From Chiua virens (taxonomy: Eukaryota; Basidiomycota; Agaricomycetes; Boletales; Boletaceae), in the NCBI GenBank assembly GCA_019787685.1, contig JAHNUO010000001.1, positions 434,001 to 498,000 of the forward strand: a DNA stretch of 64,000 nucleotides, read 5' to 3'. The notes beneath the pieces are model-generated. The model saw nothing but the letters and a program-made list of their open reading frames with translations, was not told the origin of the DNA and did no database searches. A program made the translations under genes and the position numbers. Of the stretch, positions 1-64,000 are shown piece by piece (positions within the stretch are counted from its first letter, which is position 1; each line of letters opens with the position of its first letter).

Positions 1-896
1 ACTTTTCCACGCCACTGATTGCCGACACGAGATCCGTTCCAACTTGGAACTGTAACTTCTTCGACCTCGTTCGGTTCAACCTACACTTGACCTGTAGCCG
101 CTGATTGATTCTCTTCGTTTTCACACATATGAATCTTCATTCAATTCCCAGTAGGTATGTCGTAGCCCGGCATCGTCGCAATTGATAGACTATTAGTATA
201 TCTTCAATTCAAGTTCGCAACCGTGCCTTACGAGTCGTGAGTGAGTGCTTAGCTACTTCCCCTCTAAGGGCATAGGTAAACTTTACCATTCATTTCCGTT
301 TCATGTTTCATCATTATTCTTGGACTAACATCCGACAGTCGGAGCAAGGTCTATTCGTCTGATGCTGACACTGGTCTTACTTTGTTCATCTTCTCGTACA
401 GGTCTCCACGGGCTTTGATGTCTTCTGGCCGGCCGCAGTGCAGCCCAAAATTGGTAAGTCCCAATTTATAGAGCAGAACCCAAAACTACTGCTCACTATA
501 TTGTTACTTACCTGTTACTAGTAGCCTTAACTAGTCCGATTTGAGGTTCCGGCCCAACGTTCTGAATCATATCGCCCAGAGAGCGAGGAGCGTAACTGAT
601 TCTCCATATTCCAGGTCTCCGCAGAATGATTGTTATAAACTGTTTCGAGAACTGTGACAGGTCGCCGTCTTTCTTTTCCAGATTCTGAACTCCTGCCACG
701 TTGACCAGCGTGCAGTGTGGAGGGTACATGTTTCGTTACACCCTCGTTTCAGACGACTCAAATAGTACGAATAATTTTCTCCCTTCTCGCTCCCTTCGGA
801 CCTATAACGTGAAAGCGCTGAACCAAATCTAGCTAGTGCGCTGATGGACGACGTATTTAATAGTCACCTTACCGTCCATCCACCACTAGACTGCCT
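1..896. other. left edge, no secure gene
   Basis: No gene can be supported here. On the plus strand a possible exon lies at 402-453, with a CAG acceptor before it and GTAAGT after it, reading in frame into a short stop-terminated stretch after a TAG acceptor near 521. It could be the tail of a gene lying mostly outside the window. On the minus strand an open frame of 73 codons at 508-729 ends beside a GTAAGT donor. Neither peptide is recognised and the two readings conflict. Confidence 0.25.
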
Positions 897-911
897 GTGC
901 AACTCGTTGGT

Positions 912-2117
912 ATGCTAACCCCACTACGTTATCCTCACAACATGTTGAGGATGTATCTAGCCTCCGAAATGGCTCTCGACATATTCCAACAAGTCTTCTC
1001 CTTCGCCATGCTGGCCGACTTGGTCAATGATCGGCGGGGAACGCTGAAGGAGCTTCAACAAGATTTTCAGAAACAGCTGACACCCTATATCCACAGCATG
1101 GATGGATGGCAACTCGCGTGGGGGCCAACCGTATGGAAGTTCAAGCCAGACGAAATCGCTTGTCTCGCCAATTCTTGGTATATTGTTTACCACCCGAATG
1201 CCCAGTTTGAGGATGGCTCCGTACACCCGACCTACGTTATCGCCATCGCGGGCACCCCTCTGAAATGCGACGATGTTCTTCGGAAGGAGGACAATGCAGT
1301 GGATACCGCCGTCAACTTTAATGCTTGGGTGATTGGTGGGATTAAACACGAGCCTGTCACTATTCCCTCGAAGAACGTATTCCCGGGCATCCCTTACTTC
1401 GCAGAAGGGACGGCATACGCGACATATAACCTACTGAACACTGCATCATCAGAGGATGCCATCTCACCGGGAAACACGATCGTTGACTTCCTTAACAGTC
1501 TGGACAGATCTCCGTCTACACGTTTCATAATTACCGGTCATAGTCTCGGTGGCTGTCTTACCACCTCCGTTGCGCTTACTCTAGTCACAGCTAGGGTATT
1601 TCATCCGGATGGAAACACCCTCGCGTACCCTATCGCTGGACCCTCAGCCGGAAATGTAGGATGGGCTGATCTGTTTGCCGAGTATTTCCCGCCTCGCAAA
1701 TTTCCTGGCGCGCGCAGCTACCAGGGATGGAATCTCAATCTGGTCAATAACCTGGACGTTGTACCCCAAATCTGGTGCCAGATCAAGGACGTTTCTCCGC
1801 AACAGTGGTTAGGCAGAATCCTTGCTGTTTATGGCACGCCAGTCGTTGATGATGTGTGGAGGTGTGTCGTCAAGTACGCTACTAGCGCTCTTTGCTCCGG
1901 CGTGGTGTACAAGCCTGTCCCGAGCCAGTACTTCGACCCCCCCGCTCCCAAATCCATTCCTACTACCATGGAGGAGTACGTTAAAGAAGCCTTAACGCAG
2001 CACTGCGTGTCATACTTGAACGAGCTCCAGATCACCGCGGCGCAGGTTGGAATTGGACCAAAGGGCGAGGCCTATGTCGAAATACCCTGTTGTCGGTGGG
2101 TTGCAGCGGGCGATTGA
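912..2117 (+). CDS. class 3 (fungal) lipase-like serine hydrolase
   Basis: A single-exon gene of about 400 codons. The nucleophile elbow GHSLGG lies near 1534-1553, the expected position for an alpha/beta-hydrolase of the lipase class 3 family. A following Asp in NNLDVVPQIW and a His in TQHCVSYL near the C-terminus have the spacing of the other two triad residues. The frame opens upstream of the first ATG (912); a second ATG at 942 is also possible. There is no clear N-terminal secretion signal, so an intracellular acyl-ester hydrolase is more likely than a secreted lipase. The substrate cannot be told. It is unrelated in detail to the other lipase here, ATG15. Confidence 0.8.
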   Translation: MLTPLRYPHNMLRMYLASEMALDIFQQVFSFAMLADLVNDRRGTLKELQQDFQKQLTPYIHSMDGWQLAWGPTVWKFKPDEIACLANSWYIVYHPNAQFEDGSVHPTYVIAIAGTPLKCDDVLRKEDNAVDTAVNFNAWVIGGIKHEPVTIPSKNVFPGIPYFAEGTAYATYNLLNTASSEDAISPGNTIVDFLNSLDRSPSTRFIITGHSLGGCLTTSVALTLVTARVFHPDGNTLAYPIAGPSAGNVGWADLFAEYFPPRKFPGARSYQGWNLNLVNNLDVVPQIWCQIKDVSPQQWLGRILAVYGTPVVDDVWRCVVKYATSALCSGVVYKPVPSQYFDPPAPKSIPTTMEEYVKEALTQHCVSYLNELQITAAQVGIGPKGEAYVEIPCCRWVAAGD

Positions 2118-2898
2118 TAACCCCGAGAATCATCAAGAAGAATACGATAATATCAAGGATACGCCTGAAGCGCGCTCTTTCTGTACGCAATTAGCGTAAA
2201 CGTGCACTTGGGTGTTTCAACAGAGCCTGGAGTGGATGCAGTTTGTGTACTTTTACTAGTAGGCAAGCGGAATCATGTATACATAGTTGGAAGGTGGTAG
2301 GATTGTGTATGTATACTGTGGTCTCAATACGAACGTTGACTTTGAATCTTGAAGCTTGAAGCTTGAAATTTGTCCGCTTCGAACGGTGAACAGTCCAAGA
2401 TGTCTGATAATGTATCAATAAAACGTCGTTCTTCTCTGCATCAATACCCTTCTTGATACTTCCGGATCACAGGCGATCAGTTATTTGCAGAATACTCTCT
2501 CGGTCCTCACCTCGCTCCCCAACAATGTCGACATGTCGGTTGCTGCCTCCACAACAGTTCACATCATCCTACGGGTGTTCTTGTAGCCAACCACGGAGTG
2601 CAGGAGTGAGTTAGCAGGATATCGTTGACAATGATCTAGCGAAGAATTCTGGCTTGTTCATCACGGCGTGGTAAGGACTTGTCAAGAGATGAGCGACTCT
2701 CGCCCAACCGTTCGCATTGTCAAAAATACCTCGCTTCTGATGGTGATCCTCGGAGGTTAATCAGTACAATGAGATAGAGCTACCAAGTCGTAGTACTAGA
2801 TGCCCTTGATCACGTACTGGTCCATGTAAGATTGTCAGTCAGGTTCAAGACAAAAGTGGTCTTCTAAATTTGGTAAGTACCCTTAGACTTGCTTGTCC
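2118..2898. other. intergenic, nothing recognised
   Basis: About 780 bases between the lipase stop and the cardiolipin synthase start. Only short, overlapping frames without recognisable motifs occur. It presumably holds the lipase 3' end and the cardiolipin synthase promoter, but no individual element can be supported. Confidence 0.5.
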
Positions 2899-4100
2899 AT
2901 GTCCTCGTCACTAAGTCCACTGCAGCTGGGGGTTCGACGTTTACTGGGTCTCTCTCATGCTCGGCTTCCACTATCTATTACTCGGCTTTCTCCTAGTCTT
3001 TATTGTGAGCCCAAACTAACGCCACTCCCCTTACTGCGGAGAACTTTCACAGCGACTCGTTGTCTACCATATCCTGTCATCCGATCGCACCCAAAACCAG
3101 CACCAACAGAGGAAACAGATTCAGATGTTAGCACACAACCGCACGCACGACTCACCCTCCGCGAAAACATTTATACCTTCCCCAATTTTCTGACCGTTTC
3201 CCGCATCCTCGCCTGTCCCATCCTCGGTTGGTCCATCTTCCACGACGACTATTACCTCGCCACCGGGTTGCTCGTCTACGCCGGTCTCTCTGATCTAGGT
3301 ACGTAGTATCCGTATTGTCTCATTCAAACAGTAACACGACTGTTACGCGTCATCTTTCGCACATACATGAAAAAAAGGTCGACGGGTTCCTGGCAAGGCG
3401 GTTCAATATGCATACTGTGCTTGGCAGCATCCTCGATCCCGCCGCTGACAAGGCTCTTGTGACCACCCTCACCATCACGCTTGCGCTCAAGGGTCTGCTT
3501 CCTCGTACGTCCCGAGTCCTTCGCGATGCCCGTTGTACTACTCCTGATTCTGTCCTACGTTTCCACGCGAAACCAGTGTGGTTAACAACGGTCATCCTCG
3601 GGCGCGACACCCTCCTCAGCGTATCCGCATTCTACATCCGTTACACGTCCTTACCCCGCCCAGTAAGCGGCGCATCCACTAGCGAAAAACGCACCTGACA
3701 TACTACACGTCCTGGTGCGTGATATTTGTAGAAAACGTGGCGACGTTATTGGGACTTTTCGATCCCATCAGCGGAGGTGCGTCCGACGACCATTAGCAAG
3801 GTGTGTGCGCGTTTGTCGAGGTGAAGCGATCTTTGACGTTGCGTCTTTAGTATAATACGGCTGCGCAGCTGGCGTTGATGTTCGGAACCACCGTCGCCCC
3901 GATCGGACCGGCGTTTCTCAGCACACATCTCCCCGAGATGCAGTAAGCCAAAGGCTTGGCTACTCTACACCTTCTAATGTACCCTCGTTAGAGCACTGGT
4001 TGCTGTGACCACCGTCTGGAGTGGCTTATCCTACGTGTTTTCAAAGGACGCGGTTCGCGTCATAGCGGAGGCGCGCCAACGACAGCCTCCGTCCGAATAA
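2899..4100 (+). CDS. CRD1: mitochondrial cardiolipin synthase (CDP-alcohol phosphatidyltransferase)
   Basis: Makes cardiolipin from CDP-diacylglycerol and phosphatidylglycerol in the inner mitochondrial membrane. Exons read as 2899-3297, 3378-3507, 3577-3662, 3732-3800, 3851-3942 and 3992-4100. The N-terminus is rich in Arg, Ser and Leu, as in a mitochondrial presequence. The CDP-alcohol phosphotransferase signature D-x2-DG-x2-AR-x8-G-x3-D-x3-D spans exons 1-2 (SDL joined to VDGFLARR, then GSILDPAAD). Exon 4 carries the family block DFSIPSAEVRPTTISK, and exon 5 continues with NTAAQLALM. All later junctions close in frame. The first does not: a G at 3298 before GTACGT leaves one base too many before GTC at 3378, so the gene carries either a one-base sequencing error or a real defect at that splice junction. 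Confidence 0.85.
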
Positions 4101-4104
4101 TCGT

Positions 4105-4156
4105 AGTGATACCTTTGGTTCGATTTCAATGGTATTGCTGAGATGACTATAATACA
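4105..4156 (+). repeat. 50-bp dispersed repeat, copy 1
   Basis: A stretch containing TTTGGTTCGATTTCAATGG and GACTATAATACA is repeated with few changes at 9953-9999 in the same orientation. It begins 5 bases after the cardiolipin synthase stop codon. The second copy also follows a gene end. It could be a fragment of an old mobile element or a shared 3' element. Confidence 0.6.
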
Positions 4157-4676
4157 CCATTGTCACTACATGGCATGCACATGATACAGACAGTGATACA
4201 AAGTATCATCGATGCTGGATTGCTCTACGTCGACGAATTTCTTGTAGGGCGTCTGCAATGGCTAGCCTGTTCGCGCATGCTTCTCGCCAAGTGTTGCTTG
4301 CGAACATGGTCACCAATGAACACACCTCGTAATAGACATCCCGCTCAGTGAGCCGTTGTTCCTGTCGTCTTAGCGATACGACGATGCTGTCTCTCTCAGC
4401 GGTATTTTTGCATTTGCACGTTGTGCATATTTAGGAACAAGGACAGTCCAAGTAACTGGACACATTGATTCATTTTGTCGTGCTGGGCTACCAGACGGTC
4501 GATACACCAAGCGTTTCATTCCAGTCTCCATGGTAGGTAATGAAAGTCTAAGATGAAACGCTCTACATACAACTCCAACATGATAAAATAGAGGTAACAG
4601 TAGGGAGCGTATACACAAAGGAATGGCATAAAAATTCCACTCGCATCTTAAACTCGTCAAGATCTAAAGGAATGAA
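4157..4676. other. intergenic, nothing recognised
   Basis: Space between the convergent ends of cardiolipin synthase and the MFS relic. It contains only short frames with no family likeness. Confidence 0.5.
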
Positions 4677-6600
4677 CTATCTGAGAGCAACGTCTAACAT
4701 AATAAACCAGTAGAATGCGGCACGACCGCCGAGGATGTGCCGCTCTTTTGAAAATGCGTACATCGACGTCGTCATGGCAGGTCCAGTCGCCCGCGCAATC
4801 GACGCCGCGGTCTGACCCATGCCGTTGGTGGTACCGGGCGTATTCTTTGAGGGCGCGCAAGTGGTGATGAACATGTATGCACATGCTAGAGAAATCAAGA
4901 ACCACGGTCAGATGATACATGAGACATCAATAGGAAACAACGTGCGGAACGCCAGGTCCAAATGGCGATCAACGCGACCTGGAGAGCGAGACAAGAGTAT
5001 ATCCACCCGTCGACGACGCCGCACGTCTGGACGATCCAGCAGATGAAATGGGACAACAGCATGATTTAGATGAAGCACATGATCGCTCTGCAAAAGAGGC
5101 GCTTGAACCCATGGAGTGAATCAGCCGGGAGAATAAGAGGTGCTAGACGGTGCCGCCGCTGAAGCCGATCACGCCGAGTACGACATCGAGGGTCCATGTT
5201 AAGACCATCAAATTCGATTGGGGTGGAAAGGTAGAGTGTGTAAGGATTGCTACGCATCCGGCTACAGATCTGGTCCGAGCGACCACTGCCTTTTCATTTT
5301 ATTTGTCAGCGTTATTCAGCACTATTCAGTCGTTTCTAAGCTCTCTGTTTACCATACACTTCATAGCCTTTTCACTTTCGTATATAAGCCTCCTTGTACG
5401 TTCGTCTCAAATATCAATAATAATCAGTCTAAGAGTCCAATCCCGATCGTTTCAGCTCAATCCGAAGTATTCCGACGTTCCGCACGCCTTCCGAGTCTCC
5501 CGATTCCGCACGTTCTCCGACTCTCTCTACGCACGGACGCATTCACTCTTTCTCGCACACTCAACAAACCATCTACCGGCTCAGTCACCTTCCCCTTTCG
5601 CACTCGCACTCGCCTTCCACGTTTCGCCAACACAAGCGGAGCGTGCCGCTACAAGTGGGAGAAGGGATTTGGCTGAGATGTCGAGGTATCCCAGGATACC
5701 ATACCAAGCGAGGGGGTAGATGACGGAACGCACAAAGAGCTCTCGGAAGAAGACGAACAGTCTCGAACCAGGTGCCGATTGTTCCACTGGCAGGTCGTCG
5801 TTTGATCTACAGAAGCCCTCCTTCCTCGAAGCCAAACTCCAAAGCCGCTGAGTGATTGGTATCAGACACCTTGGATAGATTAACCGACCAGTTCCATGAA
5901 GAATAGAACGACAGTCGTCGCTGCCCCGATCGAGGAGGCTACACTACATGAAGGCAGAAAATAAGGAAATTATTGCCGGAAATAACTCGAGGAGTGTACC
6001 ACCTCGGGCTATAAATGGCCTTGAACGAGTTATCATTAGACAAAGTATAGTATACATGGAAAACCACTCACCCAAGCATCGATCCGACGAGCCACCCGAT
6101 GAGCATAAGGGCGAATGCCTGTGCTATATTCGTCGAGTCTGTTAGTTCGCCGATCATGTTCTTCACCGCGCCGACATGCCGTTCAACAAACTTGAACGGC
6201 CGTGTATACACTAACTGAGGGGGACTCAGCTCAAGATCTGGGAAGTTGGGAATCTACCTGACCTGACGACGAACTGCCAGAACGTTCTTGAAAGCCATAA
6301 AAGGGTGGAAACAGGTAACCGACAAGCCCGATGAAAACGATGGGCTTGCGGCCGATTTCGACTGACAAACGGCTCAATGCATGACGGCCATAGATTACAT
6401 CCGTAAGTGACATGTGCATTGTCGTCCCACTGGCACAGAGATGCGTTCTACATAGAAGGGAAACCTCACGAATTACTATCAAACCTGCCAGTGCGTAGTA
6501 TCCCACTTTGCGTCTGTCCCGTCGAGCTCAGCAACGAGTTGGTGAATATAGGGATATGTGGTCATCAAAGGCACGGCCAATTATTCAAGCGAGTTTGAGG
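4677..6600 (-). pseudogene. decayed MFS transporter
   Basis: Pieces of one major facilitator protein occur in order on the minus strand but in clashing frames. About 6600-6480 reads as a first-loop segment with LVAELDGTDAK and VGYYA. At 6360-6300 is the motif-A-like IGRKPIVFIGLVGYLF. At 6185-6071 is HVGAVKNMIGELTDSTNIAQ followed by GWLVGSMLG and a good donor. At 5740-5660 is FRELFVRSVIYPLAWYGILG with LDISAKSLLPL. At 5255-5195 is STPIEFDGLNM. At 4898-4677 is the C-terminal SKNTPGTTNGMGQTAASIAR region. Frameshifts (near 5195 and 5140) and an in-frame stop after GFKRLFCRAIMCFI break it. The order and spacing match fungal drug/zinc-facilitator-like MFS proteins of about 500 residues. It is a relic rather than an expressed gene. 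Confidence 0.75.
5260..5660 (+). other. pyrimidine-rich insert inside the MFS relic
   Basis: Between the MFS segments ending SLLPL and starting YLSTP lies about 400 bases with no MFS likeness, longer than any intron seen in intact genes nearby. On the plus strand it is strongly C/T-rich downstream of a TATATAAG at about 5380, which resembles a fungal core promoter and leader. Two long overlapping plus frames are a side effect of the skewed composition. It may be an inserted element or a promoter fragment. Confidence 0.4.
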
Positions 6601-7002
6601 GAGTTCGGATTGAACGCCGAGATCGGTGACTCGAAACCTTGTCCATATTTGCGTCGAAGTACCTGTCCGAAACGAGGGAGCATGAACGAGTCATACTGTG
6701 CCATGTGGAAGCAGCCTATCAGGAAAACGAGCTTGTAACATTACTGTTTGACAGCTCTTGGTGAACAGTTGCACAAGGTCTCCGATCACATTTCTCAAAC
6801 GAGCCTTATTCCTCGCTTACACTTTGAGCACTCTTTCAATGAGCGCTTAGAAAACGCTGATCCGGCCCGGCTGGCAGATCCAATATTCACATCCCTGAAA
6901 GAAAGGGGAGCCAATCAGAGTTGCGTGGGAACATCTTGCTAAATATTTAGTCTGAGTTGATCCCCTAACACGCCCCTAATCCCGACTCGCTTAGCTTCCG
7001 CC
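6601..7002. other. intergenic, nothing secure
   Basis: Space between the broken MFS gene and the divergent NTPase gene. Any further upstream MFS exons would lie here on the minus strand, but none can be recognised. Confidence 0.4.
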
Positions 7003-9825
7003 ATGGACGTCGATACCATCCAAACTGATCCAACTACTATGGATGTCGATATGACGCCTTCTTCTTCCCATGATTCTGTCCAGGATAAAAAATTCAACGC
7101 TGATGATCATGGTCAAATGGATGAAGAGGTACAACAGGTTCTGGGCGACTTCGAGGCAGCAGAATGGCGAGCGAACCCATCACTCCTAGAATTGCAGGGA
7201 GTGCTCAGTGCCATAATTGAGCAGGACCCTCGACTGGATCGTAAGTATGCAGACAGTCAGAACCAGAGGGACCTTTTTCGGAAACACCCCTGGATAAAGG
7301 GTGATATAGCGACAGCTTGGAAAGAAAAGTCATACCGCAAGATTCGCAGACTCGGTACGCATCAATCACGCCTGTACCTTGTTATCTTCCAACAAACCCG
7401 CTCATCATCCGCAGCCATTCTTCACCCTGCTACAGTACGACGTGAGTTCAGGTTTCTCTGCCAGTATGGATCTGTCCTTACGTGACATGCACAGAAAATC
7501 TTTCCCCGGAGAAGCTCAGTGCATTCAGGGATGCTTTAAGTCGCCCTTTCCGAGGCGATGCCCTCGATGCATTTTTCAGCTATCTCAAGGAAAATGACAA
7601 GGCATTCAACGAACATCCACGGAGGTATTACGCCAAGTTTTGCTCCATAGTCCAGAGCTCTGGCTGTGGAAAGACGCGTTTAATGCTTGAGGTAATTTTC
7701 ATCATCGTGCCTGACGATGGAGTTGACACGTAAGCTTCCTCGCAGCTCGGAACAAAAAAGAATGTTTGCGTACTATACATGAACATCCGATCCCCAGAAG
7801 ATACCCAAGGACATCCTCCCCGGGATAGTATACCTGCAGACATTCTTACGGCACGTTGCAACACTGAACAGGAGTACTCTATACGATATCGTGCATTTTT
7901 CGCAGCGGTCTTCAAAGTCCTTGGCAGGTTGCCGTGGACCCTCGATTGGCGTGAAAAGATGCGCGACATCGGGAACATCGCTCGTACCGAGTTTTTTCTA
8001 CAGTTAGAAGATGAATTTGACAAGGTGAGCACAGCGAATTTTACAAATAAATTTCATTGTCACATCGCTACTCGAAGGTCCGAACAGAAATGTCTTCGTC
8101 CTCGCCTACCAGGATCATGAAGGAGTACTACGAGAAGATGGTGACTGAAAGGATGACATCCCTGTCTGCGGGACAGAACAAACCCAGGCTGGTAATTGCC
8201 CTCGATGAGGCTCATGTATTACATGAACACCGGATTTCCGGTTCAGCTCTGGCAACAGTGTTACTCCGGGCCATCAAAGAATATTCCGAGTTGCCGCATC
8301 CGGTCTGGGTTGTGTTCGCGTCAACCACGTCAAGAGCCGCACACTTTGCGTCCCCTCAAACACTATGTACGTGACACTATTGGTTTGCTGTGTTCTTCGT
8401 TAAAGTGATCCCAGATCCCTCCCAAAGGGTGGCTATAGAGGGACAACTACTTTTCCCGCCATTTACACAGCTTGGATGGGACCAACATGCTCCATCGCTC
8501 GAGGATGCTCTGCAAGACGATGTTGCAACTGGGGAACACATAATTAAATATGGCCGTCCATTGTGCGTACTCATTTCTGGTTTTTGTGTTTTGCGTCCGT
8601 TAATTATTCACAGATGGATGTCACTGTCAGAAAACAGCAATACCTCCCTCTCAGGCATCCTTGATTTGGCTGGAGAGAAACTGTGCGGAGTCGGAATAGC
8701 GGCCTTTGACCTACAGCTTGACCACCAGGCTTTCGCCGTACTCGCTCAAAGATTTGGTCTCGACATCACCTTTGGTCACCGTAACGCTGTTCGTTACGTC
8801 GAGGATCTGGTTGCAAGTCATCTTCGTGTATGCATCAAGACCACCGAGGATCGAGTCTGGAGCTACACCACCTATCCTTCAGAGCCCATTCTATCGTGCG
8901 CTGCTGCCAACGTGTTACACAGCGACGACAACTTGGTTTCCGCTTTAAACAGTCTGGTAAAGATGGCCAAGAACAGCGTGGTTAACGTCGGGGACATCGG
9001 GGAGCTAGTCAGCCGTTTTCTCTGGCTCCTGGCAAAGGACTTCTTTGTTCGCGAGCCCGAGAGGGTCGATGTCGATGGAAGAAAGCTCCTGGACTGTCAT
9101 CCGGTGCCAGTCACCGAATTCCTAGAGTTCTTTTTAGGGTCGCAAGTCTGGAATGCCGTGCCGGGAGCAAGGAAGGAGTTTGAGAATGCGTATATCAACT
9201 TTTCCCACTGGGTTTCGATGGGTTTCGATATCACACCGAGGGGGGGGCACGAGGCGCCACTGTCGTGAGTTACATGCATGGTGTCCGATTTGAAGGCGGA
9301 GCTGATCTCACCCATAGCATTGACGATTGGACTGCGAGCCACTGGGTACGAACAAGCGCTATCCAGTGTTGTCATCGGCAACCCGCGATTGACAAAGTCA
9401 TTCCCATGTACTTCAAATCGGGTTTCAACCATCAGGGAATATCCCATATTTTCATTTCAGACAAGGCTCGAAACCGCTCTCAGCGTCCCAGTCTGGGCAA
9501 GATCAAGCGAGGCCATGAGGGTATTGCCCCTGGCTATCACGGTCTCCCCTATATCGCCGTGCTGCTCGACCTCGGTATGAAATCATCGCCACTGGAGGCC
9601 ACGCTAGACCCTGGCGGGGGTGGTGAAGACATGTGTTTCCGTATATATGCACGTGGTCTTGATGAAAACACGTATCCGTTCCTTAAGGGCCATGCCAATC
9701 TCAGCGAAACTCTCAAGGACATGTATACGAGACTCTCATCTCCTGCAGGCCCGACGTATTTGGAGAAACTCGAGGACCGAGTGCAGTTTGGTTGGTCTAG
9801 GGAGGCACGCTATATGAACGCTTGA
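7003..9825 (+). CDS. Crinkler-type P-loop NTPase-like protein, one frame break
   Basis: Exons: 7003-7354, 7415-7441, 7495-7691, 7746-8024, 8078-8366, 8406-8572 and 8614-9825; all junctions close in frame. Walker A is SSGCGKTRLMLE (end of exon 3), followed by a strand VCVLYMNIRSPEDTQGHPPRD. Walker B is LVIALDEAHVL, then a sensor-like WVVFASTTSRAAHFASP and the block FPPFTQLGWDQHAPSL. This order is known to me from large Agaricomycete families of unnamed proteins related to Crinkler/CR-type NTPases; the membership is from memory. The last exon reads to a TGA at 9266-9268 unless one base is added in the 8-G run at 9240-9247; after it the family-like C-terminus continues to 9825 (HWVRTSAIQCCH, FISDKARNRS, GLPYIAVLLDLG). 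It is either a recent pseudogene or a homopolymer error. Its cellular role is not known. Confidence 0.65.
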
Positions 9826-10338
9826 GATGGATTCAAGTATAGTAATTTTGTTAGTTCGAGCGATGAAAAGGTTGACATAAAGCAGGCGGGTTTGTAGTGG
9901 TCAACCAAGTCCTAATATCCCAGTGAGAACTGGCCGTGAAGGCTCATAGAATAGTGATTTGGTTCGACTTCAATGGTAATGTTGAATGACTATAATACAT
10001 ATTACTGTACATGACATAATAAACTCTCGCGCCGACCAAAGTGATTGCGGGGTACTTTGTGAGAGGGAACGCACTCGAACACTTACTGGCAGGTTCCAGA
10101 GGATTCGGGCCTTCTGCAGAGTTCATGTTAGAGGTGCATGAGACCGAGGAGCTCAGGAGGACAAGTACATGGGAATCTCAGCTCTGTTCGACTTGTAACG
10201 CGTGCTCAGTTGCCTCGCGTGTCGTGCATTATCACACTCACGCCGCACGGACCCTTGAGATTCAATGAAAGACTCAAGATTATAAATACACGCGCAAGTG
10301 ACACACTACAAGCATAATTAGGCGATATGCATATGGTA
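9826..10338. other. intergenic between convergent genes
   Basis: Separates the 3' end of the NTPase gene from the 3' end of PRP4. Apart from the 50-bp repeat at 9953-9999, nothing is recognised. Confidence 0.5.
9953..9999 (+). repeat. 50-bp dispersed repeat, copy 2
   Basis: Matches 4105-4156: TTTGGTTCGACTTCAATGG, then ATGACTATAATACA, with a two-base deletion and a few substitutions. Same orientation, and again just beyond a plus-strand gene end. Confidence 0.6.
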
Positions 10339-12889
<2,551 letters not shown>

Positions 12890-13116
12890 TGCTTGCTCGA
12901 GCAGAATAATTTGGTTGACTTGGCACCGCACGATGGGGGAATGAAAAAAGAGAAATGTACGACAACGAAAAGAACAAGTCAAGTTGGCTGTGTGGAAGAC
13001 GGGACGTTCACCGAAAAACACAACCTTCCATTTCAGGAAGAGGTCCGTGCGTATCTCTCATTATCGTAGTAGTGTACAAAATGTGTCATGTCCTTGTAGT
13101 ACGAGTAGGTTCTATC

Positions 13117-15311
13117 CTAACCCGTCCGACCTGTGTTTACCATTCGTACCCGTGCCGCCATGGAACGCGTCATCCTTGGCTCAGGCGCAGCAACGGGATT
13201 CATGTCCTCGTCCTCAGCTACTTCTCGAATCAGAGCTCCGTGCGTTTCCGCATCATCCGAATCCGACGGCTGGTCCATGTCCACGTCTTGGTGCCGAGAC
13301 GCAATCTGTGGTGCAATCTCCGAATCGTCGTCGTCGTCGTCCTGTTCCTCCAAGTCGACCTCTTGGTGCCTATCGATGTCGGGGACCAAATCGGCATCGT
13401 CGTCACTCAGTTCGAGTATCCCCTCCACGGACTCTTCGTCCCTCAACGACTCCTCCCTCGATAGCCCATCAGTGGTTGAAACGGGTCCGATTTCTTCCTC
13501 AGCCAACTCTTCCCTCCCTTCCTCTTCGTGGACCATATGTTCAATCGGGGCGAGCACCTCTTTCGCTTTCCCCTTCCCCTTTCCTTTCTGAGATTCGCGT
13601 CCCGGCTGTAGGAGAAACTCAGGCTCGACCGAACGTGATCTGGCCCGGGTGTTGCGATAAGGTCCATCCACCGCCGCTGTGCCACTTCGAGTCCTCGTCT
13701 CTCTGCGTAAAGATGGTTCCTGTTGCGCCGATGTACCAGCCACGCGGGATCGGGGCACCCCGCGTCGTTCGGCCACCACCACCACCTGCTGCGAACTGGG
13801 TGGGACGGTCTGTTCAAGTGCGGCCACCCGTAAAGCGGACATCTCTACCGCTCTCATTGGCGATGAGGCGAGTGGCCGCTCTTTTTCGGCAAGTGGAGAC
13901 TGAGCGACCAGTGTTGCCTGAGTAGATGGGAATGCAACGTCTTGTTCTGGAACTGGACTGGCCGGAAGGAATGGCTCTGGCTGCGGGCTGGCCGACCCCA
14001 TGAGCTCACTAGACCAGTAGTATAAGAAACGGATACGTACAATGCGTTGTCGTCATAATTCATGTGTTGTTCCTCTAACTCCTGGTCTCCAAAAAGATCG
14101 TTACCTACGAGTTCTGGCGATTCTTCTCGGTCACCGTCTTCCTCGCGTAGTGGAGTACTTTCTGCACTGCCTGCTTCGTCACCAGATGCTCTCTCTTCAT
14201 CCGACGGTGTCTTTGAAACACGCGCTCGCTTCTTTTGTACATTTTGAGAGTCGGATCGACGGTGTGCGTCACGATGAACATGCTGCGGTTCTTCCTCTTC
14301 CACTTCCTTGCCAAGGGGGACAAGATCCGGTTCATGACGGGCGAGGTACTCGCGCGCCACCTGATATCTTCCCCTTCTAGCTGCCGCAATTGGACGACCT
14401 TGCTCCCTTCTGTGGCGTCTCTGCATCCGTTGCCGTTGCCGTTGCCGTTCCTCTTCTTCACCCTCTGTCTCCTCCTCTTCGTCCTCTTCCTCTTCGTCCT
14501 CTTCGTCCTCCTCTTGTCGATGCCTCCGTAGATCATGCCCCATATGATGCCCCACGCCTTCCAACTCCTTCATATGCTCTTCAATTCGCGCATCCATCAA
14601 CGCCGGATTTATCTTGTAATGTTCCCGCCACGAATGCCACGTGTGCCGCCTCACCCACGCCCACGCCGGGTCGTCTCCCCGGCCCTACAACATCACACAA
14701 TCAGCACGTACACCCTACACGACACGTGACGCACCAGCTCCTCCAGCTCCTTGTACGCCTTGTTCCCCATCCGACCATCGCGCGTCGGCAGCGTCGTCGC
14801 GAGATAATGCGCGAGATTGTCCCTGTCCTCCTCTGTAAACGGCACGCGTCTGTCCAGTGCCCACAGGTCAGCCCGCCCTATCAGTAGACCAAAACGAAAA
14901 CGAAAACGACACGCACACCCTCACCGGCCGCGCACCACGCGCCACCCCAGGCATCGCCCGTGCCACAGGCCGTTCATGGGTATATGCTCCGCGCCGAATA
15001 CATCGTCGGACGAACCCCCGGGACTCGACGTAGAGCCCGAGCCGGTAGCGCTCGTTGGCGTGGTAATACCGACGGCGGAACATGACGAGGTCCTGTTGTT
15101 CGTCGATGAGGAGGACATTGGCGTCGCGTTCGGACGGGACGACCTCGCCGCCATGTCGCTTCATCGACGTGAGCAGATTGTGGGGATTGTTGGGATAAGG
15201 ACGTACCTGGATGTCGCGCGTAATCGCCGAGCGACCTTGCGTGATACTGGTATGAAAGCAAAACTTGACTGGGACGTCGTTGTCGACGAAGAGCGCGTCG
15301 TTGTCCATCAT
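13117..15311 (-). CDS. RAP1: RAP1-type telomere protein (BRCT plus Myb)
   Basis: A shelterin component that binds or is recruited to telomeres. Five exons: 15311-15207; the BRCT remainder ending VARG at a GTGCGC donor; a Myb exon starting GRADLWALDRRVPFTEED; the long exon beginning GRGDDPAWAWVRRHTW; and the last exon to TAG 13119-13117. All four introns close in frame. The BRCT part has LFVDNDVPVKFCFHTS, RHGGEVV and a final RR-G-x-YTHE. The Myb domain runs FTEEDRDNLAHYLATTLP, GNKAYKELEEL, then HTWHSWREHYK, the signature of the Rap1 Myb. A highly acidic Glu/Asp tract follows, then KKRARVSK as a likely nuclear signal and a long low-complexity C-terminus with further acidic blocks. I cannot see a clear RCT domain. 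A telomere-repeat motif lies 55 bases upstream of the start codon. Confidence 0.88.
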
Positions 15312-15365
15312 TCATGCACGTTCAAGGTCAACAAGTGTGGCTGAAATTTCGAACCCCGAGTTTCA

Positions 15366-15396
15366 GGTTAGGGTTAGGTGATCTCATTCTAACCCT
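15366..15396. promoter_or_regulatory. telobox pair upstream of RAP1
   Basis: GGTTAGGGTTAGG (15366-15378), that is two TTAGGG telomere repeats, is followed 10 bases on by the inverted half CTAACCCT at about 15389-15396. It sits about 55-85 bases 5' of the RAP1 start codon, in the promoter or leader. Telobox motifs of this sort are bound by TRF/Tbf1/Rap1-class Myb proteins in fungi. A regulatory role, possibly autoregulation, is inferred from position. Confidence 0.55.
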
Positions 15397-17557
15397 GGAT
15401 CTTCCCACGAAGTCCCCAGTCCTACATCCTTGGCTTTTGCGCATTGCTTAGGTAGGTGGCCCTACCCCAGAATAACCATGCAAGAACCTCATGTTTGTCC
15501 CCAGATGACGACAGCGAGTACGCGCTTGCGTACTGCTCTACTCACGAGACTCAGGCACTGCATGCTTGCAGAGCTTCTCGAGCAGGGCACACGTCTCTCG
15601 TGTCGGCGGCCGGACCAATCGGTGTACCACTTGGTATGGATGCCCTCCCAGCGATCGAATCGAACCCGAGTCATGCACTCCAACATCCGGACCACCACCA
15701 CTCCATAGCCGTGCGTTCTACCAAAGCCAGACGCGTGTGGTTTTTGGCGAGCAAGACGTCCCAACTGGCCGGCTATGTTGACAAGAAAAAGGTGGAGGAC
15801 TCGATGATCGTATTGGGGGTTGATGGTTGGTGCAGTTCTACATGAAGCCGCATGAGCCGCTCAAAAATATCGTTCAACGACGACTTGACGTCGTGGATTG
15901 TGTATCGTATCGTGCACATGTACTGCGTAAGTCGGGCAAGTTTGAGGGTGCAATTCGGTGTGTGGAATGCGTGCGTTTGTTTCAGGATAGGCGACATCGG
16001 CAAACCCGGGACGCTGCAAGATGATCATTGGTCCTTCTCAAGGTATGGTGCGAGTCCATGTATGCAAGGATGATTTAAAAATTAGGGCTCTGTTCCGCTC
16101 TCTACAGACATCATGATGGTTGGCCTCAAATCATCTGGACCAATTTGTATATGCTACGGCAGTCGTCTCCGGAATTGTTCTGACCATCTTTTTTTTTGTA
16201 GTGAACATCCTGGTAGTATTTCAAGCCCGAGGTCGTTTTAAGGTCTCGCTATCCGTGGCAACCAGGGGGGTCTCTTGACAGGCAGGCTTGTCGTGGACAT
16301 GCCCAGCGATGTTAGCGTAAGTCTTCTCATCCTCATGCGTGGTAATAGGTCTCCGACATTGTGGTGATATTGAAAGAAGGATCATCATCATGGGTGATCG
16401 AGGCTCCTCACGAGCGGCGTGTGTCGCGTGTTGCCACACTTTGATGGCTGAGCTGCATGCGATCTTGTTCATCTCCATGACAAGGGAGAATTCTGCGAGC
16501 GTTGTGTCCCTCACCCAATTCGGTTCCATTTTTGTACCAGGAACCGGCGTACTACATAGCGGACGAAGGCATGCGGATGTGGTCGTCGATGTGTTGTTGC
16601 AGCCGACCGAGCTGGTCAAGGCAGGTGCGTGACATGGTCATGTTCGTGATCCGATCGTTGATTGTGCAGCGTAATTGAGGAGGCTTGATCAACTTTAAGT
16701 CGGTGCAACCAGGGGTGCCTGTCGTGAGGTCGATTTCATGCAGCACTGCGGGATCAAACAGTCGACATGTCTGTCCAGTCGAGCATGACTGGTCGCGTGA
16801 GTGGGAGTGGCGGTGAAGATGGTGAGGTTGACAGGTTGTTCATGGTCGTTGTCTTTGGATGCTGACTGGCTGGATTAGAAGAGTTGACACGCCAAGTGGT
16901 CGATATGACGGTAAAAGTGGACGTAGAAGGCAGTTCCTTGGTGGTGAGTGTGATGTACTATTTATGCAGATGCTGAACCTGAGGGTGTGTTCTGCAGAGC
17001 ATCTCGCTGGGGACTAGTTTTCATACATTTCAAGTCGGGTTGCACAGGCCTGGACTGAGGGCGAGATAGTCGTTCCCCGGCTGGGGGACTATGTGGTAAT
17101 GTGCAAAAGGTAATAGATTCTTTTACTATGGTATGGTAACACAATGTGACCCGTCGATCCAGACACATTCCACTGGTGATACTCAGTCTGCCATGTGACA
17201 TGGTCATCACACTGCTCAGCATTCCTGCCACCACGAAGCTGCTCAAGCCAATCCAGATGACGTAGACAATCGAAACAGGATGCGAGTTGGTCAGCGGTGG
17301 TCTGTCGTTGGGCCCATAGCCATCGGATGGGTTCGTAATGGCTGGAATGTGGGGATGAGTGTGGTGGTATCTGATACCGACTGAGTGTGTATGTCAAGGT
17401 GGTTGATTATCGGCAGGGTGCGGGGAAGCAGTGGTGGATGTGTATTACTTGCCAGTGGGACGGTGTTTGTTGTGGTTTGTTGACACAGGCTCAATTGCCA
17501 GAGAATCGATCCATCGACACTGAACATTGACACGTTGACGTTGAACTACCAACTACG
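15397..17557. other. 2.1-kb region without a recognisable gene
   Basis: Several frames of 60-130 codons occur on both strands (for example minus 15489-15764, plus 15456-15845, minus 16221-16619), but none shows family motifs, consistent splice joins or composition that would single it out. The stretch may contain a fast-evolving gene or decayed coding DNA. The last part must hold the promoter of the GTPase gene at 17558. Confidence 0.4.
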
Positions 17558-20500
17558 ATGAAACGGTTTACAGTTCGCCTCCCGTTCTTTCGTTCCAAGG
17601 ATCCTGCAGAAACTACCATGCGGATGGATGGCATTAGAGAAAAGTTTGGACACTTCCGAGTCCTTCTCATTGGCCGGGCCAACGCTGGGAAGACTACAAT
17701 ACTCAAGCAAATTTGTAACTCGACAGATGATCCTGTGATCTACGACGGAAATGGGAATGAGGTATGCTTGAATGAGATGTCTGTGTCAATGATAGTGCCG
17801 GCGCATTGATGGTCTGCGATCAGGTTGATCCGGCACAGATCCAAGAATCCAGGGATGTGAGTTCCATGGTTGCTGTGATATCAGGGCTATGTAACATTCA
17901 GCTAATGCTGCGTCTCAAGCGTGGAATGCATAATATCGAGCACGAATTGGTCTTTCGAAGCAATCCAAACTTTATTTTTCATGACTCACAGGGCTTCGAG
18001 GCTGGCAGTATAGAGGAATTCGAACAGATGAAGAAGTTTGTTTTAGACCATGCAAAGACAACATACCTCAAGAAGAGGATCCATGTCATATGGTAATCAG
18101 ATATAGCAGTATTTGTATCACACTGACATTGACATATTGCTGAATATGTAGGTACTGTATTTCAATGGACCAGTACCACCGGGCTGTCTTGGCTGCCGAA
18201 GAAAAGTTTTTTAATGAATGTGATACTAGGAGTGGTATTTTAAGCTATCCTCAGACATGATTCTTTTTCTCATGGTTGTTCATTTGCAGTGCCAGTAGTG
18301 CTTGTGTTCACAAAATGTGATTCACTCCTGGTGCAAGGCCTTGCAACCTTGACACCTGAGGAGAAAACACTACCCCAAGGGGAAAGGCTTGCAATTGGAC
18401 AGCATAATGCTGAAAGAATGCTGCAGAACAATCCTACATGGAAGATGGTACAAAGGATGAGGTATCCACCAAAAGCATATGTGGAATTGAAGGGTATGTA
18501 TTTCTTAGGTTGTTGTCAAACTGATTCTAAATGTACAAAGACCTACACAAGTCAAATGAGGGGTGTAAACTTCTCTTGCAAAGAACTGTGTTAGCCTTAA
18601 AGGAAGAAGCATTGCAGATGCTACTTGTGACTACACAACACACAAATATAATGCTCTGCATTGAGTATGCATTGAGAAGGTAATTGATATAGAGTTTATG
18701 TATGAATCTTTTATTATTTTATTAAATATCCTATAGGGCTCTTATACCTTTCATTTGCTATACACATGAGCAAAGACAACCCCTGACAGATGCCAAACAG
18801 CAGGAGTTGGTGGGAGCAATTGCATCATGGTTTCCATATTTTGAGGTATGCAACTTTTTATAGTGTAAATGATATCCATGATACAAGGAAATCTAATCTA
18901 TGTTGACTCATCCATAGGGAGTAAGTGCTTTGATTGTGCATTGGTTTCTAGAAGAATGCTAATCTATGCCCCATTGTCCTTGCCTCTATTCTCTTATTTA
19001 TAGCAAGTGAGTGGTTTAATTGTAAATAGCTTCTAGAAGAATGCTGATCTACACATGCATATGTCCTTAAAAATACTATTTTTCCTGTTCTCTCATTCAT
19101 AGAAAGTAAGTAGATACTTGTGATAGCTTCTGGAAGGATGGTGACCTTTTTTTTGCTTCTACCCTTTTTATAGCAAGTAAGAGCTCTGATTATGAATGGG
19201 CTCTTAAAAATCTACAAATTTATACACTTTGTTTTGCCATTTATAGCAGGTAAGTGTCCTCATTGTAAACAGGTGTCTAAAGGGATGCTAATATATGCCC
19301 CTCTTCCTTGCTCTTACCCTTTTATTCATAGTGTGTAAGTTCCCTAATTATAAATGGGTATTCAGAAGGGCTGATCCATGATGCCCCATCTTTATCCTCT
19401 TATTCATAGTTTGTGAGTACTCTATTGTGAATGGGCCATATAATGTAAAAATGCTAATTCATGCCCTTTTGTCATTGTTACTACCCTCACATTCATAGTT
19501 TGTAAGTGCTCTGAGTAATAGGCTTATAGAAGGATACTAATCCATCTTTCCTTATTTATAGCATGTAAGTGTTCTGATTGTGAACAGGATCTTACAAGAA
19601 TGCTAATCCATTTCCCTCATTTTAAATATACATAGTGTGTAAGCACACTAATTGTGAATTGGTATTCAGAAGGATGCTAATTCATGCCCTTCCATCCTTT
19701 CCCCTATTCTTTCATTTATAGTGTGTAAGTACTTTTATTATAAATAGGAATTCAGTGAGCTGAGCTATGGCTCTCTGTCCTTGTCCTGTCCTCCCATTCA
19801 TAGGGAGTAAGTGCTCTTATTGTCAATGAGATTCTAGAAAGCACTAATCTTCCTGTTCATGCATCTATCCTTTCATTGATAGGGAGTAAGTGCTTTGATT
19901 GTGAATAGAATATTAATTCATGCACCTTTGTCTATGCCCCAATCATATATTCATAGCATGTAAGTGCTGTAACTGTAAACTTGAATGGGATTCAGAAAGA
20001 TGCTAATCTATGCCCCTCTGTTCTTGCCCCTGTCCTCTCATCCATAGTTTGTAAGTATTCTATTTTAAATGAGCATCCAGAATGCTAATCTGTGCCATTC
20101 TATTCTTACCCTTTCTTCTCATTCATAGAGTGTAGGTGTTCTAATTGTGAATGAGCACTGAAAAGAATGCTGATTCATGTCCCTTTGCCCTTGTCTGTTT
20201 TTTATTTATAGTATGTAAGTGCTCTGATTCAAACTTTGAATGGGCATCTAGAACCATGCTAATTCATGCTACACTCTTGCCTTTGCATTTATTCTTTTTT
20301 TTATAGCAAGTAAGAGTTTTGATTATGAATAGGGTTAGTACTAAAGGATACTGATTCATTCTTGTCCCTTTTCATTGTAGCATGTAAGTACTCTGACTCA
20401 GACTACAGAGACATTTAGAGAAATGTTGATCCATACTCCTGTCCTCTGGACTTTTTGCTTTGCTTGCATTCTGTTATTTGCAGTGTGTAAGTGCTCTGAT

Positions 20501-21486
20501 TATGAACAGTATTTAGAAGAATGTTGATGCAGGCTCTCTGCTCTTTCCCCTTTCTTTTATTAATAGGATGTGAGTGTCTCAATTGTATATAAATGAGCAT
20601 CTAGGAGAATGCTGATCCATCTCTTTTTGTTCTTGTTCATTTTTTCTTGTTTATAGTATGTAAGTGCTTTAATTCAAGCTGTGAATAAATGCTCAAAGAT
20701 GCTAACATATGCCCCTCTCTGTTTATGCTCTTATGTTCTTATTCATAGCAAGTGAGTGCCCTCACTGTGAATAGGCTTCTAGAAGAATGCTAACATATGT
20801 ATACTATAATTCATAACTTTTATATCCATTATAGATTGTATGTGTTATAACCTCAGATTTTATGATTATTTTGACATTTTAAAAAAGGATGTAAGCTTTT
20901 CTATTTGAAGTTTTCAGGATTTTATCTTTATTTCTCTCAATTAATCAGCAGGTATGAGTAAAATTTTCATTTAGCTTTGTTTTGACTTCTGTTTTACAGG
21001 AGGTTTGCAATACTCTAAATATACTTATAATTCTAGTAACCATATTAATCTTATAGATACTACAGTCTTCAAGTGTATGTGCATTTATTTTAGTCTTCTC
21101 ATTCTGTTCTTTTGATTAATTTGTATAAGCCCTCTATTTCCTCAAATGCATTATCATATTTAGCAACATCCACATTCAGTGTGAGTACATGGATTTGATG
21201 GTGATCTCTACCTAACATCTTATTCCATTATTTAGTCTCTGGAAGATGCCACATGGAGCAAAGCACTCCACCTAGGCATTGGTCAGTTTTTAGTGAGAAT
21301 TAGTGATTGTATTCATTATCATTTACAGGCATTGCCATTATCCTTGAACATTCTTTCTTTCTACATCAGAAAGGCCTTAAGGATCCAATCACAATAGCAA
21401 CAAAGCTTTATGAATCAACTGAAACAATCTATAAAGTCAAAAAAGCCAACTTTGAGCTTATTACCTCAACTCAACTTGAAAGATGA
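17558..21486 (+). CDS. G-domain (AIG1/Era-like P-loop) GTPase, intron-rich
   Basis: Exons before the array: 17558-17761, 17824-17856, 17920-18092, 18152-18234, 18290-18493, 18595-18679 and 18737-18845; all join in frame. G1 is GRANAGKTTILK, G3 is DSQGFEAG and G4 is VFTKCDSLL. The blocks HNIEHELVFRSNPNFIFH and LLVTTQHTNIMLCIEYALR match unnamed GTPases common in Agaricomycetes, as I recall them. After ASWFPYFE at 18845 comes the microexon array (described separately). The gene resumes with 21057-21074, probably a short exon near 21164, then 21236-21291 and 21329-21486 (SLEDATWSKALHLGI, then GIAIILEHSFFLHQKG), ending at TGA 21484-21486. Exon assignment between 21057 and 21236 is uncertain. The gene is clearly more AT-rich than its neighbours. 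Function beyond GTP binding is unknown. Confidence 0.75.
18846..21056 (+). repeat. tandem array of 28 intron-like units separated by 3-nt exons
   Basis: Directly after exon 18737-18845 come 28 consecutive intron-shaped units. Between neighbours the sequence is always AG, three bases, GT. The 3-nt exons start at 18918, 19004, 19103, 19174, 19247, 19332, 19410, 19499, 19562, 19636, 19722, 19804, 19883, 19957, 20048, 20129, 20212, 20307, 20381, 20484, 20567, 20657, 20749, 20835, 20888, 20949 and 21000. Unit lengths run from 48 to 100 nt. Typical units share GTAAGTGCTCTGATTGTGAA, a branch-like TGCTAAT or TGCTGAT, a pyrimidine tract and TTCATAG. The last four are shorter and less alike but keep the pattern; the final donor is the weak GTTTGC. 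Entry is in phase 0, so each trinucleotide would be one codon: CAA and TGT four times each, GGA, TTT and CAT three each, CAG, TAT and GAT two each, and AAA, AGT, ATT and GAG once. None is a stop. Confidence 0.8.
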
Positions 21487-22105
21487 GGAGAAAATGACAC
21501 AGCTCATCATGGAAATCATTTCCCATAATCTTATTTGTGAGCCATCTGCCCTTTAAATCATTGTTGATATTTTAACAATATTTTAGCTACAAATACCACA
21601 AAGTAAGATGGTATCTATAATCATGCAAACCCTGGAATATGTTTGTATCTGTAATGATACTATATAAAACAGAAAAATTAAAGTGTGGAGTTAGTGACAC
21701 TGGCATGAAATTGAAAACTTGAATACAAAGGAGCAAAAGTGCCCCAGTCTGGAATTAAAATCCTACTAAATGCAAAACCCAAATTTTAGTTTTTCAAAAC
21801 TGGTGGAGATCTAGTTATGTGACCTATAGAAAGGCCCTGAAAAAGCCTTCCAGAGAGATTTGGCAGCTGGTATTGATTTTTACAAGAATAGAAAAGGAGG
21901 AGGAAGGGGTTTGATAAGTTAGAGCTGCTTAGCAATGCTAATCACTTCCCAGACCCTACTAGTAAATGCCCACTACCCTTTTTACACTTTCTATGACAAT
22001 TTTTCAATTGATATCTAACAAAAGACGAGAACAAGAAAGAGCAGGGCTTGGAAAATATTGCAACATGTTTATAGCACATCTGAGTAAGGTGACCATACAC
22101 CTAAG
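21487..22105. other. AT-rich spacer
   Basis: Downstream of the GTPase stop the AT-rich character continues to about 22085 and then stops sharply at the 3' end of the next gene. No open frame of interest. It probably carries the GTPase 3' UTR. Confidence 0.5.
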
Positions 22106-24256
22106 CTAGTCCTCGTCATCATCCTCATCCTGCACATCTCCAATCATCTCCCCCTCCGTATAATAACTCGGAAAACTTGCCACCAGACTCTCGATGTACC
22201 AGTAGCACGTTCTCGGGTGCCTTTTATCCTCGCCATCCGGCACGATCTGCACCCATGTTCCGCACAGTCCCATTCCAACTACCAGCTGTTCCGCCGCCTC
22301 TGCGCCGTCCACCAAGATCGTCACGTCGTCTCGGTACGGATTCCACGGATCCTGGACGTCGTCATCGATAAAGCCATCTGGCATCGCCTCGGGAGAAATA
22401 GCACCCCTTGAACCAGGCACGATCACTGGCCTTGGAAAATCTGCCGTCTCTTCAGCCATACTCCCCACCCACGGACTCAACACCACCTTGAAAAACTGGT
22501 TTGCAAGTACCTCTTCCACAACCGACGTACAAACCCTATCCTCGTTTGCATGACATCCAAGCGGGATCACCTCCCGAATCCGCCGGGTCGAGAATTCAAC
22601 GATACCCGTCGTCATCGTCAGCGGAAACATGCTCGGCCCGAGAAGCGGCATCAAAAATGGTACAGCGACGTCCGTCCACGACGCCGTGGTGTACTCTTCT
22701 GCAGAGATAGCCGCCATCCAGGGATCGCCAGCCACAGGTACCTTCGTCACTGGAGTTTGGCTATCCGTGTTGAGATTATCCTCCATGACCTGCCTTGCAG
22801 TGACCGAATCAAGGACAACATCCGACGGCACGACCTCGATATCGTGTTCCTTGAGTTCCGTTTCAAACGTGTCGCTGGTATCGCTGGCGGGAGGCGTCTT
22901 GCTGGTATCATCGACAACTGGAGGCGACACAGTCGCTGAAATCTGGACGCTCAGGCTACCTTGGACACCCCAACATTCCTTGCAGCCGAGGTCGAATTGT
23001 CCAGGAAGGATTTGCCCGTGTTTGGCAGTCAGTGGCAACTCTTTCCGGGCAACGTCAGCGATGGTGAGTGCGCGTTCGAGGTTCTCGAGATGCTCCTTCG
23101 AATCCGAGAATACGTTGTTTCGCAGCATGAAGCGTAGAAAAAAGTGTAAGAAGGTGGGTGCGATGAACAAGTTTTTCTCCGTCCTGTCCACCGGTCAGGC
23201 AAGATCAAATACATGAGAAAGAAGCTGACCATATCAGGCCTTTGTCGCGCATATACGATGAGAGGAACACCTTGACCGAGTTTTCCATGTCGTCCACAAA
23301 AGCACGTAGGCGTTGCCCCTCTACCATCGACCCATCTGGACTCGGTTCGAGCTGTTTACCGGGAAGGGCACTTGGTTCAAGGTAATCCTGGATGATCGCA
23401 ATCTTAGTTTGTGTCGCCTTTGGGACGTCATCTTCCTCTTCGGATGCATTGTCCCCATTGTTGGGACCATCCACCTGCCCCCTTTGTTTTTTGACCTTTT
23501 TGTAAATCGGAATGCTAGAGATGAGACCGATATAGAGACGGAACTAGGCGGATGTTCATCGATAGCTGATCAGATCACACTGAAACGTACGTACCTGATC
23601 CCACAAGTACCTGACGCCTTGTGCGATCTCGGGCCACGTCCGCCCAACTCTAAAATCGTCCGCTGCAAGACAGACGCGATCCTCAAAGTCCATGCGGCTG
23701 TCAACCCGTCAGCCTCACCACACTCCACGAGTGAACGACCGCACCTGTGAAACGACGTCTCATTCATCGTCCGCGCGTCCTCGCCCTCCTCCCACTCCTC
23801 CCACCACGGGATCAACTTGCCCTCCGCGTCGAAGGCATTCCCCGCATTCCGTCGCCTCCGCTTCGCCTTGCGTTTCTTCGCCGACTCTTCCTCATTGAGC
23901 ACCTTGACGGTCGGTATCCCCGCCCACGCATCGACTTCAATCGTCTCCCCTGACGGCGTCGTCTCCCACCGATACCCCACAGGCACAAACGCACTCAACG
24001 GCACGATCTCCGCGCCATCCGGGGGTGCAGGGAACGGCGGGAACCTGTGCACCTGTTCAGTCGTCCTCATCCACATCGATGAAGGATAGACTCCGATTTC
24101 TCGTGTGCTGACGTAATCACGTCCCTTGTCTGCGGCCCAGCTGCGCCCTTCCGTTGACATAAACACCCTGACCATGGCCAACACGCGCGGATGACCTCTC
24201 AACTCGTTCTCTCCAACAAAGACCCCCGCAGGTCCGACTTTGTCCTCGCCGGTCAT
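22106..24256 (-). CDS. conserved basidiomycete protein, weakly Arb1-like
   Basis: Four exons: 24256-23745, 23697-23595, 23543-23230 and 23183-22106, all joining in frame. The N-terminal part has GENELRGHPRVLAMVRVF and VYPSSMWMR. A basic run KKRKAKRRRRNAG precedes IPWWEEWEEGEDART. Then follow MDFEDRVCLAADDFRVGR, GVRYLWDQFRLYIGLIS, an acidic linker and FLSSYMRDKGLIW. The last exon begins TEKNLFIAPTFLHFFLRF and LERALTIADVARKELP, then GQFDLGCKECWG. The C-terminus has RDDVTILVDGAEAAEQLVVG and CYWYIESLVASFPSYY and ends in an acidic tail. I recall the same order in unnamed proteins of other basidiomycetes. The FLHFF/ADVARKEL/GQFDLGC block loosely resembles Arb1 of the Argonaute siRNA chaperone complex, but this is not secure. 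The 5' end overlaps DUF6593. Confidence 0.65.
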
Positions 24257-24854
24257 CACGACGTCGATACCCTCGTCACTTATACCTCCCACACCGCGCA
24301 CTACCCCAGCCCCCGTAACGGCGCGCGCGCTACGACCACCGTCACGCGGACAGACCCGACAGGCGATCGGCTTCAGGTCGGCGTGATCGACTGGCCCGTG
24401 CGCTCGACCGACACCGTACAGGTTGTCGTCGGCACGCGGGACGTCTCCATTACCAAGTCGGGGATCTTCACGTCGTACGTCCCCCCTTCGTGCCCCGCCT
24501 CGCTATTGACGCACACCCAGCTCAGAGTGGTTCACAGCCGCCGACGGAGGCACGTACGAGTGGCAGATTCGAGACGGTCGTCCACAGGTATGGGTCCCGG
24601 TCTGGTTGCAGCATAGGCTCACGTCGCGCTAGTTGGTGCCGCTCGCCGATATGGCCTCGACGGCGTACGTCGCGACGTTTGTCCAATCCCAGTCCGGGTT
24701 CTGGTTGCTTCGCAAACACACGTCCTCCCTCTTCGTCCCTCCAGAGGGGTTGCCTATCCTCGACGACATCATCGTCACCTTTATCTACTTTGAGAGTAAA
24801 TGGCGGGACAAAGAAGCGACCAGGTCGCGCGCGCGTCTGTCAGGCTTCATGTAG
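24191..24854 (+). CDS. DUF6593 family protein
   Basis: Exons 24191-24474, 24521-24587 and 24633-24854, introns of 46 and 45 nt, all in frame; about 190 residues. It reads from SNKDPRRSDFVLAG through a beta-rich middle (RLQVGVIDWPVRSTDTVQVV, SEWFTAADGGTYEWQIRDGR) to FVPPEGLPILDDIIVTFIYF and a basic tail KWRDKEATRSRARL. The closing strand 'D-IIVTFIY-E' followed by Lys/Arg is typical of DUF6593, a small beta-sandwich family expanded in Agaricomycetes with no known role. The first ATG lies inside the complementary strand's first exon of the neighbouring gene; a later start is possible but would cost the N-terminal strand. Confidence 0.75.
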
Positions 24855-24960
24855 CCTTCCTCATCTACCTTTTCCATTCTATCTTGGTTTCTTGGTGTGT
24901 ATTCATTAGGTTGACTGTAATAGCATGTACTCTAGACCCTAGAAGTGAATGGATCGAAAG

Positions 24961-27000
24961 CTACGCAAAGGTAAAGCGTGCCACGATCGCCTGGAGGAAA
25001 GCGTCCTTTCCCATCTGTTTCTCCAACTTTTGCGCCTCTTTATTACTCACCAACGCCCGTGTCAGCAGCCGCCCCTCCTCATCCTGTGGGATCGGGTCAT
25101 TCGCCGGGGGAAGTTGTTGCGAGAAATCGTGCGGCACCGCAGGCGTATCATCATCTTCAGAGTCCTCACTCACCCCGAGCGCCGCTTCCACAGCGCGTCC
25201 ATCCGCTTCCTCCTCTTCATTATCTCTACTCTTCTGCTCTGTCTCCCCGTTCGCATCTCTCTTCTTCCTCCGCACTATGCGCAGATGCCGACTGCCGCTT
25301 CCACAACGCTGCCCGACTCGTCTCTGGCGGCTCATACCCCTCTCCCTCTCCATCATCCGATGCCACCACATACCTCAACATCGTCTCCCTGCGCCCCTGC
25401 CGCTCACGCCGCCGTCGCCGCCTCCTTCTCTCCAGCTCCCGCTGCCCAAAACGGTTCGCAGCCTTTTGCATCCCATGCAACACCTCGTCCGCCTCTCGCA
25501 AGTTCTCCGAATGGTTGTACACCGCTTCGACCATGCTTAGTGGAAGCCCGTGATTGGCGGACATGCACTCGAGCATCGTAACGAGGCCTTGCCAAGATGT
25601 CACAGACACATCTTGGGGATGGGCTACCAGATTGGGGGATAGACGAGGTCGCGGGACGGGGCTGCTGGTGTCTGTCGGGTCAGGTGGCTACCCCAGTGAT
25701 CGGGTGCCATGGGGAGGATGACGTAGTAGGTCCATAGGGAGCGGCCCAGTTCAGAGGCGAACTTGTGCCCGCTCGCAGTACAGAACCTGGAGCCGAGGAG
25801 ACACCTTGGGGCCCGTTGAATAAAGGGCTAGAGTACCCGAACACAGGGAGAGACCAGCGCGGATGCCTTCTTGGGCGCGGGTACATCGGTCGACGAGAGT
25901 GAGTGTGACCTTTCAGAGGAGACCGCAACGAGATCAATACTCGGTACCGCGCGCTCGCGCGAGCGTTCGTGTCTACCATTGCGATGTACGTCTTCTCCTG
26001 GTTCGATTTCTGTTGGACGGGGTGCTTGCCGTGGAGCCGCGACAGCATGTCGGTCGGATACCAAGTCTCGTAAAAACGGGTTAGTTGGCTTTTGTCGTCC
26101 TCGTGCTTGTTCGACCTTTGCCATGACCTCGAGCCCAGGCGGGGGTAGCGGTTGACTGAATGGGTGATGTGTTTCAGCCTCGGCATCCGGTCCACTTGTC
26201 TTCTTATGTCCAGCGTGACCACGAACAGGAGGCCATGTCGCAGAAGTCTCTGCTTCCTCGGTACGATCATTTGTAGTAGGAGCGACAGGAGCACCATTAG
26301 TACGCGTCCCTTGATACAGATGCCGCAAGTCGAGGCTGTGAGAGCGGACGAGGGTACCTCGTCGTCGGTTTCGGTGTTGGTGTAATCGGCGTGAGAGGGA
26401 CAACGTCCGAACGCGTGCTTGATACAGGTGCAGCAGGTCGGGTCTGTGACGAGGGCGGTCGCGACTGCGTTGATGTCGGTTTTGAGGGTGATGTGGCGCT
26501 CGAGCCCAGAGGTACTTCCGCCTCGGACGACTCACTAAGTGAACACGTCAAACCACCATCGTCGCCCACACACTAGACTCGGACATACCTATTACCCGAA
26601 TCGTCATCCTGCCTGAGATTGACGCGTGCGCGTTTCACACTGGGCCTTCCCAGCGACGCCATCGGCGTCGGTTCAGCCGGCCGCTTCAAACTTCCCCCCT
26701 GCTTCATGCTGTGCCTCTTCTGATACGCGAGAATAGCGGCGTCGAACTGGGTCGAGTTCTTGACAGTAGCGCGTGCGCCAGGATTGCCACGAGTGATGGA
26801 CCGACCACGGCCACAGATTATCTGCCTACTCGGCCATCAGGCGAGCTCGCAATAGGAATACGAGACGTACGTTGGCCTCGAGTTGCTTGTAGACAGCGTT
26901 GCCGTTGCGGCCCGCCTTGGTTGGACAGTAATTGGCGAGATACTTGGTGAGGTAAGAGTCGTGTACGGTGGTGAACTCGACGCGGAATACTGGGAGATTG
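24961..27000 (-). pseudogene. second RAP1-like locus (Myb plus C-terminal domain), frame-broken
   Basis: From about 27000 down: a Myb start FRVEFTTVHDSYLTKYLAN with AGRNGNAVYKQLEAN, a 45-nt intron, then ADNLWPWSVHHSWQSWRTRY. These are the two halves of a Rap1-type Myb, different in sequence from the intact RAP1 here. Just after RTRY one extra base (about 26787) shifts the frame; the continuation KNSTQFDAAILAYQKRHSMK is clear in the new frame. Ser/Pro-rich and basic blocks follow. Near 25600-25440 is SWQGLVTMLECMSANHGLPL and VEAVYNHSENLREADEVLHG, resembling a Rap1 C-terminal helical domain. A further frame change is needed near 25290 to reach the last segment (SNKEAQKLEKQMGKDAF, stop at 24963-24961). 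Intron alternatives do not rescue both breaks. No BRCT region can be recognised. I read it as a diverged paralogue that is now a pseudogene, or a gene with sequencing errors. Confidence 0.55.
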
Positions 27001-27198
27001 AATGAGTGTCGGTGTCATTGGAAGAGATGAGACAACGTACGTCTTGCCACAAGGCATGTATGATATTGTGGTCGTGGTAAAAGACTAGTGACGCGAGACG
27101 CGCCTCGGCCAGTCACGCGTCCGTTTTTTCTCACCCTGCTGGTTTCATCCATAGATTCCACCGTCCAAGCGACCAATGACAGTAGCAGTAGACAGTAT

Positions 27199-27251
27199 GT
27201 ACACCCACGCACTTTTGGTCCTTGAAACAGCCGCCACCTTTCATCTGAGCC
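27199..27251 (-). repeat. local 50-bp duplication, copy 1
   Basis: On the plus strand the bases from GTACAC through CTTGAAACAGCCGCCACC to GAGCCA recur at 28083-28131 with scattered changes. On the minus strand both copies share a frame reading GSDER-x-RLFQG, so this may be a duplicated and decayed exon of the RAP1-like locus. Confidence 0.5.
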
Positions 27252-29484
27252 AAAGCCTGTCCATCGAGTACGCTCCTGATAAGATAAACGATAGGGTGAG
27301 CATGCCTGCCATCATGTTGCATGATTGCTGATGCTAGACTGCCCATGGGGCATCATGAATCATGATCGCGTCTCGTTTTGGACCGTGTCCCAGGGGGAAA
27401 GAGAAGGAGACTGTCTAACCTTGTGTGTTGATCCCAGTCGTTTGTGTCACCATCGTCGCGCGTGCATCCGAGTCAGAGCTCAACGCCACGCCCAGCTCAA
27501 AGCGGAACGGATGTATACTCCTGTGGAGAGTATCGGAACACCGACGAATCTTTGTTAGATGCTTGCCGAGAAAAGTGACGCGAAGACCAGGCCAGTCTAT
27601 CCACCAGATGGACCGGCAAGAGAAGAACGAAAATACTGTCGTCAAGAGAAGCACCGTCGAGGGAGGGGAGTGTCATTGACAGCCAATGCGCATTGGCGTC
27701 GGCGCCGATGTTCCCGAAGCACGACCTTCGACGAGGCAGACCCTAAGGCCCGATCAATGATCAAGCGTGATTCAAATGAGCATGAGCATCCATTCGATAA
27801 AAGGATTGAATCGTTTGGGACACTGGCACACTGCCAAAACCGAACGGGACCCGGACAAAGAACATCAATAAAAAATGGAGGTACATGTAGTAACTACATA
27901 TATGAGACTGAAATACATGACTGTTTCCCCGGACCGGCTGCCTCCGGGCAACCGCCTTGGTGTTTTGTGTGGGACTACAGTACTTGGCTCTGTCGGTTGC
28001 CACACAATATCATACACCGTCCAAAAACTGGAACACCCGCGGGAAATGGCAGCGCACTCGACCCGTCACGCCGGTGTGTACATGTACACATTTTTTATCC
28101 TTGAAACAACCGTTGCCTTTCGTCCGAGCCAGGCACAGATTGGGTCACAGACAATGAGAAGGTATGAAGGACGAACCGAAACCGTATATCAAGCAAGCTG
28201 TTATCTTCAGTAACACGATGGTCAGTGGTGGTTATTCATGTAATCACAATTTCAGATACTCTTTGTTCAAGACCGTCAATCGTTCAACGTCCAATCTGAC
28301 ACGTCTTCGCTAATTGTTTGGTCCTTTGATGGGTGGCAAACCACAAGTTGAGAAGTATGCTCATTCCATCTAGGAAATTGCGAACGTTTCCTTTCCAATT
28401 CTATTCTGATCGAAGTTGCAACCTCGCGAGCTCGGGCGTCGGCTCCGCACTCGGTCGGTGATTTCTCAGAGCCTCAGCGTACCCTTTGGGTTATGTTGTA
28501 TGGGAATTTGGTCAACTCAGTTGAGATGCTTTCGCGCCTCCTTATCATCTGATTTACTGCGGCTCAAAGTTCCCTCTCAGTATTGGTCAGTGCCAGTTTA
28601 TCAGGCAAGCGTCCATCCACCTCTCTCTCAACAAGACCCACATTCTGCACAGAGTCCCACCTGAAAGTCCTCGAATTTAACGTCTCGGAAACTATTGCGA
28701 AGAACGCCCGGACTGAGCAAGCCGCCGGCGTCAGGTGCGACTATTGCTCCGCTCGTACCTTTTTTTGGACGAAACGTTGCATTCTTGATTTCTTATGTCG
28801 TCAGTTATGACATAACGTCGCAGTCAAGAACTTCGTCCTACTGGCATGCGCGCGCTTTGTTTCAGGTACTTTGCACTACCGGCATTTGTCGTTACCAACG
28901 TCGATGAAAAGAAATTATTTTGGGCGTTTTCTAACTGCACAAGTGCGTCTTCGAGGCCGTCTGTGAGCATTGTGCCTCGCTCATATTTTTCGTGGTGTTA
29001 TTTCAAGTTCCACAGTATCCTTCAGTCCGAGAAATAGGGGCTGGAATCGAAACAACTGTCCACAACCACCAACTTGATGTAGCCCTCCTACCTCGGCTCC
29101 GTAACTATCGCATCGCTCAGTGGTATCGATACCCAGTTCCACTCACACGTACTTACGTCGTCCACCACCGGACCTGAATTCTTTTCATGGCGTGGTTCCC
29201 TCGGCATCAGATGCACATTTTCGCGAAGGGCACATTGTCATTCGATCGTCCGATGTTACGACCGCCCAAGCCGCCGTATGCTTCGACTTCGTAAATCCGG
29301 ATCTGACGTGATTGTTTGTCTGATACCCACTCACGCAGTAGTGTTTGCTCGAATAACATGATAAAATACGACGAACCCTTTAAAAGGGGGGAGGACATCA
29401 GTCCATCGTCCTCAGCCAGTTTCTTTCATCGAATCCTCAGCTCTTGCGTCTCCAGCCTTCCACACCAGTCACTCTTTTATCAAA
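27252..29484. other. 2.2-kb region with no secure gene
   Basis: Beyond the duplicated segment no frame shows recognisable motifs. A TTTAAAAGG at about 29378, 100 bases before the first hydrophobin start, is a possible TATA-like element for that gene. Confidence 0.4.
28083..28131 (-). repeat. local 50-bp duplication, copy 2
   Basis: Partner of 27199-27251, about 0.9 kb away in the same orientation: GTACAC, CCTTGAAACAACCGTTGCC, GAGCCA. The shared minus-strand frame meets a stop codon here, so this copy is not intact coding sequence. Confidence 0.5.
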
Positions 29485-29971
29485 ATGTTCAGCCGCATCT
29501 TCACTCTCTTACCTGTCGCTGCTCTCCTCGCAGTCACCTTCCGCCATGCCCACCCTTCTCCGCGCGCGCAGTGACTCTGACAGCTCCGATTACTCCAGCC
29601 AGTGCAACACCAGCGATATCTACTGCTGTAACCAGGTCACACCCGTAAGTCGTCTCTATTCCATCCTGAATCACCATGCATGGCTCACGACGACCCATAG
29701 CCCAGTAACAGCAACGCGACCAAACTATCTTGGAATACGGCATTGATCTCGGCTCTCTCCCCGGCCTGCCATCCACCGTCGGACTCGGCTGCACGCCCAT
29801 CACGGCGCTCGGCACCGGCCAGGGTGCATCGTGCTCTGCCAGCCCCGTCTGCTGCTCTGATAACAGCTACGTGAGTGCATCTGCCCCCGCAGAGGCCCCA
29901 TCGGAATCCAATACTGACGGTCCATGTAGAATGGGGTGATCAACATCGGCTGTTCCCCCGTCTCCGCGTAG
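29485..29971 (+). CDS. class I hydrophobin, signal-peptide frame broken by one base
   Basis: A small secreted surfactant protein that self-assembles at air-water interfaces on hyphae. Exons 29485-29644, 29712-29870 and 29930-29971. The eight-Cys pattern is complete: SSQC, YCC, GLGC, GASC, PVCC, NIGC, with wide class I spacing between the third and fourth Cys. The start reads MFSRIFTLLPVAALLAV, a good signal peptide, but exon 1 is 160 nt and runs out of frame after VT; one T too many in the TT at 29539-29540 explains it, since without it the frame continues into SAMPTLLRAR and the mature protein. It is tandem to an intact hydrophobin 1.2 kb downstream. It is either newly inactivated or carries a one-base error. 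Confidence 0.8.
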
Positions 29972-31096
29972 TTTTTCCTACCGACTCACATTCGTTTTGT
30001 TTTATCTTGTCTTAGAATAGGCGATGGGCTGTGTTCTCTGATACCTTCCTTGTTTACTTATACCCGGGAGCACAAGCCGGTAATATATATTGTCATGTGT
30101 TGTGTTTGAGCCTTGAACGTTTGGCTGAGTCGTCAGCGTCAAGCAGAACGAACGCTCCTGGGGGATGCGGTCGGGCGTTCGGATGCTGTCATCAAAAAGT
30201 GGCATATCTCTGAGTAAAGACACGAGTCTGGTGGATTGAACCTTTGTGAGCTCAGACTGTCACGGTGTCTCGTTCTCAGACAGGTTAGTCCAATGAGTAT
30301 TGTGAGCCCCGAAACGCGTTGGGTTTGGTGTGATGTGACAAAATGAGCTTGAACCCGAGACCTGCCAATGAGTGATGGATGTTAGGGGAACGCCGAATCC
30401 GGTATCGAAGTTTTTTTTCTCGAAGATCAATGGTACGTTGTCACATTTCGAAAGTTCCTCAAGCTCCTCGAAGCTCGGGGTGTACCCTGAATCCAAGCTA
30501 ACGAATCTCTCGATCTGCAACGGGGGATAATACCTCGAAGGCTTTCCGAATCACTTTTTCCTTCAGAAGGTACATGTATGTCCGATCCGAGTCGAGAGCC
30601 CGTCTATGATCCGCCTCAGCGCTCAGCCATCAAATGAACGTGATTCGGCTTCTCGAGTGCCGTGGCTCGCGGGACAGCTTGAGGAATATTTTTCGGTCGA
30701 CTTGATCAAAGGCCGCCTTAGATTCGATCAGTGTGAGCGGGGTACATACCAAGGTCTAGGTCCGCCTTTACATGTGTGCCGTTACGCTACCGTCCCGAGC
30801 CCGAGACTATGTCACCATCCGCTTCACCGCGAGCGCAGTACTTACGGCCAATCGTCCCTGCCATACAATATTCCGTGAATCGAAGCATTAACGTGGATGG
30901 GCGGGGGGCATGTAACATCGCACCTAGCAACGATATTCGTAAGTTTTGATGCTCGTCCATGTCTACTTGCTTCCAACTCGCCGTCACGGACTGCAAATAG
31001 GTAAGCCAGACCTCCTCGCACTTGCGTCGATGCCGCGCAACCAGCATCCGTACAAAGAAGGTAAAATGGAAGCCTGGAAGCACAAGCTGAGCGCCG
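29972..31096. other. spacer between the hydrophobins
   Basis: About 1.1 kb. A minus-strand frame at 30260-30520 (86 codons) and overlapping minus frames at 30787-31174 show no family likeness. The right end must contain the promoter of the second hydrophobin. Confidence 0.4.
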
Positions 31097-31104
31097 TATA
31101 AAAA
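31097..31104 (+). promoter_or_regulatory. TATA box of the second hydrophobin
   Basis: TATAAAAA lies 79 bases before the ATG at 31183. The distance suits a fungal TATA box with a short leader, and highly expressed hydrophobin genes commonly have one. Confidence 0.55.
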
Positions 31105-31182
31105 GACGAGTCGCGAGCGAACCCACCATCAGTAACACAGCCCCGTCGCACCTGCATCTCGATACCCACTTCACTAAAAAAA

Positions 31183-31632
31183 ATGCAGATCCGCTGCGCT
31201 ACCCTTCTCCCTGTCGTTGCCCTTGCTGCCAGTGTCCTTGCTCAGGATAACAGCTCCCAGTGTGACACTGGCTCGATCCAATGTTGCAACAGCGTTTACT
31301 CCGTAAGTCTTCCCGTTGACCATATTTGCCACTCCGTGATCATGGCGTACGCACAGAGCTCCGACTCGACGCTCACCGAGATCTTCGGGATACTCAACAT
31401 CGAGCCCCCTTCCACCTCGGGTGATGTCGGGCTTGGCTGCGACCCGATCACAGCACTGGGCTCGGGTAGTGGTGCCTCCTGCACCCAGCAACCCGTGTGC
31501 TGCACTGACAACCAATTTGTGAGTGATTCCTCTCATTTCGACGCACCGGTGGTAAGCGCTGACGGTCCTCTTCTGCACACATAGAACGGGTTGATCAACA
31601 TTGGCTGCTCTCCCATTAATATCAACGTTTAA
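31183..31632 (+). CDS. class I hydrophobin, intact
   Basis: Exons 31183-31302, 31357-31518 and 31585-31632 give a protein of 109 residues. The signal peptide is MQIRCATLLPVVALAASVLA. Eight Cys follow in hydrophobin order: SSQC, QCC, GLGC, ASC, VCC and NIGC, with intron positions identical to the upstream hydrophobin, including one just after the third-Cys region and one before N-G-x-INIGC. The two genes are therefore tandem duplicates. It ends INVNV-like at TAA 31630-31632. Expected to coat aerial hyphae. Confidence 0.93.
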
Positions 31633-32429
31633 AAAAGGAAGCATACAACCACAGTTCGAGTCGTTATAGCGGCTCCCGATGTTGTTTGTACCTTTCCTGC
31701 TTGGGTTGGATCCAGTTGTCATGTTTCGTTTGACAAAGGAAATGTGATGATTTGGGTGGTCCGGTTTAGCACCAGCCGACCTGAAAAGAGAATGATGCTT
31801 GAATGAAGTATGAGAGAGTGATCGGCGGCCCCGGAGTGCAGAATGGATCCAGGGAAGGAGAAAGAATGCACTGTGGAAGAGAGAAAGGTACCCATGGTGT
31901 GATATTCGGACGGTACAACATTGAACATAGTGCGCGATGAATTGGACATGGCGAAGGGAGACAGTGATGACTGAATGTTGGTTCCTGACTGAAGAGTCGG
32001 GAGGTGAATAGGATATACATATTCACGAGGGTGACGGGCATCGTGAGACCTTTAGTAACATTTAACTGAAATAGTGTGGACCTCGCTGTAGTGTATATTC
32101 CGACCAAGCTTTGAGAGAAAGCACCACGACGGGGACAGATATTTAGAAAGATGCAATGGCATGAGAACAAGTACCAAGGTGACGAGACAAAGGGCACACG
32201 CGCGCCCCGGAAGCAAAAGTCGCTATAAGTTGACACCATACGCCCCTTCTTGCATTCGTCCTCGCATTGTTGACCATGCCTTCCAGATTGTGTCGACTGA
32301 CAAGAAAGGTGAACGGAAAGAGTAATCAAAAGGACAATACTGACTAGAAGAAGGACTCGAATCAGAGTAACGCCGGATCCAGCAAGGGCCAAGGAACGTC
32401 AGAAGTCAAAGCGAGACGGCCAAGGTAAG
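31633..32429. other. intergenic, nothing recognised
   Basis: A long minus-strand frame (31766-32392, about 208 codons) spans most of it. It has hydrophobic, Ser-rich, compositionally odd sequence without motifs and is treated as chance. Confidence 0.4.
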
Positions 32430-33110
32430 GTGACCGAACGCGAGGTGCTGACGACTCGGAAGCCCTATCCCAGGGCCTTCACGGCGACGGAGGTTAACAT
32501 GACTTACCGGGGTCGCACAAATTCAGTCATTTTTACAGCTGATGAGAAATATATTTTGGCTGGTGGAGAAGAAGGAAAGATTCAATGTTGGGGGACAGAG
32601 AAGGGAGCCGATGAAAGCGGAGTCATCCATCTACCACATTGCGGTATCGCAAGATGGGAAGTGGGTGGTGAGCAAATCGCATGGAGGCTATGTGCAAAAT
32701 GGAGAGGTCGTACGTGTCGTTGGACAACCCGTATTTGGTCAACCGAGGGTCACGTATTAGTCTCATGGCATAACAAATTCACAGCTTGCCGCATCACCGT
32801 TGTATCATTCGACGGCCATATTCACCATCTTGACGTATCGACAGCCAAATGGCGCGTTCACAGCAACAATGTCGGGCGCAGGCAACAAGTTGATCACGCT
32901 CCGGAATCTGCGTGACGTTCTTCCAGCTCACTACCGTACGTGTACTCTATGTAGTGATCAAAAACCCAAAGACCGTCACCCCCATTGTATTCTGAGTCCA
33001 CCTCGTCTCTTGCATGTTGCATGCTACTATCTCCTCTTGGACGATGGGGAAAGAGATGACAGCGTTCTTGGTGGTATGTACAAACGAGTTCAAAATTCAG
33101 GCAAGTAGCC
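32430..33110 (+). pseudogene. WD40-repeat protein remnant
   Basis: Fragments in alternating plus frames look like WD40 blades: TNSVIFTADEKYILAGGEEG ending KIQCW, then IYHIAVSQDGKWVVSKSHGG, then ITVVSFDGHIHHLDV. Spacing between the first two is about one repeat. Stops and frame changes interrupt it and no start or end can be defined. It is probably debris of the NACHT/WD40 or plain WD40 families that are large in Agaricomycetes. Confidence 0.5.
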
Positions 33111-34318
33111 CCATTTCCGGTACCTAGTTTTTTTGCTAACGGCAACCAACAGAGTCGCAAACCTTCACCGCCCGTCGGCGGTCTCGCACCTATGCGTATA
33201 TCTCCGTCCCGGCCAGCGACATTGACAACCTCGTCACGGATATCTGACAATGGTTTTCAGACATTGCCCTGGCTGCCGGTATTATATCTTGCCTGGGTTC
33301 GAACGCTAGGTATCCCATATCACATCAACTAGCGAAACGGTCGCAAAATTGATGTGGAATGCGAGGGCAGTTGACTTCAAACTCGTGGTCGGTCATCCAG
33401 GTCAGACGTTCAACGGGAGCATGATGGAGTTGTATCTTCGTTACCGTCGGGCAGGCCCTGGTGCAGGAGTCCAGACAGTCTTGGGCACGACTCAATTTGG
33501 GTTGATGAAGGAAGTCGTCACGAAGTCGCTAGCTCCAGGTCAGCGAGTCATCTTGATGGCGACCACGGTAATCAAAGCAAGTTCTTCTCGAACATTCGTC
33601 TGCTGCCTAACAGGTGCGGCTGATGCGGGGCGGTGCATTGAATGTGACCGCTCGAATTATCGTGTTCATGATCCCGTAGTATCTTAGCTACGATTCAAGC
33701 TTCCAGGACGGGTGATCCACCAGTCGTCAAGACTCTGAAAGGCCAATGGGGGTCAGATCGAGGCACCTAGTAAAGATGGACGTGACTAATTACCGACACG
33801 CCGCACGGGGAGGTCAGACACGCCAAAGATCTAGAATGCGATTCGAGTAGTCAAGAAGCACAGGGGGTAATTACATACCAGATCTTCATTGATTACCCCT
33901 ATTCATGGCCGGGAGTACAGACGTGTCCTCTATTTCTCGGGCTAAGTGTTTTTGCTTCGATTGAGTAACATGCAATGGATCCATCCATTTTGTTACACTA
34001 GCGCAACTCACCGAATTCTCGGCCTGCCCGGTGTCCTTACATCGGAAATGGGTGCCGCAAAAGGAAACGGGACCTACTCCGCACGTTGACGAAACGATTT
34101 TGCGTCTGCGTATATGACGTTCATAATGATCAGCTCGTCAATCGATCAATCGTGTGCGATAGACACAACGTCGACAGCAACCACTCATTATCGCCCCGAG
34201 TATCATTTGCCAGCAGATCAAGGATCATAGGGAATATGTCCTATGTACGTATGCCCAATCTACTCATCCCATTCACCAAACTCCCAGTTGAAGCAATCCT
34301 GCCAAGCAGGTGAGTACA
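33111..34318. other. 1.2-kb region with no secure gene
   Basis: A plus frame at 33349-33687 (112 codons) is open but shows no motif. Nothing else stands out. Confidence 0.4.
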
Positions 34319-35956
34319 TCACAGAACGAGAAACGAAGAAACTAGAGACGAACTATACAAGTCTGCTTGTTCCTTGGCGATGGGCACGGGGAGCTTTATC
34401 TTCTTCTTGGTATCCTTGTCCTTGTCTTTATCCTTATCGTCCCCACCACCCCACCAGGGCCAACCTATTAGGGAAACACTCTCTGGATCGTCCTCGACTG
34501 GGGGGTCATCCGCCCATTCCAGCTCTTCCGCAAGCAAGCGCTCGACGACTTGCGCTATCGAGTGTGTTCGGATGTCAACAGACCACTTGAGCTTGGTAAC
34601 CGTGTCGTACAGTACGACCTTGCCGAGGTGGCACCTGTAGATGTATGTTAGCTTGCGCAAGATGCATAAGAATCTGCATGACTTACCTTGTTTCCATCGC
34701 ATAACCAGCGATTGCACAGGTAGATGTTACGCCATTACAAACCCCCATGGCGATTGGGTCTGCTGTATGTATGACGTGTGTAATATGGTGAGTGGACGGC
34801 TTTGGACGATATTAGGATTACATCGTTGAGATAACGTCGTTCCGAACTCACCGGAGAAGGAAGATGTAATCGAGCGGCTGCTAGCTTCTCAGCCGGAGCT
34901 TCAAATGTCACGACTGGTGCACCGAAGGTAACCCCGATAAGAGAAGATACAGCGCCACCCAGGGAATGACCTGCAATGGGACATCAGTACTTGCAACGCC
35001 TAAGCTGAAATCAAAAGAAAGAACACAGACCGATTACCCAGATGTGAGAATTCGGGTACATGTAAGTAAGATTATTATATAGATGCTGCGAAATCGAGTT
35101 GGTGATGATGGCAGCTCGGACCGACAGCGAAGGTTACTTACCACGCCAACTGAGTAATATAAATCGTCGTCTTGGAGTGCCATCTCCGTGCATGATTGAC
35201 TGCATTTCCCTGAACCCTTGTAGCACCCACAAACGGTACTCCACGTCGGACCCACGCGAGCGCAACAACAGGAAAAGAGCATGTTATCGTTAAGCTTGTC
35301 CTTCCGTACCGTTGGACCTCCTCCACCAGCGATCCACCCAGCTGATGTACCCTTCAGAGAAAGAACAACTGTAGAGTTGTCTTCTGAGACAAAGACATGG
35401 CCACGAAGACCATCAGCAGTAGGCTCCCACCCTATAGGCACCGTCTGTACGAACGATCAAATCAACGTTCAGAAAAGAGAAAAGGAGGGGAATTTGACTT
35501 GCCGAATTGAACCCGTCGACGTTGTACCAACTCGTGTCAGGACCCGCACTATAGGCATTGAAGGACATCTTTGCGAGAGCGAGTAGTGTTTCCCGATCGG
35601 TCGCATCCGGGCCAAGCATCTCTTCTGGCATCCATAGAGTACCATCGGTTTGTCCATGCAACATAGAGCGAAGGCGTGCATGATGAAAGGCGGCGTTAGA
35701 GAAAGGTCGGTGGGTGAGGATTTCGGATGTCTCTATATCATAAGAGTACGGGTCTGCGGGCGCATTTAGTGAATGCGATACTGAGCTGAGATGGACCGAC
35801 GTCGGAAAAGATTACGCGGGAGGTATTCGTGGTTGCGTGTTGGTGTCGGAGGTGGAACGTGAGTCTCGGTGTGCGAGCCTGAATGTCATTATCTTGTCTA
35901 AAGAGGAGCGAGGTGAGCAAGAGGCGCAGTGTAGCTGGGAATAAGTCAAGTATCAT
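34319..35956 (-). CDS. ATG15: ATG15-like autophagic lipase
   Basis: A membrane-anchored lipase that breaks up autophagic bodies in the vacuole. The likely start at 35956 opens with [19 protein letters not shown], a signal anchor. Later exons read [11 protein letters not shown], then [37 protein letters not shown], the Cys-rich [20 protein letters not shown] with [69 protein letters not shown] and [12 protein letters not shown]. The serine (GHSLGG), Asp (ADPI) and His (THSI) of the triad and the ATG15 Cys block are all present. One intron has a GC-AG boundary (GCAAGT after FNS). A junction near 35760 (AFTKCA region to [11 protein letters not shown]) is uncertain. The C-terminus is acidic, with a [13 protein letters not shown] run, ending at TGA 34321-34319. 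Confidence 0.85.
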
Positions 35957-37364
35957 GGCTATGAAGACATAGATATGGTGGAGCGTGGCCAGTCCAGCAC
36001 GGTGAAGTGTTTGGGGTGGTAGATTACATAAGCCTCTGACACAGCAGGGCCGGTGAGCGGCAATTTCACGGACTTGCCGATAGGTACAGTGTATGTTGAT
36101 ATCATTCCGAGTCCTCCAAGTCTATTCCTCGCCTCCCATCACCAACTTTCGCCTGGTGTGGTGCTCAAGTATGACTCTATCTCCAACTACCTGGCCTCAG
36201 CTCGTGTTCGCACATTGAATGACAAGCACACCGCAAATGTGGAAGCATTATGTATGTTACCTTAGACTGTCACAGTATCGATTCAGAAGAATCCCATCGC
36301 GGTGGCGCTTACATGGACCTTGCACTGTTCGACATTCCATATATCTACCAATATTAAGACCGTCGTCATGTTATGTATCACTACCCTATTATGATCGACC
36401 TCAACCTGTTGACGCTGACTGCGTTATCCGCTCCGGAACGAGCACGAGCACGAGCATGGTAAATATATTCACCTTGCTGATCTCGCCGATCAACTGTAGG
36501 CATCTCGTCTTCAATTTGCATCGGCGCGGTCGTCGTGCCTTTCCCGCTCTTTTCATATTTAATTCACACCGTCGGTCTGTTCTCAGTAATATTTGCCGTT
36601 CCTAGTCCCCGCCGTTCGCTCAGGCACCTCATTGAATGCAATTAGTTTCAGTAAATAGTATTTTAGTTAGTCCTGCCCTATAGGATACATAATGAGTCTT
36701 CCATCCGTTCCTCATGCCTTCCGCTCCTGCACACCTATTTTGCCCCCCAAACTTGCTAACTTAACCGTCCCGCCTGTGCATGTGCCCTCGTCTTCGGCTC
36801 TTTCAGTCCAGGACAGGCAGCGTGGGAACCCTGGGTATGATTCTACTATGACTACTATGACCGTTTCCATGCGCGTGTACTACTGCAACGCGATTGTTCA
36901 AGTTATGCGAATAATTCCATCGCCTCTTTGCTGTGTCAATACAGTATGAACCCGTTCTTCATCCGTAGGCTGACTTCAAGTTGACTGCTGTCAGAGTCTC
37001 TTTACCATTGTTGACGGCACCAAGACCCGAGCAAAATACCCTCGCCGAGTCGTCGCCCGGATCATATTCTGTCACATGTTTTGTGGGTGTTGGGAATTGC
37101 ACCTGTATGTACGTCCGTCATTGATCCAGCTTAGGCTGGTACGTTACAGCTAGCTTCTCTTCGGTTAACCAGGTTCATGTAACTTTACAGGATTTCAGGA
37201 AAATTATCCTTATGCTCCCGCAAAAGGTGTGCCTCCGACACAGCTACTAAGCAAGTATTGGGTAATTCCGACGGACCACGCCATATTCCTGTGTACAGAG
37301 ACGACACAATGGCCTCATGAAGAAAATCCACGAGACCTCCAGGCTCCAGCGGGGCTGTGTCGAC
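35957..37364. other. 1.4-kb region with no secure gene
   Basis: Between the divergent ATG15 and FAD oxidoreductase genes. Plus frames at 36053-36265 and 36692-36949 lack motifs. Both flanking promoters must lie here. Confidence 0.4.
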
Positions 37365-37371
37365 ATATAAA
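37365..37371 (+). promoter_or_regulatory. TATA box of the FAD oxidoreductase
   Basis: TATAAAT-type sequence (ATATAAAT) about 80 bases before the ATG at 37449; spacing is usual for a fungal TATA promoter. Confidence 0.5.
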
Positions 37372-37448
37372 TCGCTGATTATTCGCGAGCAGACCACATT
37401 TCAGTCACATCCAAAGTTTTCTCTATAACGTCTTCGTGTAGAGTGGGA

Positions 37449-39414
37449 ATGAGACTGTTCTCCGCAGTTGTGTTCTTAGCGATCACAGGACCTATGACTG
37501 CCTGGGCCAGCAGTTCGGGGTGCCTGTGTACCTATGGTCAATCTTGCTGGCCTTCCGCATCTGCCTTCTTCCAACTCCAATCCCAGGTCTCACAGCCGCT
37601 CATCTACCCGGTTCCCAGCGCGTCAGCATGCTATCCAGCTTCTGATCCATCCGGAAACTGCACTGCAGTTGTCGATAACTGGTACGATGGTAACTGGCGT
37701 TCGTCGATGCCTGGTGCCATGGAAGCACCAAATTGGGAGACATTCACCTTTCAGAATGGCACAATCGCCGCGTGTTATCTCAACACGACCATCACCGGCG
37801 TCTGTGAACAAGGGAGCGTGCCTGTCATTGGTGTAGACGCGCGTTCAGTGGAAGACATACAGGCTGCAATCGCTTTTGCGGTGCAACGGAATTTGAAGCT
37901 AGTTGTCAAAAACACTGGGTATGTGACACACCCTACTCAATACGGACCGTGTGGAGTGGGAATGGTCTGATGGATATTGCATGCACAGACACGATTTCCT
38001 CGGACGGAGTGCGGCGCGGGGTTCATTTGTGATATGGACGCATAATATGAAGAATATCACCTACAACCCCACATTTACGCCCCAAGGGGCTGTAGAGAGT
38101 GAAACATATGAGAGTAGGGTCTTTTCGAATGTACATTGAATGTCGATTTGTCTAACTGCATATCTTGCGTAGCCGTGACGCTTAGTGCTGGCGTTCAATG
38201 GCATGAGGCTTACGCCACCGTTAATGATTACGGTCGTATCATGGTCGGCGGTCTCTCTGCCGGAGGTTCCGTGGGTTCATCTGGTGGATGGGTGGCGGGT
38301 GGAGGACACTCTGCACTGTCGCCCAGCTACGGTCTCGGTAAGATCCTCGTGGACTATCCGACTTGTGAAATTAATCTGCGGCCCTGAATTGAGGGTGTCG
38401 ATAACTCTTTAGAGATGTCTGTCGTTCTTTCCACGGGAGAGTTCTTGACCGCAAACAAATATCAGAACTCGGATCTCTTCTGGGCGTTGCGAGGTGGTGG
38501 TGGATTCACGTACGGAATCGTCACATCCGTCACTTACAGGACATACCCGTCTATTCCTGTCCAGTTATATACGTTCCAGGCGAATACTACGAACTCCTCG
38601 GCGCTCTCGGAACTGGTTGGGGGACTCCTTCGATTTCAATCTCAATTTACAGACGACGGTTGGGGTGGATATGGGGCTATCAGCGACCAGCAATTCTACT
38701 TCTACTATTTTGGACCCAACATGACCAACGAAACTGTGGCGACGACCACTCAGGGCTGGCACAACTACACTAGCTCCTTTGCGCCGTTCGGTGTCGTCAC
38801 TGCAGAGAACATCTACTATTCTCCATCTTGGTACCAGCTGTATGAAACCCTGTTTAGCACTGGCGTCCAGAACGGTGGGAATCTCATGTTCACATCTCGA
38901 CTTCTCTCTCGCGAGGCCATTGCGACCAACTATTCCCAAATTGCCGAAATCCTTATCAATTGTGGTGCCTCTTTCGAGTAAAGTTTTGTCACGTTTTCTG
39001 TTTATTCGGTGCGCTGACATCGTATAGCACAATCGCAGGTGGCAAGGTTAGCCAGTTTTTGGCTGACTCGGCTGGGCTGAACCCTGCCTGGCGGGACGCA
39101 GTCGTGGAAACGATATGCGGGTTTACCTGGGATGACGGCGCGTCTTCCACCGAGATCAATGCGTTGATTAGTCAATTGAAGGGATGGATCCAAGAGATGT
39201 ACGATGTCACCCCCAACGACGCTGCCTACTTTAATGAGGTACGTGTGCTCCCTTCTGTCCAGTGCTGCTCCAATTTTTACAGATACAATTTTGACAGGCG
39301 TCCTTGTTTGAGATCGACTGGCAGAAAGCCTTCTTCGGATTGCATTACTCGACTCTCAAGGAGATCAAAACCAAGTACGATCCGAATCGACTATTTGGAG
39401 GGTGTTGGATCTGA
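37449..39414 (+). CDS. secreted FAD-linked oxidoreductase (BBE-like)
   Basis: An FAD-binding-4 / berberine-bridge-enzyme-like oxidase, probably secreted. Exons 37449-37918, 37989-38113, 38173-38337, 38394-38977, 39028-39238 and 39298-39414. Signal peptide MRLFSAVVFLAITGPMTAWA. The FAD domain shows RSVEDIQAAIAFAVQRNLKL, KNTG joined to HDFLGRS, GGLSAGGSVGSSGGWVAGGG and SDLFWALRGGGGFTYGIVTS. The C-terminal BBE part has FEIDWQKAFFGLHYSTLKEI and KYDPNRLFG. Several N-x-S/T sites suit secretion. Two oddities: the third junction leaves one G too many (38394), and near the end a small deletion moves the frame so the protein stops at 39414, while the usual ending EGVGSEDWNANLTCRY remains readable in another frame up to 39448. 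The donor of exon 2 is GTAGGG. It may be slightly defective or contain errors. Confidence 0.75.
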
Positions 39415-39513
39415 AGATTGGAACGCGAACTTGACGTGCCGATATTAAATGTTTGATGTGTGCACTGATTCATCATGCTGCTCACGATGATGTGTTTTCT
39501 AATCCATATATAC

Positions 39514-41213
39514 CTATCTTTCGCTGGTCTGTTTTACTACTATTCTTTCCTTACTGTTTGTAAACAGTAGGAGGTAGTCGACCCATACTGTTATGATTTC
39601 AATGGAATCACCCTCATGTTGTATATAGACACAAGGATCAGTATATAGACCTTTGAAATTGATCTCATCAAGCTTGGTATCATGTTCTTCATTCCATTCC
39701 CAGCCGGATTGTAAACTCTTTACCATTCACGCGCGTCTGTACCACAACAGTTCCTTGTCCGCGTGCAATGATAGATTTATCGAAGTCCTCTGACAATTTT
39801 CTGAGGTATCGTCTGATATGTCGCGAATGCCTCAATTTGCGCGCACATATGCGTTGTTGCACCGGAATCGATAATCCACGAGTAAGCAGAAAAATCGGCC
39901 CCGTCGGCCTTTGACATTTCACTCTCGTCAGATATATTTACTTATACGGCGAAGCACTTTTAGAATTCCTCATCGCTACTCGATTCCTCCTCCGAGTCTG
40001 CAACATTGGCACGCACTTTTTCCTTCCCCTTTCCTTTGGTCGAGTTCGACACGAGATTCTTCTTTCCCTTGTCATCTCGATCCCCTTTAACACGTCCCTT
40101 GCCCCTATTCTTGGGGTTCTTCCAGCACTTCTCGGCTTCGTGCCCAAGCTTGTCGCAGATATCACACTTGGGTACATTTCTCCCTTTGTAGCGGCATTGC
40201 GCAGTGGCATGGTTCGTGCGGCTACAGATGGCGCACGGTTTCCGAGTCTTTCTGGATGAGAACGGCTCGGACACAGCATAGGCAGTATCACCCGTTCCGT
40301 TTTGCCGTTTGCGACGCTGATACTCCCCCAACAGAGTCATTTTGAGCTGGTTGACAGTCATCTTCTTCGTGCTGTCCTGTGCGGCTAGAACAGAGATAAA
40401 GAGGTCCCAAGAGCGTGGGGCAGACTCGAGGAGGATGTTTTTGAAGTCGGCGTCAGATACGAATTGGTCATTCTGAAAAAGAGCCTGGCGAACGCGAGTG
40501 AGTTCGGTAACGTGCTCCGTGATGTCCGTGTCATCAGTAGCACGCATATGCCAGAGCATGCCAACAGAGTACTGGTCGAGATGGACATGCGACGGCTCAT
40601 GGATGGTGCAGAGCGCTTCCCACATCTGCGCTGCAGAGCTGCAGTTGACAACATGAAGTACCTGCTCATTTGTAAGAGTGACGATGATCTGCACGCGTGC
40701 TGCTAGATCACGATCAGTCCAAAATTGGACGATAGCGGGGTCAGTCGTAGGATCGGAGGGCTGAGGAGTATCACCAGCCACGACGTCCCAAACCCCTTTG
40801 TGCTGTAGAATAACCATCATGCGCATTTTCCACGCAATCCAATTTCCGTCGTCGAGTTTCTCACGTTTGGTGAAGGGGGTGACGGGCGTAGGGACATAGA
40901 CTGGGATGGAGGGAGCAGCGGCCGACGAGGGCGCGGCAGTAGAAGTAGTCGACGGAAATGATGGAGGAGCGATGGTTGGTAAATTCATGGTGGATGGCTT
41001 TTTTTTGTCTGTTCCGGGTCAGAGCACAGGGCTCATAACCTTTTGCAGCAGGAGTACGCGAGGTGGTGACTGACTCGGATCAGACGAGGTGAGCCCTTGT
41101 GAGGCGGGACGACGACTATGAATTAAGATCCCCTGATACAGGTCGACATTTTATATATACTACTGCTATTGTCTCCGGACGACTCAGATGTGTAATCTGT
41201 AGTCTTTGTTTCG
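39514..41213 (-). mobile_element. Copia (Ty1) retrotransposon remnant
   Basis: The gag frame is intact at 40988-39960 (342 codons): a Copia-type UBN2 gag with KREKLDDGNWIAWKMRMMVI near the start and a CCHC knuckle CDICDKLGHEAEKC, ending in a Lys-rich then acidic tail. Just beyond it, in broken frames, are the protease block SAYSWIIDSGATTHMCA and then, with most of integrase and reverse transcriptase deleted, a piece of reverse transcriptase with YTDPCVYIQHEGDSIEIITV and WVDY in place of WVDD. Upstream of gag, GGTTATGAGCC-type sequence near 41035 looks like a primer-binding site, followed by a possible LTR piece with TATATAAAA to about 41213. No matching LTR was found on the other side. The element is dead. 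Confidence 0.8.
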
Positions 41214-41229
41214 ACACAGTGAGGCCGAG

Positions 41230-42241
41230 CCCGGTTTGCTCATGTTTATACTAATGCTCCTCTCCACGGGAGAGTTCTTACCAGAATTCCGATCTCTTCT
41301 GGGCGCTGCGTGGAGGCGGCGGATTCACGTACGGAATCGTTACGTCCGTTACCTACCGCACCTACACTCCTGTCCCGGTTCAGCTATACGTGTTCCAGGC
41401 GAATACGACGAACTCCTCGGCGCTCTTGGAACTTGTCGGAGGATTACTTCGCTTCCAAACTCAATTTACAGATGACGGATGGGGTGGATACGGGTCTATT
41501 ACCAACCAACAGATCAATTTTTTCTATTTGGGACCCAACATTACCAACGAAACCGCGGCGACAACCACTCAAGGCTGGAGCAACCATACAAGTTCCTTGG
41601 CGCAATTCGGGGCCCTCACTGCAGAACAGACGTACTATTCACCATCTTGGTACGAGCTGTATGAAATCCTGTGGGGCAACGGCAACGACACTGGTCTGAA
41701 TGTCATGTTCACGTCTCGACTCCTCTCTCGCGAGACTGTTTCCACCAACTATACTCAAATCGTCGAAATCCTCGTCAATTGTACTGCCAGTTTTAAGTGA
41801 AGTTATACTACCCATTCTTTCGATTTAGAACTTGGACACTGACACCATATATTCAGTACAATCGCAGGCGGCAGGGTCAGCCAGTTCCCGGCCGACTCAG
41901 CTGGGCTAAATCCTGCCTGGCGGAACGCAGTCGTGGAAACAATGTGTGGGTTCAACTGGGCGGACGGCACACCCTCTAACGAGGACGATGGATTGATTAC
42001 CCAGCTGAAGGGATGGATCAAGGCGATATACGATCTCAGTCCAAACGATGGTGCTTACTTCAACGATGTATGTGCTCCCCGTGCGCCGCGTCCCACCATT
42101 GGACGTTGTGGGCCTTACCGTGTCTGATATTATTGTTACACCAATCAAAATAACTCGGACAGGCATCCTTGTTCGAAATCGACTTTTTGTTGTCGCGGAG
42201 GGCGTTGGATCTGAAGATTGGAATGCGGATTTGACTTGAAG
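41230..42241 (+). pseudogene. truncated second copy of the FAD-linked oxidoreductase
   Basis: Closely similar to 38394-39448 but without the N-terminal half. It starts abruptly beside the Copia remnant with a broken STGEF/LPEF join, then SDLFWALRGGGGFTYGIVTS, FTDDGWGGYGSITNQQ, FTSRLLSRETVSTNYTQI and, after an intron, AGLNPAWRNAVVETMCGF and GWIKAIYDLSPNDGAYFND. The last exon has lost about 60 bases between FEID and NRLF, leaving EGVGSEDWNADLT at the end. No promoter, signal peptide or FAD-attachment region remains. Confidence 0.85.
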
Positions 42242-42785
42242 GTATTGAATCGACGCGCGCGACTTGTTCCTCGTGATCGGACGAGCAACTGGCATATAGT
42301 CTGATGTCAGTAGATTGCAGGGGACCAAGTCAAGTTAGGGTATGTCGAAGGTTATGGTGATGTGGCATTCCTTGAATTTTTTGCAACCCTCCCGTTAAAC
42401 TTGAGGTCAAATTTTTGAACGTCGAGAGTCATGCTCTACTTGTCAACTTCTAAAAGGTGCGAGTCGTCCGTCTCGGTCATGGTCAGCGCCGATGCCAAGG
42501 GGTCGCGGCAGACCCGAGTACAAAAGGGGAATGATTATGTAATAATAACCCCTGTTCGACCCTGGCCACATCTTCTCGGTTCCATGACCTCGGCGCATGA
42601 CAAATTCCACGTAATTCAGATCCAAATTTAGATATAGCAAGCCATTAATAAGTTGGCCCGAGAGACTCGGAGAGACGACCGTGACAGTACATATAAGTGA
42701 GCCCTCCCGCTGCTTTTGTCTCCTTCCGACGCCCACGTTTGTGTCATTTTTCTTGATTAGATATCTGTTGGTTCGATCTCAAACC
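42242..42785. other. intergenic
   Basis: Spacer before the IDO gene. No motif is supported; the IDO promoter must lie at its right end. Confidence 0.5.
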
Positions 42786-44218
42786 ATGTTGAGCCCACTG
42801 CCTTCTAGTCATTTTCTCAGTCAGCCTCGCCAAGACTTTGCCTCCGATGGTTTTGTCGACACAACTACTCTTGCCGCACACGATTTCGATGTTGATACAC
42901 GAACTGGTTTCATGCCCCCAGATCCCCCCATTACTCGTATGCCTGTCGAATGGGAACCATGGGAGGCGATTCTGGACCGAGCTATGTCTACGAATATGCA
43001 ACTTGCGGTGAAACCGAATACAACTGAAGACGAGATGGCGGTTTCTGCGTCGTGGCGAGAAAGCGTCCGCGACAAAGTGAGCGGATTTCCCTAGCCTCAG
43101 TCATTCCCTTTTGTTTATTTTGGCAGTTACCCATGCTGTCGACGGAGGGCCTGATAGCTTCCGAGCTGTTGCTGCGACGAGCTCACCATGTGCTCACCTT
43201 CATCGTGCACATATATATCCACACACTCCCACTTAACGCTGAGATTCGCATCCCACGTAGCATCTCCATCCCTCTCCTGGAAGTTGCGGCGTATCTCCAG
43301 CTCCCACCTGTCGCAACATACTCTGATACCGTGCTCTATAATTGGAGTTTAAAATCTACCGAGGAGACGAGTCCACCCGCTCTCGATAATATTCGCAGTC
43401 AAGATCTCTTCACAGGTACAAACGACGAGCAAGAGTTTTACCTTGCTTCAGGACGTATTGAGATCAGGGGTGTCGAAGCCCTCAAATTGATGGGTGCCAT
43501 AATGGACGAAATGTTCGTTGGAGATGAGATCGCTATACGGCGGGTTACGGAATACCTTCACCAACTTGCCCTCGTCGTCGACGATCTGACGAAGATTTTG
43601 CTGCACATTAGAAGAGGCTGCGATCCCGAGTTCTTTTATCATAGCATTCGACCTTGGTTCCGCGGCGAAGATTCCGACCCAATGAACAGAAAATGGATTT
43701 TCGAGGGGCTTGACGAACATCCGGAGATAGAACCACCAACGGACTTATCTGGACCGAGTGCTGGTCAGAGCGCACTTATCCACGCACTCGATATTTTTCT
43801 CGGTTTGGACAACTGCAGCACAGGTGAAGGCGCATATCACGATGACAGCCTGACATTACTTCGTCGTATGCAAATTTACATGCCGAGGCATCACCGCAAT
43901 TTCTTGCGCCATCTTACTGCTAACCCGAGGCCTGTACGGGACTTAGTGGTTAGTGGGGATTCAAAGCTCGTCGAGGCATACAACGGGGCCGTGTGTTCCG
44001 TTAAACAGTTTAGAGATGCGCATATCCGGATAGTCGCGATATATATTGTCGGACCAGCGAGTCGGGAGAGGGCGGCGGTACGGGAGGCAGAAGAGGCTAG
44101 AGTGGAGAGGACGCCCGCACTGAAGGGAACGGGGGGAACACACTTGGTGCAGTTTTTGAGGGGGGTGAGGGACAAGACTGCCGAGGCTGTGGTTGAGGCA
44201 GAGCCCAAGATAGCGTAA
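42786..44218 (+). CDS. indoleamine 2,3-dioxygenase
   Basis: A haem dioxygenase that opens the indole ring of tryptophan to N-formylkynurenine, first step of the kynurenine route to NAD. Exons 42786-43076 and 43127-44218, in frame; 461 codons, the normal fungal length. Family blocks in order: HVLTFIVHIYIHTLP, SIPLLEVAAYLQLPPVATYS with DTVLYNW, EFFYHSIRPWFRG, GPSAGQSALIHALDIFLGLD and MPRHHRNFLRHL, where the His in HRNFL is the expected proximal haem ligand, followed by RPVRDLV. It appears complete. It stands alone, with no other kynurenine-pathway gene in the window. Confidence 0.93.
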
Positions 44219-44894
44219 TATTCTGGCGGCGGGTCTGGAAAAACGCCAGAAGCGACCATTTCCATTGGCAGGTAAAACCGATGAACTAGTAGCCACTGGT
44301 GTGACTGGCGGTACACGAAGTGGGGCAAACCTCAAGGGATCAATAAATATCAATATCCGCATGGGTTCTAGTAAGTGTCCCGAGTCACAAGATCTGACTC
44401 CCAATGAGAGACTCCGGTGTGGGCGGCGTTGAGACGTTGAAATTCGAGGCAAGACAAAAATACGTACCGCGTGATGCGTGCAAACCGCATTGACATATGG
44501 GCGTAACCAAGCCGCACCAGGGACTCAGGCCCAGGGACGATTCGGATTACTCAGGTTACCGCGAGACAATCAGTGCCAGTGTCAGTGAATTGAACCTGAA
44601 CTCTTATTCTTGAAGTTGCTCTCAAGAATCCAACATATTCAATGTGTGTCTGGAGTTTAGAAGGTCCCATTGACAGTCATGGTATGTTTCTCACGAGTCA
44701 TGCTAGTACTTTCAAGTTCACTACTAGCAGTGATTTCGCCTTAAAGTCTGGTAACCAGTCGAGGATCGACGTCGACAGGCTAGTTACCAGAGTTGGTTTC
44801 AGCGACGATCAATGTGATCAGACTGAATCGAGATCCCTGCACGACATGGCTTAAATTTGCTAGAGGTGAGACCTTCTCCTCACAACCCAGGAGC
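44219..44894. other. intergenic
   Basis: About 680 bases between two plus-strand genes. Nothing recognised; the lyase promoter must be here. Confidence 0.5.
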
Positions 44895-46334
44895 ATGATT
44901 TTACTCCTGTATTTTCTAGCGCTAGTCGCATGTAAGGGCCTTGGAGCCCCAGCTACTTTGAACCAAACTCTGGCGCAAAATTTTACTGATACTAATTTAT
45001 CTTCTCAGCCCACGCAGTACAACGTTCCTCTGTGCACCGTTTCCTGTGCCTCTTCATCTGTCGTTCTACCCACTCCTTCGAATCCTACCACCGGCAACAC
45101 GACATCCTCGTTCGTTGGTTTACTGGCAAGTGGTCCACCCAGCACTATCCAGGTCGCTTCTCCTTCACCTCTTATTTCCCCTTCTTCCGTTTCGGCTACA
45201 TCGCTTCCCACCTCCATCGTCTTCATTACTGATCTTGCAACCGCTTTTGAAACCACCACCGTCGATGCGCAGCCATCTTCGACCACCGTCGTCACTGTAA
45301 TTGTGACCGAAACAGTAAAGGCCAGTACCGCTATCCCCACAAGCCCATCCTTCTGGGAGAACCGCACCGTGTGGGCTGCCCCATCACAAATGTCAGATCT
45401 CTCTGCATTCAACGTGACTTCCTTCCCGAGTGGCGAAAACAACCTCCACCTCGTCTCCGTCATCCCAGCCGGGGCGTTCGCCTCCACTGCGAGATCCATC
45501 CAAGGTTCCCTCCTCTCCACCAACACCACCGACCTGTCCACGCTTCTCCAGCTCGTCTACCCAGCGCACTCGGTCAACCCAGGCAGCCGACCCACTGGCG
45601 GCGCCGATTTCTACGCGAGCCCACTCAATTTGGCTGGTGCACACAACGTCACGCTGTCCTACAGCGTCTTCTTCCCCGTCGATTTCGACTGGGTCAAGGG
45701 GGGGAAGCTACCCGGGTTATTCGGGGGACATACAGGATGCTCCGGCGGGTCCTCTGCGACGGATTGCTTCAGCACGCGACTAATGTGGCGCCCGCAGGGC
45801 GTCGGGGAGCTTTATCTGGTCCGTTGTCTTCCGGTTCTTATCGTGGTTTGGGTTCCGAACGCTGACACGTGGACTGTCTCATTTCGCACAGTACGCCCCC
45901 AAGGACAAACAGACCTCGGCCTTGTGCAACGACGGCCAGTCCGTGTGCGACACGGCCTACGGATTTTCGATCGGCCGAGGTGCCTTCAACTTCACTGCTG
46001 GTGACTGGACGCACGTCGCGCAAACGGTCGTGCTTAACACGCCAGGAAAAAACGACGGCGTGTTCGCTTTGTGGGTCAATGGACGACTGGCGATCTATCG
46101 GACGGACATGTTGTATAGAGATGTTCAACAATCGGAGAAGAAGCGCAGCAGTTCACAGCCTGCAGAGTTCCTCGGTCTTTTCTTCAGGTAAGGATAATAC
46201 TTTCTCCAAAGATCGTGTCGTGTCGTGCTCATCTTCCTTCGAGCACGTTCTTTGGAGGACATGGGAAGAAATACGCCACACCAAGGGAACAGTACACTTG
46301 GTTTAAAGACTTTGAAATCGTCCGCCACGACTAG
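44895..46334 (+). CDS. secreted polysaccharide lyase family 14-like protein
   Basis: Exons 44895-45818, 45892-46187 and 46244-46334, all in frame. Start MILLLYFLALVACKGLG is a signal peptide, although the frame is open further upstream. A long Ser/Thr/Pro-rich linker with many N-x-S/T sites follows (about residues 20-150). The catalytic-type domain reads HNVTLSYSVFFPVDFDWVKG, GKLPGLFGGHTGCSGG, TRLMWRPQGVGELYLY, the Cys pair CNDGQSVCDTAYGFS, GDWTHVAQTVVLNTPGKNDG, FALWVNGRLAIYRTDMLYRD and FFGGHGKKYATPREQYTWFK to the stop. Blocks KLPGLFGG, WVNG and FFGGH are those of PL14-type glucuronan/alginate lyases; the fold is a jelly roll. The exact substrate cannot be told. Apparently intact. Confidence 0.82.
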
Positions 46335-47855
46335 TGGGGAAGTTACTTACACCCGAGACACAGCCGGAAAAGTCTAGCTAGCAAAGTCTATACTTATTGT
46401 TCAACACATTGCACCTGGGAATTTGGGTTAACTCGTCAAACATATCCTTATGAGATCTAAAAAAAGACAGCGGACTTTGATTATGCAACATATTATGTTA
46501 AATAAAGGCAGAATAGTTAGCTTGACAATAGCTAAACTTTGCCTAGCAATATGTATCCATGAGATATTTCCAGTTGTTGCTGAAGACGTTATTAAATATG
46601 AATTTGTTAAATATTTGAAAAATGTGATACAATGTCTTTGTTCTACATATTCTATATCAGACTCCGACTAGCAACCAGCAACTTAGATTGGCCCTGATAT
46701 GCCTACATAGGGAATACATGTTCGTAAAGTTTGACTACATAACAAATTTATATACAGATTTTGGATATGCTTCGAGATATGGTCAAGTGGCCCACTCACG
46801 GGACCCCTTGGTGGGTCCCTAGGGTCCCTAATAGGGGAATGAGCAGAGATAGTAATTGCCTGAGTACCAGTTGGATATCAGCACAGCGTCAATCATGATA
46901 AGACTCATAGCAAGCGCAAATCCCAATGCGATCAAAACGATAGCGAACAAATAGGCACTTATTTCCCCTAGTATTGTTAACAACCATGAACGACTTGGCG
47001 ACTATGCAGATGAGCACGACGACTGGACTCAGATCGATAACACACATACATTTGTTATTACACCATTGTAGAACCACGAGCGACTTTGTGACTATGCAGG
47101 TCATGATGAGCACGGCGACTGACTACCAAAAATGATACCACACATACATTTGTCATTGGGTAGTGCGTACTTTGGAGCGGACAGTAATGAAGCGCTTCTG
47201 ACAGAGGTGGGAAGTGGTCAATAAGAAAACACAACGCAGTAACACAACATACCACCAGTGTTTTTGTCAGGGAATAACAGCAACAACAGCGATATGTCCG
47301 GGTTTTTAAAGGGACGTAGTGCCTAAGATGGGATAATAAGGGGTTGTCAGGGGTACCATCTTATTGTGTAGGGCCTCTGGAAACCAATACAAACGTCTCC
47401 CGAAGAATATGTACTAAAAGGGAGCCGCCTTATTGTGCCCCTTGCATCCCGTGAGTACTTCTGGAGACCGTGACTAATACTTTGTTTCCTAAGAAGCTAA
47501 CACCGCGCGAGAGCTCCAAGAACAAGGAATACAAGGAATTGAAGTACAAGGAATATGAAGTACAACGACAAAGTAAGGATTAGTGTACGTGTACGTAGAG
47601 AGCATACATATAGCAGAGATAAGACCGGGGTAAACCATCTTCGTACCGCACCGCTGATGGTGCTCTGTTTCTGCTCGACTTGCGGGCCCTAGCGGGAGGG
47701 ACATTTCCAAGAATGAAAAACGGATGCATGAAAGAAACGATCGAACTGACCAAGTTAAGGTGGGTTATTTCACGGCTTTCTCGCAACCATAGCCATACTA
47801 AAATGGCGCAGATTCCTACTTTGGTCCAACAAATGTCCGACAGTATCGCTGGAGC
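46335..47855. other. 1.5-kb partly AT-rich spacer
   Basis: 46440-46680 is AT-rich with a short plus frame lacking motifs. Around 46795-46850 is a GC-rich patch with short inverted GGGACCC/GGGTCCC pieces. Around 46880-47260 two stretches resemble each other (both contain ATGACCTGCATAG-like and CACATACATTTGT on opposite readings), suggesting the 5' non-coding end of the transposon that follows. No gene is supported. Confidence 0.35.
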
Positions 47856-50800
47856 CTGCGCCAGACAACAATGTAAGTCTTTAAAGTTAAATTGGATTCG
47901 TATCGTGACGTTACCTTTCACAGAGAGGGGAAGTGACTCGAGAGATGTTGTCGAATGACTTGCTGGAGCCTGCACCGGATAAGAGTGTAAGTATTCAAAG
48001 TTAAATCGGATTCGCATCATGACATTACCTTTCACAGAGAGGGGAAGTGGCTCGAGAGATGTTGTCGAATGACTTGCTGGAGCCTGCACCGGATAAGAGT
48101 GTAAGTATTCAAAGTTAAATCGGATTCGAATCGTGACGTTACCTTGCACAGATAGGGGAAGCGGCTCGAGGGATGCTGTCGAATGACTCGCTGGAGCCTG
48201 CACCAGATAGGAGCGTAAGTCTTCAAGCTAAATCGAATTCCGATCAATGTGACATCACCTTTCACAGATAGAGGAAGTGGTTCAAGGGATCTTCAAAATG
48301 ACTCTTGAAGACGATACTTCGTGGAACCGGTATGCGGGACAGTCGCTAGCACCTCCAAGGCCTTCTCCACAGTCAGAGACCCAATTAGAAGTGTCCCTCG
48401 AAGAAACCGACGAGGTTTTTGCGCAACTCCTCACGGTTGACCATGAGATGCACCGCCGTGCACAATATATACACAGCAAGGTGGAGGGATTGAGCGCGGC
48501 GGGTACACAAAGCCAGATCTTAGAAGCCACGGAGGAACAACTGAAGTGGTTCCAAGAGAACCTCGATGTCGTTACTCACTTAGCCAGAGGGGATGAGAGC
48601 GACGAACTACTGTGTGCAGAGTTAGAAGGGAATATGAAAGAGCTCCTGGCAGCTGTGAGCAGTATCGCAAAAGCTCTTGTAGCCAGGACGCCTGAGGATA
48701 TGTCACCCAAAGAAAGTGCTTCCGAAGTCATAGATACTGGTAAGTTTCTGCGATGATGTCATTTAAGGAACTAACATGTTCCACAGAACCGAAATTTCAC
48801 CTTAGCTCCCGTCATGCCAATCCACTCGTCTTGCTGACCATGCTGATCGCGGTTATCTTGAACATTTTCGGACACCTCACTTGTCCTTGGAGTAACACTT
48901 CCTTGGGACTCCTAAACCTTCTGCTGAAGACCGCCCTCCACTCTCCTACCCAGCCTCATGCCGCGTTAAACACGCTAGAACCTGTCACAGGAGACTACGT
49001 TCCACACGATATTCGATCAGTGTGCAAGAAATTCAACTTGGAACCCTCCACTTAGACATATGCTACATGTGTCAAGTGTCGCTCCACATATGCGCTGATC
49101 ACGAAGAAGAAGACGAGTACGTATCCTGAACGGTGCAACTTCGTGAAGTACCGTGGCGGTAAACTGTGCGGACAGCTCCTAGTCAAGACGACGAAGTTGG
49201 GCGGCGTCAAAGTCTCTGCGCCGCTAAGACCATTTGTCGTACAAGATTACAACGATTTTCTGGCTGGCCTACTGAGCCGCCCGGGAATAGAGGCCACGAT
49301 GGAGCGTGGAACTAGGCTAAACAACAAGCATCAGCTGTGGGACATAAAGGACGGGACAGGGATTACCGAAATCACGGGTCCTGATGGTAAACCATTCATG
49401 GATGGGCTGCAAAGGAGTGACCTCAGGTTAGCCTGGAGTCTCTCAGTTGACTGGTTTAATCCTCATGGAAATAAGACTGCGGGTAGAAAGAAATCAGTCG
49501 GGTTCATTGCACTGGCTTTGCTCAACCTACCCCCCAGTCTTTGTTACAAAGCGAAAAATCTTTACATTGTCAGCGTCATCCTTGGTCCCAAAGAACCCTT
49601 GCTAGAGGATATGAACCACTTCCTTCGCCCCCTCATCAACTTCTTTTTGCCCGCATGGCAAAGAGGGACATGGTTCACATGGACTGTTGAGCACCCAGAG
49701 GGGCGATTATCACGATCTGTCATCGCGCTGGCTATCAACGACTTACCTGCTGCTTGGAAGGTTGGCGGCTTCGCAGGGGCCAACGCTGAACACCCTCTGT
49801 AACCTTTGCTGGTTGAAGAAATCGGGAAAAGGCAACTTTGAATGCGAGACGTGGAAACACCGGACTTGTGAAGAATATCGGGAAGCTGCAATTAGATGGC
49901 GAGATGCCGACTCGAAAAAAGAACCTGATAAAATCTTCAAGACGACCAGGGTATGATGGTCCGAACTTCTTAGGCTGCCATACTGGGATCCTACGCATTT
50001 CCTCGTGGTCAATGGCATGCATAATCTCTTCCTCGGCTTGGTCCAATATCACTTCAGAGACCTCATTGTCATCGACAAGCTTGCGAACCAAGAGCTCCGC
50101 AGGTCCCATCAGACACCAAAGAGACCGATTGATAAACACGAACTGCAACAGGCTAGACGGCTTGTTGGATCGGGAGCATCATCCACGGCACTCGGTCGCA
50201 TTCGCTTACCAGTCTTGTTAAAGCTAGCGGAGGAACAAGGAAGGTTATCTGAATTGCCAACTTCGAAGGCAAAACCAACGAAAAAAGATCTGGTCGAAGT
50301 GCTACTGGTGAGCATCACATTCATAGAGGCGTTTGAACAATCCTGACATCTTGGCTCAAGTTGGGGCCGGCTTCACCACCAGACATTGTCCCAATGATGG
50401 TCGATAAATCAGAGGTCGGGCCAATAACTGATGTGCTCCTCGGAGACGAATTCATTGATGACTGTATCCCAAGCGGAAATGTAAGGAAGCCCGCATCCAA
50501 CGAGCCACTCACGAACCGCGAGATCGATGAAATTCAAACTCACCTCCACACAATCATGCAACCAATATGGCATCGTGGTGCCCTGAAAAACCTCGGTGAT
50601 CCTGAACATGGAAAGCTCAAGGTAGAGCAATGGAGAACCTCGATTGAGTTTGACTTGCCCATAATCCTTCTAAAACTATGGGCTAATGGTCCATATCCCG
50701 ACGGCGAGAATGAGAAATGTGCGTGAAGGGAAAAGTTGGTGCACAGTACAATGCTGCTGGCAATGGCAATCGGATGGGCCACATCCTACGCCACCTCAGA

Positions 50801-51735
50801 ACGGCATGCGGGTCACTACACATATTATCTGAGGGCGTACCTTGACTCAATCAAGTCAGTCTATCCCGAACACAGCTGGCGGCCAAACCATCATGTGGCG
50901 TTGCATCTGGAAACCTTCCTATGCAGATACGGACCTCTTCATGGATGGTGGATGTTTCCCTTTGAGAGGCTAATAGGGTGTCTTCAAAAAACGAATATGA
51001 ATCACAAAATTGGTGAGTATACAAATAATTGAGTTGAGAATTCTGACTTATAAAGTAGGCAAGCTTGAAGCAACAATGTTGACAACCTTCTGTGCAGCTG
51101 CAAGATTCAAAGCGATCTTGCAGCATCCCGATGCACCAGCTGTTGTGAAGAATGCAGACAGCATTATAAAACAATGCACTGGAGCCTCCGATCATGAAGC
51201 ACTCTTACCCAATATGAATGCCTTTCAAACACCCGTTCTCAAGGACAAGGATAGGTACGACATCCGTGGCATAGGGAAAGTCATCAAGGTTAATAGTGAA
51301 ATGAAATTGGCACTGGCCAAGGTCAACGTGAAGGTGGAAGAAGAGACAGAAATGGAGACCTTCTTGCACTTCACCGTGTCAGGGCTGATGTACGCAACTC
51401 ACACAGCCTCGAATGGCGACTGTCATATCTTTTGGGAGACCTTGCCTGGGCAGCTCGTTCCAGGTATTATTGAACATGTCTTCAAGGTGAAATCAATCAA
51501 GAACGAACAGAGACCCTTTATCGCAATGCGGCAGAACTTACCGGTTCCCATAAATTTCAAGGATCCCTTTAACGAGTACAAAGACTTCGGAGTGGCTTTG
51601 TGGAGGGATGAGTACCAAGCTGAGCTGAAGGTCTTCCCTCTGTCAGGAAGTACCTACTGCCATGCAATCAGCATGCCTTGGGAGGCAGGAATACTGGTTA
51701 TGAAACCATTGAATCGGGTGAGCGTAACAAAATAA
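47856..51735 (+). mobile_element. Tnp2-type (CACTA-like) DNA transposase gene
   Basis: The coding region of a fungal CACTA-like element. After the repeated 5' exons comes 48268-48739 (ESASEVIDT end), then a zinc-binding stretch near 49055-49110 (CYMCQVSLHICADH). A large exon follows (YPERCNFVKYRGGKLCGQLL, WSLSVDWFNPHGNKTAGRKK, GPKEPLLEDMNHFLRPLINF, VIALAINDLPAAWKVGGFAG), then CNLCWLKKSGKGNFECETWK and FLVVNGMHNLFLGLVQYHFR. The C-terminal part is DUF4218-like: TYYLRAYLDSIKSVYPEHSW, FLCRYGPLHGWWMFPFERLI, QKTNMNHKIG. The final exon ends at 51735. Most junctions have good splice sites and long frames stay open, so the gene is little decayed. Terminal inverted repeats were not identified, so the element's ends are unknown. 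Confidence 0.75.
47873..48267 (+). repeat. tandem exon-intron repeat at the 5' end of the Tnp2 gene
   Basis: Introns at 47873-47923, 47987-48037, 48101-48151 and 48215-48267 (51, 51, 51 and 53 nt) alternate with exons 47924-47986, 48038-48100 and 48152-48214, each exactly 63 nt. The unit is 114 bp. Every intron has GTAAGT and a TTTCACAG or TTGCACAG end. The 63-nt exons encode 21-residue repeats of the form GEV-x-REMLSNDLLEPAPDKS, in the same frame as the following large exon, whose start (IEEVVQGIFKMTLEDD) is a diverged copy. Before intron 1 the end of the preceding exon is also a copy (LEPAPDNN). Confidence 0.88.
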
Positions 51736-51959
51736 AGGATTTACTCCACTAACCCTGGCCTATAGATTATTCTTTGAACAGGGTGTATACCAATAGCGAT
51801 CTTCATCAAGCATTCAGTGACCAGTAGTACAGCTAAAAATTGTAGACATACCGATCGCAGATCATCGTGAAGTGATGCCATTGACAATAACGAATATTGG
51901 TACCAGGACGGCTCTCGTGACACTTGAGTAGTAAACAGAATAAACAGATCATTGCGGGG

Positions 51960-52785
51960 AGTCACTACCACTCACAACAATGTATGGGACATACCGGCAG
52001 AGCTATCATGAGGCACGATGACTGCGACGGTGACGACGACGATGAACAATTGCAATAGTCACTACCACCGACAACAACAAATCTTAATATCTTAATGGCA
52101 ATTGGACAACGTAAGGGACATACCGGCAGGTGCTATCACAAGGCACGACGACCGCAACGGTGACGACGACGACAAACAATGGTAATTCTTCGTGATGTCA
52201 ACTCTACATTTTTTGTTGGTTTTATTTTCTGAATCTATCCCTACATGAATTCTACTAATAGTAACTAGTAGGGCGGCCTAGTGGCATAATACCACCAAGG
52301 CCGCTGCGTCAAAGTGACTTAGATGATAGTGGAAAGTGGGAAAGTTGTGCGTGTGAAGGTTCGCTCCATAAATAGTGTTCAGCGATTGTCGCACATGACA
52401 ATTTGGGATTACCAGCACGTGATGACCATCGCCAAACACTATTTACGGGGCGAATGCACACGTGCACAACTCTTCCACTTTCCCCATCTATGCCACTACC
52501 TTGCGTGGCAACTACACTCCCCTTAATATGCCACTAATCTAAGTTACAGTAGTATACCCGTTGTATGCAACTGTAGGAAAGACAAAAGTAAAGAGAGAGA
52601 AACAAAAAAAAAGCAAAAACAGAATGTATTTCGCGATTATATCGCCGGATCCATGAATAATAAGATTTAGGTCTAGATTTAGGTGTAGGTCATTCAAATC
52701 GACGTTATCCTCCTAATACAGTGTTCATGTCGCTGTACGTCCCCCACATTATCTATTGTAATCTGTTGCTAATCGAGGTTTAACA
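51960..52785 (+). repeat. 0.8-kb dispersed repeat, copy 1
   Basis: Matches 60340-61165 in the same orientation. Identity is high from 52323 to about 52685 and patchier outside: upstream the two share GGGACATACC-type and CACGACGA segments, downstream ATCTATTGTAATCTGTTGCT. The left part contains two internal copies of a 110-bp stretch starting GGGACATACCGGCAG (about 51986 and 52116). Contains the foldback MITE at 52280-52535. Confidence 0.7.
52280..52535 (+). mobile_element. foldback MITE, copy 1
   Basis: Terminal inverted repeats AGTGGCATAATACC (52280) and CTTAATATGCCACT (to 52535). Inside, about 52323-52405 and 52415-52500 are long imperfect inverted arms: GGAAAGTGGGAAAGTTGTGC, then ATAAATAGTGTTCAGCGATT on the left pair with the complement of AATCGCC-like, AACACTATTTAC and GTGCACAACTCTTCCAC on the right. 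A transcript would fold into a hairpin of about 85 bp. An open frame of 67 codons across the arms is incidental. Confidence 0.7.
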
Positions 52786-53990
52786 GCGCGCTCGGCAGTT
52801 CATTGCTCCCAGCAGTTATTGTGTATCACCCATCCACTCTGGTCGAACCATTTCTCCCAAGCAGGTATAAAAGTCTGAACCACCCCAGAAGTTTTGGGTT
52901 TTTATCGCATCATGAAGCTGGACAAGTCGCATCACGAGTTCCAACCTGCTCGCTATTTGCCGTATTGTCGGTACCCTCGTAGCCATTCCTCCGTCCCATA
53001 TGCCTCTTGAAGTTGTTATGGGTTGGAGTCTTCCCGTGGTAACCTTTTCTCATTGCCACCCCCTGCTGTATCTTCCCCCATCACTTTGTGGTCCATGACT
53101 CCCATCGGTCGGATGATTCCGATGAACACTGAGAATGTAAACTTTGACCCTCCTACAGTGCATGCGCCGACATCACCCGTAGGTTTATCTTATTTTGACC
53201 TTCGTTTTATTACCGCCATGTTGCCAGATTGCGACTCATCTCTGTTATCTGCAGGGTAACTTTAGGAAAGCAATTCAACGCACAATCCGTGCCCAACGTT
53301 CTCTGGAACATGAGGTTGATATGCTTGATGCCGCACTGCGTGAAGAGATTGAAGTATGAGTAGAGCGGGCAATCAGAACGGTGCTGATGGAGATGAGGGA
53401 TGCCGAGGAGATGCCAATGTCCCCAGATGAAGAAATGGCAGATTGCTCTGTCAGCGAGAAGGCGAGTCGATTGAACATTAGATCCCAAGTGGTCTAAACA
53501 AAAATCCAGGTCAACAGCACGATCAGATCAGCTGCTCGGAACACCTTGGATACTGTCCTCTATTCTGTCACTAATTCACTCCTTCATGTTTCAGTGGGTG
53601 CTCTTAGCTTTGGTGGCGACCTCCTTAATATGCTAGACCTGGGCCGGCCTTCCTCCTTGCTCGGTCTGTTCATTCTGGCTTATTTCGATACCCTACTCAT
53701 CTCTGTTTAGGCAGTGGACAGAAATGCATGCCAGGGGAATGGAAGGAGTCCGGCCGATCTTTGGAAAATGCCCTCTAGGTCCATATGCAATTGTGATGGC
53801 CTCTTCCTCTAAAGGCATCATGGCGTCAAAATTGTAATATTAGTTTCTATGGTTGTACTGTTTGTACTGTGCGCCACTTGTACCACTTATTTACACTGCC
53901 AAATCACCACCTACTATCTCACTTTACACTTTCTCGCTCAAATGGTGGATTCGGAACCACGTATGTGCTAGTTATCTTGGCTTACTCTAT
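52786..53990. other. 1.2-kb of unrecognised, perhaps once-coding DNA
   Basis: A plus-strand stretch about 53255-53500 reads as a helical, charged segment (RTIRAQRSLEHEVDMLDAAL, then RTVLMEMRDAEEMPMSPDEE) with a stop inside, and 53530-53700 reads hydrophobic (VSVGALSFGGDLLNMLDLGR). They may be parts of a degenerate gene. The family is not recognised. Confidence 0.35.
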
Positions 53991-54460
53991 TCTGGGGTTC
54001 ATGGTCACCACTGAACTCAAGTGCGGTATCAAGCACTGGCCTTTTGATGTCGTCAACAAAGGTGCCATTCAAATCAACTACAAGAGTGACACACATGAAT
54101 TCGTGAGGTTTCTCTACATTGATCGTCTGACCGCAGGGAGCTTAGCATGAGACCCCTGAGAAAATCAATGCCATGGTTCTGATGAAGATGAAGGAGACCG
54201 CAGAGGCATACCTTGGCGAGAAGGTTACCCGTGCTGCTGTCATCACTGTTCTGGCCTGTGAGTATGCTGTGCACTTTTGAGGTACAAGTATCTTATCATT
54301 GTTAGATTTCAACGATGCTCAGCGTCAGGCAACCAAGGATGCCGGTACGCATTGCCGGTCTTCAGGTATTCCACATTATCAACAACCCTACCACCGCTGC
54401 CATTGTCTACAACCTTGGTGGTGGTACTTTCGATGTGTCACTCGTTTCCTGATGTCATGG
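53990..54460 (+). pseudogene. HSP70 fragment
   Basis: The N-terminal ATPase region of an HSP70 in broken pieces: KHWPFDVVNKGAIQINYKSD, then [20 protein letters not shown], an intron-like gap, [14 protein letters not shown], and, after a frame change, [20 protein letters not shown] with an internal deletion before the phosphate-2 loop, ending at a stop. Neither end of an HSP70 gene is present. Because an intron is retained at 54257-54305 it is a genomic fragment and not a reverse-transcribed copy. Confidence 0.85.
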
Positions 54461-54642
54461 TGTCGAGCCTCAAGTGAACGAACAATGTAGCTAATCAATC
54501 TGGCCATAATTGCAGTATCTAATATCAGAAGAAAAATGTTCTAGTCATAATGTGAACTACAATAGGAATACAATTTGATCAAGCAAACACGACCCAAGTT
54601 GGCGGCGTAGTCCCCGATGCCAGTAAGGAAGTACAAAAGTAG

Positions 54643-57600
54643 TTACGTGGGCGTTTCAACACAGATCACCCTGCTGAATGGGAGAGTCTTTTCACTGGGA
54701 GATGTGCCATCAAGACGCTTGATGTAGACCCTCTGCTCCTTCAAGGAAACTTTGATCACTGATAAAACTGTCCCCACCCTTTCAGCGACACTGACTTCTC
54801 CAGGCTTGATAATGATGCACAATGTGCCCTTTGCTTTGGGGTGGAAGGGCTTCAGAGCTTTTTCAGGGATTGTCTCCCTCAACAACCTTGCACCCTCCGT
54901 TTGAGAAGTAAGACGAACGGCGAGGTGTTTCCACGGAACTGGTCCAGATGGACCTTCGAAAGGGCTGGGAGTCTCCGTTTTAACACAACGGTCGACGTAG
55001 GTGTCACGCCAACCGGGCGTAATTTGAAAAATGGCACGAAAGTGCTCCAGACTCTTCAGCGCACCTGGATGTAGTAGAAAGTCGAAAGCTAAAGAGATTG
55101 ATCAACCTCTGATAGATACAGCAGAAACCTAACACACATGATCTCGGAGAGCTGCTTTCCACCCAATCGCGATCGGCATCGTCAACCACCCAAGGGTTTG
55201 GATCAGTGGGATCCGAACTGGCGTTGTCTTGTTCACCTGGGGGATCTGGAGGGGGGGTTAACTGCCTACGCACACCTTCTGGAAGGTATCCCGCTGAAAA
55301 CACGCCAGAGACTATAATAGCCTGCAGTGGCGTTAATTGTCTCCCCCCAAGCGTCACATCCATACCCCTACTCGTACAATCAGATGTGAAAAATAAATCC
55401 TACTTGAGACATACCTGACAACTACAATATCTCTCTCGTACGTGCCCAGTGAAAAAGCCCCTCGCTCGATGACACATGTACGCGGGCCCAGATTGACGAG
55501 AGTGCCCCGCCACCCTTTATGCGGGCCTGCAATGATGATAACATCTTTCCCGCGGTAAGCCTTGCTCGCGTCACAGTCACTCCCATCAGAACCGCGTGCA
55601 AAGAGAGTGATGGGAAGCGTGAATATGACCTTATAAAATTTCGGTAAGTGGTGATGAACCATGTACCTCGCACATACCGATGAGTCAAGATGCGAGACGA
55701 CCTCCAGTGTCTTCTGATCAAGGTCGACCCGAACGACAAACCCAGATTTACCCCTATACTCCCCCCTTACAACTACTACATAATCTCCCTTCCTCACATC
55801 ATAGCCGCGATCAGGAGTATACCGCAACGCGCAATGGTCTGGCGTAGCTCTGCAGTGTACAATAGGAACTTCGAGTTGTTGCCCACAAAAGTTGCTGTGT
55901 TGAGAGACGAATTTGAGGGTTCCAGCAAGCCGTTTCACTTCGGTAACGTAACCGAAGAGTCCTTGGAGAGGGCCTGCAATTACACTAACGATGTCACCAA
56001 TCTCAGCGCTCTCAGTGAAATCAACAGTGGGCGGCGCGACAACACTGAACGGCGCGCAGACAGCTTGTTCTGGTACGTGGGACTCCAATAAAAAAGGTGA
56101 TACTTGAAACTGCATGGACGATGAGGAACGAACGACATGGCGACGAGACAACTCACTTCGTTCCCGTCAAGTTCTGACACCGTTACTTCCTCTGTAGTGG
56201 CATCGATGTGAGAAACCATACCGGTGCGCCCAATAAGATGGTGGTGTACGTTCTGGGTATCACTGAAAGAATCCTCAATTACTCGGACTGCATCTCCAAG
56301 GACATACTCGCGACGAAGATTAGATAGGGGAGAGCTGAGCTCCTCTCCCTCAAGCAAGCGCACTCTGGCTGAGTGGTTTGCATGCTCGACCTCGAGTAGA
56401 ACACCGCGTTTCCCGAAATAGGCGGAGTCAGATACAACAACGGTATCTTTCTCCTTCCAGAACTGTCGGTTATATGACTGATGTGTTGTGGTCATGAAAG
56501 GGGGATCCACCATGGAGATGACATGAAGCGCGATCTGGTGAGGAGTCGGGGTAAGGAGTGCAGCTACTTGATTGAGTTTTAAACTCATCAAAAGCAAGCC
56601 TGATATGTATGTCATCTTATCATACTCGTAAGAAGGCCTTCCATGAGACAGAACTAGTTGTTTCCCTCCGAATTGCTTGGGGCAAAATAGTCGTCGGGCG
56701 TGAGGATTTTGACTGATATCGTCGCCGGGCTGACGCTTTGGAGGCTTCAGTGATCGTGAAGCTACGAGAACACGGAGTTCTCCTGACTCCCCTTCAAAGG
56801 ATAGGCCATATGCAACATCGCCCTTGTACAATCCACATTTCGATATTGTGTACCATCCTGGCAGAAGAGGTTCGGAGTGTCGATGAGCGGGGAACAGAGA
56901 GACCCAGTCCTCAAACGGCACCAGCGACCAACCACGCACGCAAGAAGTGTGCGAGACAGGGACAGCAAGAAGGAATGCGTTGGGGTCTACCGCACACACA
57001 GTGGGTCGGTGAGGTAGTTGTTTGTACAGTGTGGCGGCGAGACCGGCCTGATTCCATGCTTCGACAATAAACTTTGCCGAGGAATCTAAGGCAATATCAG
57101 CAGATTTGATAGAGTATATGCACCGGAACTTACTGGGGACTATGTTGACAGCCCACATTGGTCTCTGTTCCATATCATCGAGGAGGAGCGATTGGCGAGG
57201 TGGGGATACGTGTGCACAATGAAGATCTTGACATGGTGCAACGGGGGGATGAGCAGCAGAAATTCTATGAAGGTGCTCTGCAAATGGGATTGATAGGAAC
57301 TGCTCTTCTCACTCTTCCAGATCCGACAAGAATGTAAGGGTCGAGAGGAAGTCTTCCCAGTACTGGATGTTCGGGTTATTGTCACACTGAGAGTCTAGAA
57401 TATCCATCAGTTTTTTGTAGTTTAAGGAGCCAAACATCCAGTCTTGGATAGACTCCCAAATGCTTGTCGCGTCCAAGATAGCGGGCGAAGCGCTTGGAGG
57501 GACTTCTTCCGACTCGTCATTATCACTATCGCCATCGGACTGGTGGTTGGTGTGGGTGTTGACATAGCAGCCAGCTATCTTGTTGACGATTTGCTCAAAC

Positions 57601-58299
57601 CTCGAAGATACGAATGACATGTGGCCAGACACGACAGAATGGCACTGCGACGATGTCCCTAGGTCAGCACTGTCATCCGGAACGATAAACCCTTCTGTGC
57701 GAGGTTAGAGCAGATACATTTGAGTAGCGTATATGACGTACCACTATTTTCTTCCTCTTCTTCCTCTTCTTCCTTGTCTACTTGCGCCTCCACATCAAGG
57801 AATTGATCCACCTGCCCTTGAATCAGTCATACCGTAGTAAATCATAACAGAAGAAAACGAACCGTTCCGCAGACTCGCTTTCTGGGTCTCCAGGACATCA
57901 TCCGGCCACCGTCATGATACCACTTAAGTTTATTTGGAAGGGACGTCTGAGTGTGGCTCTGGGACGTTGAGGGTTCAGCACATGAGCTGTGACTTGGGAG
58001 TGCTACGCTGCAGGCCTCCATGGCGGTGATCACAGCAGCGCTCGCCAATTCATCATCTTCCCAACACGAGAATACGCGAGTCATGATGTCTTTCCATTCC
58101 GCTTCGACATACCGGGAGCCGAATTTCTGAGACATCGAGGATGTGAACGTCTCGATATCAATTGTTTCGTCCGCCCACTTCAAGACCAGTGACCAAGCGT
58201 CTGGACTGGCCAGTAGGCTTGCACGGTTTGAAGGACCTTCGAAATAATGTGTTAGCTTCGATGTTCGATTCTGTATGGTAAAGTCTCACCAGCTTGCAT
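54643..58299 (-). CDS. SPT5-like KOW-repeat protein
   Basis: Start MQAG at 58299, then after an intron PSNRASLLASPDAWSLVLKW. The N-terminal part is acidic ([20 protein letters not shown]). It is followed by SGHMSFVSSRFEQIVNK and, from 57173, an NGN-like domain starting MWAVNIVPSKFRCIYSIKSA. Then come several KOW-type segments: PGWYTISKCGLYKGDVAYGL, KDTVVVSDSAYFGKRGVLLE, GDAVRVIEDSFSDTQNVHHH, GDIVSVIAGPLQGLFGYVTE, GDYVVVVRGEYRGKSGFVVR and GKDVIIIAGPHKGWRGTLVN. The last exons contain VRRQLTPPPDPPGEQD and a final KOW-like GTLCIIIKPGEVSVAERVGT to TAA 54645-54643. NGN plus serial KOW domains define SPT5/NusG-type elongation factors, but the N- and C-termini differ from canonical SPT5, so this is a divergent member. 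It may regulate transcription of nearby elements or have another role. Confidence 0.75.
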
Positions 58300-58557
58300 T
58301 TCGTTCGATGATGGTTGTTGCAGAAAGAGGGAAATAAAATGCGGAGATGCATCTCTTATAGTGAACGATGATTGGTGGGTGGACGGTCACGTGGAAAATT
58401 GTGGACTAGTCCACTCCCCACAATTGTAATGAACGCCAATTGGTGGACGGTCACATGTGGTGGTTGGAGGACGTGATTGGTGGACAATAAGTCCACTCTA
58501 CAAGGCACAATTAGAGATCTATTACTACAAAATCATGTAGTTTCAAAGACACTACAT

Positions 58558-60256
58558 TTAAACAGCTGCCTCTCCCAGCATAATAATACCATTCTTAGAC
58601 TGAAGTTCTAAGCTTTGTGTAATACTCCGCTTGGCTGATTTTCCTGTAGGTACGGGTGTGGGTGCGGGATCATGAGACATTTGGAAAGGTGACTGGTAAA
58701 AATTAGGCTTGTTACTCCACGGTGGTGCGTAAAGGAATAGAGAGCTGTGAGGGAGGGAAGATGGGAGATAAGTCATCAACATATTTACGAGCACGCAAAC
58801 TACTGCAAACAACAGTAGTTGCTTCACGGACAATCCAAGTTGCGACCGTGACTCGTTTTGTACCACGAGGGGCTGGCTGGCGGCCTTCAACCATGCTCAA
58901 TAAACATGATCATCGTAAGCAATAAAAAACCTACTTGTTGCTCTTGCTTCCAAACTTTGATGTTACTATGACCCTCCAGCGCGCTGCCCGTCACAACGAT
59001 GCATCCTTGTACACCTTCGAAAGTCTGGGAAGATATTAGTTGGAAATATAGTAAAGGAATCTATGGCATACAGCTACCGTAACTACCAAATCGCCAGCTG
59101 AGAGTATAGGGTCAACGTGAAAATCCGTGAATGAGAATTAGGGGCCTACCATTCCCGTGGTCAAGCTTGTCACGAAATGCTCCGGTTTGGTAGTCGAAGA
59201 TCCGAGCGAATCCGTCGTCACCTCCGACAATGAGAAGGCCAGCTGCTCGAGCGACTGCAAGCTGCCGCGGCACATTGACCAAGATGGCGTGGTGATAACT
59301 TTGAGTGAGATGCAAAGCGGGCAGGGAATACCTATCGACACCGTCTCGAAGGTTGGAAACCAGGAGGTGCTGACCATCCAAGAACGTATCACCACTGGCA
59401 AGAGCTAAGAACGATGGGAATATATATCGGAGAAGGGTACTTACATACGGCCATTGGCTTTCTTTTTCCACTTGAGATCCCATGGATCAATGGAGTAACA
59501 GAAACTGATATTAGATTAGCAGATGTGACGGGTAAGTAAAGCTTTTGCTACGAGCCAACACATACACATAGCCACTCTCAAGATATGAGACCACAACACT
59601 GGAGCCATCATCTAAAAAATGGACCGACCGTGCGACATACGGTTGCTTCTCGGGGACGCTGGGGACAGGCGTAAATGATTCTACATGGACGGCAACCCCA
59701 GTTAGAACAGGCAGGATATAAGAAACATATAGTACTTACTCTGATCAGCAACGAACTTCCAAACATAGACCTGGCCATCGCCAGCGCTAGCCAGTCGGCA
59801 GTGTTGTGGATCCCAGGCCAACGATTCTATGGCCCCTGCATGCGCAAGACTGATCGATAAGAAACGGAAGAGAGGGTTCTCGCTCGCTCGCTGATAGAGA
59901 TGGATGTTACCGTCTGACGCGCCGAAAACAAAGGTATCTTCATCGCGATCTGCCAGCTTAAGCCAAGCAGAGCAACTGATAAAGCCGGCTGATGGAACAC
60001 ATATTTCTTGCAACATTTCACCGGAGGTGAGACTCCAGACGACCACGCGGCTGTCATTCCCTGCGATGTGTCAAATCGGCTGATGCAGGAAAAAGTGACA
60101 ATGCTAACCTCCACTAAGCAATAAAGAACCGCGAGGGCTGATCGTGAACGTATTGATTGCCTTCGTGTGGCGAGTCAAAGTGAACTTGTGGGCTATCTAC
60201 AAAGATTTCAGTAACAGACCGAAACGAAAAGCTAATCTTACATTAGACAGAGACAT
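58558..60256 (-). CDS. WD40 repeat protein with C-terminal membrane segment
   Basis: Start MSLSN at 60256, intron, then IAHKFTLTRHTKAINTFTIS with PRGSLLLSGG, NDSRVVVWSLTSGEMLQEI, FGASDGNIHLYQ, AGAIESLAWDPQHCRLASAG with DGQVYVWKF, VHFLDDGSSVVVSYLESG, GDTFLDGQHLLVSNLRDGVD and LLIVGGDDGFARIFDYQTGA. About seven blades give one beta-propeller. The last exon (from about 58890) ends with a hydrophobic LLLFAVVCVLVNMLM and a short tail to TAA 58560-58558, so the propeller is probably tethered to a membrane. Most junctions have clear splice signals. I recall similar tail-anchored WD40 proteins in Agaricomycetes, without a known function. Confidence 0.75.
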
Positions 60257-60339
60257 CGTTGAGATATGTAGTAGCCTACGTCTTATTTATAAGAGTGACG
60301 GACAATTGATACCGGGAAACATGACAACCGACGAGAGAC

Positions 60340-61165
60340 CAGTAATTGAGAACGAGAGAAACGACGCAGGAACACACCATTGCCGTAGTCGTCAAGTACA
60401 GGACGGCGGACAACAATAACGAATACTAGATGTAGTGATCGAATCAGTCAGACAATTGATGACGCAAAATACGTAAGGGACACATACCAGAGCGCACGAC
60501 GATGGGCACAACGATGGAGAGTTCCAATTCTTGGTAACCTCAACCGTAGTTAGGTCGTTCGCGTTTTTGTTGGTTTTTTCTCCGATTGAAATACTGCATG
60601 CTAGTACTCATTGATTAATTTTCTACTAATGGGTACACAATAGCATTATAGGCCGTTACGAAGCTTGCGTCAAGTGGTATATTATAGATGATAGTGGAAA
60701 ACGAGAAAGTTGTGTGTGTGAAGATTCGCTTCATAAATAGTGTTCAGCGATTGTCGCACGTGACAATTTGGGATTACCGGCACGTGATGACCATCGCCAA
60801 ACACTATTTACGGGGCGAATGCGCACGTGCACAACTCTTCCACTTTCCCCATCTATGCCACTACCTTGCGTGGCAACTACACTCCCCTTAATATGCCACT
60901 AATCTAAGTTACAGTAGTATACCCGTTGTACGCAACTGTAGGAAAGACAAAAGTAAAGAGAGAGAAACAAACAAAAAAAAAGCAAAAACAGAATGTATTT
61001 CGCGATTATATCGCCGGATCCACGAATAATAAGATTTAGGTCTAGATTCGGTATAGGCTGTCGTACACGGTAATCGTCGACGAAAGAAGATTGACAATGA
61101 GTCAGTCGTCGGGATAGCAGTATGTCGCCCGGCTATCTATTGTAGTCTGTCGCTAATCGCAGTAA
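60340..61165 (+). repeat. 0.8-kb dispersed repeat, copy 2
   Basis: Partner of 51960-52785. The central 60671-61050 is nearly identical to 52305-52685, including the stretch from TAAGTTACAGTAGTATACCC to ATTTAGGTCTAG. The left end overlaps the 5' leader of the WD40 gene, and the right end is about 110 bases before the small gene at 61275. Confidence 0.7.
60641..60900 (+). mobile_element. foldback MITE, copy 2
   Basis: Same foldback arms as 52280-52535. The right terminal repeat TTAATATGCCACT is kept (60888-60900); the left one is decayed (TAGCATTATAGG near 60641). The 67-codon frame across the arms is open here as well, with nine or so residue changes. Confidence 0.65.
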
Positions 61166-61274
61166 CAACCGGTGCTTTTTCATATTATTGTTTTGACTTC
61201 GTGATGCCCAATCAAGGGGTGCGTCTATACTTTATATCATTCGCACTGGCTCAGAAACGCGTCCACCAGAAAGC

Positions 61275-61867
61275 ATGCCCAAAGCTGTATCAACCTTGAT
61301 GTTCCACCGATACTTTTCTCCCCTCACGCGCCATTCAGTTTTCCCTCCAGAACGTGCGATTTCCCCCCCTCCGCTGACGCGACATAAAATATTCCCCCAC
61401 GAGGTCGAGACAGTACTGATGCGCACTGAACAGTCGGAGCCTGTCGCAATACTTGGCACGCCTCCGTCCAAGGTTCTGATACGCAAACCTCGAGGGGAGG
61501 TATCAAGGATTAACAGGGGCGGTTACAACCTACAAGAGAAACTTGGATGGCCAGCTACTGAATACGATGAGATTCGGGTAAGTGGGTCATACTGTCATTA
61601 GGGGCGCGCTCTAACACTCAGCAGTCTTTTGTCATTCATCTGGCACGAGAGCACCTCGCTACTCAGAAGCCATGGAGTAGGCAGTCGAGGGAACAACTTA
61701 AGATTGTGTTCGCTAAGGTTGTGTGATACATCCAATCATAGTCTCGTGTCTCATTGGTCTTCCAGGCGAAGGAGAGATATCCACAGCTCCTGGAGTATGA
61801 CGGTGACTGGGTCGTAGCTGATTTTCTCAAAATGTACCTTAAAAATAGTTCTGGGCGAGGAATGTAA
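61275..61867 (+). CDS. small conserved hypothetical protein
   Basis: Exons 61275-61577, 61625-61717 and 61766-61867 with introns of 47 and 48 nt; lengths 303, 93 and 102 are all multiples of three, giving 165 residues. The N-terminal half is Pro/Arg-rich. Then EVSRINRGGYNLQEKLGWPA, FVIHLAREHLATQKPWSRQS and KERYPQLLEYDGDWVVADFL to a basic end. The C-terminal pattern (EHL-x5-KPW, then FP/YPxLxxYxGxWPV/V-xxxL) is one I have seen in Agaricomycete unnamed proteins, often near transposons. No function can be given. Confidence 0.65.
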
Positions 61868-62236
61868 ATTTCAGATGGTTGACTACCTAGTACAGAAGTT
61901 GGTCATGCATGCCAGCCGCCGGGTGACCCCACATCAGCCCTTTGAGAAGGGGGGTTGGCACTAATAAATGAGCAAGAGAAATGGTATTGTTATAGTCTCG
62001 CTAATCAACGATCAACGACCTAGGTATTTTACAGTTACAAGTGATTCATTATCAGTACAAACTCAGAAGGTTGATATTACAATTTTGACGTCAGAATCGA
62101 TCAATCGCTCCTTGAAGGAGCGCTGTACTTCTCCGATCTCGCCATTCGAGGGGACAACACGCCCTAAGACCAGCGTCACTATTTTTACATCAGGGAAAAA
62201 CCCCATCCATGGGGCGCAATGTTTCTGCGGAGTGGA
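61868..62236. other. intergenic between convergent genes
   Basis: No feature recognised; holds the two 3' ends. Confidence 0.5.
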
Positions 62237-63962
62237 TTAGTCGATGGTTGTGTGTATGAGGATAATACTTGCCATAATTTCTTCCCCTCCATCAGTGGAG
62301 GTATCAAATGCCGCCGCTATCCTGAGCCGGGTAACTCCGCACGTGCGTGCTTCATGCTTCGGAACATGCAATCCAGTGAGCGGGATGACCATGGTGGTCC
62401 CAGTGTTATTCGGACAGAAAGCTACATTCATGTTGCGCAAACCAGGAAGGTACTGAGCGCAATCCAGCACCTTCGAAATGTGGGGAGCACTAGTGTTGCC
62501 GAGCATGACCGAAAGTGTAGTTACTGAGTTGGGATGTTCGAGCTGTTGCAACAGCGATGACAGGTACTCCGGTGGTCCACCAAGAGCCTGCAATGAGGGG
62601 AGACGAACGACGAGGGTTTTTGATCGTCGAGTATCACTTGAATTACCGTACGCGGAAATGCGGAGAGATCGAATGCGGGAGTGTCGCTGCAAGAACCTCA
62701 AAAGTGTATTAACCGAGCATTGGCGATCAACTTCAAGGAGCTGTAGAAGGGGTAAATCCAGAACCTGAAAGAACTTCCGCCACATAGCGGCAGAGAGTCC
62801 CGTGTCTTTTAGGACAAGCTCCCTGAGGGGAGAGTTGCGGAGAGTGGACATGGTAAAAGAAATAATGGGTACCGAGAAGATATTATTGCAGTCTGATGAG
62901 AAAGACTCGAGTCGGCTAGGCGCCGCACGGGAAGGCTTTGGAAATGACGAGATGTAGTGGGGGAAGGGATCTGAGCGAGCAGAGTAAGAGAGCTCTTTGC
63001 AATCAGATGCTCTGATGTCTTCGAGGAGGGCTGCAGTGCTGGATGCCGATAATGGATTACCGAAGCAGGATATATAAACGGCTGGAATATTGGTGCACTG
63101 AGGTGACTGAAAAAAAATCTGTAGGAGGTGCAAATGGGAATCCTTCGCGTTGAAGAGGCGGCAATACAGGTTCTTGGGGCAGATGAAGTCAGCCATGCGT
63201 CTCCACACTACGAGAGCTTCGTAGTTGTCTTGATCAACACTTGTCCAGAGACCGTCGCCCGGTGCGAAACCGAGAGCAGCAAAAAAACGTGGGGCGGCAA
63301 TATTTTTCAAAATGATGCATACTCTTGTGCACACCCCAAGTTCCTTAGCATCGAAGAGATCCACGATTTCGTGCAGCAGCTCGTTTGGAAGTATCAGGAG
63401 AGAGACGGCACGCGTGGCTACGTTGGGATTGGTGAATTCTGCGGAGGACTGGCGTTTTGCAGACGGTAGAATTGAGAATTCTAACGAAAGGAAATAGTAA
63501 AGAAACTTACTGGATTGATATCTTGTGCGTGAGCGATTGCGCGCTTCGTGGGTGGTAAATCGCATGAGTCTTCATTCCTCTTCCGCTTCAAAGACTGATA
63601 TTTGAGTCAGAAACTTCGATGCGCATGAGAATGGGTGAGCATACTGGGTTAATTTCCTGCAAGGAGGTGACAAGCGTTTGTGTCGGGTCATCCTGCCTCT
63701 GTTTCACAAATACAGTTAGAAATTGTGATGAAAAGAAATAGTAACAAACTTACTAGATTGGTACCTTGCACATCAGTGTCTGCACGCTTTGCGGGTGGTA
63801 AATCATATGAATCTTCATCTCTCTTCCGCTTCAGAGGCTGGCGTTGGAGACAGAAGTTCAAATGCGAAGAGCTGACCGTAGAATGCTGGGTAAACCTACC
63901 GGGTTAGCCTGTAAGGCGGTGACAGCTAACCATGTGGGAGGTAGGATCCCGTCCTCCCCCCG
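62237..63962 (-). CDS. F-box protein, 5' end beyond the window
   Basis: An SCF-type substrate adaptor candidate. The main exon is 63448-62237 and starts SSAEFTNPNVATRAV, then the F-box SLLILPNELLHEIVDLFDAK with VCTRVCIILKN. Leu-rich, LRR-like sequence follows (LRELVLKDTGLS, LLQLLEVDRQC, RIRSLRISAYGN, LPSLQALGG, VTTLSVMLGN, LPGLRNMNVAFC) to the stop at 62239-62237. Upstream exons at 63594-63511, 63698-63645, 63837-63754 and 63962-63900 all join in phase 0. Each 84-nt one encodes a basic patch (LKRKRDEDSYDLPPAKRA or the close LKRKRNEDSCDLPPTKRA) that looks like a bipartite nuclear signal. The start codon was not found and is probably to the right of 64000. F-box genes of this kind are numerous in Agaricomycetes. 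Confidence 0.75.
63511..63962 (-). repeat. tandem duplication of an exon pair in the F-box gene
   Basis: A unit of 243 bp (long-exon start 63837 to 63594), made of a short exon, an intron, an 84-nt exon and an intron, occurs twice. Long exons 63837-63754 and 63594-63511 are both 84 nt and differ at scattered positions. Short exons 63962-63900 (63 nt) and 63698-63645 (54 nt) share GTCACC-x-CCTT-x-CAG and AACCC at the donor. All exon lengths are multiples of three. More copies may lie beyond the window. Confidence 0.8.
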
Positions 63963-64000
63963 CTTCACACGCGTTAGAAAATCTGACGAGAGGCCACAGT

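Follow-up and report, generated by a model that had tools for sequence, protein, structure and literature searches.

In the HET-D and HET-E proteins of fungal non-self recognition, the WD repeats are homogenised except at hypervariable codons, and in the micro-exon genes of schistosomes and in arthropod Dscam variation arises via many small in-frame or alternative exons. At recursive splice sites, splicing leaves a donor right behind the acceptor. To splice many 3-nt exons in a row makes high steric demands, and no demonstrated case is known to us. A thin literature check of the listed titles and the openings of abstracts revealed no description of a series of one-codon exons. Micro-exons (3-30 nt) include a 3-bp exon in Drosophila homothorax; others of 3 bp are on record for troponin T of Drosophila and NCAM of rodents, and one of 1 bp for Arabidopsis APC-11 (PMC7392893).

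We analyzed a stretch of 64,000 nucleotides of Chiua virens (contig JAHNUO010000001.1, positions 434,001 to 498,000), hereafter the window, in whose coordinates all positions are given. Gene content and intron size likewise point to a fungus. On its forward strand, a GTPase gene is interrupted between 18846 (the first donor) and 21056 (the end of the last acceptor) by 28 GT-AG introns of 48-100 nt that enclose 27 triplets in the context AG-NNN-GT. An earlier note on this DNA had described 27 such junctions with a constant spacing, entered in phase 0 and free of stops. All 27 were located, with 3 nt at each, and no stop was found on translation. The exon borders from 17558 to 18845 were read manually beside the gene model of a paralogue (L029), and these seven exons total 945 nt, so that the array is indeed entered in phase 0. 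The gene includes the following features:

17558..17761, + strand: exon 1, with the start ATG and the P-loop GRANAGKT (sequence, translation, boundaries in paralogue L029)
17824..17856, + strand: exon 2, 33 nt (sequence beside L029)
17920..18092, + strand: exon 3, with the G3 motif DSQG (sequence beside L029)
18152..18234, + strand: exon 4 (sequence beside L029)
18290..18493, + strand: exon 5, with the G4 motif TKCD (sequence, translation)
18541..18679, + strand: exon 6 (sequence, translation)
18737..18845, + strand: exon 7, ending ...ASWFPYFE in phase 0, with the array directly 3' (sequence, translation)
18846..21056, + strand: the array, 28 introns and 27 one-codon exons (sequence, pattern scan, paralogous arrays)
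18918..20837, + strand: variable part of the array, 24 one-codon exons from GGA at 18918 to ATT at 20835, with drifted repeat introns (compared with the family)
20888..20890, + strand: one-codon exon GAT (Asp), at the position that is conserved in the family (x-D-x end in 34 of 39 arrays)
20949..20951, + strand: one-codon exon CAG (Gln) (pattern scan, comparison of array ends)
21000..21002, + strand: one-codon exon GAG (Glu), common to much of the family (GAG exon there in 29 of 39 arrays)
21057..21074, + strand: 18-nt exon ILQSSS (sequence; similar 18-nt stretch in paralogues)
21236..21281, + strand: downstream exon SLEDATWSKALHLGI (sequence, paralogues)
21329..21486, + strand: last exon read, ending sooner than in the paralogues (sequence; tblastn)

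The triplets start at 18918, 19004, 19103, 19174, 19247, 19332, 19410, 19499, 19562, 19636, 19722, 19804, 19883, 19957, 20048, 20129, 20212, 20307, 20381, 20484, 20567, 20657, 20749, 20835, 20888, 20949 and 21000, and read G Q K Q Q C F F H C C G G H F S Y Q H C D Y Q I D Q E. A pattern scan of 18801-21300 gave 35 AG-NNN-GT matches, including eight that are not units (six overlap a unit by 4 nt, one is intronic and one lies upstream of the array). The segment 21075-21235 may be a single intron or may contain a small exon flanked by two introns. The tblastn match of the last exon covers residues 1-50 of 68 only; the C-terminus of the window copy is truncated, so that this copy may be decaying, a point against the explanation proposed below.

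The G1, G3 and G4 motifs (GRANAGKT, DSQG, TKCD) are all present in the translation of L029, which identifies a P-loop GTPase, presumably of the TRAFAC type. The best Pfam match is MMR_HSR1 with 22.2 bits (cut-off 21.9); small_GTP reached 31.8 bits, under its cut-off of 42.5, and nSTAND_NTPase5 matched over the P-loop with 14.6 bits, also below cut-off. There was no NACHT among the Pfam matches listed, which places the GTPase outside the NACHT/STAND domain class of fungal NLR/HET proteins.

The earlier note had raised the question of whether related genes carry the same array, and they do: the layout was found again in 38 other arrays of the same genome, a recurrence that argues against chance as the origin of the window layout. 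In the 48.3-Mb assembly, we found 68 matches to the C-terminal exon of the GTPase family, 66 of them with an array-sized gap. The DNA search for arrays gave at least 43 loci, obtained from 40 scored of 67 candidates and 40 scored of 73, and all 43 lie inside this family according to a by-eye comparison with the C-terminal exon matches. The 39 arrays that were read in the assembly have 8-80 units each. Before counting, we dropped the window itself (L001), a locus with a deleted array (L034), the second copies L031 and L033 (of L026 and L032), and L004, L006 and L008-L010, which overlap other loci.

Because the pattern used for counting had 3 nt built in, we recounted the gaps without a preset spacing, from a [CT][AG]TAG end to the next GTAAGT within 12 nt, and obtained 3 nt in 1070 of 1072 junctions. 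By this sequence measure, the triplets fall among micro-exons (up to about 30 nt between GT-AG introns). The zero-length gap AG|GT of a recursive site was absent from the 1072 junctions. Both exceptional gaps (2 and 5 nt) are in L012 and would break the frame if used. In addition, intervals with a junction that fails the pattern in L017, L025 (twice) and L047 count against the explanation proposed below. In two pairs of near-identical copies, the triplets are the same in 48 of 48 and 20 of 20 cases, and the arrays are therefore not assembly noise.

The splice signals are strongly kept, with the donor GTAAGT in 1050 and the acceptor ATAG in 1064 of 1096 introns, and splice ends persist even in drifted introns. 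All ten arrays profiled for variability (of 39) have less variation at the splice ends than in the intron interior, and the highest at the triplet. The last 34 intron nucleotides contain nine AG in eight of the 39 arrays, picked as drifted, vs 96.5 in shuffles, an expectation that assumes independent units, which homogenised units are not. In L027, a branch-like motif was present in just 4 of 22 introns, and in L032 in just 1 of 21, which also counts against our explanation.

The counts for the analysis of triplets as codons leave out the three final triplets of every array but L007, L028 and L037, whose chains break off prematurely. Among the remaining 1151 internal triplets of 39 arrays, TAA and TAG are absent (54.5 and 3.5 expected) and TGA occurs three times (51.9 expected), in total three stops where position-wise base frequencies predict about 110, again for independent units. 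The three TGA codons, in L013, L016 and L023, speak against our explanation. TGG is in excess (28 vs 3.3 expected). Given the rarity of stops and the excess of TGG, the triplets behave like translated codons. For the comparison of codon choice with the ordinary exons of L029, the last three triplets were dropped in all arrays; the palette of the arrays is narrow, mostly with one synonym per amino acid, and usage in the ordinary exons is mixed. In young arrays, the codons look like random draws from a small palette, mostly with one splice-compatible codon per amino acid.

The wide drift of the units reported in the earlier note holds for the window copy, which is an old one, but not for many paralogues, whose introns are near-identical. 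With introns of non-modal length excluded, nucleotide diversity (pi) of introns vs codons was 0 vs 0.597 in L018 (26 of 26 introns of modal length), 0.0008 vs 0.517 in L029 and 0.0008 vs 0.634 in L045. Unit duplication by itself cannot account for zero intron divergence combined with seven codon types, as seen in L018. An intron haplotype that is not in L023 occupies eight units of L044, and the codon is the same as in L023 in seven of these eight. Repeated 3-mers reached p<0.05 in 5 of 37 arrays, a weak block duplication below the expectation for unequal crossing-over. Among six probable allele pairs, three have unrelated codon strings despite flanks that are 97-99.6% identical and near-identical intron consensus; the codon strings of the probable alleles C8 and C26 are unlike. 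The anchor L048 is a repeated sequence, and among the 40 matches listed of 374 candidates none is on C26, a result that carries no safe weight for or against the allelism of C8 and C26. The anchor L051 lies where C6 and C27 have a local duplication.

These sequence patterns make it likely, in our judgement, that the arrays encode a hypervariable region built residue by residue, in which one-codon exons are spliced in series, introns are homogenised and codons are diversified. The steric demands of splicing so many 3-nt exons in series speak against this reading. At a length of up to about 80 residues, the segment would follow the G-domain part and precede the C-terminal part, with every residue on its own 3-nt phase-0 exon and the array introns removed serially through intron definition. 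As almost all introns have a full GTAAGT hexamer of their own, the exonic triplet would be nearly unconstrained and could be almost any splice-neutral codon; since every array exon is a phase-0 triplet, units could be gained, lost or skipped with the frame intact. The introns may double as identical recombination tracts, homogenised within each array, and the codons would most likely be kept diverse by conversion over short tracts together with turnover of units, with selection favouring diversity. The translated segment could be a fast-evolving recognition surface, possibly for self/non-self recognition, although recognition is a guess. It may be, and we offer this tentatively, that the segment is wholly rewritten at times, and that this process also renders the array introns identical and leaves the alleles of a locus with unrelated peptide strings. 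Such wholesale rewriting could perhaps be viewed, with equal reserve, as a spliceosome-dependent counterpart of repertoire building.

Two readings had been put forward in the earlier note, namely that every intron is removed and one residue is encoded per exon, or that the units are alternative or recursive splice stations within one 2.2-kb intron, taken here to mean that their triplets never appear in the mRNA. The first gains from the stop depletion, the TGG excess, the x-D-x ends and the splice signals. An array that is one long intron or a chain of recursive stations is very unlikely: its junctions look like recursive sites with a 3-nt offset, but the depletion of stops, the TGG excess and the conserved Asp triplet would be left without reason. 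We also think it unlikely that the mRNA includes just subsets of the one-codon exons, with stochastic or regulated skipping producing a combinatorial repertoire of in-frame peptides. Exons of 3 nt in phase 0 do keep the frame for donor-acceptor pairings across units, and only proximity could set a strict order when donors and acceptors are near-alike in all units; however, the good splice signals of individual introns and the scarcity of AG in their 3' zone suit constitutive stepwise removal, and stop avoidance points to inclusion without telling all exons from some.

A different origin of codon diversity, by hypermutation or templated rewriting aimed at the triplet instead of conversion and selection, is doubtful in our opinion. 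It would fit the weak linkage of triplets to neighbouring intron variants (213 sites, mean z -0.26 to 0.73 by bin), neighbouring codons that differ about as much as in shuffled arrays, and the lack of a common codon order (z 0.0) in the probable alleles C41 and C42, whose flanks are 99.61% and intron consensus 100% identical. Against it, the palette is discrete with mostly one synonym per amino acid, unlike random mutation, codon types are fewer than under random draws in 28 of 37 arrays, and no change occurred in the 68 pattern-matched triplets of the two copy pairs, whose introns have drifted and which may be inactive. Repeated insertion of introner-like elements between the codons of a pre-existing coding stretch is highly improbable: near-identical introns in many places resemble such elements, but the 43 array loci from scored candidates are all within one gene family, which sets them apart from that class, and insertions would have to hit exactly at every codon boundary. 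A non-coding minisatellite or an assembly artefact, suggested by tandem repeats of 85-88 nt, is extremely improbable given the constant gap and the exact triplets in near-identical second copies; none of the four consensus units tested has a length divisible by 3, and stops interrupt each of their three frames. Minisatellites drift without position-specific constraint, and the arrays differ from this class in their constrained splice ends and coding-like triplets, in agreement with the view of the earlier note that the array is something other than a plain minisatellite.

If the preferred reading of residue-by-residue encoding is true, the spliceosome would be able to build a stretch of protein codon by codon over tens of consecutive exons, introns would serve as a substrate for recombination and homogenisation that protects the reading frame, and a fungus would possess a fast-evolving, possibly recognition-related repertoire. 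The one-codon-exon layout would let codons vary widely while their surroundings stay constant. The arrays could be used to test the maximum series of minimal exons that can be spliced, and how diversity persists beside homogenised flanking sequence.

Among the known systems, recursive splice sites resemble the arrays in that a donor remains just after the acceptor at each splice, but the arrays keep three codon-like bases between AG and GT. The schistosome micro-exon genes and Dscam also use many small exons as a source of variation, but these exons are longer, and neither system has single codons in random order set between identical introns. The HET-D and HET-E repeats have units that are near identical save for very diverse codons; there the whole repeat is translated, whereas in the arrays all but the variable codon is intron. 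The introner-like elements of fungi (PMC4457414) are likewise many near-identical spliceosomal introns, but they are dispersed in unrelated genes, in contrast to tandem arrays in one gene family. The micro-exons named in PMC7392893 demonstrate that exons down to one codon are spliced and translated in frame; those known examples are single, and the one-codon exons of the arrays stand 8-80 in a row between near-identical introns.

On re-reading of the sequence, the layout given in the earlier note proved exact: 28 GT-AG introns and 27 triplets occupy the interval between the end of the G-domain exon at 18845 and the start of an 18-nt exon at 21057, and three bases separate acceptor from donor at each triplet. 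The exon boundaries that we assigned upstream sum to 945 nt, so that the array is entered in phase 0, as likewise in L029, a paralogue with 1104 nt of upstream exons (L and C numbers denote array or anchor loci and contigs of this genome). The protein of the window gene family contains GRANAGKT, DSQG and TKCD, which we take to be G1, G3 and G4, and its matches to GTPase families are weak. In the window gene, the final exon (21329-21486) ends about 23 residues short of its L029 equivalent, and for this reason the copy may be decaying.

The arrays were read with a pattern that has three bases built in (AG-NNN-GT), and we rechecked the spacing without a fixed gap. Of 1072 gaps measured from a [CT][AG]TAG end to the next GTAAGT within 12 nt, 1070 were 3 nt long; the two exceptional gaps (5 and 2 nt), which would break the frame if used, are both in L012. 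From unit 6 onward, this locus combines the 5- and 2-nt junctions with 255 nt lacking a regular triplet, a candidate for either a broken unit pair or an intermediate of unit turnover. Intervals between chained triplets exceed 115 nt in 5 of 1220 cases (L012, L017, L047 and twice L025); one or two junctions miss the pattern in each, and at those of L017 and L025 the donor resembles GCAAGT.

Sequence features support the view that the array introns behave like genuine introns. The donor is GTAAGT in 1050 and the acceptor ATAG in 1064 of 1096 units. For eight of the 39 arrays, picked as drifted, AG occurs 9 times in the last 34 nt versus 96.5 in shuffles of that stretch (4 versus 9.0 for the window array alone). 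Branch-like motifs are frequent in six of these eight (window, 20/25) and rare in L027 (4/22) and L032 (1/21). Across the 10 arrays profiled, diversity is 0-0.06 at the donor, 0-0.05 at the acceptor, up to about 0.25 in the interior and 0.50-0.63 in the triplet. The four consensus units tested have lengths that are not multiples of 3 and contain stops in all frames.

Codons were counted in 39 arrays (1151 triplets), with the last three triplets of each set aside except in L007, L028 and L037; rows left out were L031 and L033 (second copies of L026 and L032), L001 (the window's own locus), L004, L006 and L008-L010 (overlaps), and L034 (array lost). Compared with expectations from position-wise base frequencies, we saw TAA 0 times (54.5 expected), TAG 0 (3.5), TGA 3 (51.9) and TGG 28 (3.3), figures that are descriptive rather than independent trials because the units share descent. 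The only in-array TGA triplets (3/1151) lie in L013, L016 and L023. TGG alone is common among the G-ending codons of the arrays and is the sole Trp codon; this suggests that the residue itself is under selection. The sequence x-Asp-x closes 34 of 39 arrays; among the other five, L007 is cut off where its locus ends, L028 and L037 contain interruptions, the L036 chain is one unit short, and the last is L047. A GAG exon follows the array end in 29/39. Codon usage is mixed in the ordinary exons of L029 and narrow in the arrays, with clear preferences for Gly (GGA 229/238), Leu (CTT 137/150), Tyr (TAT 155/156) and Glu (GAA 89/91), and two codons in use for Arg (CGA 80, AGA 35) and Ala (GCT 26, GCA 21; GCC 1). 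Rare triplets are NAG (3/1151), NTA (8/1151) and NNC (0.3%); such a choice would fit splicing, as NAG would form a tandem acceptor and NTA a TAG at the junction. The composition of the triplets supports their behaving as translated codons, and the initial interpretation of a protein stretch encoded one residue per exon is supported, and is also enlarged to many paralogous arrays.

The assembly (48,285,464 bases, 136 contigs; window at C1:434001-498000) holds at least 43 array loci, 40 including the window's and then 3 more from DNA searches with two arrays as queries, a lower bound with 40/67 and 40/73 candidates scored. A protein search of the assembly gave 68 C-terminal exon matches, and the second part of another protein query gave 68 exon-6 matches; pairing by nearest neighbour found a partner for 67 of 68, with a gap of 1.27-17 kb in 66. 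The two widest gaps (9.7 and 17 kb) may represent insertions inside or wrong pairing. At C3:608242 (L034) the paired exons are only 526 bases apart and the pattern finds one triplet; the array seems to have been lost there by deletion. Compared by eye, 43/43 DNA-found array loci fall inside intervals between paired exon matches. Probable second haplotype copies account for at least 6 of the 68 matches (C46, C82, three from C26 and one of the C41/C42 pair). The chief unit lengths are 85, 86 and 88 nt. Unit-free stretches, probably insertions, break the arrays of L037 (about 5 kb) and L028 (1.7 kb). The L051 anchor between array genes (C6:107500-108700) is repeated on C6 at spacings of ~18-20 kb and occurs on C27 too, and thus the array genes there belong to a segmentally duplicated cluster.

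Introns are homogenised, whereas the codons beside them stay diverse. In L018, 26/26 modal-length introns are identical over 83 nt, yet 7 codon types precede them; intron diversity within the array (pi) is 0.0008 in both L029 and L045, versus 0.517 and 0.634 for their triplets. The window array (intron pi 0.35, from just 3 modal-length introns) and some others are old and drifted. Over 213 sites, triplets show weak linkage to intron variants, with a bin-wise mean z between -0.26 and 0.73 that peaks in the first 14 nt. Codon order inside arrays is near shuffled: differences between neighbouring codons approximate those in shuffled arrays, repeated 3-mers exceed shuffles at p<0.05 in 5/37 arrays (L003, L017, L026, L029, L040), and among 666 array pairs only L023-L044 share a codon run of more than 5. 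Fewer codon types than in random draws were found in 28/37 arrays (p<0.05), so that each array has a restricted palette.

Probable alleles allow the two components to be compared. C26 is collinear with and inverted relative to C8 at ~1.43-1.645 Mb, and the order of three gene pairs is kept (L024/L043, L023/L044, L022/L002); anchor C8:1480000 matches C26:155563 at 99%, the next best match being 77%. The L048 anchor is repeated sequence, with no C26 match among its matches listed (40 of 374 candidates). C41 and C42 share an anchor seen nowhere else (98%, 2/2 candidates), ~11.7-11.8 kb from the gene on each. The C8/C26 and C41/C42 copies are probable alleles, a large segmental duplication being the less favoured, though conceivable, alternative. 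Codon strings, scored by alignment against shuffles (z), are unrelated in L024/L043 (z 0.6; flanks 99.31%, intron consensus 100%), L005/L042 (0.0; 99.61%, 100%) and L002/L022 (0.5; 97.05%, 98.8%), and alike in L023/L044 (9.2). Two further near-identical pairs, possibly allelic, have equal pattern-matched triplets: L026/L031 (48/48; 31 differences in 5001 bases, 0 inside triplets) and L032/L033 (20/20). Relative to L026 (C9), the C46 copy (L031) carries C>T or G>A at 21 of the 31 differences, with 7 in the reverse direction and 3 of other kinds, a bias that is directional and possibly RIP-like. Introns are heterogeneous in same-codon pairs (pi 0.045-0.18), and at least one array is homogeneous in each different-codon pair (0.004-0.009; partners L022, 0.036, and L005, 0.050, are not), which suggests, from a small sample of six pairs, that codon rewriting and intron homogenising occur together. 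Where flanks are 94% identical or more (48 pairs), codon alignment gave z>3 in 2 pairs and p<0.05 in 6, and codon order is therefore partly retained.

An intron haplotype not in L023 occupies 8 units of L044, with the codon unchanged in 7; the eighth has TGA in L023 and CGA in L044. This pair differs at 58/2171 sites in introns, 8/1198 in flanks and 1/83 in triplets, besides a swapped codon and a missing unit; intron changes with codons kept fit conversion tracts inside introns. L018/L045 have the opposite pattern, with 6/1200 differences in flanks, 2/2355 in introns and 19/90 nt in triplets, and gaps worth three units. We favour conversion together with turnover of units, under selection that would favour diverse codons, although codon diversity could also be generated by a process aimed at the triplet. 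Splicing would most simply be stepwise, intron after intron, with full donors independent of the exonic triplet. We would guess, from the diversity, that the variable segment is a recognition surface.

Elsewhere in the window, a 114-nt tandem repeat of 3.8 copies (47848-48280), each with an apparent ~63-nt exon and ~51-nt intron (GTAAGT...CAG), appears to be an exon-intron unit of ordinary size duplicated in tandem. Pfam matches were as follows:
22106-23191, minus strand, Arb1 siRNA-chaperone subunit match
39960-40988, minus strand, Copia-type gag domain
43052-44218, plus strand, indoleamine 2,3-dioxygenase match
49143-49802, plus strand, Transposase_21 domain

In a limited literature search, none of the papers listed resembled the present rows of consecutive one-codon exons, and such an arrangement is not known to have been described before. 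Single exons of 3 bp, and even 1 bp, are already known (PMC7392893), and a fungal microexon is described in PMC11121469. Introner-like elements (PMC4457414) are dispersed, unlike the array introns.
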